This document shows positions 1 to 64,000 of a DNA stretch of 64,000 bases, in pieces. Both the position numbers and the translations under genes were made by a program. Source of the DNA: Branchiostoma floridae (lineage: Eukaryota; Chordata; Leptocardii; Amphioxiformes; Branchiostomatidae); assembly GCF_000003815.2 (NCBI RefSeq), contig NC_049992.1, positions 16,126,019 to 16,190,018 on the forward strand, read 5' to 3'. A model generated the notes under the pieces. The model made no database searches and had not been told where the DNA came from. It saw nothing but the letters and a program-made list of their open reading frames with translations. The stretch's first letter is position 1, and every line of letters starts with the position of its first letter.

Positions 1-352
1 GAATAAAATTTTGATATTATCCAAAAGAAGAGTTTGAACCTTCATCTATTTATCATATCCTGGATGTCTAACCTTCACAAACGTATCTACAATGCATAGT
101 TATTTCAAAATCTGTCATCAGGGAGTACTGCCATATGTGTATGCTCTTTTTAACTCAGATTTTGTCCCAATGTTAGTAGCTCACTTGTAAAATGTATAAA
201 TCTTAGATTAAAGGTAGCAGAGTCCAGTGCCCTGGACTGTGCAACATGGAGGAACCTAACAAATAGAAGCAAGGGTTCAGTTTCTGCCCTGCGCATCTAG
301 GCAGGTAGGAATGCAGTTACAGCTGCTTCAGGTTGTTTGTCTCCACCTGCAG

Positions 353-1376
353 GTAAAAGTGTTGCCCAGGTGTCTCTCCGCTGGCTGCTGCAGAAGGACG
401 TGGTGTCTTCGGTCATCATCGGGGTGAAGACTCTGCAGCAGTTGGAGGACAACATGGGGGCCGCAGACGGCTGGGAACTCACACAGCAACAGGTATTAAA
501 GGATCACAGTGGTCACAATCGTCATAGGCCATCATATGATTTTAATGTTGTACGATTCTCGTGCTGGCTGTAACTAACTAAACTCTAAGACAGAATTTGT
601 GGAATAAAGACATTGAATGACAATGAATTTTGCATTACACATGTACAAGGATCCCAAGGATGCCCTCTATTTGCAATCGTACCGCAACTGTGCAATGTAC
701 ATTGCGTTGACCACCCCCTAAGAGTAGCAATTGGTAGAAAAAGTACTCTTGCTTATTGGTACTATGGGCAGTAATAGACAGGTGGAAAAGGGGAACTTTT
801 GTTGAACTTCTGAAAGTTGTATCTGTTTGATGTCTGGTCATTGTTTTTTCATAGCTCATCTATGTGCCTATTATTGCAGAAAATTGATACTGGAAAAGTC
901 TTTGTGAATTTTTAATACTGGAAAAGTCTTTGTGAATTTTCAATACTGCGTTGGCTTACACGAGTTTCATACAGAAAAAAGAAGTAATCATGATTGTGAC
1001 AAAACAGTTTTCAGTCATGAAAAAATTTGGACAGGATTATCAGCTTTTTACAGGGGTAATATTGAATAGTAAACAAACTTTCACATATACTTATATATTC
1101 ATACAAAGCTCTTGCAGGAATTGACCTCAGAAATACTTGGCACAACTCCACTAAAATGTATACGCAGATGGTATTTCTGACTTGAGTGATCTGCTTGCAT
1201 ACAAAAGAATGTTGCATACATGTCATTTGTAACAGATAATATGTCCTGATGGTTCTGCCTGTATGTTGTTGTTACTATAGATGGATGACCTGGATGCAGC
1301 CAGTGCTGTGGAGATCCCCTACCCGTATGAGATGGTCTGGAGGGCCAACAAGGCAGCCGGCAGACAGAGGCCATAG
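353..1376 (+). CDS. Aldo-keto reductase, C-terminal exons (partial)
   Basis: Two exons, 353-492 and 1281-1376, join at a codon boundary. The first follows a ctgcag acceptor and ends before gtatta; the second follows a ttactatag acceptor and ends at TAG 1374-1376. The first encodes the segment VSLRWLLQKD...SVIIGVKTLQQLEDN, typical of the last helices of the NADPH-dependent aldo-keto reductase barrel, where the SVIIG-type segment lines the cofactor 2'-phosphate pocket in this family. The second supplies the C-terminal tail ending RQRP. The catalytic Tyr/Lys/Asp/His residues would lie in upstream exons outside the window, so substrate cannot be named; a cytosolic oxidoreductase is expected. A polyadenylation-like AATAAA is at 1523-1528. 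Confidence 0.85.
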
Positions 1377-3094
1377 AGCGGACAACAGCTTCTAGAACTA
1401 AGAATTACTATTGATGGCAGGGTCACGCACACCTATGGCCACACCGATAATGCTAAATTGAAATTCAACATGAAGAGAGTCTGAGGGCTGTAATTTTTAA
1501 CTTGATACACACAGTTTTAGGGAATAAAGTATCATGGAAGTTTACCTCCCAGCCTTCAATTTTCATCTTGACCACTTGCTAGATTTTTACCATAGAATAT
1601 CCATGGACCAAGGAAATACATGTAAGTTGGTGAAATGCACAGAAGGCTGGATTAACTTGTCTCTATTGTAATCACTACATAAACCTTTTCTGACCAGTTT
1701 TCTCATCTTTTTTTGTTCGAATAGTTCAGAAGTAATCCAAGTCAGATACTCTACAATGAGTTTCACTTGTCTTAATCTAGAAAACATTTTCTCTTTTTTT
1801 AGTCGGTGATATCAAGGATGTCTTATGTAATGTCCTTGGTAATTTGTAACATGTAGACAGTCAAAGGTGTGTTTAAAAGAAATCATGATACATCCAAAAT
1901 GATTACACAGTCATAAAATTAAGTAAAATCTAATATTTCCACTAGACTTTGCAATAATAATCAATTTGTCTTTGTCCCTACTCTGAAAGAGTGAGTTAAA
2001 TGGAAATCATGCTGTTCAAGTAACATTTTACTCAGAACTGTAACATTTTCCATGCATTTAGTTACCATATCAGCACCACACTTATGATAAGAGCTTTAGC
2101 AGTAAACCGTTGGTGTCTATTCAATTTGCTTTTATAATAAGAATGGATGAATAACAAGGAATTAAGGTTCTTTATTCACCACCAGAATCTGTATACAAAT
2201 GACAGTTTACAATACTGACTGGTACACTGCTGTTGTGTGGATTGCATATAGATCCTGGTTGTAAAAAAAATACACATACCTTGTTCTCCAGTGATTTTCC
2301 AACCTAATGACATCATTTACGGACATACACACTGAATGATGTATTATGTGGTAAAGAATTGCACTGTTTAAATGGAACCTGGAAGACATATATATGAGAA
2401 ATTAATCATTCTTTATTCCACTGATGTGTGGTATATCCAAAATATACATCAAAAAAGTGTGATTACCGCTATTACTGTGATGACCTGAAGTCTCATTCCC
2501 CTCTCAATCCACTATTTGTTAATGTGCATTGCAGCATAAATAAAAGGATAAAGCATTTAATGCTCTTTTGTTGTCTTTGTGTGAGATACGGTTACAGTTA
2601 GTCTGAATTCAAGCTATGGCAGAAGTTGAATGAACATATCACAATGTAAAATTTGGGGTAAGTCCCAATCGAACTTGGTGTTGGTTACGTAAAGTTTAGT
2701 CTTTTCCACAATATCACAATGTAGGGGACATCCATTGCTGTTCCACATACTTGTTTCAAAAGAGCAAATGTATGATTAGACCAGTTCTTTGACAATAAAT
2801 TAGGTTGTTAGGGTGATACTTCAATGTGAAGAACAACAGTAGAAACAACCTAACATCCCATTTTGTTTCCCAAGTTGCAAAATGGCTAAATCTAGGAATG
2901 AGAGGCACTTTCAGAACAGGAAAACGGGGTGACATGTAGTGGTCTTCCGTCTATCATGTTAAGTCTATTTGGCACATGGACAGTGGCACAAATTAATATA
3001 AATTCTCTATCCACATAACACAAAAATGTCCCTTGTGTTAAAGTTGGCATAACCTTATTTTATCCAGTATGTATTCTAGTAACATGTCTTTGAT
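1377..3094. other. Convergent 3' UTR / intergenic stretch
   Basis: No coding exon recognised. This lies between the convergent ends of the aldo-keto reductase (+) and B3GALT6 (-). AATAAA signals on + at 1523 and 2539, and TTTATT (AATAAA on -) at 2171 and 2412, fit 3' ends of the two genes. A/T-rich and unremarkable otherwise. Confidence 0.5.
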
Positions 3095-4636
3095 TTATGG
3101 TACTCCCTCTTTCCTGGTACAACATTTGGATGGAGGGCCACTCCAGTCATATGTGTAGGACATTCTGTACTGTACTTCTGTGTGACACAGTCTCCCACTG
3201 CTCTGTAACTGGTGATGCTTTTCTCTCATCTGATCCTCCGACTGCTTGTGTGTCACCAGGTACTGATTACTGCAGCCACGGGACTTGTACTCTGTGTCGA
3301 ACCTGGGAAACAAATAAAGTTCCATATGAATCATCTAAAGCAAACACCAGCAATATAGGTTTCTTACATATACAAGCAATGGGATAATTTGCCTTTACAT
3401 AGTCATACTATATTATCAAAAACATTTAAGGCAGAGAACTATATAGCTGTAGCAATATGATATGACAATAGATCCCTTATTATGTCTAGGGCAGCTAGTT
3501 ACCTCAGTTTTTTTATCCAGTCTTTGATCAGTAAATTTTTTAACATTACAGAAGGATACATTTATATTACATGAAACACAACACTAATTTGTTCCACTTG
3601 ATTACAATAATGATAATCATTCTCCTATGCAGAGCCTTACAAGAGGCCTATACAATATAACTTGGGAGGCTCTTTTGGGGTTTCCACTTCTTGGATGTGG
3701 CCTCTAACCAGCTCTTAGCCAATCAATCAGAGAATCAACTAGACAGTTTCTCTTGGTCAAGTTTATCTCTGAGGCTTTGCGTACGAGAATTTAAACTGTA
3801 TGCCCAACCCACCTGGGGTCATGTTCCCTCTTCACCTCCAGTGGTGCGAGCCATGTCCCCAGGGAAACATCCTCACTGTGGTACATCTTCAACCACTCTA
3901 TGTTCTGGGCCACAAACTGGACCAAGTCTGCTGACAACACGTAGCCTCCTCCCAGAGCGTACGGCAGATAATAATCACACAAAACCCACTCCCCTTCCTG
4001 CCAAGGCCCGCGTCTTTTTACTCTCGCCCTTCCGTTAAAGAAACCCCAGTACAATCTTTCCTTGCTTTTACCCTTCAGTTCCTCTTGGATGAGATCTATT
4101 CTTGCAAACGTATCATCGTCTGCCTTCAAAATGTACTTGAAGTCTACATTCTCGTTCAGCCATTTGTACATCAAGAGAAGTTTTCTTGGGAGGACATCGT
4201 AAGAGTCTTGTAAGTCTGGCAGGAGCAACAAGTCTCCATTCTCCTCGTTTTCTTGTTCTAATTCTGCCTTTTCATCCGCATCCAGTGCTCCTGTTCCTAT
4301 AACAAACCTCTGCAGAACATCATCCCCGTATGTAAACCAGGTTTCTCGTATTGCGTTCCTTTTCTCAACATATTTTGGCCCTGTCATTATAAGCACCACC
4401 AGAAATGCTTCATACTCCTTGACAGTGACTTCATCCTGGTGATGTCTGTTTTTATCGCCTCCACCATCAGAATGACCACCTGAAGTTCTGATGGCCTTCT
4501 GCTTTTCCAGCACTTTGTACTGTTCATATGTCATGTTGCAGTTCAGCAGGTATAGGGTGGCGAAGTACAGGAGGATGAAGATGAGGATGGCGACTGCGGG
4601 GGCTGGGACCCGCCTGCGGCACAACCGGTGGAGCAT
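3095..4636 (-). CDS. B3GALT6: Beta-1,3-galactosyltransferase 6 (GAG linker galactosyltransferase II)
   Basis: Complement(join(3095..3302, 3813..4636)), 343 codons plus stop. The two exons join inside an Arg codon (AG at 3813, G at 3302). GT31-family Golgi enzyme that adds the second galactose of the proteoglycan linker tetrasaccharide. Visible features: short cytoplasmic tail with RLCRRR, a type II membrane anchor (about residues 12-33), KRNAIRETW near 92-100, the metal-binding ADDD at 172-175, LYWGFF near 195, [10 protein letters not shown] near 227, EDVSLG at 255-260, and a C-terminal exon with [25 protein letters not shown] and a final KEGVP. Length is near that of the vertebrate enzyme, which usually lacks this intron. 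The ATG at 4636 was chosen because an in-frame extension to 4672 crosses a good acceptor (ttctgttcctcag, exon from 4647), implying a 5' UTR intron. A 4-codon ATG-TGA uORF lies at 4647. Confidence 0.93.
3303..3812 (-). other. B3GALT6 intron
   Basis: GT donor at 3812-3811 and AG acceptor at 3304-3303 (with cccag). No other gene seen inside. The + strand open frame here (3691-4038) is a shadow overlapping the intron and the large exon. Confidence 0.8.
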
Positions 4637-4681
4637 CACACATACATCTGAGGAACAGAATGCGGTTACCAATAGTCATTA

Positions 4682-4955
4682 ATAATAATAATAATAATAT
4701 TGGGTGTATTTTGCAGCCAGTAGGTACCCAAAGTGTGGGTAATGAGGCTGTTTAACGTGGTCGAGGCACCTCCTCGAGCACAGGACCCCCGTTTTATGTC
4801 CCTCCCGAAAGATGATTTCGTGGAAAGCTTCATGAGGCTACAGCAATCCGGACGCACTTGGTTGGTACCCCATCCAAGTACTGTCCAGACCGCGCGTTGC
4901 TTAACTTCCGAGATCGAGGGATCGGGTGTATCAACGCGCCATGCGGCCGTAATTA
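4682..4955 (-). mobile_element. SINE with 5S rRNA-derived head
   Basis: Read on the - strand, the head (about 4950 down to 4850) matches the internal promoter of 5S rRNA: acccgatc, gatctcggaagttaagca and cagtacttggatggg. A body follows with the aaaacgggggtcctgtg / gaggaggtgcctcg segment, then a tail containing tgggtacctactggctgc and an ATT microsatellite ending near 4682. A second copy in the opposite orientation is at 25908-26149 and a third, broken copy at about 62212-62700. 5S-headed SINEs (SINE3-type) are known in animals; the copy comparison is read directly from the sequence. Confidence 0.85.
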
Positions 4956-5388
4956 AGTGTTCGCCAACTCGTAAAACCGTTCTCAACAGAATTTTTTGAC
5001 CGAATCGCTCGGTCCTCTTCAGTTATCCAACCCAACTACTCTGGACATAAGACTTACCATTAGGTCTTAAGTTGCTGTAAGGGCAGTTTTACTTGTTGGG
5101 TTCTGCGGGTAGAATCAGGAGAAACTTGGTCAAGGGTGAAGTTTCTTTCAAAGAGCGACCTTTTTTCTGTGTTTGAGCAGAACAATCTCCTGTTTCTTAA
5201 CTTACTTTGAATGGTAATAAACTAGACCAAGGAGGTTATATTGAATGTAACCTACTTGACTAAACCAAGGAGGTTATACTACTAGTAGTTAAAACCTCCT
5301 TGAATAGACCATGTGGCTTTCTGATGGACATGCATTTTTAAATGTATTTTAACCTGCTTTCCAGTGGGGAGTCTGATATCTGCCCAGC
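4956..5388. other. Intergenic, with a repeated aaggaggttata motif
   Basis: No gene seen. Near 5228-5305 the motif ccaaggaggttata occurs twice in direct orientation and once inverted (aacctccttg). The same motif forms a perfect palindrome at 45554-45588. Confidence 0.5.
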
Positions 5389-5756
5389 CACAGTGCACGG
5401 GGAGGTGGGGTTTACCCAAGAAAAATGTCGGAAAAACATCGGCGCCTGCCTGTGGGAATATGATGGTTTTTTGTCGGAATTTACGGTGATCCGTCTTGCC
5501 CTTTGGATTTTCGTAGGAAAACCGTATTCCAATGTCGATTTTCCAATGATATAACGGCACTTATCCGATGGACTTTTAACTTCCGACATTAATCTGATGG
5601 CCTTCCGACGACAGTTAATGGTTTCATGTCGGGTTTTTTTTCCTACAGAGTTCCGATGCAGGTCACCTAGACAACAAGTTAACAAACGTGGCAGATGGGA
5701 TTTCCCCGCTTGGATGTGGCCATGGCAACGCCACTGAGAGACGAATAGCTTCTTTA

Positions 5757-5773
5757 TTGGTTACCATGGCTAC
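5757..5773. promoter_or_regulatory. X-box-like (RFX) motif
   Basis: The sequence ttggttaccatggctact resembles the imperfect palindrome GTNRCC-N-RGYAAC bound by RFX factors. A second half-site, ggccatggcaac, is about 40 bases upstream. No associated gene start is visible, so a regulatory role is only a possibility. Confidence 0.2.
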
Positions 5774-6189
5774 TGAATGATTGACATCCGTGATCGTCGC
5801 GATTTGTTTTGTTTTCTCAGCTGTGGCGTTAAGAATATGAATAATTAAAGAAAAAAGGTAACTTCAGACGATCACTTTGAACCCAGAAAATGTGGTTTCG
5901 ACCCCTTGATGCGACATTATTTTTTAATGTTTTCCCGAAGGGCAAAACACATTGGTTTGACCAAGGAGCTTGTTTTGACTCCACTTTTGTTGGGGTAGAC
6001 AAACAAAACAAAGCTGGACAGCTCCTCAAAAGGTATATAGGGTAGGCCCGAAGGCTTCCCCTAGCAGAATGGCGATCCAGGCGACCAAGCCAAGATAGAG
6101 CAAACATCACACTTCAGATTAACTTCATCAGCGTGAATAACTGCTAACACTATGCGCTACCCCAGGTGATGTGGAACAATAATTCACGC

Positions 6190-6655
6190 AAGCAGTTGTC
6201 TATGCTCGCATACTTTAGAATGTGGTTTATAAAATGGCCACATTATGTATTTTTCACAAAACTGTTCATAAAGAAACTGATTTAAGTGATTTTGCCAAGA
6301 ACAGTCGCGTATATTTCATGGTGCGTCAAACCCATTCACAAAACATGTTTATTATTAGAGGAATTCAATAAATAAAAACATTTAATAAATTATGTTAATG
6401 AGGTCCTGAAAATTCAAGGATGTACACACCACTCATGTACTAAGTTGTCTACGCTTGCATACTTTGAATGTGGTTCTTAAAATAGCCATATCATAACCTT
6501 TTCACAAAACTGTACAAAAAGAAACTGATTTAAGTGATTTTGACAAGAACAATTGCGTATATCTCATCGTGCGCCAAACCTGTTCACAAATCATGTTTAT
6601 TATCAGAGCAATTCAATGAATACAAACCTTTTGATAAATTATGTTAATGAGGTCC
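6190..6655. repeat. Tandem direct duplication, ~240-bp unit
   Basis: The block from gttgtctatgctcgcatact (about 6196) to atgttaatgaggtcc (about 6403) recurs at about 6443-6652 with scattered substitutions, sharing aaagaaactgatttaagtg and aagaacaattgcgtatat-type segments. No coding frame is kept. Confidence 0.8.
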
Positions 6656-7174
6656 AGTTAATGAGCATTTTCTATTGCTGAGCCGTCAACCCAGTTGCTT
6701 ATCATAGGTAGATGGACCAAAAAATGAAGACCACACTTTCTTGATTAAAGCACCTTTGTTTGGGAAATAAAAATGTTTTCTGACTGATCTGTTATGGACC
6801 TCCTACCTTCAACTACTATTGTACTATGTACATGTGCAACATATCTCTTGCGTATGCGGAAACCTTCTGGCGTCTTTCATACAATTTTTGCAGATGATTG
6901 CGGGACGTCCAGAATTTTTTTTTTAACGTTATGTGTTCTAATTCTGCGGAAGATTGCAGGACGTATTGCGGAAGATGCAAAACGTCGGCAGAAACTTGAA
7001 GCGCATTTCATGGCTGTTACCGATGACACATCTTTTATAAAATCGTTATGTCATCCACTTGCGTGAAAATATCTTCATGGCTTTCATGGACCCATTTCGA
7101 CACACAGTATTAAACTACGGTGATTCAGAAAAAATACTACCAATTATCGGACAGTGGTTATCTTTTCTTTTTAT

Positions 7175-7826
7175 NNNNNNNNNNNNNNNNNNNNNNNNNN
7201 NNNNNNNNNNNNNNNNNNNNNNNNNNNNNNNNNNNNNNNNNNNNNNNNNNNNNNNNNNNNNNNNNNNNNNNNNNNNNNNNNNNNNNNNNNNNNNNNNNNN
7301 NNNNNNNNNNNNNNNNNNNNNNNNNNNNNNNNNNNNNNNNNNNNNNNNNNNNNNNNNNNNNNNNNNNNNNNNNNNNNNNNNNNNNNNNNNNNNNNNNNNN
7401 NNNNNNNNNNNNNNNNNNNNNNNNNNNNNNNNNNNNNNNNNNNNNNNNNNNNNNNNNNNNNNNNNNNNNNNNNNNNNNNNNNNNNNNNNNNNNNNNNNNN
7501 NNNNNNNNNNNNNNNNNNNNNNNNNNNNNNNNNNNNNNNNNNNNNNNNNNNNNNNNNNNNNNNNNNNNNNNNNNNNNNNNNNNNNNNNNNNNNNNNNNNN
7601 NNNNNNNNNNNNNNNNNNNNNNNNNNNNNNNNNNNNNNNNNNNNNNNNNNNNNNNNNNNNNNNNNNNNNNNNNNNNNNNNNNNNNNNNNNNNNNNNNNNN
7701 NNNNNNNNNNNNNNNNNNNNNNNNNNNNNNNNNNNNNNNNNNNNNNNNNNNNNNNNNNNNNNNNNNNNNNNNNNNNNNNNNNNNNNNNNNNNNNNNNNNN
7801 NNNNNNNNNNNNNNNNNNNNNNNNNN
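7175..7826. other. Assembly gap (652 N)
   Basis: Run of N. Open frames crossing it have no support. Confidence 1.
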
Positions 7827-8044
7827 GATGAGTAGTCAGTGTAGTTACGCCCGAGGATTGTTCGGCAGGCGCGTCTCTGTACAAGTTCCAAGGTTGCGGT
7901 CTGTTTGCTTGTAAGACTGTTGTGGTACACTGGTGCACAATATTCCAGAATAGGCCTGATAAATCCACAGTACACCGTTACCAAGTCAGCCACCGGTAGT
8001 CCGAACGTCTTAAACAGTTTCAGATTGTACCCATGGGGAAGCAA
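7827..8044 (-). pseudogene. LINE reverse-transcriptase C-terminal fragment
   Basis: The - strand frame encodes KTFGLPVADLVTVYCGFIRP, then LEYCAPVYHNSL and VQRRACRTILG. This is the block after the reverse-transcriptase palm in many CR1/Jockey-type non-LTR elements. It is cut on one side by the gap and on the other within about 20 codons, so only a remnant is present. It sits inside the TIR-bounded element at 5389-8873. Confidence 0.75.
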
Positions 8045-9503
8045 GTCCGAGGAAGCTTATTCCATAGCGATGTCAGGTTGATCCGTCTTCTACTCGTATG
8101 GTCTGGCCAATGCTTGACTTTGTCTTTTTTATCTTGTAAATAACTATAGTCTGTGTGGACTGTCTTTGGCTGAGTTCATGTTAACTTTGGAAACGTGTTA
8201 GTCCCTAGATTAGTGTTAGTATTAGAGAGTTAGTGTTAAAGTGACAAAACAAACTTTTGAGAAAAACAGTGAAACATTAATAAATCAACAGGAAATCAAA
8301 GTCAACAGGAACAAGACGGATAAATCAATAGATAATATAAGATAAATCGGTTCTTCCGTGACAGCACATCTCCATCCTCAAACTTTGACGGTATTGACAA
8401 ACCTGAAGAATGGGAATACACGACATTAGTCATGATCAACATAATGCACTGGTCAACTAGCCACCGAAAGTGACAGTGGTTTCAAAAAGTGGGCATCCTA
8501 AAAAAATTGTTAAATTACCCTAGTTAAAAAATGTAACATAAAAGGAAATATGTAATCAACAAAACAGTATCAACTCTGTAGCTCGTTTATTCATATCGAG
8601 ATATTCCTACATTATCCTGTTAATCGGGGCCTGACGCCTGTCATGACCTCAAGTGACCTCCAGTCGGTGCGTTAAAACCGACACATTTCCAACATCTATT
8701 GGGAACGCATCGGAAGACTGACGGAAAAACAATGGGCGGGCGCCATTGATTTGGCCTGATTTCTGGATTTCTGTCGGATCCAACATCGGAAAATCTGAAT
8801 GTGAAAATCCGACACAAATCTTACATAATTACGTTACCAACCCATTGACAATCCGACCTCCCCGTGCACTGTGCTAGCCCAGGAAGCATGGAAGGTCGAG
8901 GGGAAGGGGTCTCCAGATCTGGTACAAAATTTGTTTATCTTAAACGCTATTTCTTTCCAAACATGTGCAATAGAAACACCAATGCATTCTACAGATTACA
9001 AGACACCCATATCTCTTTTGAGGTGTTAACAAATTGGACCTTTCGAGCTAAAGATGATGAAATACAGCGTACTTACACACCAACAACTTCTCGACACGTT
9101 TTGACCTGGGAAACAAACAGACATATCACTTCCTGGATTCGTCCAATCCTTCGATGGGGAGAAAAAGAAGATTACTTTACGCAGGATTCTACGTTCTCAA
9201 ATGCCAACATATGATCGAAAGTATGCACAAAGATATCTTAACTTTTTTATCACGTACATAATAATAATTATTCCGTACCATAAGCGATATACTTCTGGCG
9301 AACTTCGTGACTACTCTTACCCCATTGTCGTAGTGGTACCTACTCATAACTGCGCATGCTTATCACCAAACGTGACGTCATCAGAAAAGTACTCTTCGGA
9401 GTGACGAAAAGTCCTGGATTTTGGACGTTTTTTCCGTCCTTTCCTGGCGAACATAAGGGACTTCAGCCGACTTGTAGCAGGTAGAGTGGCCCCTTGTCTC
9501 TTC
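8045..9503. other. Intergenic; right arm of the TIR element, then unassigned DNA
   Basis: No gene recognised. A + strand frame of 116 codons at 8864-9214 starts inside the inverted repeat and resembles no family I know. TGACGTCA (a consensus CRE/ATF site) is at 9373-9380, shortly before the gap at 9504. It may belong to the UBE2J2 promoter, whose first exon(s) are missing. Confidence 0.4.
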
Positions 9504-9603
9504 NNNNNNNNNNNNNNNNNNNNNNNNNNNNNNNNNNNNNNNNNNNNNNNNNNNNNNNNNNNNNNNNNNNNNNNNNNNNNNNNNNNNNNNNNNNNNNNNN
9601 NNN
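9504..9603. other. Assembly gap (100 N)
   Basis: Run of exactly 100 N, probably a gap of unknown true length. A possible location for the missing 5' exon(s) of UBE2J2. Confidence 1.
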
Positions 9604-10162
9604 ATAGTCGAACCTCAATAATGCTGACAACCTTAGACATTTTAAATGTTAAACATCAAGCATAAGGAACACCACGCTACCATATGCCGTCGACCTCTTA
9701 AACGCACAGTACACAATTAAGTGTCACATTTTGATAATTACTAATCAGATGGACATCCTCTGTGTCATTAAATAAATACACCACTACTTTCCCATAACAT
9801 TTATGTTATATAACCATTACTCTCAAATACAACTGACTATAAACATACATACCATCCACAAAAAAGCAATAAATATTTCATGGAGGTATGAGGTCCCCGA
9901 ACTCTAGTTGAATATTGTTTACCTGGATGTCTAACCTTCATAAAAGGGTCTGCAGCTGTTATTGTGTTTGATAGTGGTGACTGACAGCTTATTATTTTCA
10001 AAACATTTGCCTTACATTTGGCAGTCTTGGGAATACTTGTAACAAGTTCATGCTACTTTTATGATTAAAAAAAGTACTGCTGCATCATATTGTGTAAATT
10101 ACTGTAATATTACACAAATTTGTTTTTTAAGTAATATTACTTTTTTTCTTTACTTTATACAG

Positions 10163-12228
10163 GCATTATGTTGTGAAAGGTCCAGAGAACTCTCCATATG
10201 AAGGTCAGTAGTTTTACTTTTTAGTATACTCTTTATGCAGTTATACAGATCTTAGGTTTACAAAAAAAATCAGTAAAAGATAGATGATACAAGATTTAAA
10301 GTTAACCTTTTATGTTGCCATATTGCCATTAATGGCACATGTTCCTGTTGATGGAGTATTTTTGGTACTTGCAGCTCTGTTTTGAGTTCCGTGTCATGTT
10401 TACTGTTATTGATCGCAGGCGGGCAGTACCACGGGAAGCTTGTGTTCCCCAGGGAGTTTCCCTTCAAACCTCCCAGTATCTACATGATGACTCCAAACGG
10501 ACGCTTTAAGTGTAATACCAGGTATGTCACAGATGGTGTGTTGACCATAACTTTGTACTGTCACAACTTTTATCTTTTCTAATAGCAAAGTGACCTAATA
10601 GTATCCCTTGTCAATCAGAATTTTATGCTTGTCAGAGGATCTGCTCCACAGTGTAAGGGTGTCTATTGTTTCCAATTTCTTTTTTTTTTAGTGCATCCAA
10701 ATTACACTTGGATGCATGCCTGGCTAAAAACCTGATGTTGATGCTCATTATCATGTCTTTTCCACTCGCTTTAGGTTGTGCCTGTCCATCAGTGACTTCC
10801 ACCCAGACACATGGAACCCTGCTTGGTCTGTGTCTACCATACTCACTGGCCTGCTTAGCTTCATGGTAAGAACTTGGTGAAAACCTTTTCTTGCAGATTG
10901 TGCAAGAATCCTTATCTTGTTCTACAAATTTTACTATAATTGAAATATTATAGAGAAGAACACATATTTTCTGATACAACAGCACGTGAAACTCAAATAC
11001 TGTTGATTAATATATGTTGTAAAATGTTGTTTTAGGTAGGACATCGACATTATGTCCAACAGTCGTAATGTATAACCATTGGCTTTGTTACATTTTGTAG
11101 TTGGAAACAACCCCAACACTTGGCAGTATAAACACATCTGATTATGTGGTAAGTACACCCATTCCTTTGTAGCAACCTGATAGACAAGAAGATTTGCATT
11201 TGCTGTCAGCAATTGCCTGGATTTCTATTTATGCCTGTAAGATAATGATATATTTGAAACATTATTGACATACTGCCATGTTCTAACTTTACATCTGTTA
11301 TAACATGTTATTGTGATAGTAAAATATAGATACTCGTGTTTTTCAGAAAAGACAACTGGCCCTACAGAGTGGACCATACAACCTGAAAGACAGAACTTTT
11401 TGTGAACTCTTCCCAGAAACTTCTGAGGTTTGTGCTTTCACAGTTGTTATTGCATAGTTAGAACAAACTATGTAATGCTTTTTTGTTGTTGAACGTGTGT
11501 TATACAAATGTACATGTTGAGAGAGAGCACCAGGTGTATTACTGCCCAAAATGTCTTTTAAAGCTTGCAGACTAGTTGGCCAATCGATTTACGTGTTATG
11601 TTACAGGGACTTTCAAAGGGACCAAAAATCATTAAACTTTATTTAAAGTAAGACTCTTTTTCGACAACCACAACTTTATTTTCACCAATGTTTTTGTGAC
11701 GGTCTGTCACCTTCCTTATAGGGCAATTCTGACTGGTTCACAGCATCTTTAATTAATGACACCTACATGTATTGCTGCCGAACAATGTGAACCAGTCAGT
11801 ATTGCCCTAAGGAAGCTGACAGTCAGGTACTGAAACATTGGCGATTTGTGGTATTATGAAAACAGTCTCTTGATTTAGTAACATACCAACCTGATGAAAC
11901 TTTTCATGGACCATAATCATGTGGGAAGTCGAGTATACAGAAGGTATATCTTCTATCGTTCTGAAATATTTTCTGTCTTTTGCATCCTCTGCAGGACATA
12001 AGAAGAGATCTTGCCAAAAGGGAAGCAGAACTGACCAGAGCGCACGAGGCAGCGAGTAGCGGAAACTCCTCCGCGGACCCCAGACAAGACAACGGTGGAA
12101 TCCCCAACCCAGCTGGCGCTAATGGCGGCATGATCGGCAGCACGTTGGCCAACATTTTTGTAATCGTAGGATTCGCTGCATTCGCCTACACAGTCAAATA
12201 TGTGTTAAGAACGATGGCGCACCAATGA
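10163..12228 (+). CDS. UBE2J2: Ubiquitin-conjugating enzyme E2 J2 (5' exons missing)
   Basis: Join(10163..10203, 10419..10521, 10775..10865, 11101..11148, 11347..11427, 11995..12228). All junctions are GT/AG and in phase; the first exon begins with the last base of a split codon. ER-membrane E2 of the UBC6 type, used in ER-associated degradation. Exons encode [14 protein letters not shown], then [20 protein letters not shown]...NGRFKCNTR, then the active-site segment [20 protein letters not shown] (catalytic Cys in LCLS; no HPN motif, as usual for this subfamily), then [31 protein letters not shown], and a polar linker. The C-terminus is a tail anchor with [19 protein letters not shown]. Roughly the first 45 residues are absent; they may lie in the gap at 9504-9603 or have gone unrecognised. 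Confidence 0.93.
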
Positions 12229-12297
12229 TGTACAAAGTACCTGTACAGTAGGTAAGGGGGTGGGGGGTTACATGGACAGCATTTAGAAGAAACGTAC

Positions 12298-12466
12298 TAC
12301 AGTCAAACTTGTCCTGAGCAACCACTCAAGGGACTGAGCAAAAATAGTTACTGAGGCCAGTTGGTTGCTCCTGACAAGTTTGTTGGTTGGCAAAAAGGCG
12401 GTTTTCTTATCACAATATATACCTTAGTACCTGTACCAAGTGGTTGCTCGAACAAGTTTGACTGTA
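12298..12466. mobile_element. MITE, Tc1/mariner-like ends
   Basis: Ends are tacagtcaaacttgtcc and its inverted counterpart caagtttgactgta, flanked by TA as in Tc1/mariner insertions. It lies just after the UBE2J2 stop codon, so it is probably in its 3' UTR. The same terminal motif bounds 20447-20933. Confidence 0.65.
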
Positions 12467-14638
12467 CTTGAAGGTAATGGTTGTAGCTAGACCAGTTCAG
12501 TTAGAAACTGTATACTACCACTGGAGGTACACAAAATAGTGTTGTACCAGTAATTAGAATGATGATGACTGTTCCTGTTTTAAATGACATCAAACTCCAA
12601 AGTGTCCATCCTTAGAAGTAAGATGGAAAGAAAATAACAAAAAGGATTTGTTCATTATTATATCCCAAGTTAATCTTTAATTGAGATTGGCAATGTCAAA
12701 GTTTTTTGTCATTTTTGCTGTCATGAGAGGTGAGAAGAATTAGTGACTATTTGCCCATCCTACATTACTGGATCTTAGACAAGTTTTAAATTATACACAG
12801 ATATATACAGCAAGTTTGGATAGCCAAAAAAATATGGTGATGTCTCGGATGATATATGAAAAAAAAAACCATCTCATTGACATCGTTTGCTTTTGGTAAT
12901 TATGAAATCTTCATTGAATCCCTGGTCCTTTGCTTCGACCGTATATTTTATCAATTTTACTTTCTGCATCACAGATACTGGTGTGCTAGTATTTCTCAAT
13001 TTCATTCCTTTGCTTGGATTGATTTTGGGACAAGTACATGTATTCCCCAAATGCAATCCATGATAGGACTGTTGCTTTAGTGTCAAGTATATCCAGATGT
13101 GGAAAAAGCAGATAAACTGTTGTAAAGAGTTAGTAAAACATTGCAAATTGGGCTTTGGATGTGACAAATGTTTGAAAGAGAAATAATATAAGTTAAGCCC
13201 ATTTTTGTAGTCATGGATTTGTCCTGAGGTTTAGAAGGGGACATGGGTTATTGTTAGGATGTTGCAGTATGGACACAGAAAGGACACAACTTCAATGTTC
13301 AATTATTGAGTGACAACAGTACTCTGTTCTGTTAGAACTACAATACACTGCATATGATTTAACCATGCTCTGCATGTAACATGTTATATTCCTGATTATA
13401 TCCTGTACTTGTGATGCTGTACTTTTCTTGCACAATTTATTCTGCCTGTTCTAACATGTATTATTTGTCTTATTATGATAAAATTAATATGGCATGTAAC
13501 ATCAACATTCTTAATTCCACCAGATGCCATCACACCACCACATGAGAAAAATAGATGAATTCAATGTGATTCAAAAAGTTGTACCACTACAGCTTAACTA
13601 ATCCTGGTGTATACACTGAAGATATTTCGGTGTTGAAGACAATCTTGAGAAGGCCTTTATGACGATGTTTTTGTATGTGGCAGTATTTTGGCACCAGGTG
13701 GAATTATGAGAGTTTATGTTACAACTCAAAGCTGCAGTTTTTGTTACTTTCAAGTAAAGAAAGATGATGCAGACTGTATTTTCAGGAGTTTATTTGGTGT
13801 ATTTACATTGCTTCTTCTCCTTGGATATTGGAGTGAAAAACTACAGAACCCCTTAAACACCTTGTTTGTTTTGAGGAACTTCTTGATTGTATGTACAGTA
13901 ATATATTGATGACTTTCAACTTTGCTCAAAAATATACCCGGAGAAGTGTGCTTTCACAGTCCCTTGTCATTTGTACAGTAGATTCAAAAGCTCGGAGATC
14001 TACAATTGAATGGTCCTATACCCTATAGTAACTATCTTTCCAGTAAGGCTAGAGTTTGTTTTGTTTTGTGACAACTGTCTGAACACCCTGTACACAAAAT
14101 GAAAATGAACATTTCTCTAAAGTCAACAAATTTTCCTATTGCAATAAAACCTAGGAATATACATTGTACCTTAGTACCAGTATCCCAACTGACTTGTAAC
14201 CTTTTATTTGTCCTGCTTGAAAAACAAATGTACCTACTTAAACTCTCATATAAACTCTTTTTTTTAAACTGGAAAATATGTGACACATTTATAATTGGTT
14301 TTTGTTAATTAACGTTCAGCTTACTGGAAAATATATTGTGTTTATGAAGCATTTTTTCAAAGAGTCATTGAATCTAGTTTAAATACATATGTAGTTTCCC
14401 ATATTTTCAAGATGCACCGAAGTGGTGAGTATTAAAGTAGGACCTGGGAATTTTACATCGTGTTGGGAAGTAAAGTTATATATCTTGCAACAATGGTAAT
14501 TGATAAAAAAAGATTTCTACTCGTCAACACCAATATTTTCACCCATACGGAAGCTTATTTAGATGAAACAAAGTGTTGCTGGAAAGGCGATAGCCTGGTA
14601 TCCAAATGTATTTAGCTGCCAAGACCTCTTATAGCCAG
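12467..14638. other. UBE2J2 3' UTR / intergenic
   Basis: A/T-rich, no coding exon recognised. AATAAA at 14143-14148 is one possible polyadenylation signal. Confidence 0.4.
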
Positions 14639-14647
14639 GTATCGAAC

Positions 14648-14937
14648 TAGCCTCCTTCACCGGCGTCTCTGGGAGGGAAGCTTGGCAATTTTTTTTGGGG
14701 GGGAAATTTTTTTTTTTGGGGGGGGGGGGCGGTAGGTTGATTCGCGATTTTTAACCGGGAATTTATGCCGGGAAAGGAATATATGCCGGGGAAGGATATA
14801 CACCGGACAGCTTGTACGGGCTAGGCGAAATTGGCTTCCCAGTACGCGAATCAACCTACCGCCCCCCCCCCCCAAAAAAAATTTCCCCCCCAAAAAAAAA
14901 TTGACAAGCTTCCCAGAGACGCCGGTGAAGGAGGCTA
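14648..14937. mobile_element. Foldback MITE with 9-bp target duplication
   Basis: A 290-bp near-perfect hairpin. The left end is tagcctccttcaccggcgtc and the right end its reverse complement. The arms include poly-G (left) and poly-C (right) runs and meet near 14785-14800. The 9-bp sequence gtatcgaac flanks both sides (14639-14647 and 14938-14946). A 9-bp duplication with long inverted repeats suggests a Mutator-like origin. Confidence 0.85.
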
Positions 14938-15623
14938 GTATCGAACACTGTTGTAGCTGCGAGTCATCTTCCTTTTGCGCAAATAGAGTGAGAAGAAGAA
15001 GAGATTCGGCAGCTATAACAGGTTGGGAGACCACGCTACAAATGCAAAACACACCTCTCATGTGTATTTAAGCACCCCAAAGCAAAGTATATGGCTGGTA
15101 AAACTGCCTGATGAGATGTTCATCATCAGGCTAAGGTAGACTCTCCCATACCGGGTCCTGGAACCATGGCCGAATCACTATGTTTTCGTACCTGTTGGGA
15201 GAAATACATCTGATCAATTACAGAGTACATACTGTTGAGAAGATTAAACTAGATCTATGCATGTAGATAACAGCCGGTTTTTGCTAGTAGTGGGATCAAA
15301 GACGTTATCTACATCAGAGCTTTACAACCATCACTAAACAGAGACGATGGGCGCCATAGGCTTCCTGCAACTTATGATCCCTACTCACCGGGTCACATGA
15401 GCTATCTACATAACTTGACGTCAGGGATTTTTCATTCCCTGACAAAGACTAGCTGATCCAATTTTTGTGTTTGGAAACTACAGTTCAAATTCTTCCAGAA
15501 TTCAAGTAATGTAGGTAAGGTTTTGATGTTTCTATGTAAACGATTAGGATTACCTTAAATAGTAAATTGATTTTTAAAAAGGCGATACGTGAGAAACAAC
15601 ATAAGTGGACGATGATACGTGCA

Positions 15624-18236
15624 TTACTCTATTCCCAGGAGTCTCTTGATGTCCTGGTGCAGCCTGGAGGGGGGAGTCTTGTAACTGTAACGGCGGTACG
15701 GCTGTCCGTCTCGACCAATCAGGAACTTCTCAAAGTTGTACGTGATATCGTTACGCTGAAAAAGAATAGGCCATACACGTCTGTTGTTGCAGTTGTAACA
15801 GCGACACCTAGCTGCAATGTAAAGTATGACCCATCAACAGTATTACCATGAGTAAGGAGACGGATCGATAATTACCTAAACGTTTGTATGCGAGAATGTA
15901 CTAGTTATGTACAAACAAATTTATTAGTTGGTGATTTACCAAGGAGAAGAAAATGTTCATTGGATTGTTTTATGTCTACATATTTCCCCGATCATATCAG
16001 TAATTGCACTTGACATGAACGCTGATGATGAGAGACTAAAGAAACCGACGTCTGTTCCTTGAATTGCTAGAATCCATAATTATATTTCTTTGTAAACTTC
16101 TCCACGTTTGCCTTGTTTGCTCGAGTATCAATGTACTAACGAACCGTTTAACTTACTTTGACTGGGTTCCATGTGATTTCTGACGACTCAGCGACCAGCA
16201 TAGTGTTATCATCGCTGGGGTAGGGTAGTCTGTCTTTCAGGAAGTCGAACACGCGGTGGGTCCGGGACCCGTTCACATCGCACTTCACGAACAATTGGAA
16301 ACTGGGCTGGTGACGGACAACATTCATAAATATACATAACATATCAACATCTAAAGTATACATACTATGGGTCCATCTGCATGCATTTGAAGCCTAATAA
16401 ACGGTTACCTGTGGCGACTATTACATTGCTTTCCCTGCTTACATTACTTGCAGGAAAGTTTTACAACATTGAAGTATTCAGCACCAGGGACAGCATCACG
16501 CTGATGATCGGCCGTCACAACAATGCATAACACTTACACTACAAACCTACAAACAGGACAGGCCTTACAACAGTCATCATGGCTGTTGTATGGTACCAGT
16601 AGGCCTTTGTGTAGGTAAAACACCTACAGTCACGTTAAGGGTAGTTAGTGCCATAACGTAAAACAACTTTCATATGGTATATACTACCATTTCATAGCAC
16701 CATTTAGCTAACTCATTTAAAGTTTGTTCTTTGGATGTGACGCTGTTAGAATACGTCACTAAATTGAGTGCAGGTCCACATTCTTTTTAAATTTCTGTCT
16801 TAAAGAAAACAAAAACAAAGCCTACCTGAAATGGCGGTCCGGGCCGGACGTATCTCAGACACTTCACAATCTCGTCATTCTCAAACGGCTCGCTGTGTCC
16901 GAATTGATTACAGCAGAACGCTAAGATGACCAGGCCGTGTAGGCCGTACAGATGCATCAGGTTGTTTAGCTGTCGGAACAGGAACGTACTAAACGTTACC
17001 GTACAATACGTTGCAAGTGAAGGAATGTGATTCTTCTGATCCATATACAGAAGAGCGCCCAATCAAGACAATATACTACAATCCTTCCGCAGTATTCCAT
17101 CTGTAAAAAAACCTTCGAGTTCAGTACCCTCCGTCTGTACTACTTTTACAGATCTTGCTCAACCCCTAAACGTAGTGGATATTTTGGTGTTAAAGTTTAG
17201 TGTTTCCAAACTTTATTCTGTTGCTTGCGTTTTTGTTATCTTGGCCCTTTTTCGCTGATAAACAACACTGTCCCTTAAAGGTCTCAACCCCACTTATATC
17301 CTTTCACGTCACCCTTAGCTGTATTGATTGATTGTGCTTTCACACGGAAACCTTAAGACATGTGAATGGGCTACAAGAAGTATCCGATACATAAAGATAA
17401 TTGATTACAGCAGTGATAATTGAAAAGGGGTCAATCATAGCATTATCTGCGATATCGATTTAATGACTGTAGGCTACTGTTGGCATTTTGCAGGTTCATG
17501 TACCAATAAATTTCTTTTGTTTCTTTTTTCTTTTTAATAGGGGTAGTATGGTGAAAGTATTCTGAAGCATTCAAATTTCATTGATAATGCATAGTGAAAG
17601 ATAATGCACAGAAATTCGATTACAATAGAATTTTTGTCTAATCCGGATGAATTAAAGGCAAATTTCGTTATAGAGTATGTTCACCACCAAAAGAGCGTAA
17701 CAGGATTGAAATTTAGAACATTAATAGAACAGAACATTAGCAGGGTAAAATTCTTATGATGACAAGGCACAGAACACAGTCACCTTAATTTGTTCCGACA
17801 GTAGAAATCGGAGCACTTGAAACATTACCCGATAAAAGCAAAGCGTTTCAACCAGGTGTGTACATTGTAAACAGAAACGAGAACACCCAAGACTGAACTT
17901 CTATTCCCTAGATAATTTCTATTCCCTATGCACCTTACAATCATATCCTATCGAAATGTGTGGAGTGTTAGCCGTTACCTGAGTGAACTCCCGTGTTGTG
18001 AGGTAGCAGGCTGACGCCACGTTGGTTACCAGGACGACCTTGCCCGTGTAGCGAGAGAAGTGGATGATGTCCCCGGCACCAGCCCCGCTCAGGGCCTGGC
18101 CAGACAGGTCGAAGAAATTGCGGACGTGCTGGGTCGATGTGCTGATGGTGTTGTGGCCCGGACCAGGGCCCGTGATGTTAGCATACACCCAGGATCCGTC
18201 CATCTTTGAGTGGTGGTAATTGTTCATCATTGCCAT
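15624..18236 (-). CDS. Glutathione peroxidase, cysteine type
   Basis: Complement(join(15624..15755, 16157..16306, 16826..16969, 17979..18236)), 227 codons plus stop. All introns are GT/AG at codon boundaries. GPx enzymes reduce peroxides using thiols. Exon 1 has GKVVLVTNVAS-A-C-YLTTREFTQ: the peroxidatic residue is Cys (codon TGC), not selenocysteine (TGA), and the usual Gly after it is Tyr. Exon 2 has LVILAFCCNQFGHSEPFEN, supplying the tetrad Gln in NQFG. Exon 3 has FQLFVKCDVNG. Exon 4 has RNDITYNFEKFLIGRDG, with Asn kept but Tyr where Trp normally completes the tetrad. The chosen ATG is preceded by an in-frame stop; no signal peptide is seen, so it may be cytosolic unless an unseen 5' exon exists. 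Which vertebrate GPx it matches cannot be said. Confidence 0.9.
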
Positions 18237-20446
18237 GCTGGTTGCATCAGTTTACAAAGATGACGATATCCTCAAAATAAATACGATGAGGGACAAAAAC
18301 ACACCTGTGGCAGCTGACGAAAGACCAGATAACCCCAAGCGCGGTCTTAAAAAATAATTTGAAAGTAGACAGCAGTTAAGTTACATAGTGGCCTTAGAGG
18401 TCATCTGATGTTTTTATCTAATAAACAAGTCCTTACGAGTCTTTCACTTCCGATCAACAGTTCTGAAAAGGTTGGTCACGAAAGGCTACGATCCTGGAGA
18501 AAAATAAGCACAATCTCAGACCTGCATCCGACGATCTGCAGATTTCCTCTGAAGACTTGCCTGTCCGGGGTATCCACGGGCGTCCCAAACCTTCAAGACA
18601 GTGATGCCACCTTCATCACAATCTGACAAACAGTCAACAACAAAACCTACAAACGCTTGTAAAAATCTCAGAGGTAGACAGTCTCCAGCTTTTGGACCAT
18701 TTCCAAACACACCCCTCGTCCTCCACTCAGAGCGCTATTTTGTTACTCCCCTGGGTTGTAAGGTATGTTACAGTGTGAAGCCTTCCCAATCCAGTGGAAT
18801 GTTAAATCTTTATGACATGATATGGCGGGTGATGAGAGAACAAAAGCGTGAATACAAAGGAAACGCCATGACAAAGGATATACCATGAATATTTCACGAC
18901 GAACATGAAAGGTTTTTCAGGCATCGCGCTTCATCACTGGATAAAACAATAGGCTTCTGACATTGTATCCGTAGTAACACGTCTATGACGCAAGGTCACT
19001 TTGAAGAATACAAATTAACAGGTTCTTAGTCAAAATTGACGTCAGTCATTTCATACCTGTGCGTTCCTCTGCAGTAGGCTGTTAAACAATGTTACTTTGA
19101 AACTCTACTGTACTACATGATAAAAAATTATGCAAATGACTTTCTGCATGATTTATGCTTGGTTATGTACACCTTTAACTAACTTACACAGGTCACAATG
19201 TTGACAATCCAATCATTCTCACACTAATTATGCAAGACATTTTCACATTAAATATCCAAATTAGAGACTTATTTTATCAATCGGTATCTGCATTTCTTCC
19301 ACCTGTTACAAACTACATGTTACATGTATTTGAGTCCTATAATGGAAAACACTGTAAATTTAGATTTTACTCGTTATTAAGCATGCTGACCACAAATATC
19401 CCGAAACAGACACACAGGCACACCAAAAATATACCTCCATTTTTCATGAAGGTGACAATACATACTAAGCAATTCCTTTTAGGAACAAATCTTGATCATA
19501 ATACTAATCACACAACTTTAGGATCAAGAAATATGACACTGACACCCAACATCTTCATATAGCAATGTTTCTTTTCAAATCATCTTCCTCTGCTACTGGT
19601 ACACGATGTATTTAACACTCAGTTCCATGGAATGTACAGGCAAAAATACTAGTATGTACATGTATAGACTGGCCCGTACTGTTCAACATTATAGTAGGTA
19701 TGTTTTCGCCTGTACTCTTCAACATAGTAGGTATGTTTCTGTAATAGGAAAACTACTATCCTGTAGCAATCTATGACTTACGAACTGCCTAGAAACAATA
19801 TATGGTCTCTATTAAAGTTTATACATATTTATTACGGAATGCTCACTTACAAAGGTGTTACTATAATGGCAAAGGCAGTGTCAGACTGACAGTGTGAAAA
19901 CACAAAGTATTACATGAAAATTAATGCTTGTATATCACCAACCTGATATAACTTTCAAAGTGGATTTTACAGCCATTCATTTCTGACTGTGATTTCATTT
20001 CTACTTATTCAAAAGTTGACAAGTAAATGCAAAACTTTCCACATTCATCTGATAGTTTCATGAACCAAAAGTCACATTTTCAAAAATGTGCCACTGGAAA
20101 TGTAAGACTGCACCGAGGGTTTGTAACTTTGCAACATGTTTTTTTAAACTGCCTTTGAAACATAGAAACAATCAAATCAGAGTCTTATTTTGCTACCTCT
20201 TTTAATAGTACAAAATACTGTAGCTAAAGTAGTCATTCCCACAACTTTATGACTGTAAGTGTTAGAGCCTCCAATATCGCATATCATGGCAGTGAAAGGT
20301 TGTGTGGCTCAATGCTGCTTGTTGTTGTGAGAAACTTTCTTATAAACAGCTACATTTGGCGACTAATTGAGTGCAACAAAAGTAAATGTTTTGTTAAATA
20401 AGCTAAAGACTCTAGGGGCAGTGGGTTGTTTGTGTCTTGTGCATGG
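18237..20446. other. Intergenic between GPx and USP48
   Basis: No gene recognised. It contains the GPx promoter side and A/T-rich DNA. A short imperfect duplication (gtactgttcaacat...tagtaggtatgtttt) lies at about 19670-19740. Confidence 0.4.
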
Positions 20447-20933
20447 TACAGTCAAACCTGTCTATAGCGGCCACCCAAGGGACTGGAGAAATATGGCCAC
20501 CATAGACAGGTGGCCGTTATAGAGAAAAATGTTGATCAATTGACCATGAGCAAGCTACACATGATTTCAGTTCCCACTAATCTTTCTCACCAAGTAACAT
20601 TGTCTCGATCGGTAAATTCACCGACAAAGACTTGCACTTAAATGCTCAAGGCATGCATACCTTCTGCTACCGCCAAAATGACCCTGTCAGGAACTCCAAA
20701 TCCTCGCAAACAATTTCAAACTTGGTGCAGGGTGACATAAGGCTGCAGTATGGTTGCGATAGGCAGTGTTTCTGTATCAACGGGACCGGAAAACGTGTGG
20801 CCGTGGCCGCGTTGGACAGGTGGCCGCTAAGCCTATTTCTTAATCATTACGAATCCAAGGGACCGACAAAAAGTGGCCACTATGGCCAGGTGGCTGCTAT
20901 GCAAAGGTGGCCGCTAATACAGGTTTGACTGTA
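20447..20933. mobile_element. MITE with TACAGTCAAACC ends
   Basis: Left end tacagtcaaacctgtctata and right end ctaatacaggtttgactgta are inverted copies, flanked by TA. Subterminal aggtggccgc/gcggccacc motifs repeat on both arms. No transposase frame. Same terminal family as 12298-12466; a similar single end (acaggtttgactg) occurs near 27233. Confidence 0.75.
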
Positions 20934-21672
20934 CTGGAAGGTTGAGCCCATCCCTCTCCTTCCTCCAGGTGTTTCAATGTACCTTCCAACTGAAGTCAGG
21001 TACCCATTTTTACACCTGAACTGCCAAGTATCAAAGCTATGACCTCTTTACCTTGTGTGAAGTCTAATCACTTGGATACCAACGCCACAAAGTTTGATAA
21101 AGTCAAATATATGATATCATCAGTTTCAAATATATGATATCAACAGTTTCAAATATCAAAGAGTTTGAACAGTGCTGTTTTCATCATAGTCTATTACTAC
21201 ATACAAACTGTCAAATAAGTAATGTCTGAAAACATAGGACTCTTTAGGGCTAGTACTGCAATACACAAATAGCACATGTACCATGGAATAAGACATGAAA
21301 GTATAGACAAGATGCATTTGTCATATATGACCTTAGAGTAAAGGAAAAACATGAGCATAGTAAAAAAATAGAGAAAAATGAACTTTCTAGTATTACACTA
21401 TTGTACATATAACAGTCAACATATTTGCATCTCTTTATTTCTTGTCATGTAAAGGTTTCACCTACTTTCTTGCCATGTCAACATATCATCTATACTGTTG
21501 CACTTTAATGCTATCCTATTAGTTCACAGTCTCTAGGTTATACACATGGAATGACATGTACAAGTTGCAGTTCAAGTCACTGATAGTATCTTTGGCTTTC
21601 CATAGAAAAATAAATCTTGACTCTCTTGACGACAGAGACATCTGAATGCCTGATGGTCTCACCACATAGTTT
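20934..21672 (-). other. USP48 3' UTR region
   Basis: Downstream of the USP48 stop (TGA at 21675-21673). TTTATT on + (AATAAA on -) at 21434-21439 is a candidate polyadenylation signal. A short direct duplication (aaatatatgatatca...agttt) lies near 21106-21155. Confidence 0.45.
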
Positions 21673-23448
21673 TCACCTGACACCCAACAAGCCAGTTCCT
21701 GTAACAAGATAGTGCATGTGAATGAAGAAGGAATCACATCCAACTACGATTGATTTTATCTATAAGCTATGAGTACTGTACTAACAAATAATTTCCTGTC
21801 AAATATCATTTTGATAAATGATGCATACAAAAGCACATATTTGATATTATAACATGCCATTCAACATATAAAAATTTTAGATAAGAAAAACTACCTTTGA
21901 ATCCCTCTTCTGGTACACTTGCTGCAGAAAAACAGAAAGACAGTCAATTTGAGATATTCAACACCAAGGTAGACTCTTTATTGGTGACTAAAGCTTTACT
22001 ATGATTTCAATTCTCTATGCATACTGTGGTCCACAGTTTTGGTAAGGGCCTAGTCACAAACATCACATAATCATTGTTAGGATAGGTATGTTCTGCAGTC
22101 TTTTTATAAAAAAGGCTGTCTTACACCCTTGTTGGCAGTTAGTTTTGTCATTAAATTTTACTGCATGAAAATTATATGATGGCCAATGACAAATATGACC
22201 GCACCTTGACAACAGTTGGGTGACAGTTTCGAAAAGTGTACCACTGAATCATAACAAACCTTTAGCAAAGTCTTCAATCATCATGGGGTCCTCGACAGGT
22301 TCGTCCACCTTCAGGAGCAGAACGCTGCCTGGTATGACGTCCAGACTGCCCAGGGTGGCCACGTCGTCCACCAGCATGCGCCCGTTCAAAATGAGGTGTT
22401 GGTCAAATGGAGCCACAGAGAAGGCATTCATGACCTGCAGAAATACAGTTTTAGTTTTTACAAACATTTAAAACTACTAACATAAAACTACTTAATATGT
22501 AGTACTGTAAATGCATTTAAGTTTGCGGGGATTTAATTTCGCGGTAGCGGGAAAAAGGACTTTTCGCGGTGGTTTTAAGTTCGCGGTAACACCATAGACT
22601 GCAGTCTAATACTATAATAGAAAAATGTTCGCAGTGGTTTTAAGTTCGCGGTGAAGTGGTAACCGCGAAAACCGCGAACATTTATCCACCGCAAACATTT
22701 CTGCATTTACAGTATCTGAAGAAGATCCATGATAGCTATTGTCAAGGAATATGAGCATGAGTGGTTTACTTTTAGTTTACTACAGAATCTAGACACAAAT
22801 GATCTTTTGATAAAAAGACGAAAACATCCTGATTTAACTAAACATGTGTCATGACAAAAACTGCAAAACAACGACACTTCGNNNNNNNNNNNNNNNNNNN
22901 NNNNNNNNNNNNNNNNNNNNNNNNNNNNNNNNNNNNNNNNNNNNNNNNNNNNNNNNNNNNNNNNNNNNNNNNNNNNNNNNNNNNNNNNNNNNNNNNNNNN
23001 NNNNNNNNNNNNNNNNNNNNNNNNNNNNNNNNNNNNNNNNNNNNNNNNNNNNNNNNNNNNNNNNNNNNNNNNNNNNNNNNNNNNNNNNNNNNNNNNNNNN
23101 NNNNNNNNNNNNNNNNNNNNNNNNNNNNNNNNNNNNNNNNTTTAGCAGCTGAAGTAATGATAATACCTTTTATTTATCATTTACAACATTAAATTTTTCC
23201 AAATATGAAATTATGTCAAGTTTCTGAAAAAAAATTAATGAGTACTAAAAAGTATTGAAAAGTATTAGCAATGATTATCTTACCTGAATCTTGAGGTCGC
23301 GTAACGTCTGTCCAGATGAGATGGTGAACTGTTTCTCCCCCCGTGTGCGTCGGTGGCGCGAGCTGCGCCGCACCTGGTTGATGCTTGCAGCAGCCGTGCA
23401 GTTTGCTGTGACTTCCTTGGCTATTTTCCTCTTCTTAACAGTGTTCAT
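21673..23448 (-). CDS. USP48: USP48 ubiquitin-like domain and C-terminus (exons 28-31)
   Basis: Exon 23448-23284 is basic ([22 protein letters not shown]) and leads into LRDLKIQ. Exon 22434-22260 gives [18 protein letters not shown] and [20 protein letters not shown], the C-terminal ubiquitin-like fold. Exons 21921-21895 and 21698-21673 give EEGFKG and TGLLGVR-stop. The two last exons are only 27 and 26 bases long and are recoverable only by homology. Confidence 0.9.
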
Positions 23449-26400
23449 CTAAAGAAATGTACAAATTACAGTCACTGGCCTTCAAGGATATGGTTCTAGT
23501 AAACAGGCAGTCACTATAGACAGGTTTCTTAATGCAATGGGAATAATAATCTAAGGAACCACAAAAAGGGATCATTAGGTAGAGGTAGTTATTACCTGCA
23601 TGTATGCAGGTATGGTTTTGATGCTGGTGGGAACTTTTCGGTAGCCGGGGATGTAGGGCGCTGTATCTCGTGAACGGATGGTGCGAGCACGACGATTTTT
23701 GGTACGTGGGTTGGGGGTGGTAGCCTAACACTCAGGTTTGATTTTGGGCCTCCTGGCGTTTGAACTTGACATTGCAGGTGGCATTTTTGGTGTTTTTGGG
23801 GCACTTTTGGCGCTGTGTGTCCAGAACGATACGCGCGATTGCGACGATTTTTGGTGCATGGGTGGGGGGTTGTTGCCTGTTGCCTAGGATTGACTTTGGG
23901 CCTTGTCGCGTTTGAACTTGACCCGGCAGGTCGAATTTTGTGTCCGAGAGGGGTGTTTCCGGAGTTATATCTTCTGAAAGGCTGGTGCTGGCGCGATGAT
24001 ATTTGGCACATGTGTCGGCGGTGGCTGAATAATGCTCAATTTTGATTTTGGCGCCCTTGGTGCTTGAACTTGACATTTTAGGTTACCTTTTGTGCGGGCA
24101 CGGGGCGTGCGCTGTATCTCCGGAACGCAAGGTACCATTGTGTTGCTATTTGGTACGTGAGTTGTTTGTGGTGTCCTGGTGGTCAGGTTTGATTTTGGGC
24201 CTCCTAGTGCTTGAACTTGATACTGTATAGGTTGATCCTGTTTTTGTGTGGTTGGGGCATCCTCCCAATATCTGCTTGGTTTTAAAAACAGATTATGGTT
24301 GGGTGTAGAACCATCATCTGGCCTGGGCCACCTTCAATGTATCAGGTTACTTAGTGGCACTGACAGTTTGCCAGATGACGGGAGTGTACAAGATTATATA
24401 TCTGTTGGTCAGATATAATTGGAGTTTGCTTATTACTCTTTGTGGTGTTTCTAGAGCTGTATAGTACTGAGTTTTAAGTTTCGGTACAAGTTCCTTTACC
24501 CTGTTGGCAATCATGGTTGAACTTGAACTTAAACAGAAGAAGATGCAATTTTCTAATGTGGAGGAGAACTGTATAGAGTGTGGGCATAAGAGAAAGGTAT
24601 GTGTATGATTTGTCCTGTGTTTCTTTTTGTTTCTTTGGTAATGCCATTTCCATACTGTATACAGGTAATTTGTTGTTTTGGGCTAGTCATATTCGCTTGG
24701 TTTTTGGGCCTGCTTAATCTATGGTACAGGCAGGGTTAAGTGGTGGAGGCTTAGCTTTGTTCTGTTTTAAATTCAGTATCGTTGGTTGCATTTTGTCGCG
24801 GCAAATATATGATGAAATTCCCCTTCTAAGCAACTGCTCATTGGTTTGCGGGGATGTTTGCTGGGTGTTTGCTCTGACTACAACAGCTTCTGAACTTTTC
24901 AAAGCTTCCATTGCCAGTAGTCTGTGTAACACAAACTCCGCTGTCCAGGGCTGTAACTGGCCCCTCCCCGCGGGCCGGCGGATGTTTGGCGGGCTGCTAT
25001 AAGCGAGATTTAATCAGGCTACATTGCCAGCAGCTTGCCATCTATAAATGGGATTGACAAGGACATTTTTCATAGTAAATTATGCTGTTAAATTTGGCTT
25101 AGATACTACAGGAGATTCAGGTTTGGGTTGGATGGATTGAATGAAAATATCATACCACCCTGGGGAGTAACTGTTGCTGCTGCATCATGGGGGCCAGCAC
25201 TATTCATATTGTCTAATGTCTATGGAACTACAGATAAAAGTATCATTGGTCAAATTATGCAAGTAACATTCCGATGTCAAGTGAATAACACCCCAGAAAT
25301 AAATCTTTAATGAATATCATTGGAAGAACACAAACCAAGGAGACTTAGCAGCTGCATTAGGTCAGTACATTGAAATAGGAAGATATTAGTATATCATGTG
25401 ACAGAGTAACTACATGTGCATGGGCCATCTGAGACAAAAAAAGGTAGCGTCTCAACAACTTCAAAGTACTGTGGTTGGTTACATACTTAAGAAATCCAAA
25501 ATAAGTAATGTTCATCCATGTCCAAACTTACAAATTCAGAAAATGGAATTTCAGAGTCAGACTTTTGCATGGTGCACAACCAACACGGTAAAAAGCTCAT
25601 TTTTCCAACCACGTACCACAGACAAAAAGGCAAAAATACCCAATAGGTCTACAGAAACCCAATACATTTCATGCAGGCCTGAGGTCTACGAACTCTTGTT
25701 AGTACAGGTTTGACTATTACACTTTTTTTCTTGCAGACAAAACTGAAAAAAAATAAAATAAGATAGGCCACCAGTGCTTTCTTCCATCCTGCAATCCCAA
25801 CATGTACAAATCACAACAACCTGTACCAATCCAAACAATTACTTTACAAATTTGTTTCTCTATGTCCTTCATAGACTCAGAAATGTTAACTCATATTTGT
25901 ATACGCTACAGCCGTGTGGCATGTTGACACACCCGATCCCTTGATCTCGAAAGTTAAGCAACGTCCAGTCTGGACAGTACTTAACTGGGAGACCACCCAA
26001 GGATGACCGGATGCTGTAGATTCGTCTTTCAGAAGGGATGTAAAAAGGGGGTCCCATGTTCCAGGAGGTGCCTCGAGCACATATCAGCCTCATTACTCAA
26101 ACATTGGGTACCTACTGGCTGCAAGTAATACACCAGATAAATAAATATACACATGTACAAAGTATTTTTGGAAAGTAGGTTTAAGGATTTTCAAGAATCA
26201 CCTGCTGAAAGTCTGGATCATTCTCCTCCTCGGATGATGACAAGTTGAGCTCCGCCCGCTGAAGGCTGGCCATCTTCTCCTCCTTGGAGGTGATCTTCCT
26301 GATGTAGATGGTGGCGCTGGAGTACTCTCTCCTCTCCTGGTCCTCCTGGAGAACCCGCGCTTCAAGGCACTCCTCACACAGCGCTGGGGAACAGGGGAGC

Positions 26401-29400
26401 GAATGATACCTCACACTCGGAAGCCATCTTGGATAAAACGTTCAAGATTTCAACACAACCAAGAAAACCAACCAACACACCAAGCCAAAAGTCAGCATTA
26501 AGAATGTGGTCCCAAAAGTGACCCATCTTGAGAAGATGGGGCCAGTGATTGACCAACCTGATGAAACTATTCACAGTTGAAAACCATCATAATGGTCCTA
26601 AAATAATGCTAAAGGCATTTTGGCACCAAATTTGTATCGGCTACAGGGTTATGGGGAATGCCAATACTGCCTCTGTAGTATGCAATTACGACTGAAGTAC
26701 TTGCCAACATATTGGTAGCCCTGAGGCAGATAGCAAGACTAGCAGGTATTTCAAACTTTGGTTGTGTAGCTAGAGACAGCTCTTTTGTCTGACACTTCTT
26801 TACCAATAGTTTGAAGAATGTTGATGTTGACCAATAACATTGAGATACTATTCCTGGCATCTGGTCATGATCTCACCTGGTTTTGACACTAGCCTGTCCA
26901 CATCCTCCCTAATAACTCTAATGGTATGGTCCACCAGGAATGTCTTGGAGATGATGGCCCACTCAGCTGGCCACACTAGTAATCCGCTGGTGGGGGGAAG
27001 AAATAGTACCATTATTGGTCGCTCAATCAATCATTTAATCATCAAAGGCATTTTCATGCACAGTCTACACTGCTCAATAAGACCAGCCAGGGACTGTTTA
27101 TATCAGGTTTAAGTGGAAAGGTAGTCACTTTGGACAGGATTCTTGATGCTTGTGTCAATGGAAAAGACATCTAAGGGACCACCAATAGTCACATTGCGCA
27201 GATGGTCTTAATGTAGAAGTGGTCACATATACAGGTTTGACTGAAAAGTGCATAATTCTACACTTCTATAAAGTTCTATACAAATACAGGGTCTACAATG
27301 AATAATGTCCATCAAATATTGTGTATATTGTACTGTTAAGAATTTGGTTTATTCCACAGGACATGCTGACAAAATTATTCAAAATGTCTGCAAAATCACT
27401 ATCTGGTAACTCTACGTAAACTTTCCCACTCATCAGTTGGCTAGTACATAAACTACCAGTAGTCAATAGTTGCTCAAGAGGAACAATGGAAGTTGATTCT
27501 GTTGTACTTACGGGTTGGAAGGGTCGGTTCCTATAAGTTCTGGTCTGTACAGCAGACCCATGTGCGGACAGAGTAGCGACACGTTACCTATGTTACTAAC
27601 TGGATCATATCTCAACGGTTGCCTGGAAGAGAAGTAGGTACTGATATTACTACATTTGTTGACTACTTACACAAAATGTGTTAATGTGTTGGAAAAAATA
27701 CCATTGCTTTCTCAAAAGCTCTTACACATTACAACAATTAACAACATCCCAGTTACTACTCAAAACCTTTTATGTACTGCCAGAAAGTCTGCTAAAGGTA
27801 GGATACAAAAAAAACTGATGAATAATATAAAATCATTCAATAAATACTTAAGTCTTTTAAACCAAGATGACTTACATGTCACTCACTCACTCAATATCTG
27901 GTTTAATGTCTGTTGTTTCCCATCCCTTGGGGGTTAGACGTCAAAGTTCTTTATAGTTTAAACGAGCTACTTACTTGATGAATTGTCTCCATTCCTCCAC
28001 AAAGACTTTGCTAACTATGTAAAACTCTTGAGCTTGCTGTAACAAGAAATAGATAAAGGTTTTTGATAGACTCTCTAACAAGAACGACATGTGAAAGAGT
28101 TGAACAGTTGAAAATTTGGGCAAGTCAAGTTAATCCAAATTTTCTTCATACGTGACTGATGAACCTCTTCAATGATATGGGTAAGTCAAATATTTTATTG
28201 AAATGACAGCAGGGCTCGAAATTCATTTTTGGGATTAGGTGCACTGGTGCACCCAGATTAAAAAATTGGGTGCACCAAAAAAATTTGGGTGCAGCACTTG
28301 AATTTAAGTAGAATGTCAGAAAAACATTATAACAAAACTTAGTTACATGCTATCAAATTCTTAAGCAAGTACCATGATAGACATTTTTATTATCTTTCTA
28401 ACACTTAGATGTCAAGAATATGATGTATACTAGTATACTTTGATATCTTTACATACATACACCCAAGCAAATATTTGGGTGCAACCTGTGCACCCACAGA
28501 AAATAATTGGGTGCACAGCTCCAATTCTGGGTGCACCTGGGTGCACATGCACCCAGTACTTCGAGCTCTGGACAGTTAAACTTTGCTTCAGAATACAATA
28601 ATTCCTGTTGTATCTTCCTACCTTCTTGTCCCAGGCAGGTCTGTTCTTGTCCTGGTACAGTTGGAGCAGAGCAGCCTTCTGTTCTGCAGCCATCAGCTTA
28701 TGGAGCTCCTCTCTCTGCTCACCTTCTTTGTCCTTCAGCTGGAGAAACACATGAAGGTTCACCTTAACATCTAACTTTAAGGTATATCCTCAGTGTCTCA
28801 ATCTGACAGGTAGCCGAGAGCTGCTACAAAAGACACAATCTGAAGGAGATTCTTCGACGATAACCAAATTTTCACACATTCTCCTTTTATTTTTGTTGGA
28901 ACTGATTAATGTGATTAGATGTGATTAATTGCTTTATACAACAATTAAAAAAAAAATGATATTGCAGAAGAAACATACATGCACAGGGAGGGTGGTGGTG
29001 GGGTTTGGGGTTGGTGCAGAAGCTTTTGTGGCTTCCCCCCAAACACAGAAACTAGTCAAAAGGTTTAAATTGCACTTGTCAAAACTATACAAAACTTACA
29101 AAAGTGATTAGAAACAAGGCCATGAAAACCATCACACTTCAGATTCCTCACTTATTTCATATAGGACTACAACTATGGAAATATTGTAGATATACCTTTA
29201 TCTGTTGCAGTGCAGTTACATCCTTACAACATCAAATTGTGCACAGCACAATACAGTTATTCAATGAGTCAGACTTTCTTGTTTGGTATGTCCATGAAGG
29301 TTAGAAATCTAGGTAATACAATACACAATTTAAAAGTTCTTGTATCCTCTGAATAGATCTTGTAGAAGGTCAGATGTTTCAGATAACAGGCTATTATGTT

Positions 29401-32400
29401 TCATCAGTGACTTTTCTGTTTTGAAGAAAGACCAGTCTTACAAGACAGGCCTGGCAGACACTCTGGCTGCCCCTGAACCCGGGTACGTTGGTGAAGTAGG
29501 CCTGGAGTCTCCTCCACACGGCTTCAGACACCAGTCTGCGACAACTCTCATCCGGTAGGAGGTTGCCTGAAAAATACAAGAGTCAATTTTAGTACAATGC
29601 TTAACTTTTTTCCACCACGAAAGTAAACACGGATCAAATTTTTAACGACCACTGTCGCCTTCTTCAGGATCAATAGTGATGACCAATCACTTCAAAATGT
29701 AAACTCACTAGAGTTACGGACACGTGATCTTATTAACACGTGATCTCGCGGATACGTGTCGTCAGCAATTGGTCAAACGTGCCAGGAAGTTTATAACACC
29801 CATCGTCTCTCTTCAGTGATGGCTGGAGTCCATACCTCTTATAAAGTGGTCCAGTTCAGTGACAAGTATTCTCACTCATTTGATCCGAGTGTAGTGTTAG
29901 AAGAAAGTTTAGAATAGTAATATGACTACTACAAAAACAGATAAGCTTCGTGATAAAGAGTCAATTTTGTTAACCCTTGTCCTACCAATGTCTACTACAA
30001 CCAACACAATTCTTATGCATAGATGAGTGCCTGAGGGAAAAGGAACTTACCGTGATCACAGATGATGTCCTCATTAAAAATTGTGATGTCATCATCTCCA
30101 TTCTCCATGCTGCCATGGTTACTGCCTTGGGAGGACTTCGTACCTGCAAAATATCAAAATTAATACTGTAAAACTGCTGTTCTTTTTTAAAAGGTCAAAG
30201 AAAAGTCTCAACATCTGACAAAAACATATTGCTCCAGACCCCATTACACCCACATGACTGACCGTTACCTATTATTTTTCATTATTCATAAAGTATCCAA
30301 GTATCCATCTCTTTACATATCAGAAGAAATGAAAGCTTTAGTTTTTATGTCTCACACAAGTAACTGAAATATTAAAACACATCATGCAGAAAGTCACTAA
30401 AAATAAAAGTAATAGCGTCTACAAAAGTATTGACAGCTATACATCACAGACTTTAAACTACCGGACACATAGGAGAATTCTTTTACACAACCAGCAGTTA
30501 CTTACATTGCTTACGTTTCAATGTCTCTCAGACACCTTTGTCAGAGCTCCTAACTGAAGTTCTTCTTCTCACCGCTATATGTAGCCGATGTTAGAAGCTC
30601 TGACGGAGGTGAGACATTGAAATGTAAGCAATGTAAGTACCTACTGGTTGTGTAAAAAGAATTCTCCTATATCCTATTTTCTATCGACCTGATGAAACTA
30701 TTTTCGGCTTAAAACTACCGTTTCTCAGTGAAGGTATAAAACAAAGCCTGTACCTTGTGAGGATGTGGGTTCACTCCCGTCTGCCTGTGTGCCATTCTCC
30801 CCGTTCCCCTGGCCCTGTGAGTCAGGTGCCAGTTTCTCCATGGCCAGTTGTCTCCACACTCTCAGGGAATCTTTCCCCACCCAGTATGCCTTGTTCCTGT
30901 ACAATCATTGATTGTACAAATTTACTATTGATATTTTGGCATGAACCCCACCTATTGTTAGACTACTCCATGTTTGATCATAGTGTAGTAACAGACTGTA
31001 CATATTCCTTAAGGTTACCCAGTATTTTGACAAATGTACTACATGTATTTGTCTTTCCTGACTGTTCCACTGCCCATGTACTGCATGTTAAGTTACACAT
31101 GTAATTCCTCCAGACACACCAGTATATGTTATCCCTCCATGTGCAATAGTACTCGACTGTACAAACACTAGTCTTAGTGGTTGACAAATGTACCATTGTT
31201 GTTGTTGTTTTTAATAAAAAAAATAAAAATTAAAAAATGCCTTGTTCCTGTTGCCGAAAACAGCTTAATCATCAATCTATCCCACCGAAATGCCTTTAAG
31301 TTAGGATTTCAATTTTGTCATTTTGTCAGTTTGCATTCCTCTTTCACCACAGGTAAATTGTTGTGGCAACGAAAAATTTGACAGGTGTCTCAACAAAGTT
31401 TATAGATAAAGAATGACAAATTCATGGTTAGTACCTTCCTTGCACTGGAACAAAGCTCAAACTTTTCAACAACGACTTTTATTCTTTCTTACTTTCTGTG
31501 TGTTTTGTTGTCTTTTCAAAACTACTTTTACATCTTGCACCATATCCTGATTGTGAAATAAAGGATCTTATGTCGTACCTGTGACGCGAAAACGTTTGAT
31601 ACGGGTGTTCCCTACTGGGCCGTACGCTTCTGTATCGCACAGGTTCGAAAGGCGTATCACACAGGCTTTCTTCAAGTAAATGGAACCATTTCGAGCGGGC
31701 CGAATACGGCTCGGTTGGCAATTCGAATACCTGATTCGGACGTTGGAACATTGCTGTTGCAACACTTTTGGTTCGAGGGCACCAAATTTGTTCAACTTCT
31801 GGCGCATTTTGCATCAAAACATGGGTTTTCTCAGGTGGGTATGACATAAATAAAATACAACACGGTGTATTCCGCATCACCCTCGGTCCCAGCCCTCCCG
31901 TCGGGCAATCCGACCCGCGGTCGGGCTGATACCTCGGGTGATACGGAATACACAGTGTTGTATTCTAGACATACAAATCTGCTTAATGATTGTCGTAGAA
32001 AGTAAAGAAAGGAAAGGGTGCCAAAAAGCAGTTACTCAAGCAACTGGATATGATTTTGGAAACGATCAGACGTCTCAGACAACCATCTGGTGTCTTTCGT
32101 CCGTGACACTGGAGAAATGTTGTTGGAGAGAGTTTGTATTTTTAATTTTTATATTTATTATCCTAGCTGTGAATTGATATGGAATAATAAGGAAAGGGGG
32201 TTACGAAAAATGTTGGAGTCTTTAAAAAAACTGACCTGTCCACCTTCTCCCTGTTGGCACTGGTGATGAACTTGTGGTCCTCTGCCACCCGAGCCTTGGC
32301 ATGTAACTGTGCACAGGTTTGTCTCACACACTCCCAACACAGGGACGCATCACTGTGGGTAAAACACAGTATTGTACCATACGCAGCACTAACAATGTGT

Positions 32401-35400
32401 CACACACTCCCAACACAGGGACGCATCACTGTGGGTAAAACACAGTATTGTACCATACGCAGCACTAACAATGTGTCACACACTCCCAACACAGGGACGC
32501 ATCACTGCAGGTAAAACACAGTGTTATACCATACGCAGCACTAACAATGACTCACACACTCCCAACACAGGGACGCGTCATTGTGGATAAAACACAGTAT
32601 CGTATCATACGCAGCACTAACAAAGACAAGCTGAATTGGCAGAGATTCATTTGATACTAACATCTGACAAGATGTCCAAGACCATGTTTGAAACCTAAAG
32701 CGAGTGTCTCACATGATTCCACCAAATTGCATGAGGCATTCATAGGCATAAACCTGCACGCTATTCAGTGCAGGGCTGTCTTCAGTATCTGTCCCTCCAT
32801 CCTGAGACGGAATTTTTTTTGTTGGTAAGGACAAGTTTCAAACCTTTTGTCCAAATAATCTAAATTTCATGACATGTTATTTTTTTTTGGCTTAGCATAA
32901 AATGTCAGATTCTACAACGAAAATAAACAACATGGGACTATGTGAGGTACAGAAAAAAATTTAAAGCTGTAGACAGCCCTGACCCAGTAAGATCCTTGCA
33001 TAAGCAGTCAACACTAAAATTACTCACTCTGACAAGTGTGGCCCTCCACCATACTTAGAATAAAGCATCTCAGCCTGTGAACAAAACATAACTTTACTGA
33101 CAATCCCTGAAGATAAAAGGTAGAAAGAAAGGATTTGACACATTAGGAAAGTACAGGTTTGATAACTGTTTAAAATATACTATCAGGGCTAAACCATCAT
33201 TTTATCTAGCAGTACTTTCTCTCGAAATATTTGTCAATATAGGGTTAGGATTTATATGAACAGTTTGACTATGAAATTAAAAAGTAGAGCAACTCACTGC
33301 TTGTTTGCTGATTCTCTTCATATCAGACACTTTGTGTGGGTCTGCCCTGAAGGTGAAACATGTTATATATAATATAGTTAAGATTAGAAAAAAAATTGGT
33401 TCAAGGTTTTAATCGTTAAACTGCCGCACCCGGATATATCCTGCACACATATGCATGTCCTGTGTGCCGCACCCGGATATATCCGGGATAGCGTATTCCC
33501 CCGAAGTAGCAACTTTGCGCACAAACCCCGGAAGTCAGGGACTTTGGCCTTGTTCGGGGGGTTCTTTTTGGAGGTCAGCAGCCAACCCTGGCACTGATAG
33601 CATTTTATAGTGCTGAAACTCTGGCAGTTTAAGGGTTAAGGCCTAAATACACAGAACACACACTCAAGAAAGTCACCGTCGAGCATCACACACCAGGCTC
33701 TGACTTGGAACTCACAGGACAAGCAAAAGAGGGGAATGCCCAAGAACAGCTGGAGAAGGGACACTGAGGAAGAGATGAGGAGCATAAGTAACAGCTGGCA
33801 CGACCTGAGAAGAAAGGACCAGAGATGTGTGCAGTGGAGGGCGATCATCGGTGGCCTATGTTCCGCCCAGAACAAAGGGCCCAACACAGAACCAGACAGC
33901 AAAATCCACACAACGAAACACAGAAAACACTTGTGGTATGTTAAAACTATGCGACCTACTAACTGACCTTCCATGAGTACATGTGAGTTTGGAGTTGTCC
34001 ACCCCGCGAGGGGCGTTGGATTCACTCAGCCACTCCCTCAGCCAATCTGTACTGATCCACTCATATGTTTCTCCTGGGAAGACGGAATGATTCTTGAGAG
34101 TCAATATAGAATATGACTGAAGGCAACACCTCAAGTAACACTAAATTGATTACCACAAAACTACAAAAAGACATCTAAGCATAAAGAACTAAAATATCTG
34201 TAATGCGAAGTACTGTCATTGCTTCCAATGCATGAGGCTGTTCTCATTTGATTTCAGTCATAAGTTCTCAATACCTACATTTTCTACAGTATCGAAGCCC
34301 ATACAGAAAAGTACTGTACTTTTTCTAGACTCTAAATGGAGACAGGTCCCTTCAGTTTAGACTGATAAAATGAACAGAAATCATACACATGTTCATCGTG
34401 GGAACTTACCCTCCTCAGCTGGCATGAGGTCACACAGTTCTGTAATCTCCTGATGCCTGGCCTTCCCTGATACTACACTCTGTTGCTGTAGTGAGAATAT
34501 AAAAAAAACAATGTTACACAGCCACATATACAGCACATAATGCCATTGACATTTGTTCAACTAAACACCACCAGTTGCTGACACTGGTGGGGCCTATAAT
34601 GTCGAAAAAATGTCTATCGGACAGAAGACCCTCCAAAGACATTCCAAAACGGGAGAACCCGAAGGAGACATTTTAAAAACTCAACTACATATTTTTAACC
34701 CGTGAAAGACATTTTGTTTACATCCTCTCTCAACACGTAAGGAAGGGACTCCCCTCGGAGACCATCCATTATTTAGAACAATTAGTACTCATTAAGTCGT
34801 TAGCGTCTTCCTGATAATTAATTGCTCCCCGCCCTCTGTGAAAGACAAGTACTTTTTGCTTTGTGCCTGCCCCCAAGCGCCCAGTGATGCCGTAATGCCG
34901 CGGCCCGCCGGACTGCCCGTCTCCGAACTGCCACGGCTAGAGATCGCGTAACCAATGCTAAATGCCGCGGTAAAACCCTTACCTGACAGTGTCCAGTAAC
35001 TTATGGTAAAAAAATCCTCGGTCAACTTTGATCGTCGTTGGGACAAGGTGAAGACTTACTTTGTCACTTGGTCAGGCATAAACATCGGATACCGTGACGT
35101 TAACAGTGAAAGTGACTTAACGTTACGTTTGATAGCTGTGAACTGTAAATTTCGTTATGAAAATATGAGTAGATTTTTGTTGATGTTACGTTACATTTTA
35201 TTGTTCACCAGGCTAACGAAACATTAATATTACGCCTGCCTGTCGACGTAAACAAATAAAAATCAACCGAAAACGCGGCAGATAAAACAGGGAAGTCCCG
35301 CTTGGACCACGCACGCAGCGCTGCGATTCATCATTTGTTTACCCTTCAGGACGGCTTGCTATGCAAATGACTTAGGCATGACGTCACCGCTCCGATTTTC

Positions 35401-38400
35401 CCCGACCCAATTGTCGGCAGTCCGAGGAAGAACCGATCTGCCTCAGATTTCCGACAATTCCCATATTTGGAAGTTGGAACACTCGGGAGGATTGTGCAGA
35501 CGTCATCTTCTCCTGCAGGACCGTGGGAAGCGGCAAGATCAACCGAACATGCCCCGCCTCCCTGTCAAAATTGATTTATGGGCCCGCGAAAGACCGGTCT
35601 GCGATCAAAAACCGGCGGGAAAACAGAGTGTGGTGAGGTTGAAAAAGGACCCGGGGCCTCCTTGAGTGAACGTTGTTGGTCTGATAAAAGCTCCTTGGTT
35701 AGAAATACCGTTTTAGCGACAAAGTGCCACACGAAATTACCCTTACAACATACTTAGATTTCAGCTCTTCTTTTGCTCTCGGTTTTAGCTGTACATGTGG
35801 AAAAAGATTTGGGCACAAGACGAACGATTTGCTATCTTTTCTACGTCCTCCTTTCTTATTAATCTGCGTGTTTCAACTCAGAAATGCTCCAGATAGGTTG
35901 AAACCATGCAGATGAAGTACTAGAATTAATGAGGTTATATGTTTATGTACTGTTTTATGTGTTAAAGTTGGAGACGCTAACAGCGCGCGCTGAGGAAAAC
36001 AAAGGCCGTTTGAAAGCAAAGTGTAGCGAGTTTATTGTGCATCACGTTTTCTTTTGTTATCGATAGCACTCATTGAATAACATATTTGAAAATACTACAT
36101 GTACTATGTTTTTGTATAACATCGTAATATACATTTGTGACGGAGTATTAACAGCTTTTATTAACGCTTTTATACATACAGGTGCGTAGAATAGAAGTGC
36201 ACAAGGAAGAATGCTGCAAGCCGACTTGTGTCTAGCCTCCGCCAGGCCCTTCCGACGTGGGTACGGGGATCGAGAAAAAAATCGGAAAGTTGGTCAGGGG
36301 AGTCAGTCCCCGCTAAGGATAATGGATTCCCCTCTGGAGCTGCGCGGCCGACCAACTCCTCTCGTAGCAAAACTCCCGGCCTGGCAAATTATTCTCCATG
36401 TAACAGCCAGCAGAGTTCTACCGAAGTTCTGCCGAAGTGTTTACGTCATTGAATTCTACCAAGGACGTGATATAACGTCCTTGGTTCTACAAGTACTTTG
36501 ATGGTCGGGGTAGTCCTAACACTACATTATGACCTTCTTGTTTTTACTAAGGACGTTATAATAACGTCATTGTTTTTACTAACACTGTTCTCCCTGTTCA
36601 TCGAATTGTTCCGTTCAATTGATATAATGAATGAATGTACAGGATGTTTGTTTTACCCTTTAGCAATAGTCAAATTAAATGCAAATCAGGGTGAAGTTTG
36701 TTCCCATTTGCGGCATGGCATTTACAAATATCTTGCTTTCCACTTGGAGGTATTCAGTCCAAAAACATTATGCCGAATTGCATTTCAAGAACGCGTGGTG
36801 TTTGTAATATATTTGTCAGTCGACTTCGCACTCTATATTACTTTTGAACCAATTTTTAATGCCATAGAAAATATCAAAGTTTCCGACTTTTTACTGGGGC
36901 CACTGTCAAGAGAGGGCCGGTGCACGCAGCTGGACTGGTACCCTCACGTCGTCAACGTAAACACCGTGATGATTGGCGTGGAACTGTGAACTGGATCATT
37001 TGTTTGGTTCTTCATGCTTATGCCTTGTACGTTTTGTTCATAACATTATGCACATATGGATTAGTTTTAGATTCCGTTTATTCCAATTCGAGATTGCAAC
37101 ATATTCCCAAGGAGCTTTTATCAGGCCTTGATATTCCTAATTCGGCTATTGTGGACTGTGAAAAGTAGTCGACGACTGGAGGCTGACGGCTGGGTGTACC
37201 AACTACTTTGAAATAATCACATAAATTCTGATGATTCAGAAAGTTTCCTATGTCAAGCCATACCCCAAAATCCGCAGTTTCCTTTTTCTGTTTTATCACA
37301 AACCTACCGTAGACCTGTAGTAGAATCGTTGTCCGATGCAGCTCAATCCAATAGGTGACTTACCTTAGTTCTTATAGATGTGTGTTGAAGAGTATCAAAA
37401 TCATCGTTCGTGATGGAAATTTTGTTGTGTTTTGTAAATATTTTCCAGATTTATCGATATGATATATGTTAGAGGTTAGTGTGTGTGTATATTAGATATG
37501 TATTGTTATTCAAACATCAAAACGCGTTCCCAAGTACACCTTGGGCTTGTAGTACGTACGTACGAACGTAACATGTGTTAGTAAGTTGTTAGCAAAAGGC
37601 AAGTCAAACAACCTCCCTGGTCGAATGGATTTACAAAAAAAAAAAACAGAACAAACACTAACAAACAGAACTTGACCAAAACAAAATGACAATCCTAGGG
37701 ATAACACCCAACGGTATGAATAGCTTTTCTCCAAACGTCGTACCTGAAAAACAAAATGAAACATACGAGTTACCAGATGCAACTAATGCTATTTATCAAT
37801 CTGGGGCCCTTTGCTAAAATATGGACTAAAATAATCAACTTGTGATACTGTAAAGATGTGTCTGTTCCAGGCGTTTTTGTAGACATGTTGTCTTATTCAA
37901 TCTCGGAGGGTGTGAAACAATGGATCTGGATTTGGCGTTTGTTCCACACTTGAAACATTTCTAGACGCAAATCTAGAGGCAGACAGAGGTGTGTATTGTA
38001 CTTGTAATCTTGGCCTTGTTTAATTAGATATTTGAGAATGAAAATAAGCACGCGATTTTTTCGACGTTTGGTTTTAAAATGTCGATATGATATCTAAATC
38101 TTCGTATTAACTGCAAGGTCATGTATAAACTGTCAAAAGTCTGTGAAATTGTCTTGTTGTGACATCCATCTTGGTTATTGTCATGCATAGTCACAACCGC
38201 GGGCCCCATTGTCTACAAGATGGAAATACGACGATGGTTGACTTTCCTCTTCTTCGGATCCCAAGCCAAAACAAGAAATCCGGTCAGACCAAAGGTCACT
38301 TTGACTTGAATTCGTAAATCATGGATCCGGAGCGAATATACAAATTTTTGTTCGATCGTAATTCGCATTAAGAGATATTAAAAAAAAAATAACACTTTTT

Positions 38401-41400
38401 CTTGGTTTCTGAACAGGTTTCGGACAAATCTACGAATTGTTTTCTTAGTTTTCAAACAGTTTTCTTACAAATTTACGATAGCGAATACGAGTAGTTCGTG
38501 CATCATTTAGAAGACAAATGACAATTCAGGCCTCTTTTCAACTTTCTTGCTACCACGGCGTACAGTGAAGAAAACTCGAAGGGTACCGGGAAAAAAAATC
38601 TCTGTTTTAGACGTACATCGTATATGGAAATGTTGCCCACCGATTGAAGTTCGTATTGAACAAAATACTAGTATTTTTTAAATGATCTGAATGAAGAGGC
38701 TGTTACATGTACCAAGTCCTTGCATGTACATAGATACTTTTCAAGATGGCGGCGGTGACGGTTGCGTCGATCGCACGCTCCAGCTGAAGCAAACTTTTTG
38801 CATCTTTACCTTAGATTTCATCCAGTATTTTGCTCTCTAGAACTTTCTAAACGTAGTTATATATATCTTGAGAGTTTTTAGCTACTCCAGACCTCGGGGG
38901 TAAGAGAAATACGCCGATACAAGTTTCGCGAAAAACCCAAGCCGAGTTGGAGACAGACATCATGGCGGACGACTTTGATCTCGGTGACCTTTATGCCACA
39001 CTTGGACTAACGCCGGCAGCCTCCCGAGAAGAAATCTTGGACGCGTACAAGAAAGAACTCATCGCATATGAATCAACAGCTAAGAACAGCCGAAAGACCA
39101 AGGTCTTCAAGGAGGTAGGCAAAGCCTTTTCTGTCCTCTCAGACGCGTCACGTAGGAAACAGTACGATGACAGCAACATTATCCCGGACACCCCAAAGAC
39201 CAGAAGTAGAAGAAAATCACTCAAACATGCTGAAGAGTACCAAGTAATTGAAAACCGGCAGAGTATCACGGTTTACTTCCCCAGGAACACTGCCAAGTCT
39301 TGGCTCGACTCGTGTGAAGAGTACTATGGCACTCAAGCTGTAAACGACGGAGATCAAGGCTATCAAATCAAAACTTCCCATGTTGATCCCAAAACTGGTC
39401 TCCCCGTCGGCTCTGTAAGCATCAAAATCTTCGAAACAACACAGAAAATGCTGATACAGGGGTCTGCATACCTACTATGGTATTCGGAAGTATTCCCGGA
39501 GCTCAAAAAGAAACTTAGCCAAACTCAAAACAACCATGGCTCTGCCAATGTCCAACAAGCGTCGGTAGGAGTGGAACACGTCTCCACGTCCGTAACGCCA
39601 AGTTCAACTGATATTCCCCTATTATGTTCATCCTGTGACCAGCCTGTGATGTCTGAAGTTTGTAACACATGTACCACTGTACCCAAGGTTTTGTTTGATG
39701 TAAATAGTAACGAAACACATGAAGACACTCAGAGCGTTGTACTTGATGACGACAGAAATGAAACGGGTGAAAATGTCAATGGCAATGATGAGATCAAGAA
39801 GGATCCGTGTAGTTTGACTGACTTGTCTGTCTTACAAGACAGTATGAACAAATTAGAAGCCTGTCTTGCAAACTCTATTTCGGACAGAAAATTATTCGAA
39901 GACTTTGTGGCACAAAGAATGAACACAATAGAAAGTAAGATGAAAACCCAGGTGTGTATTGAAGTTCCTTCTACTGACAAAAAGCAACTTCAGGATGAAA
40001 TCGCGCAGCTGACTGAAGCAAAGTGTGAACTTCAAAACCAGCTCGATTCACTCCAGCTGAAGTACGATGAGCTAGCTCTCGCTGTCGGCATGTTACAAAC
40101 GACCGCTCCTCTTAAAACAACAGAAACTCAGACCACAGACGAGTCATCAGAACGTGCTGAAAAGTTACTCCGTGAGGTAGCTACAATTAGCACCCAAAAC
40201 AGATTCCAGGTGCTGGCAGATAACAATGGCGTGTCTGGCAAGGAAGCGCGTACCGACATTTCAAACAGAAGCGCGAAACGTCGTGACCACGGTGCCAAGC
40301 CTACAACAAAGCAGACCTCCTGTGTGGACAAAGTCAACACCAATCAACACAACAAAACAGCTGAGACAAATCAACAACACAGAGAACTACCACCAGACGT
40401 ATTAATCCTAGGGGACTCAAACACAAAAGGTATCAAAACGGACCTCTTGTGCCCAAACAAATGTGCGAAAAGTGATGTGACGTACAACATAACACAAGCG
40501 ACAGAATACGTGGAACAAACAACGTTGCCGGACCCTCATGTGATTTTGTTCCATCTTGGCACGAACGATGCGCGAGATACGCGGGACGCAACATCAGTCT
40601 CCGAGCGCTTCCGTAAATTGGTACACATAACGCACGAGAAGTACCCCCGCACACAAATCGTCCTGTCTTCCATTCTGCCCAGAGATGACCCTGACCTCCA
40701 ACAAGTAGGAGATAACGTCAACTCCTTTCTAAGGGTCATCTCTGAGGAAACCAAGTATGTACATCTGATTGATAATAGTAATCTGTCAGATATGGGACTG
40801 ATCAAGCGTCGACTCTACAGCCATGACGGGTACCATCTGAACAGATTTGGGATACGAGTACTGGCGGCCAATATCAAAAGAGTAATCAACCCGTTGATAG
40901 GACTGGGACAATACACTAACAGAGGCGCTAGGCTCAATCAATCGCCTACACACAACCAAAGCCCCGACGCCGTATCCCCCGGGATCTCCACAACGCACGG
41001 TCAGGGACAAAGGCCACACCCCATCGCTACATACGAGCGAGACTTCCCAAGGCTCAACCAAACGCTCGTAAATGGTCCATCAGTTACGAGAAACTATTCT
41101 GACGCTCTAAGACAAGGACAATCATCAAGTGCACCCCAGGCCACCGGGGCACCTGCTGCATCGAGACCCACACCCCTTTCAGGACCTCTACAGAGTGCAA
41201 GTCAAGGCCAGTCCTCGCGTGGAAGTGTTAACGCGACCTTCGAACGTTTTGCACCGGCGGCTCAAGAATCTCCCCCGCCTGTGCGTCCGTTCTTCCGACC
41301 GAATCAGCCTTCAGGACCCTGGAGAAGCCCCCCTCCCCCGTTCAACCTGCCTCCTTCACCGTGGGGATTCCTGCCGCCAAACGTCCAAGTACCCGGCCCA

Positions 41401-44400
41401 CATTCACGGATGAACTCTCCTCCTTGGCCTTGGCACCCTGCCATGATGTGGCCACCAATGGTTACCAATAACATGTGGTAGGAACTTTCTAGTGATATTC
41501 TTGGCCTTTTTCAATTAGTAACGAAAATTCGGGGCTATCATTACTATGTCTACCAAATTGTGCCCATCAATTGTCTCAGCTACAGTATCATAGAATAGTT
41601 TTATCATGTACATATAGTTGATATGCACTGTATTTTACCTAGTGTTTAGTACGATTATTATACATAATTCACCGTATATATGAGTATATATAAAGTAACG
41701 GAGTTTTATCATTGGTTCAGCTTAACATTTTAGCTATGACATTTTAGATCTTGTCACTCTCATGAGTTAAAGTATTTTGATGATTAAGGTAAAGACGCAA
41801 TTCTCTTGAAAATCTCATTGATGAAAATGTTCAATGGCGGAAGCAAATGCTTCGCCGCCTGGAATGTTCACGGTCTAGGTTCTAAATTAGAGGATGTAGA
41901 GTTTTTAGACGAAATTCGCAAATTCGACTTCTTTTCGTTACTTGAAACATGGAGCACTCAAAACACAAAAATCAACATCGCTAACTATAGTTATTTTCAT
42001 CTATTCAGAACAAAAAGCAAACGAGCGAAACGCTCATCAGGGGGAATTATATTTTTCTATAAAAACAAATTCAAAAATCATGTCAAAAAAGTACCTTCTA
42101 AGTCGACTGATGCCCTCTGGGTAAAGATAGACCGTAACGTCTTAGGACTTACGAAAGATCTTTTCATATGTTCAGTTTACCTAAGCCCAAGCGCTTCTTC
42201 TACTCATAAAAATGCCGATAACCATATATTAGACATACTAGAAGAGGAAATAAGTAGATATAGTTCAGAGGGGTTCGTCTTATTAGGGGGAGATCTAAAT
42301 GCGCGTATTGGTAACCTACGTGATTACGTGGATAGCGAAATTAACATCGACGGTTTTCCCGCCAGCTCCTCGAACCAAGTTAGTGATAGGCAATATATGG
42401 ATAAGTCACCTCCAAACAAGTTTGGCCGGCTTTTGAGTGAGCTTTGCATACAAGCAGACCTCAGAATATTAAATGGCAGGGTGGCTGGGGACCTGCAAGG
42501 TAACTATACCTGTCACCAACCAAACGGTAGTAGCACGGTCGACTACATAATTTCCAGCCAATCGTTTCTGCAAAACATTTTATTATTTCAAATTCATCCG
42601 CTAACTGTCTTTTCAGATCACTGCCTGATATCAGTCTTCATTAAATCAAACACAGACCATCAAAACCAGCATGAAAAACAACAAAAGCGTAAAAGAAATC
42701 CCGCTCCAAAACGATTTCATTGGGATGATAAATCTGCACAGAAATTCAACCACATCCTTTCTCAATCTCATTTTATCGATAGACTGAATTCACTCTCATC
42801 ACAAAATACGAAGGACACAAAATCTAATGGAGAAATAGAAGCCTTTGTTTCTGAATTTAGTTCAATCCTGAGAGACGTTGGTTTCAAATCCCTATCAGTA
42901 CAGATAACTAAACATAAGAAACACCCGCAGCTACGACAAAATAAACAATGGTTTGACAAGAGTTGTAACGAACTAAAACGTGAAATAAAGAACCTAGCAT
43001 ATTTACTATCCAAACAACCATTTAATTCCGACATAAGGGGAAGATATTTCAAAAGAAAGAAAGAATTTAAAAAACTGATAAAAAAAGAAGAAAACAGACT
43101 TTCACAAACAAATCATGACCCAATTGTCTTCCCTCAAAGACAAAAATCCAGGCGCCTTTTGGAACTTAGTTAATAAGCTAAAACCGACGAAAACGCAAGA
43201 AAATAACCAAATCTCAGAAGAAGAGTGGTTTGAACATTTTAGCAATTTAGACAAACTCCCTAATAATGGTACAAACGACTCTCCAATTCCGGAAAACGAT
43301 CAACTAAATCCGTCGTCCTCCGCTACTAATCCATCTGTTCTAGATTCCCCTATAACTTCAGAAGAATTATATAATGCCATTTCAAACCTCAAGAACAATA
43401 AATCGAGTGGAAATGATTTGATCTTAAATGAAATGTTGAAATTTGGTAAATCGGTACTTCAAACGCCACTCCTGCAACTTTTTAACAATTGTCTGCAAAA
43501 CGGGTATTACCCACAGGAGTGGTCCCTTAGCCACATTGTTCCAATTCACAAATCCGGCGACCCATCTCTCCCAGACAACTACCGCGGAATTTCCATAATT
43601 AGCTGCTTAGGTAAACTATTCTCCTCTATATTAAAAAATCGCTTAGTTAGTTATGCCGAAAACAATAGTCTTTTCAAACCCCACCAGGCAGGGTTTAGGA
43701 AGAACTTTAGAACTACAGATAATCTTTTCGTGTTAAGTACATTAGTTAGCAAGTATCTAAGTAAAAATTCCCGTCTCTTTGCATGTTTCGTAGATTTTAG
43801 TAAAGCGTTCGACTCCGTCTGGAGAAATGGCCTCCTTTACAAATTAAACAAGTTAGGTATACAGGGCAACTTTCTTCGAACTATCAAAGACATGTATTCA
43901 AAAACTACAAATCGTGTGAAATACAGTCAAGGTCTGACTGAACCTTTTGTCACAAACTGTGGTGTCAGACAGGGTTGTAATTTAAGCCCAACTTTATTCA
44001 ATTTATTTTTAAGTGATATTACATCTGTCTTTGATAATGATATTTGTAACCCTCCAACGATGTACAGTAAGCGTGTCTCTTGTCTATTGTATGCAGATGA
44101 TTTAGTTCTTTTCTCTGAATCCAAACAAGGTCTACAATGTTCTTTGAATAGACTAGAAGAATACTGTCAAACATGGCACCTAAATGTGAACCTTAGGAAA
44201 ACAAAAATAATTGTTTTCACTAAGGGTGGTCGTATACCAAAAGATGTGTATTTCATGTATAAGAACAATCCTGTTGAAATAGTGACAAACTATTGTTATT
44301 TAGGTATTGTTGTCAATTCTGCGGGTACTTTCAAGGCGAACAACAAACACTTGTACAGTAAGGGTCTGAAAGCTTTATTCGGGATAAATCAATCCCTAGA

Positions 44401-47400
44401 CAAAGCCGATGCTCCTTTGTCTGTCAGAAACAAACTTTTTGATACATGTGTTAAGCCCATAATTCTCTATGGATCGGAAATCTGGGGTTCTGTTAAAAGC
44501 CCCAAATCCTGTCCTATTGAAACAATACATCTAAAATTCTGTAAGCAAACCCTACACGTGCCAAGATCCACAAGTGGCCTCGCCGCTAGAGCCGAGTTAG
44601 GGAGGTTCCCCATTCATTTGGAAGCCTCCCTAAATGCTATTAAACACTTAATTAGACTTCGCCAGAAAGTACCAGCAGACAGTTTCCAGTCAGACGCTCT
44701 TTCTTGCCAGATAGATTTAGACAAGGCTGGAGCCAAGTGTTGGGCGTCAGGAGTTCGCCAATCACTGGAGGAATGCGGCTATGGTTATGTATGGCATTGT
44801 CCTCTACAGCACAATACAAATTCGTCTCAAATTATCAATTCTATCAATCAGCGTCTGAAAGACATTTATTTTCAAACTTTTCTAAGAGAGATACACAATG
44901 ACAACAAAGGTGGATCCGCTAAAAACAAATTGAGGTCTTACAGACTGTTCAAGTCCACTTATAATGTGGAACAATACCTGGATATTGACAATATTCGGCA
45001 CAGGACGGCCGTCACAAAACTACGAGTCAGTTGCCACAAATTACACATCGAAACCGGAAGACATAACCGCACTCCTCTAGAACAACGAATATGTAGATAC
45101 TGCAATCTAGATAAGTTAGAAGACGAACACCATTTTGTAGTAGAATGTAGTTTGTACAAGAAAGAGAGAGCTGAACTCTACAGACTAATAGAATCCATGT
45201 TCCCCCACTTCATACAACTAAGTAATATAGACAAATTTATATTCCTTATGAATCTAGACAAACCTTTACTTATAAAGCATATCTGTTCTTACATTTTCAA
45301 TATCACAAAGAAACGAGAAGAAGCCGAATGTACGCAGTAGAATACGATCCTTGAGTAGTGTAGATTCATTGTATCATTATATCATGTTGTATCATTTGTT
45401 GTGACCTGTACTAAACCCAGTGGGTATGAATGTACAATAAAGGTCTTCATTCATTCATAGATACTTCAGTCACTGAGCCAGGCACGGGAGACAATGATGA
45501 ATGTCGAAAAGTATTTGCACAACAAAGAAGGTCAAAGCAGTCCTTGGTCTTATCAAGGAGGTTATATTCAATGAATATAACCTCCTTGGTCTTATCAAAA
45601 CAAGTTGCTTTGTTTTTGTCTTCCTATGCATGACACTGGTTAGAACATGTTTGCGAATTAGCGCTAGAAGACCCTAGAAGAAGGTCGTGAAGATTGCATG
45701 CCCCACGACTCTGACCGTTGGAAATGGTTCTAACATACCGGCAACGGGAATTGTCTAGCCCCCACCAAGCCTTCATATGGGGGTACCGGGATTGTAGAAT
45801 TTGGCAAAAAACAACAACGGGAAACTGGCCTGGGGCCTGAGTCAGTCCACGCAAATGTTAATGATATGTTTCCCCTCTACACGGCCGGCCACTCCTCTGA
45901 TAACAACTCTCATAGAAACGCTAAAAAAAAAACTTAGCACGGACGCCACTAGAACGTGAGATGGGTGATATTAGCCCTTGAAATATTTTTTTTAAATCCT
46001 ATAAATTGCCAATCAAACATAAGACGTTTATATTTTTCAGAAACGTGAAATTAATACGTTGATAATAATTACGTGGAGAATTTTTAAACAGATACACAAT
46101 GTTTTTCTTTATCGCATTACTCAATTTACTGATATTTCTGGCGCTAGCGCACGTGAGGTAGACTCAAGCCCGCTGCCAATCACGTCCTAGCAACCGCCGG
46201 TCCTATAGCAACCATCTCCGCTTTTCCCGCCTTTGTGTCGATCGGCGTGTCTGATGTTGTTTCAGAAGTGACGGCGAAAAGGTCCTCAGCAAGAATATTA
46301 ACCTGATTTTATTTTCAACGGTGATATTATGCGTGAGAACTTGAATATGAGTAACTTAGTCTTCGATTTGATTAAAAGCAATGTTTTTTTTTTGCCTGAC
46401 TGTACGTAACACTTGTTGTCCACGCCTGAGAGCGGCGCGGCTTTGTCCACGCCGTATGAGTGCCGTGCGGCGCTGGACTGACGAGGAAAAGTAGTTTGTC
46501 AACTTGACTGTTGAATGTCATATATTGTACCAAAATAAAGAGAAGAGACAAGATATTTGAAAGACATTCTTGTAACATTCAAAATACATTCAAAGGACTG
46601 TCACATTGTCATGCCGTGGGACGGTGTCAAACAGCCTGACGACATAACGCCCGGGTGAGTGGGACGCAGATAATGAGCTTTATTTCCAACGGCAAATACG
46701 GACAATATATTTCGGGAACACGGTAGATTTAATAGTTACTTGTACAGATATTTTACGGAAATGCAAAAAAAAGGACAGCCGCTCGGAGTATCACTCAACT
46801 TCGACGCCTAGGCAAGGCATGGCATGGCATGCAGGAAACGATCACCTGCGGATATTTTTGCATGACAACTCAGCAATCAGCGCTNNNNNNNNNNNNNNNN
46901 NNNNNNNNNNNNNNNNNNNNNNNNNNNNNNNNNNNNNNNNNNNNNNNNNNNNNNNNNNNNNNNNNNNNNNNNNNNNNNNNNNNNTTGGAAAGACATTCTT
47001 GTAACATTCAAAATGAAACTGAAAAGGACAGTCACATTGTCGCATGTGGCATCAAAGGGCGAACATGGCATAACGTCTGGAGAGTGGGATTTTACCAAAT
47101 ACTTTGTAAGTCCAGTTTATAGTTTGGAAGTTTGTGTAACGCTCCGTTGCCTGCCGTGGCGGTCATTTTACACGGCCTAGTGGCTTCAGATCACGCACAT
47201 GTTTAATAGGAAGGTGAAATGAGGACAGATCGCTCGGTGCCGTGTAGGGACACCGATCGCAAAGGAACGTCTCTCGCGGTGCGCGGTCACCAGCTAATAA
47301 ATTGCCGCCCCTCCATTTTGACTGGGCCAGTCAGTCAGGCGGGCCGCTCGAAGCGTATTCAGGCTACTAACGGGGGCGTGATTTTCGTTAACATGCGAGT

Positions 47401-50400
47401 TTTCACAGTTTTTCTCCAGACATTTGGAAGACATTTTTCTGAACAATGGAAAAAACAACACACACGCCCTCCCAAAAAGACCCTGTAAAGACATTCTCGA
47501 ACCCCAGAAAATACATTCTTGGAAAATGTCTCGAAAATATCCGGAAAAATCAGAATGTCTTTGGAGGGTTTTCTGTCCGATTGACATTATTTCGACATTA
47601 TCGGGCCCACCAGTGTGATCGGCTGCTTTTAACATCTACTAGCCACCATCAATGACAAAAGAATTATGGCACTGTTTTTATAACAAATTTGATGATGACC
47701 ATGGAAATGTCTTTCTCCTGGGTATTATGGGTTTGTAAGATTGTCAAACAGGTGATTGTAAAATGTTGTAAATCTCACAAGCCCCCTCCCACCAAGCCAA
47801 GTCTTGCCTCACCCACAACCACCACATTAAGTAATATATATACAGTTGTGTAATAGATAATACATACTCTCATGTCCTTCATCTCCCTGACCCACTCCTC
47901 AAACTTCTGGTTGTCCCTGTGGACCATCTGCATCAGCCTGTCAGGAATGGCTGTTTCCACAGGCAGGGGGTCACCTATAACCTCACCTGGAACCATACAA
48001 AAGTCAGGCAAACTGAGTCACTCTATCTTCTAACAACACATGTATTGAAGTGGTACACAGAAACTAGGAAACACCTAAATAACAAACGAAGATACCAATG
48101 ACATGCAGCAGATAGAGCCAAACAATCTCTGAAAATGTACACTGATTGACTGAAACTGTATTTTGGAATATTGGAAATGTTTTCTGAATATCTTAAACTG
48201 TGCCCTATCTTGAACTGTATTTTTGTGTAGTACTATGTCCTTGTCTATACTATACTGAGTGAGGTAGTAGTAGCAGTAGTGGTGGTGGTGGTGGTTGTAG
48301 CGGTACATGTACATACATCTGTACCAAAGATAAACAAACATATAGACTTAAATTTAAATACACAGTCTTCACATTCAACAGCAAGTCACAAAAAGGTGAA
48401 GAAAATTGGTGCCATAAAAACACCCAAATTAAACTGAACTCTGGTAACATTTTCAGTTTCCTTACCTTCTGGCATCCTCCTGTTATACACCAACATGTAG
48501 GCATTTCTGGAGGCATGACTTCCTTTCTGCAGTTTGGGCTTCTTAGGTTGCTTCTGGCCTCCCTCTGGGTACATAGTATAAAAGCCTTTATTTCAAAACT
48601 AAATGTCAAAATGACTGAGCTACACTGTCCAAACACATGGGGTGTTGTACGTGCTTACCTTGTAGTGCCTAGTGATTAATTTGTTTACTTTTTCAGGAAC
48701 AGGGTAAACATGTAGGAAGGGTTGCCAGTCCTTCCCCTCTAACGTGCTTGAGACACCTCCCACAACATGAGACCCCAATTTTTTATGTCTCTTTCATAGA
48801 CGGATGCAGCCCCAACCGAGATGCCTTCTCAGGATTTGAACCAGGGTCTCCTAGCTACCAGCTAATTGGAACCAAGAACTCAACTGTGAGAATACTACCA
48901 CCTGAGCTATAGGGACGTCCCTAACAAAAGGGAGATAATCTTTTCCAAGCCACTCAAACTGTACACATTGCAACTGTCACTGAGCTCACTGAAAAGAGTC
49001 ATGAGAATATATCAATTTTTCTATGCATGTCATTGACAAAAACATGAGTAAAACTGATTTATATCAAACAGAATGTTTCGACTCAGAGATCAAGATACAT
49101 CTAGAAAGGCATAAGAACATATGCATTTTTGTAACTGACAAAAACAAGAATAAAATTGACTTATTGTTCCAAGATCTACAGATCTGTACATCAATTCAGA
49201 AAATACTAATTCTAGTTCCAATAAATGATAGTATAGTATACCAATGTCTTCTTCACAGCCCAGCTGTAGTTTCTTCCCCTCCATCTTCTGAATCTCCTCA
49301 TCGTTGAACTTGTACCAGCAGCTGCTGGCCTTATCTTTAATGTGAGCGATGTAGTGCCCGCTGTACGCGCTGTGCCCGCGGTGGATCAGAACTGCCTGCA
49401 GCTCGTACACAACCTCGTTTTCTGGGGAACAGACGCGTGGGATGTTACAGATGCTTCAGGAAGGTTACATCAAATCATTCTTGCGATAAAATACATATCA
49501 TTGCTCCAGTCAGTCTTGTCACATTCTGAAAATGTTTCCAATTAAAACCTCTGATGACCGTTTCCAAAATCATATCCTGTTGCTTGAGTAACTACTTTTT
49601 GACATATATTATTACCTGGATATCTAACCTACATTGACGTTTCCAGCGCCAAGTTAATGATTTGGGTTTTTATTTTTTACGAAGCAAATTGCAGCAAAAA
49701 GGGAGAAACATTGCCACCACATTCCGGTAATAGTTTACACTATGAAAGTTACTTACCATGCAAAACAGACTTCGTAAAAGGGAGTGCTTACTGACCTGGC
49801 TTTCGCAGGTACCTGCTCATGTCCAACACTTCTGGGAACCTGACATAGTTGTTAAGCTTCTTCTTGTGTCCAGTATTCCTGACAGGAAAATGGACAAAAG
49901 TGCTACCATTATGTGTCATCATTATGTTCTGTAAATGCATTTAAGTTCGGGGGGATTTAATTTCGCGGAAACAGGAAAAAGGACTTTTTTCGGTGGATTT
50001 AAGTTCGCCGTAACACCATAGACTGCAGTCTAATACCATAATAGAAGAATGTTTGCAGTGGTTTTAAGTTTGCGGTGAAGTGGTCACCGCGAACATTAAT
50101 CCACCGCGAACATTTCTGCATTTAAAGTATTGGTTACATTCAGAAAAATATGTTTCTATGACTATTTTACTCATTGTCAACAGCAGTGACCATTTTCATT
50201 ACTTAATAAAAATCACATTGTACATTCAGATATTTCTACCATGACCATAATGACAGGCAGTAATTGAAATGAAAAGAAATAGCCAAAGGCCTTTACTTAA
50301 CCCTTAAACTGCCAAACCTGAATATATCCGGCACACATATACATGTCCTGTGTGCCACACCCAGATATATCCGGGATAGCGTATTCCCCTGAAGTAGCAA

Positions 50401-53400
50401 CTTTGCGCGCACGTAGCGCACGAACACCGGAAGTCAGGGACTTCGGCCTTGTTTGGGGGGTTCTTTTTGGAGGTCAGCAGCCAACCCTGGCACTGATAGT
50501 ATTTTATAGTGCTGAAACTCTGGCATTTTATAAATAAGTTATTTGTACCTGTCAAAAACGAATCTCAGCAGTTGCAGGTTAAGAACCCGAGGCAGAGACA
50601 GGAGTGTGATGAGACGGGCTGCGTTCTGTTTACTCTGACAGAAACTACAGAAGTACTGGTTATCCCCCTCCAGCTTCTCCTCCTGTAAATACAAGAAATG
50701 AAAAAAATACATCATTCCATGAAACATCTTAATTTTTGCAAATTTTCTGCTTGTGAATTGCTTGCTGATTCTGTCTAATACATTTTCCCCACAGGCTCTT
50801 AATCTTATAAGGAATAAGACATGCAGATAGCAGGAAACTGAAGACAGGAAATGTGATAACCTTTTCTAGGAACTCTGAACTAACTTCCTGTCAGTGTTCC
50901 CTATGTGCCAATCTAATTCATTCATCACATGCAAACACACGGACACACCAAAAACCTCAGTGTACAGAGGTACATGTTACAACAGCGCTGATAAGAGCTG
51001 GTTATTGCTATCTGAACTGCAGTTAGAACAAAAGCATTTCAACTAAGTTACTTCTGCTCTTTCTGGTTTATAAAGCAATGTTTTTACAATATATTAGGCC
51101 ACACCAATTTAATTTCTTGGTTCACAGATTTTTTCATAAAAAATATGGAGCGAAAGGGCGAAATAAAAATAAAAATTGTAAAATGGTTGGGGTGAAGGTA
51201 AGGGCTAATCCAAAATATAAAGAATAAAAAGTTTTCAGCTTGAAAAAAGTACAAAACCACTATTACTGTACAGTAACAGCACCTTTTTGTTGATTTTAAG
51301 GAGCTTATGATATAAAGACCAATTTGCTATACCGGAAAGTTGGTGAATGGTTTCATTAATGGTGAAAATTTGCTGAATGGTAATTTTTATTTTTATTTTC
51401 TTTTCCAAAAAATCAGAGCGAGCGAATCCGTGAACCAAGAAATTAAATTGGTGTGGCCTTACGAAAGAAAATTTCCTCAGTGCATGAGACCGTGAATTAC
51501 TATTGATGACAACAAATAAGCGGAGACAAACACACACACACACATACACACACTGAAAACAATACCTTCATACCTCAAGGAGGTATAAAAACTGACAAAA
51601 AGTATGTGAAGCTTAGCCTATACCTGTAAGAACTCCTCTACACACTGGCTCAGGTCTGTGTGGCCCTGAATGTTCAGGTCCAGCTCATAGAACTGGGACG
51701 GACGAGACGAGCCCTGGAAACAACGATTGCACCTGCAGCAAAGTAGGAAGCAAACATTGCAAAATAAAATTCAATGTTTTATGAAGTCTTGCCATAGGTC
51801 ACCTAAGGTCAGGGAAAACCGTCAGGTGCGGTACGTACCAGGTCACAATGCACTGGAAAAGTATATACATGTAAGTGCGAACTTCATTGTATTTGTGTCA
51901 TTTAGCCTCTAGCCACTGACGAAGCTGTACATAGCAAAACCAGTTTGGCCGACAGGCTGAATAAAAGTTCAAAACTTGAACTATGCGGCTCCAGATGTCT
52001 TACTGAGGGACGACTGCAGTGTGCAAGATGTTGGTAGCTTGAGGAATGAATCCACTCTACTACATATCATAAATTCAACATTTTACTTTTGATGTAATGT
52101 TTATCAATGAGTGATTTAGATTTACCATGCGGACTTGAATCTTAAAATTTTGTTGCTCCGCAGATGTTGTAATGGGGATAAATGTTACGAAGGCCTTTAC
52201 AATTTAATGTACTGTCAGTAAGAATCATCAGATAAAGTTCCAGTTACAAGTCCATATAAAGTACAGGCACAGACGCCACACCTTGCCAAGGCTTATGCAA
52301 ATCTGTTACAATTGTCTCACACAATATGTTGTTGCTAATATGACATAACTCCTATCTAATGTGCACTCACCTTGTCACATAAGCATATTGCCCTCTGAAC
52401 TGTTGCATAATATCTCGAACCCAGGGGTTTGGTTGGTACCTGGTGCTGTCCTCTAGCAGAGACATCAGTAGCTTGGAAAACTCCTGTGCATCCTTCAAGT
52501 GAAACATGTGACAAAACACTGTAATGCAGCACAGTTCTAAGTCTAAAACGTTTTGTTTTCAAGCTCATCAGTTTGCATTTACAAAATGTATATTTACTTC
52601 TTGTATTATATTTTCCTCCTCTCTTGTACATAGAGAGTCATGGTGCCTTTCATACATTTTGTAAATGTATGTTTCGAACTACATGTACAAAATTTCACAT
52701 ACCTGTTGCAAAGCTGTGTCCAGCCCAAGGCTTTGAATAAAGGCTGATGGATCTATGTACCTGTGTCGCAGAAAATAGTGATGTTATGCACAAGTTCACT
52801 ACTCTAATTTACAGTACACTTCAATGGTACTTTTTTTTCTAGAATCATTTCAAATACATTGTAGAAATAAACTGTTATGTGTGGCTGTAAGAATAACTGT
52901 GCTACCTGCGACTGCTGTTCTGTAACAAGGCAAAGATAAACTGCAGATGTCCACACACAGTGGTCGGCATCAAGTCCTCATCCTTCTCCATGGGAGGGGG
53001 CGGCTTTTTCGGGGATGTGGGAGGGGAGCCGTCTTTCTTGGGGGATCCTGTATGTGCAAAAACAGTATTATAAACAGTATTATAAACCATCACTATAAAT
53101 CTATTTAGCGCAGGTCTTAGCCAACCCACAGTACAGTACTAAAATGAAGACAAAATGTACAAGGTACCATGCTGGTGATTGGAGTCATTTGCCAGTTATG
53201 ATTTGCCTAACTAGGAGAATCAACCAAATTTTAGAAGCAGGTTCTCCAGTTACCCTACCCTGTGGACATAGATGTCCCTGTAGCTCAACTGGTAGCAGTC
53301 TTAAAGTTGAGCTCTTGGTTACAATTAGTTCAGAGACACTGGTTTAAATCCAAAAAAGGACATTCTTGTTAGAGCTGCATTCGTCTTTTGGAAAGGGTGT

Positions 53401-56400
53401 AAAATGGGGGTACCGTGTTCTAGGAGGTGCCTAAAGCAACCCCTCCCTGTAAAAAATATACCCTGCTACTGAAAGAGCAAAGAAACTTGCTGACCTGTGT
53501 GCCACTAACTACAAGGTAAACAAAAACAACAACAACCTACCCTGTAGACAGCCTGTAGTGGATGATACCACATCCTCCCCATGGGCAGAACCAGTCTGTT
53601 TCCTCGGAGAGGGGGGTGATGACTTAACTGGCGAGGTCTTCTTAGGGGAACTTGGAGGACTTCTGGTTCTCCTGTCGCCTAGGAAATAAAAGCAGTTCAC
53701 GTAAATGTCATGAAAAACTGTTACCATATCATATACCTTGCATACTGGAAGGTACACTTCACTGTATAAGAATATTGATAATGCAGGAAGTAGATTTCCT
53801 TGCAATTGCTTTATAGGCATGGACAACTATAATGCTTTCTATGCAATAAAAATCAACCAGGTGACAATCATTACATCAGCACTTTTCCAAGAAAGGAAAC
53901 TTTTATCCGACTTGCTGCACTGTCTTGTCTTACATCAAAAGGGTGATTTGATGTTTCAAAAACTCTATATGTATTTCCAAACACACTCTGGTTATGCTAC
54001 CTTTGGGAATATCAGGTTCCAGGTACTGGTACATGGCTGAGCGGAACTCTTGGTTGTGGAACCACACCTGTAGGACATAATTAGACAATTACAAGTATCT
54101 TCAGCTACATCGATGTACATCTAGAGCATCTTTTAATTCATCAACTAGAAGACTCAGTATCTTTAGTATTTATCTAGTTATGCAAATATGAGGCAAAGTA
54201 TTTTTTCCACAATGGATACAAAAACTATTGACATTAAAACATTCATTGTTTTTCAAACGTATATATGTAAATGCCCATACCTGCAGGAATGTGTTGACAT
54301 AACATGTGGCTCCCAGGTTCTTTAGGCCAACAAAGGAACCCTGGGAACAAAAGAAAACAATAAATTATGTTAATGTCAGACAGTATTCCAATGTCTTCAT
54401 TACACAATGCAGCTCCCTTTTAGAATTAATTACAATGATTGATTGATTGCCCAGTGACTAAAGTCATTGATACCTCCAACAATACACACCATTAATACAC
54501 ACTTTCACACACAACCCAATACACACTTTTAGATTGACATAGATGTAGCTTATGCAAATTTGAGGCACACCGTTTCGACGTACTCTCCTAGAAACTCCTC
54601 CAGCAACTCTCAAGCACAAGGAACCAAGAGTTAAATACCAAGAGAGACTATTGACTCTAAAGCAAACCATGTGTTACTCAGCACCAAGAGGCCACGTCTA
54701 GCGAAATAATAGACGTTTAACGAGGACAACAACAACAACAACAAAATAACTTAATAGATTTCTCAGCTACTTTATTTATTTATTTATTGATCTTATAGGG
54801 TGGTCCCTTCAGTCAGCAGACTGATTTCCAAGGAAGCCCTGTAAACTTGCATGATACTATTTTGGATATAAGTAAAAATCTGCAGTATAATTGTAATGAT
54901 GGGGAGTATGATGATGATGATGCAGTATAATTATAAATATACATTGATGTTATTCTAAAAACTGAATATGCAGTAACCTGGAAGATGATTGGATTGCTCA
55001 GTATACAGTGTTTAGCTCAACAGTTTCAAAATGATAAGTTAATGATGTAAACCAGTTACCTCAGCCCTCCTCTCGTTGTTTGGGTCCTCTATCTCTTGGA
55101 ACGCTTCATCGTCAATCTCCCCCAGCCACTGGGACTCACCCAGACCAACAAGACAGTTGGGATTGTTCTTACAGTTTCTCCTGAAATAAAAGAGAGAAAA
55201 ATATACAGGCACATGTTATATGTTTTTTTGTGTGTGTGTTCATTACGCTGTGCTAGGGAAGAGTGAATTAACTGTTCTACAAATATATCTTTGTTTACAT
55301 TCACACCAATTTCTGTATCACTATCTGTATCTCATCTGCATAGCTCTTTGGCATAATACAGGCACATGGCACAGCAGCAGCTAGTTATATACCATTATAT
55401 TTATTACACTGAAGGAACTATGACACCTCACTTTTTGCACAACTAGTTGCAAGCCATTTGTTGTGTAGCAGGTTATATTACATTATTACTGATTTAAGAA
55501 AGACAGATTATGTCCATATGATTGCAGCTAAGATAGTGATGTTTTGTGTGCTTGGTGCAACTTGCACTCCTGGAACCTTCACTTTAAATTTTTGATGACT
55601 TGCAGTTGTCAAATATGTAGAAACGTTAATAAACACATTGACAACTCAACTTTTCCAATGGCAAAATTTAAAAAAAGGAACAATTATCAATGAGCGAGGC
55701 TATTGACACACCCAGTGTGTCAATAGCCTAAACAGGCTATTGACACACTGAGTGTGTCGATAGCCTGTTTAGGCTATTGGCACACTCAGTGTGGCGATAG
55801 CCTGTTTAGGCTATTGACACTCCCAGTGCTAGAAACCACTAAAATGAGGAAATCTTACGATTATATTTGACAATCAACACTCTGAAAAATACAAATGGCA
55901 TCCTGTGTCCATTATCAACCCAAAATACGATCTTTTTCACGTGTTTACGGCACAATTTTAAACATCGGAATCTGCTATCATATAGGGTGCTAGTCTTACT
56001 GTCACCGCATGTGATCATGGCAGCCATGTTGGATCGGTCAGGAACACGTTTTCAGCTGTGTTTACCGACGAATTCCTGCCGTATTGGAGAATTTTCGGCC
56101 TCACAACTTATATCACTAAGGAAGCGAAGTTATAGTTGTTGTTTTACCTCCATTATTTTTAATGTGAAAGCTTTCAAAGAAATATTCTTCCGAGTCGCTG
56201 CCGATAGCGCCGGAACCACGCGGCCGAAAATTATGACATGTTTTGTGGTCAGTGTTATTTTTGGTTTATGATGTTAACAGAAACTTTAAAAGTTGTTTAT
56301 ATATAAAATATTCTTATATCAAATGGATGTTTAAAAAGGGACAAGAAAAATTGAAAAAAAAATTTTTTAAAACTCCGGCGCAGACTCGAACCGGGTCAGA

Positions 56401-57068
56401 ACTGTTATCGTGAATTCCCGGGTCCACGCTCTATCCACTTCGCTACGCCAAACATACACGATTACGCCTGTATTAACAGGTATCCAAATGTAGGGCATAA
56501 CTTGAATACGTCCGTTCATTCAAAGATTCAAAGATTCCAATGTCTAATCTCCCGAACAATGTCTAATCAACTATTGCTTGTGTAAAATATTGCCGGAAAG
56601 GCATGTTACAAGCTCTGATTGGCTGACTGGCATCTCGGTGTGTCAATAGCCTGTTTGGCTATGAGCACACTGAGTGTGTCAATAGCCACAGCGATTATCA
56701 ATAATAAAAATCTTTCAACAAATATTATATATCAGAATCCCAAATTGCTCACCATGTTTTCTATAATTCTTTTCAACCTCCTTGGTATAAGATGTCCATA
56801 CGCAAATGTGGGGGTAGGATTTTTTCCCTGGAAATATTATCAAGAGGAACTCCTCTCCAAGCGCAATTATTTTGATGTTGACATTTTCTGATATAGGAAG
56901 TGTAGTCAAACTACATGGGACTTACCGGCCATCCCTGGGACAAGCCTTGAGTCTGATTCTGTAGGCCGTCTCTACGTTTTGTTGTGAGATCCTGGCGGGT
57001 TCCGTGGTGTCCGCCCACTGCCAGGCCTGTCTGTTAGGGTTTTGAGTCTGTCTCGACTTGGGAGGCAT
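21673..57068 (-). CDS. USP48: Ubiquitin carboxyl-terminal hydrolase 48, complete, 31 exons
   Basis: Complement exons in transcript order: 57068-56926, 55180-55060, 54340-54281, 54067-54001, 53678-53541, 53047-52906, 52760-52703, 52492-52371, 51732-51624, 50682-50549, 49878-49796, 49421-49242, 48564-48466, 47986-47868, 34485-34410, 34073-33968, 33346-33298, 33074-33028, 32352-32236, 30896-30754, 30143-30051, 29566-29442, 28738-28622, 28036-27975, 27622-27512, 26986-26877, 26383-26202, 23448-23284, 22434-22260, 21921-21895, 21698-21673. All join in phase: 1101 codons plus stop, slightly longer than the vertebrate protein (about 1035). A cysteine protease removing ubiquitin, known in vertebrates as a nuclear and cytoplasmic enzyme acting on RelA and histone H2A ubiquitin. 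Order: Trp-rich N-terminus, USP catalytic domain (about 90-450), W-x-W DUSP-like repeats (about 480-910), acidic linker, ubiquitin-like domain, conserved EEGFKGTGLLG end. The start ATG 57068-57066 opens MPPKSR. The 13.4-kb intron 34486-47867 holds large mobile elements. Confidence 0.95.
22503..22714. mobile_element. 212-bp foldback MITE, copy 1 (USP48 intron)
   Basis: Ends tactgtaaatgcatttaagt and ...tctgcatttacagta are inverted. The arms carry repeated ttcgcggt/accgcgaa motifs, with ccatagactgcagtctaat at the centre. Near-identical copies lie at 49928-50129 and 63742-63953. Confidence 0.9.
22882..23140. other. Assembly gap (259 N)
   Basis: Run of N inside the intron between USP48 exons 28 and 29. 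The flanking exons join in phase without anything from the gap. Confidence 1.
23592..24240. repeat. Degenerate tandem array, ~150-bp period
   Basis: About four diverged units. The landmark gacgatttttggta-type sequence recurs near 23692, 23846, 23996 and 24145, each followed by gattttgggcc...gcttgaacttgac-type sequence. It lies in the USP48 intron 23449-26201. Long open frames on both strands here are a by-product of the G/C-rich repeat, not genes. Confidence 0.8.
24241..25907. other. USP48 intron 27 remainder
   Basis: No firm feature. A 28-codon open segment at 24513-24596 (+) with [11 protein letters not shown] ends at a good donor (gtatgt) but has no recognisable partner exon; see findings. 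Confidence 0.35.
25908..26149 (+). mobile_element. SINE with 5S rRNA-derived head, copy 2
   Basis: The head holds acacccgatcccttgatctc, aagttaagcaac and agtacttaactgggagacc, the 5S internal control region. The body includes agggatgtaaaaagggggtc and ccaggaggtgcctcgagca; the tail has tgggtacctactggctgcaa and an A/T-rich end. Located in the USP48 intron just downstream of exon 26383-26202. Confidence 0.85.
26877..47986 (-). CDS. USP48: USP48 DUSP-like region exons (14-26)
   Basis: These exons repeat a pattern typical of DUSP domains: [12 protein letters not shown] (47986-47868), [13 protein letters not shown] (34073-33968), [14 protein letters not shown] (30896-30754), [14 protein letters not shown] (29566-29442), [14 protein letters not shown] (28036-27975) and [14 protein letters not shown] (26986-26877). 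Cys/His segments lie between them ([20 protein letters not shown]). In USP family proteins such modules are protein-interaction domains. All junction phases were checked by hand. Confidence 0.85.
28210..28570. mobile_element. MITE with CAGGGCTCGAA ends
   Basis: Ends cagggctcgaa and ttcgagctctg are inverted. Many gggtgcacc/ggtgcaccc repeats fill both subterminal parts. The direct repeat gacag flanks both ends (28205-28209, 28571-28575), consistent with a 5-bp target duplication. In the USP48 intron 28037-28621. Confidence 0.7.
30471..30668. mobile_element. Foldback MITE, ~80-bp arms
   Basis: aggagaattcttttacacaa at the left is matched by its reverse complement at the right end (30651-30668), with pairing continuing through cttacattgcttac and caatgtctc to agctctgac. 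TA is present at each boundary. In the USP48 intron 30144-30753. Confidence 0.75.
30897..32235 (-). other. USP48 intron 19
   Basis: No coding exon seen. Contains the short foldback 31854-31964. The open frames at 31479-31880 on - are not supported by any family resemblance. Confidence 0.5.
31854..31964. mobile_element. Short foldback repeat (~110 bp)
   Basis: aatacaacacggtgtattcc and its inverted partner ggaatacacagtgttgtatt bound a G/C-rich centre with gtcggg/cccgac palindromes. Size and symmetry fit a minimal MITE. Confidence 0.65.
32322..32626. repeat. ~76-bp tandem repeat overlapping a USP48 exon, 4 copies
   Basis: Units containing ctcccaacacagggacgc begin at 32331, 32408, 32483 and 32559. 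The first unit overlaps the 5' part of USP48 exon 19 (starts at 32352) and its acceptor. The other three lie upstream in the intron and keep the acceptor plus the first ~25 coding bases. Confidence 0.9.
32771..32981. mobile_element. hAT-like MITE, copy 1
   Basis: Ends cagggctgtcttcag and ctgtagacagccctg. Flanking octamers attcagtg and acccagta match at five of eight positions, a decayed 8-bp duplication. Related copy at 60458-60687. Confidence 0.6.
33420..33628. mobile_element. 209-bp MITE flanked by TTAA, copy 1
   Basis: actgccgcaccc at the left and ctctggcagt at the right, both bordered by TTAA (33416-33419, 33629-33632), as in piggyBac-type insertions. The interior has gccgcacccggatatatcc twice. 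The second copy is at 50308-50526. Confidence 0.75.
33650..33880 (+). pseudogene. LINE 3'-end ORF remnant
   Basis: The + frame encodes [16 protein letters not shown]...WHDLRRK and [15 protein letters not shown]. This is the RGRPKxxWRR...W..L..DR..WR..v.gLC block found at the C-terminus of many animal reverse-transcriptase elements. No other part is present. It lies antisense in the USP48 intron 33347-33967. Confidence 0.75.
34680..38700. other. Left interior of the large element, no recognised gene
   Basis: Several open frames (for example 35378-35665 and 36498-36989, +) have no family resemblance I can name. A short palindrome around accaaggacg/cgtccttggt lies at 36458-36484. A homopolymer A run is at 37628-37641. 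Confidence 0.35.
38947..41481 (+). CDS. LINE ORF1: J-like domain, CxxC pair, coiled coil, SGNH esterase
   Basis: 844 codons. Residues about 12-74 resemble a DnaJ J domain: [20 protein letters not shown] as helices I-II start and [13 protein letters not shown]...RKQYD as helix III/IV. The HPD tripeptide is absent ([11 protein letters not shown] in its place). Residues about 97-190 hold a compact domain ending [21 protein letters not shown] and CNTC (227-242) could bind zinc. A coiled coil spans about 345-385. An SGNH hydrolase spans about 484-645: GDSN (Ser491), GTND (538-541), HDGYHLN (Asp627, His630). A Pro/Gln-rich tail ends the protein. Esterase ORF1s are known in CR1-like elements; the N-terminal J-like part is, as far as I know, unusual. 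Such ORF1 proteins are thought to bind RNA and chaperone retrotransposition. A start at the second Met (codon 6, near 38962) is equally possible. Confidence 0.85.
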   Translation: METDIMADDFDLGDLYATLGLTPAASREEILDAYKKELIAYESTAKNSRKTKVFKEVGKAFSVLSDASRRKQYDDSNIIPDTPKTRSRRKSLKHAEEYQVIENRQSITVYFPRNTAKSWLDSCEEYYGTQAVNDGDQGYQIKTSHVDPKTGLPVGSVSIKIFETTQKMLIQGSAYLLWYSEVFPELKKKLSQTQNNHGSANVQQASVGVEHVSTSVTPSSTDIPLLCSSCDQPVMSEVCNTCTTVPKVLFDVNSNETHEDTQSVVLDDDRNETGENVNGNDEIKKDPCSLTDLSVLQDSMNKLEACLANSISDRKLFEDFVAQRMNTIESKMKTQVCIEVPSTDKKQLQDEIAQLTEAKCELQNQLDSLQLKYDELALAVGMLQTTAPLKTTETQTTDESSERAEKLLREVATISTQNRFQVLADNNGVSGKEARTDISNRSAKRRDHGAKPTTKQTSCVDKVNTNQHNKTAETNQQHRELPPDVLILGDSNTKGIKTDLLCPNKCAKSDVTYNITQATEYVEQTTLPDPHVILFHLGTNDARDTRDATSVSERFRKLVHITHEKYPRTQIVLSSILPRDDPDLQQVGDNVNSFLRVISEETKYVHLIDNSNLSDMGLIKRRLYSHDGYHLNRFGIRVLAANIKRVINPLIGLGQYTNRGARLNQSPTHNQSPDAVSPGISTTHGQGQRPHPIATYERDFPRLNQTLVNGPSVTRNYSDALRQGQSSSAPQATGAPAASRPTPLSGPLQSASQGQSSRGSVNATFERFAPAAQESPPPVRPFFRPNQPSGPWRSPPPPFNLPPSPWGFLPPNVQVPGPHSRMNSPPWPWHPAMMWPPMVTNNMW
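41482..41805 (+). other. Spacer between LINE ORF1 and ORF2
   Basis: A/T-rich, with no open frame kept. No ribosome-entry feature is recognisable. Confidence 0.5.
41806..43173 (+). CDS. LINE ORF2, endonuclease part
   Basis: 455 codons before a stop. An APE-type (exonuclease III-like) endonuclease: [11 protein letters not shown] (Asn20), LLETWS (Glu47), [32 protein letters not shown], and FSDHCLISV near the end of the domain. These match the catalytic Asn, Glu, Asp/Asn and Asp-His positions that nick target DNA. The frame then runs through a basic linker to KKLIKKEEN and stops at 43171. The reverse transcriptase continues in the next frame, so this frame's last ~28 codons after the A run are probably not native. 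Confidence 0.85.
   Translation: MKISLMKMFNGGSKCFAAWNVHGLGSKLEDVEFLDEIRKFDFFSLLETWSTQNTKINIANYSYFHLFRTKSKRAKRSSGGIIFFYKNKFKNHVKKVPSKSTDALWVKIDRNVLGLTKDLFICSVYLSPSASSTHKNADNHILDILEEEISRYSSEGFVLLGGDLNARIGNLRDYVDSEINIDGFPASSSNQVSDRQYMDKSPPNKFGRLLSELCIQADLRILNGRVAGDLQGNYTCHQPNGSSTVDYIISSQSFLQNILLFQIHPLTVFSDHCLISVFIKSNTDHQNQHEKQQKRKRNPAPKRFHWDDKSAQKFNHILSQSHFIDRLNSLSSQNTKDTKSNGEIEAFVSEFSSILRDVGFKSLSVQITKHKKHPQLRQNKQWFDKSCNELKREIKNLAYLLSKQPFNSDIRGRYFKRKKEFKKLIKKEENRLSQTNHDPIVFPQRQKSRRLLELS
43115..45340 (+). CDS. LINE ORF2, reverse transcriptase and C-terminal domain
   Basis: 741 codons from an internal Met. Reverse-transcriptase blocks are present in order: [86 protein letters not shown] (YADD at 326-329) and [15 protein letters not shown]. 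The C-terminus has CRYC (660-663) followed by [10 protein letters not shown], a CxxC/H/C motif common at the end of these proteins. The Met at 43115 is an artefact of the frame shift; the domain should be continuous with the upstream endonuclease frame. Confidence 0.88.
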   Translation: MTQLSSLKDKNPGAFWNLVNKLKPTKTQENNQISEEEWFEHFSNLDKLPNNGTNDSPIPENDQLNPSSSATNPSVLDSPITSEELYNAISNLKNNKSSGNDLILNEMLKFGKSVLQTPLLQLFNNCLQNGYYPQEWSLSHIVPIHKSGDPSLPDNYRGISIISCLGKLFSSILKNRLVSYAENNSLFKPHQAGFRKNFRTTDNLFVLSTLVSKYLSKNSRLFACFVDFSKAFDSVWRNGLLYKLNKLGIQGNFLRTIKDMYSKTTNRVKYSQGLTEPFVTNCGVRQGCNLSPTLFNLFLSDITSVFDNDICNPPTMYSKRVSCLLYADDLVLFSESKQGLQCSLNRLEEYCQTWHLNVNLRKTKIIVFTKGGRIPKDVYFMYKNNPVEIVTNYCYLGIVVNSAGTFKANNKHLYSKGLKALFGINQSLDKADAPLSVRNKLFDTCVKPIILYGSEIWGSVKSPKSCPIETIHLKFCKQTLHVPRSTSGLAARAELGRFPIHLEASLNAIKHLIRLRQKVPADSFQSDALSCQIDLDKAGAKCWASGVRQSLEECGYGYVWHCPLQHNTNSSQIINSINQRLKDIYFQTFLREIHNDNKGGSAKNKLRSYRLFKSTYNVEQYLDIDNIRHRTAVTKLRVSCHKLHIETGRHNRTPLEQRICRYCNLDKLEDEHHFVVECSLYKKERAELYRLIESMFPHFIQLSNIDKFIFLMNLDKPLLIKHICSYIFNITKKREEAECTQ
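45460..46884. other. Right interior of the large element
   Basis: No gene recognised. A G/C-rich patch at 46140-46300 has gccaatcacg (CCAAT), ttttcccgcc (E2F-like) and paired cctagcaacc/ctatagcaacc (X-box-like half sites), resembling a promoter. Segments near 46555-46640 recur at 46985-47070 (gaaagacattcttgtaacat, gtcacattgtc). Confidence 0.4.
45554..45588. repeat. Perfect 35-bp palindrome
   Basis: caaggaggttatattca, one spacer base, then its exact reverse complement. The same half-motif occurs three times near 5228-5305. Confidence 0.8.
46885..46984. other. Assembly gap (100 N)
   Basis: Run of exactly 100 N. It lies between two similar repeats, so a collapsed duplication is likely. Confidence 1.
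48690..48920 (-). mobile_element. SINE with tRNA-derived head
   Basis: On - the head has an A box (tagctcaggtggtagtatt) and a B box (ctggttcaaatcctg), then gggctgcatccgtct and a body with agagacataaaaaattgggg and tgggaggtgtctcaagcacg. The body matches that of the 5S-headed SINEs. In the USP48 intron 48565-49241. Confidence 0.85.
49242..54340 (-). CDS. USP48: USP48 catalytic domain exons (3-12)
   Basis: Exon 54340-54281 carries the Cys box [16 protein letters not shown] with catalytic Cys101. Exon 49421-49242 carries the His box [14 protein letters not shown] with His415, followed by WYKFNDEEI. Between them lie [15 protein letters not shown] (exon 52492-52371) and the zinc-binding pairs CNRC (51732-51624) and CSFC (50682-50549). 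Exons 53678-53541 and 53047-52906 insert about 75 Ser/Pro/Lys-rich residues ([20 protein letters not shown]) between the Cys box and [15 protein letters not shown], which I do not recall from the human protein. Confidence 0.9.
49928..50129. mobile_element. 212-bp-family foldback MITE, copy 2
   Basis: Ends tctgtaaatgcatttaagtt and catttctgcatttaaagta. Slightly decayed copy of 22503-22714, in the USP48 intron 49879-50548. Confidence 0.88.
50308..50526. mobile_element. 209-bp MITE, copy 2
   Basis: Starts actgccaaacctg after TTAA (50304-50307) and ends near ctctggcattt. C-to-T changes at several CpG sites relative to copy 1 (33420-33628). It ends about 20 bases from the splice donor of USP48 exon 50682-50549. 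Confidence 0.75.
53268..53480 (+). mobile_element. SINE with tRNA-derived head, copy 2
   Basis: The A box region is tagctcaactggtagcagtc (from 53281) and the B box ggtttaaatcc (from 53341). The body has attcgtcttttggaaagggt and ctaggaggtgcctaaagca. Same family as 48690-48920. In the USP48 intron 53048-53540. Confidence 0.8.
55181..55697 (-). other. USP48 intron 1, exon-2-proximal part
   Basis: No feature recognised beyond A/T-rich DNA and a short GT microsatellite near 55230. Confidence 0.4.
55698..56689. mobile_element. ~1-kb element with hairpin-array termini
   Basis: The left end has four tandem imperfect hairpins of ggctattgacacac...gtgtgtcaatagcc type (55698-55825). The right end has an inverted equivalent (56636-56689). 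agcga borders both sides if the element ends at 56689. The interior carries a tRNA-like promoter region (56377-56449, -). No coding frame is recognised. In USP48 intron 1. Confidence 0.6.
56377..56449 (-). repeat. tRNA-derived sequence with A and B boxes
   Basis: On - it reads tagcgaagtggatagagc (A-box-like) and ggttcgagtc (B-box). A full cloverleaf cannot be drawn with proper spacing: the T loop sits too close to the only good acceptor pairing. It is called tRNA-derived rather than a tRNA gene. Confidence 0.45.
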
Positions 57069-57578
57069 CTTGTTCCTCCTCCACCTTATCTTCTACTCCT
57101 GATAGAATCTTCGCTCGTAGAGAAAGCAGCTTCTTACACAATCGGGTTATAAGTAGTCAGGATCTCCTGTTTCCTTTGTTGTTCAGTTCGCACTACTGTT
57201 AAAGGTGCAAAATGCACCGAATTTGCCGAAAAATCAAGCTATGTTCGTAATCCCCCTGACAATAATTCCTCAGTCGGCCATGTTGTTCTACACAATTGTG
57301 ATCCTCGCTCTCATTGGTTGGTTGGATAGATTGTTTATGGTCAAAGCCAATCACAGATGAGGTAACAGAATTTTGAGCTGTTTCTGAACTCCCGCCAAAG
57401 AGCTGAACTTTGACCACCAAATCATAAAATAAAATGGAATAAAATTATCAGCGATTTGCAAAAGATCAAACCTTTGAATCACAGAAAATTCTGTCTCAGT
57501 TGTATTCAGCAGAAGTGAAATATGAGACAATGATGTATTCCCTTTTGACCTCTAGTGACCCCCTGCATGACATCAAAC
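57069..57578. promoter_or_regulatory. Divergent promoter region, USP48 / LEKR1-like gene
   Basis: About 0.5 kb separate the USP48 start codon from the 5' exon of the rightward gene. Inverted CCAAT boxes (cattggttgg near 57313) and a direct one (agccaatcac near 57343) are present; no TATA box is evident. The head-to-head layout suggests shared regulation. Confidence 0.5.
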
Positions 57579-57700
57579 ATGGCGGATGTAAACTGTTCGG
57601 TTGCCATAGACGTGTAGGTGGTCCCTTCTTTCCAATTTTCGCCATATTTCTTGCTTTAGAGAACTATCGCCCAACGCATTATGGATCATAAGGTCTCCAG
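57579..57700 (+). other. Probable 5' UTR exon end of the LEKR1-like gene, with uORFs
   Basis: ggtctccag|gtaggt at 57700 is a strong donor. Two upstream ATGs occur: 57579-57617 encodes 12 codons and stops within the exon; the one at 57681 would run across the splice to the acceptor at 59361 and stop shortly after. The transcription start is not defined. Confidence 0.45.
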
Positions 57701-59361
57701 GTAGGTACACATACCTTTATATTTCCTTTAAACACGTCCGTTGGTAAAGAATTGAACCATAAACGCGACATTGTTTAACACCTGTTAGTTACTATTTGTA
57801 AGAACGCCATTGAGGTCAAAGGGATGGAATCACGGCCGATATTATGTATCGGTGCCAAGTACTTGCATGTAATATTTACTAAATTGTACTGTTATAAATT
57901 TGTTTATGATTTTTGTGTGTGGATATTGGAGTCTAGGAATCTGAAAGTGTCACGATATCAGAGTTATGCGAATCGTTGCTTACAGTAAACATGTCAACAT
58001 GAGCGGAAACTTTGTTCCATCATGTAACCACAAAATAAGGCAGTTTTCTCATATTTCACATACCTACGGTGTCAGTTAGCATGGCTTTAAGGCTGACACT
58101 GATGTTAAAAAAACTAAAACTTGTTTTACTGTAGTGCAAGATTGGAAATGCAAAACTACCCAAGGCTATACTACATTTAGATCATGACAGAAGGAGATAT
58201 TTTGTTTTGCAACTTTCTCGAGTATGTACATGGTGTAAAGATCAAGTATTCTAGCCACTTATGTCTTGTCGAATTTCCTATTGTTGATTTAGTTCAACTC
58301 TAAGACAGCATACAGCAGTCTGTTTACCACATAGACAACGCATTTTCTTCTGAAAAAAAAAAGGAATTCCTTCTGTTTTTAAGTACACAAACATGTTTGG
58401 TCAGAAAAAACGTTGTATCGACCGTGACAGTTTATTCTAGGATATCACTTTTCAAGCGTGGGGTATTCAGTCGTGTTGACTTAATCTCCGCGAGATGTTT
58501 GGTTGAGGAAAACTAAGTCAAAATCAACTATGATGTTAGCAACTGAAAAACTTTGAACTGTAACATTGCGATTGTTACAAGGGAGATTGGCTACACTTTG
58601 GATTTCATGATTGAGCAAGATGTTAAAAATCTAGAGATTGGATGAAACAGGTCAGTGATTTTGAAAAAGGTTTCAAAGGGTTACTTTTGTGGATTACAAT
58701 GGAACTTTGAGTCAAAATGTGATACATGTATCAACAACATGTAGCCTGGGTGTCATCTTATACTAGCTACATGTAGTTAACCGGGGCTCCCATTCTCAAC
58801 CCTAGAATTAGTAGAACAGTATGGGAGCCCCAGTAAACTAAAGCTACAATGGTACTCAGGCTAAGAGGAATGTAGAAAACTTGCTGCCACTCAGATGTCC
58901 AAGATCACTCCTGAAAGAGAGATTATGTGCGTTAAATCTAGTCTTTTTGTTACAAATTCTGTGTGATTACTACTGGCGGGTATGTCAAAATACTAAAGGA
59001 GTACGTATACTGTGTTTATAAGATTTTAGCTTGAACTCATACATACTCAAGTAATGTACTTCATCAGAGACATACTTTTCTGTGCTATGTCATAGATGGC
59101 AACTGTCTCATTGCACAGCATAGATTTATTGGTATGCAGATTAAAAAAGCTGTTGGCTTATAAATATCAGCACCAATCTTGGATCCTAGTTGGCTAAAGT
59201 TAGCTGCCAATGCCAGAAGAGCTCTTGAAACTACATGTTTCGTCACTTCACTGCACATTGATCCCATTAACAAATCCTCACAGCTCTGTCATGTAGCCAC
59301 TCTGCTGGAGTAGGTCACCCTTTGTTGAGCTGATTTGAAGAGACTTTAATTTTTGCACCAG
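57701..59361 (+). other. Probable first intron of the LEKR1-like gene
   Basis: No gene recognised inside. A ~122-bp foldback with ends tagcctgggtg and tactcaggcta lies at 58742-58863. Confidence 0.4.
58742..58863. mobile_element. Short foldback MITE
   Basis: tagcctgggtgtca and ggtactcaggcta bound a hairpin whose inner arms pair through ggggctcccat/atgggagcccc. Confidence 0.6.
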
Positions 59362-59406
59362 GGAAATACTACCAGCTCTGACCTGAACCGTGGGACTGAA
59401 TCCAAG

Positions 59407-62400
59407 ATGGCCGACCCTAAAGGAGCCTACATCATCCAGAGTGACAACCTCGGTAGTGCTGACAATAACAGCTTTAGGGGCAAGAGGGGTACGAGACATG
59501 TAGCGATGTCACCGATTTTAGAGAGGCACGTTCCGGAGCACCCTCTTCCTGATGAGTTACAGTTGATGGAGAGAGACGACACCATCTGTAAGTTCTGTGG
59601 AGTCAGCTACTTGATTCACCATGAGATCAAGAGACTTGAGGATCAGGTAAGCTATAAGTTAACAAATTCTCCTACTTTCTGGAGGGATTGTTATTGATCC
59701 TGAAGAAGGCAACAGTGGTCGTTGAAACTTGATCTTTGTACACATTTGTATTAGAAGAGGTTTAGCAGTGTACTATGATTACTACCAACACAGATAAGCT
59801 TCCATGATAAATTCTCCAAGGCATTGCATTTGTCTTCTGCTATACAAGCAATCGCGATGATGTCACAGTGACGCAGTGGTAGGCAAAAAGCAGGTGTTTG
59901 GTAAAATATTGATTTACATATTAACCAGTAATTTGATCTGCTAATTTAGATATCAAGTTTTAATCCAATCTACTGACGTCCTTGTAGGCACCAGTCGTCA
60001 AATACCCCGGATATAAACAACAACAGCGATCGCTCGTATTGGAGCTAAAAATGTTTGTTTGCATTTGGTTTATATGACTGTTTTATTTGCCAGGTGCACC
60101 ACATTGGTAACAAAGTTTAAACAAAGATGAACTCTCTGATGTACTCAACAATGAATAATTTTGAATGTGTGTTATGCTTTTGTGTTTATCTCAGGTCTAG
60201 TACAGTTTAGGACAATACTATACAAAAAAATATAATTCATAAATAAAACTGTACACATGCTTGAATTTATATAGCAACATTCTAACATTTCCAGGTGAAG
60301 TATTTGGAAGAGGAACTTGAGCAGCACACAGACTGTGAGGAGCGTGATGAGAGACATCGTAATGAGTACAGCAAACTGCAGGAGATCGCTGAGGACATGC
60401 AGAACAGACTGGGGGCAAAGGAGTCCAGGTAAAACTCGCACTTTCTAGTCTTTATAACAGGGCTGTCTTCAGTTTGAATTTTTTTTCCATCCTCCTCATT
60501 GTTTGGGAGTCATGATGTTGCTTTTCCTTGTTAAATCTGTTATTTCAAGCGTATGAAAACACATTTGTATCAATTTCAATGTACTGAAGTTCAGATTTTT
60601 GGGACGGATGGGGTGGAATTTTTTGTCCATCCCAACATGCAATTTTCCATCCCAGAACAAAGGGATCGGTCCTGGAGACAGGCCTGCTTTATAGTAAATT
60701 ATAACGCTAGTTCACACTTATCATCGGGGTAACCTATATCCATTGTATCTAAAACAGGGTACTTTACTTAGGGATATCAAGTCAACAGACATTGGTTCCA
60801 AATTACTCTATTTTTAAAACATTGTAGTTTGAAGGCACCATTCGTCATGATGATGATGATTCTTCGACTTATAGCACCTAAGCACCCTGTTTTTAGATAC
60901 AACAGATATAGGTTACCCCTTGGATAAAGGTAAACTAGCATAGAATAAATTTGGGATGGTTCTCTTGAATGATCTTATCAGGAACTTTGTGAGGAACAGA
61001 ATCTATGCTGAGGTAACTAAAAATATCTAACTGTTTCACAATGACTAACTTGATGCAATGGTAGATAGAATTGTACAAGTACAAAAGTCTTCATGTTTAT
61101 GTGTCTTCTATTAGACTCATGTTAGTGACAAAGTATTCAGTGCCAAGGACAAGGTGTTGGTGCGCGAGTGTTCTCACTTGCAAAATAGTAAAATACTACA
61201 AGTAATACGATGTGATTCTAAAGCTGTTGCATATGTTACTTGATAATTCACTTCACATACTGACCGCCACAACTAGGACAGCCTTATTAACCGCAAGGGT
61301 ATCGACTGGCTGTGGTTCAAGGTAAAAATAATTTCTGTCTGTCTCCTGTTCTAGTATTGCATCCCTGACACAAGACCTACAGCAGAAGGCTGGTGAGCTG
61401 GACAGACTGAGGGAACAGTGCACACAGAGTGAGGAGAAGGCATCAGAGCAGGCAACACTGGTAGAAAAACTCAGGTTAGGCTTCACTTCTCTCATTTTTT
61501 TATCACACCATTTCAAGGAGTTGGTTCCCTTTCTTCAACAAAGTGTAGGTGAAAAAAATTCTGGGATTGGTTAACTAGCAGTATTTCCCCATACTGTAGA
61601 GAAAGTTCAAACAGTGCCAAAATTTGCTGAGACACTTTTCATTTCAGTGAGTGAGTGAGTTATTTCTTTTCAACTATAGAAAGAGAACTAGAAAGGTAAC
61701 ATTTGCAAGCAAATACAGAGGAAAAACAACATGTTTCAATTCTGTGAAGGTAAACATAATAACTAAGAAGTTTTTAGATGCACATTGATGAATGTTGGTT
61801 TTTCTTGTCTTGTCCTAGGAATAAAAATGGAGAACTCCACACCAGGTTACCCGAGCTCCTGTCGTCTGTGCGGAACCAGAGAGCATGTCTACAGAACATA
61901 CAGACATTTGTACACCAGCGGGACAAGGTTGTACAGGACACAACAACGCAGCTGACAAAACTTCTCACTAATATGGGCATTGTAGAGATGCAAGGTAAGG
62001 TGGTGTTGGGGTCTTTGGATCACTATACAAAGCGCTAAAGCTAAAGTTGCCCATACATCATTGTGTTGCGTTGGGCCCAGTGAACATGTCTATTTCATAT
62101 CCATGGGGCCATACATAGGTCACTACTACAGTCCACTGGTGGTGTACTGTGTTTAGCCTCCATACTCTTCCTCTTAACAGTATGTACCATTTTTAAAGAG
62201 TCGTTGGTATGACCAGACTCCAGCATCCAGTCTTAAGCTTCCTTGGTGGTCTCAAATCCAAGTACTGACTGGAGGCAACCTAAGCAATATCACATTGTTA
62301 AGAGTGGAAATATTCTGAATAACGCAGTCTGTATAATATAGACATCTAATGCACTATTTTAGCACATTTACATCATTATTTCATAAACTGAGCCGTTAAA

Positions 62401-63682
62401 AACAGCGCGGGAATGAGTTGCACAAGGATTCCAGATCAAGTCCTTATTTTGGGGGGGTACAATAATAAGGAATATCCTCATGCAACTTGTCTCTGGGCTG
62501 GTTTTAACCGCTCATAGTATCAAATTATGATGTAAATGTGAGAATACAGTGCAGTAGATGTCAATATCATGCAGATTGCCTTATTCAGAATATTTCCACT
62601 TTGACGCTGTAAAATTGCTTAGGTTGCCTTTAACTTCCGAAATCAAGGGATTTGGTGTGTCAATGCGCCTCGACCGTAGTCTTGTGGATCAATATACTAC
62701 TGCAGTAGTACCGGTCCTAATCACATTGTGAGATGCAGTCATGATTTGCTATTGTTGATCTATACTAATCTTTAAGTTATCATGTCTTGATAACCAAAAA
62801 GGCAAGCTCCCTACCCCAAATGTGTGCTTGCACGGTTTGAATTACATTGTTTCCCTGACTTGCCCAATTTCTCCAAACTTCAGAAATGGAGAACCTTAAA
62901 AAACAGATTGAGGACCTGACTCAGCAGAAGTCCTGTGAGTCAGCGGAGTTGTCCAGACTAACACAGGAGCTGCAGAAGGCACAGGGGGACGTGGGCAGGC
63001 TACAGGAGACTGAACAACTCGGGAAGGACCTCCGGGGGAAGTTCAGTGAACTGCAGAGGGAACATGAAGGTAGGAAGGAACAGAAGCAAGGAGTTGTAAT
63101 GTGTACCTACATTTTTTTTATTATTTAAGGCTGTGTAATTCTTCTAGAAGAAGGGGAGAAAGAATTTTTGAACCCTAACTTGAAAGTTCATCATTCTGTG
63201 TTGGTAGAAGTCACTCTGGATAAAGTTTAACTTGTACTTCTGACACAGAATTTAATCATTCCTTGACACAAAGACTTTGAAAATATTTTTGTTTGAAGTT
63301 GGAGTTTATCTTCATGCAGAATTTCAAAACCCCACCTCCACCATCCTTTGAATGCCATCTCCAATATATTAATCTATAATTTGAAAATATAAATGTCCCA
63401 CCTCTTTAAGCTTAGATTGTAAAATATTCTGTCGACTAGATATAAAAGTAGTTTATTGCATAAATGTGTGTCATCAGCAAAAATGAGAGACTGTTGCATG
63501 ATTGAATATAGTTTGTTCATACTTGAAATGAAATGAAATGAATTGCTTTTAACACTGTGTGTTAAGATATACCATCCTAATCTGCTTCTTCTTCTTCTAG
63601 CCATGAAGAACCAGCAAGACAAAATAGAGCAAAGTTCAAGAACTATCTCAGCCGAGTTGGCTCAGTACAAGGAGTTGGTCAG
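59407..63682 (+). CDS. Coiled-coil protein, LEKR1-like (5' portion)
   Basis: Join(59407..59646, 60295..60428, 61355..61474, 61819..61994, 62884..63069, 63601..63682), continuing past the window with a gtaggg donor. Phases agree at all five junctions. The start ATG 59407 follows a good context (aag before, g after) in an exon that begins at 59362; upstream in-frame codons belong to the leader. The N-terminal ~50 residues are polar, then DDTICKFCGVSYLIHHEIKRLEDQ (about 57-80), a short CxxC segment. After this the protein is heptad-rich, with Leu/Glu/Lys/Gln stretches such as KYLEEELEQ, LQEIAEDMQNRL, ENLKKQIEDLTQQK and ELSRLTQELQKAQGDV, so a long coiled coil. The CKFCGVSYLI block followed by coiled coil is what I recall of LEKR1 (leucine-, glutamate- and lysine-rich protein 1); that identity is tentative and function unknown. 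Confidence 0.75.
60458..60687. mobile_element. hAT-like MITE, copy 2
   Basis: Ends cagggctgtcttcag and ctggagacaggcctg, flanked by ctttataa (60450-60457) and ctttatag (60688-60695), a 7/8 match to an 8-bp target duplication. In the first intron after exon 60295-60428. Confidence 0.7.
60706..60940. mobile_element. MITE with ~60-bp inverted ends
   Basis: Left ggggtaacctatatccattg and aaaacagggt pair with right caccctgttttt and atataggttacccc; pairing extends outward to cgctagttcac/gtaaactagca. It lies directly beside the element at 60458-60687. Confidence 0.65.
62212..62700 (-). mobile_element. 5S-headed SINE, interrupted copy
   Basis: On -, 5S-like head sequence (acaccaaatcccttgatttc, aagttaaagg) is at 62625-62665, and the continuation (agtacttggatttgagacc, gactggatgctgga) is at 62220-62270. 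Between them a palindromic element is inserted. Confidence 0.75.
62273..62629. mobile_element. 357-bp foldback MITE nested in a SINE
   Basis: aggcaacctaagcaat (62273-62288) is matched by its reverse complement at 62614-62629. Pairing continues inward through gtggaaatattctgaata, gacatcta, atttacatca and gttaaaa to near 62450, so almost the whole element folds on itself. A g-run (ggggggg) lies near the centre. Confidence 0.85.
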
Positions 63683-63741
63683 GTAGGGTTGTGCTTTAAC
63701 ACTCCAGTTACAAACTTGCTTCATTTTGCAACTTCTACAGT

Positions 63742-63953
63742 TACTGTAAATGTATTTAAGTTCGCGGGGATTTAATTTCGCGGTAGCGGGAAAAATGACT
63801 TTTTGCGGTGGATTTAAGTTCGCGGTAACACCATAGACTGCAATCTAATATCATAATAGAAAAATGTTCGCGGTGGTTTTAAATTTGCGGCGAAGTGGTC
63901 ACCGCAAAAATCGCGAACATTAATCCACCGCGAACATTTCTGCATTTACAGTA
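63742..63953. mobile_element. 212-bp foldback MITE, copy 3
   Basis: Ends tactgtaaatgtatttaagt and ctgcatttacagta, same family as 22503-22714 and 49928-50129. In the intron after exon 63601-63682. Confidence 0.9.
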
Positions 63954-64000
63954 TACCAGACTACAATGTTTTGACTCAGCATCCATGAAACAAAAAAAAT

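Follow-up and report, generated by a model that had tools for sequence, protein, structure and literature searches.

ORF1 of a non-LTR retrotransposon (LINE) from the lancelet Branchiostoma floridae was found to encode an N-terminal J domain, recognised by profile match and predicted structure, in which the HPD motif is replaced. This HPD-less domain is best read as a pseudo-J (type IV) module of LINE ORF1 that is ancestral and maintained by selection. The copy described here lies in a window of 64,000 nucleotides, the whole stretch of DNA that was analysed, and its features are collected in Table 1.

Table 1 Features of the LINE copy in the window (positions are those of the window).
Feature	Position	Strand	Basis or remark
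5' target-site duplication, CATAGATACTT	38729..38739	.	identical to 45456-45466
LINE, full-length-looking, ATTC-type tail	38740..45455	+	TSD, ORFs, Pfam
Presumed YY1-like AAGATGGCGGC, 5' end of element	38743..38753	+	
ORF1, 839 aa	38962..41481	+	
J domain without HPD, ORF1 residues 9-69	38986..39168	+	
E-S-T (residues 37-39) in the place of HPD	39070..39078	+	
Basic linker, residues 77-90	39190..39231	+	candidate RNA-binding or nuclear-localisation stretch
Second domain, residues 91-190, predicted beta-beta-alpha-beta-beta-beta-alpha	39232..39531	+	AF2 pLDDT 79-93
CxxC-CxxC finger, residues 222-237 (pairs 222-225, 234-237)	39625..39672	+	
Probable coiled coil, residues about 342-381	39985..40104	+	own heptad score
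SGNH/GDSL esterase, residues 479-645	40396..40896	+	Lipase_GDSL_2 42.2 bits (fragment), cut-off 32.9
Pro-rich C-terminal tail, 19% Pro	40897..41478	+	
ORF2 first open piece, APE-type endonuclease	41788..43173	+	Exo_endo_phos 43.3 bits
ORF2 second open piece, reverse transcriptase	43082..45340	+	RVT_1 133 bits
3' target-site duplication	45456..45466	.	same 11 bases as 38729-38739

The element, its ORF1 and its lineage

The two halves of the target-site duplication (TSD) are the sole exact common word of at least 9 bases between positions 38600-38900 and 45380-45600. Between them, the element opens with TTCAAGATGGCGGCGG at its 5' end and closes with an ATTC-type tail at its 3' end. The start of the element (AAGATGGCGGC/AAGATGGCG) is one that we take to be YY1-like, and the 5' start of mammalian L1 resembles it. 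ORF2 is present in two overlapping frames, a frameshift, and is therefore broken in the window copy. At E 0.1 its endonuclease piece matched no PDB sequence; LINE-1 and R2 reverse transcriptases were among the best PDB matches of the second piece. The element is an esterase-type LINE and a candidate member of the CR1, L2 or RTEX clade.

The original prediction placed the J domain correctly within ORF1 but started the reading frame at 38947, a position to which the open frame alone extends; the ORF1 start was corrected to 38962. Residues 74-90, which include the basic linker, carry a net charge of +5, and residues 1-73 are about neutral (-1). The second domain of the window copy had no Pfam match; its confidently predicted fold resembles those of 2mu4/Flpp3, KA1 and RNase H3 weakly, and the domain is conserved in the alignment of relatives. 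At the place of the CxxC-CxxC finger, a sister family (L034) has a PHD-like finger (ORF1 residues 238-289; 21.9 bits, below the cut-off of 24), an apparent simplification of the finger within the lineage, PHD-like in the one and CxxC-CxxC in the window copy. A coiled coil is likely from our own heptad score on self-picked stretches, which gave 3.08 against a shuffle mean of 1.26 for residues 342-397 (p 0.002), p 0.0075 for residues 345-393 and p 0.51 for residues 288-345. The esterase carries the landmarks GDS 484, HLGTND (GTND 533, N535) and DGYH 622. Its best PDB match was a LINE ORF1 esterase, 4c1b (E 2.4e-7), presumably the entry named ZfL2-1. Landmarks and Pfam matches bear out the predicted fusion of the J domain to CxxC pairs and an SGNH esterase, with the coiled coil as its probable third partner. 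The motif PPWPWHPxxMWPPM, conserved across families, ends the Pro-rich ORF1 tails of the window copy and six relatives (L003, L004, L006, L008, L010 and L013).

The genome searched comprised 513 Mb in 431 contigs, with the window on contig 14. With ORF1 as query, at least 68 matches were obtained, the best 54 of 494 candidates having been scored. A PF00226 search, in which every one of its 97 candidates was scored, yielded 73 matches. An element-type ORF1 was present at 34 of these, and with one further locus (L042) the element J domain occurs at no fewer than 35 places, which represent 26 distinct sequences. Places on the small contigs C176, C191 and C196 may represent chromosomal copies in an alternative haplotype. 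The 25 complete element J sequences fall into nine families at <75% identity. Both DnaJ and the GDSL esterase scored above their Pfam cut-offs in 7/7 hand-chosen relatives' ORF1s, and an endonuclease was found in 3/3 of the relatives' downstream ORFs examined. Long uninterrupted ORFs are common among the relatives, and copies are dispersed, and 5'-truncated, across many contigs.

Of 43 element rows, some of which represent one place twice, 18 have AAGATGGCG 179-279 nt upstream of the J domain. Its carriers are the window copy (38743-38753), L003, L006-L011, L013-L015, L026, L031, L032, L034, L036 and L074, and many rows, including most of those in the L039 family, are without it. In several families the J domain thus follows the element 5' end closely and at a comparable spacing. 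Domain swapping was considered for three J-less relatives (L037, L038 and L044) and rejected, as those copies look 5'-truncated.

The long and intact ORF1 could also suit a host gene for a J-esterase protein with no transposon part, a reading to which we give next to no credence given the TSD, the 3' tail, the downstream endonuclease and reverse transcriptase, and the dispersed, 5'-truncated copies on many contigs; for the window copy it is refuted by TSD and ORF2. Searches of viral contigs (queries ORF1, ORF1 N-terminus and RT), of a genome-contig collection (ORF1 and RT) and of plasmids and phages (tblastn, 1e-5) revealed no relatives, which says little about animals, since the sequences searched were those of prokaryotes, plasmids and viruses.

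Elsewhere in the window, 5S-rRNA-like stretches were seen at 25904-26022 (+) and 4835-4954 (-), scoring 55.4 and 54.8 bits. They are probably 5S-derived SINEs and not 5S genes, because both have a common downstream body and tail. An ORF at 3791-4675 (-) resembles, by eye, a beta-1,3-galactosyltransferase.

The J domain and the replacement of HPD

A J-domain pattern without HPD had been predicted at the ORF1 N-terminus, and both parts of that claim held. The full Pfam PF00226 DnaJ model (1-63) matched an 80-aa fragment significantly, with 49.3 bits (E 5.3e-13; curated cut-off 27.8), and the full ORF1 protein with 44.3 bits. The best PDB sequence match of the domain was DNAJA1 (E 8.8e-9), and on these E-values a chance match is excluded. 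The predicted structure shows the helix I-IV fold (residues 8-13, 22-39, 43-59 and 62-71) with the antiparallel hairpin of helices II (22-39) and III (43-59). Pfam DnaJ was also matched (E 0.1) by 18/18 aligned relatives, whose rows were picked for a similar N-terminus. As judged from profile match and predicted model, a genuine J-domain fold at the ORF1 N-terminus is confirmed.

In the window copy, Y-E-S-T-A-K-N (39067-39087) aligns with the YHP-DKN of solved J domains such as DNAJA1. HPD was found in 0/26 distinct element J domains, compared with 10/10 host J domains, so that the search for copies retaining it yielded none. The host set consists of those 10 of 39 non-element PF00226 matches that were long enough to compare, the others being mostly single-exon fragments; residue counts use the 25 complete element sequences and leave out a broken partial copy (L079), which has Ala in the His position. 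Among the 25, the His position holds Glu in 24 and Asp in one, the Pro position Glu, Asn, Lys or Ser, and the Asp position Ala, Thr or Ile. From its sequence the ORF1 J domain fits the type IV/pseudo-J definition, which asks for a J domain that can still be recognised and a non-conservative replacement of HPD.

The changes extend beyond HPD. Position 22 is Val, Ile or Leu in 24/25 element sequences and Lys in 8/10 host J domains, and position 23 is basic in 2/25 (both His) as against 10/10. Position 26 is basic in 23/25 element J domains, and Y25, F54, L57, D59, R63 and Y66, residues of the structural core, are invariant in 25/25. Helix II with the loop has a mean charge of -2.0 in the element and +1.7 in the 10 host J domains; for helix III the means are +2.1 and -0.9. 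All nine element families range from -4 to 0 in helix II and from +1 to +3 in helix III, and the host domains from +1 to +3 and from -3 to +1, respectively; one of the ten host domains, L055, extends past its exon. The element sequences share kinship and the p-values of charge tests on them are therefore not independent.

Neither of two marks of an Hsp70 activator, HPD and a positive helix II face, was found in the element J domains. In studied pairs, helix II contacts the nucleotide-binding domain of Hsp70, positive charge is over-represented on the J side and HPD points to an Hsp70 arginine, according to the available part of PMC7289447; even mild changes of HPD, to HPN or QPD, abolish stimulation, according to that of PMC13254874. 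With HPD gone, the basic residues 22 and 23 lost and the net charge of helix II reversed, canonical Hsp70 docking by the ORF1 J domain is unlikely, and the absence of HPD and the helix II charge reversal make Hsp70 activation very unlikely.

The original prediction had suggested binding of Hsp70 without stimulation of ATP hydrolysis, which as worded finds no support, given the loss of basic positions 22 and 23 and the reversed charge of helix II. Position 26 is nevertheless basic in 23/25, and the basic helix III may offer a docking site. A related alternative is that the pseudo-J domain attaches to the host's Hsp70, or to one of the host's J proteins in the style of Pam16-Pam18, without stimulating hydrolysis, and so recruits or blocks chaperones on the ORF1 particle. 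In favour of this, the fold and the helix III core are retained and the basic position 26 is kept; Pam16, with HPD changed, still pairs with and inhibits Pam18 (PMC13254874, available text), and in T antigen and auxilin helix III is important for binding Hsp70 (PMC7289447, available text). Since helix II has reversed its net charge and has lost its basic residues at positions 22 and 23, whereas the interfaces described in the accessible part of PMC7289447 are positive on the J side, we regard a decoy or tether of this kind as unlikely.

The basic helix III could instead, with the linker (77-90) and the second domain, bind element RNA and replace the missing RNA-binding domain of esterase-type ORF1s. 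Its net charge (+2.1, host J -0.9) and the basic linker agree with such a role, and RepBase esterase ORF1s are described in the available text of PMC3905857 as being without structured RNA-binding domains and perhaps using Arg-rich peptides. Residues 1-73 taken as a whole are nevertheless near neutrality and the second domain has no confident relative, and a nucleic-acid module seems to us improbable to a similar degree.

Selection and origin of the J domain

Over the J codons, Nei-Gojobori dN/dS lay between 0.04 and 0.50 in the 16 of 18 pairs for which it was defined, the pairs being hand-chosen and non-independent, and several being closely related copies that differ at few sites. Between distant families, synonymous change approaches saturation. 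As far as codon comparison goes, maintenance of the J fold of the element by purifying selection is shown. A captured J domain that drifts without function, its HPD decayed, would also lack HPD in 26/26 sequences; this is very improbable, however, with dN/dS <1 in 16/16 defined pairs, an invariant core, many long uninterrupted ORFs, and Glu or Asp in the His position of 25/25 complete sequences despite the near-saturated synonymous sites. The loss of HPD looks like a selected replacement rather than decay.

In a tree of 35 rows and 78/79 columns, rooted at the midpoint for drawing, a branch with support 100/100 separated the element J domains from all 10 host ones. The predicted capture from the host is plausible, although the comparison brought up no donor, the element domains forming one group apart from every host domain in it. 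GC3 is 0.562 in the J part and averages 0.473 in the rest of ORF1, where 11% of windows are as high, giving no clear signal of recent capture.

Possible role and comparison with known systems

We lean towards an account in which a J domain was acquired, its HPD and docking face were replaced while the fold was kept, and the domain serves as a module of the ORF1 particle that does not activate Hsp70. An ancestor of the LINE lineage would have acquired the domain, most likely from a cellular J protein; HPD would have been replaced, along with most of the basic surface by which helix II docks Hsp70, before the split into about nine families, and the fold would then have been retained under purifying selection. 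The acidic helix II, with its new hydrophobic position 22, and the basic helix III may form an interaction surface, through which the J module would pair with itself, another ORF1 domain or a host partner, and such pairing could help to build or localise the RNP. Assembly would be the simplest role, because the J domain precedes the finger, the probable coiled coil and the esterase in a class with unexplained RNP assembly. The more specific idea that the inverted electrostatics, acidic helix II against basic helix III, constitute a new module polymerising or docking ORF1 particles is put forward tentatively. We know of no retroelement with such a J-based route to RNP assembly. How esterase-type ORF1 proteins assemble RNPs is described as unexplained in the available text of PMC3905857, and the conserved pseudo-J module offers a testable handle on how they join RNA into particles. 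The about nine families also form a natural series of HPD-less J domains under selection, which bears on whether such domains are accidents or selected, a matter termed enigmatic in the accessible part of PMC13254874.

The original prediction knew of no description of a J-like module in such an ORF1, and among the papers listed by searches of the open-licence PubMed Central literature none reports, in its title or the start of its abstract, a J domain in a LINE ORF1; earlier notice is possible in Repbase or subscription journals. The ORF1 types of Metcalfe and Casane (PHD, zinc finger, leucine zipper, RRM, CCHC, Tnp22 and esterase) are tabulated for 448 Jockey-superfamily elements in the available text of PMC4120745, where the J domain is absent from the table and a term search found a lone 'dnaj' string in a joined reference. 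A term search of the main text of two esterase papers (PMC3905857, PMC5408684) likewise found no DnaJ or J domain.

Polyomavirus T antigen has a J domain that keeps HPD and uses Hsc70; that of the lancelet ORF1 is without HPD. In its other parts the element is like the CR1/L2/RTEX LINEs with esterase-type (type IV) ORF1, such as ZfL2-1: its ORF1 sets a probable coiled coil ahead of an SGNH esterase that has the Ser, Asn and His blocks, and an APE-RT ORF2 lies downstream; 4c1b, an ORF1-encoded protein, is presumably that of ZfL2-1 (PMC3905857). Unlike in the types of Metcalfe and Casane, the finger of the lancelet ORF1 is preceded by a J domain and by the second, alpha/beta domain. With the type IV/pseudo-J proteins Pam16/Tim16, DNAJB13 and Plasmodium type IV, as presented in the available part of PMC13254874, it shares a recognisable J domain with HPD replaced, but unlike those cellular proteins its J domain belongs to a retrotransposon ORF1, has Glu or Asp in the His position and carries reversed helix charges. 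Within the open-licence literature searched, the element joins two known kinds, its LINE ORF1 carrying a pseudo-J domain as an ancestral component.
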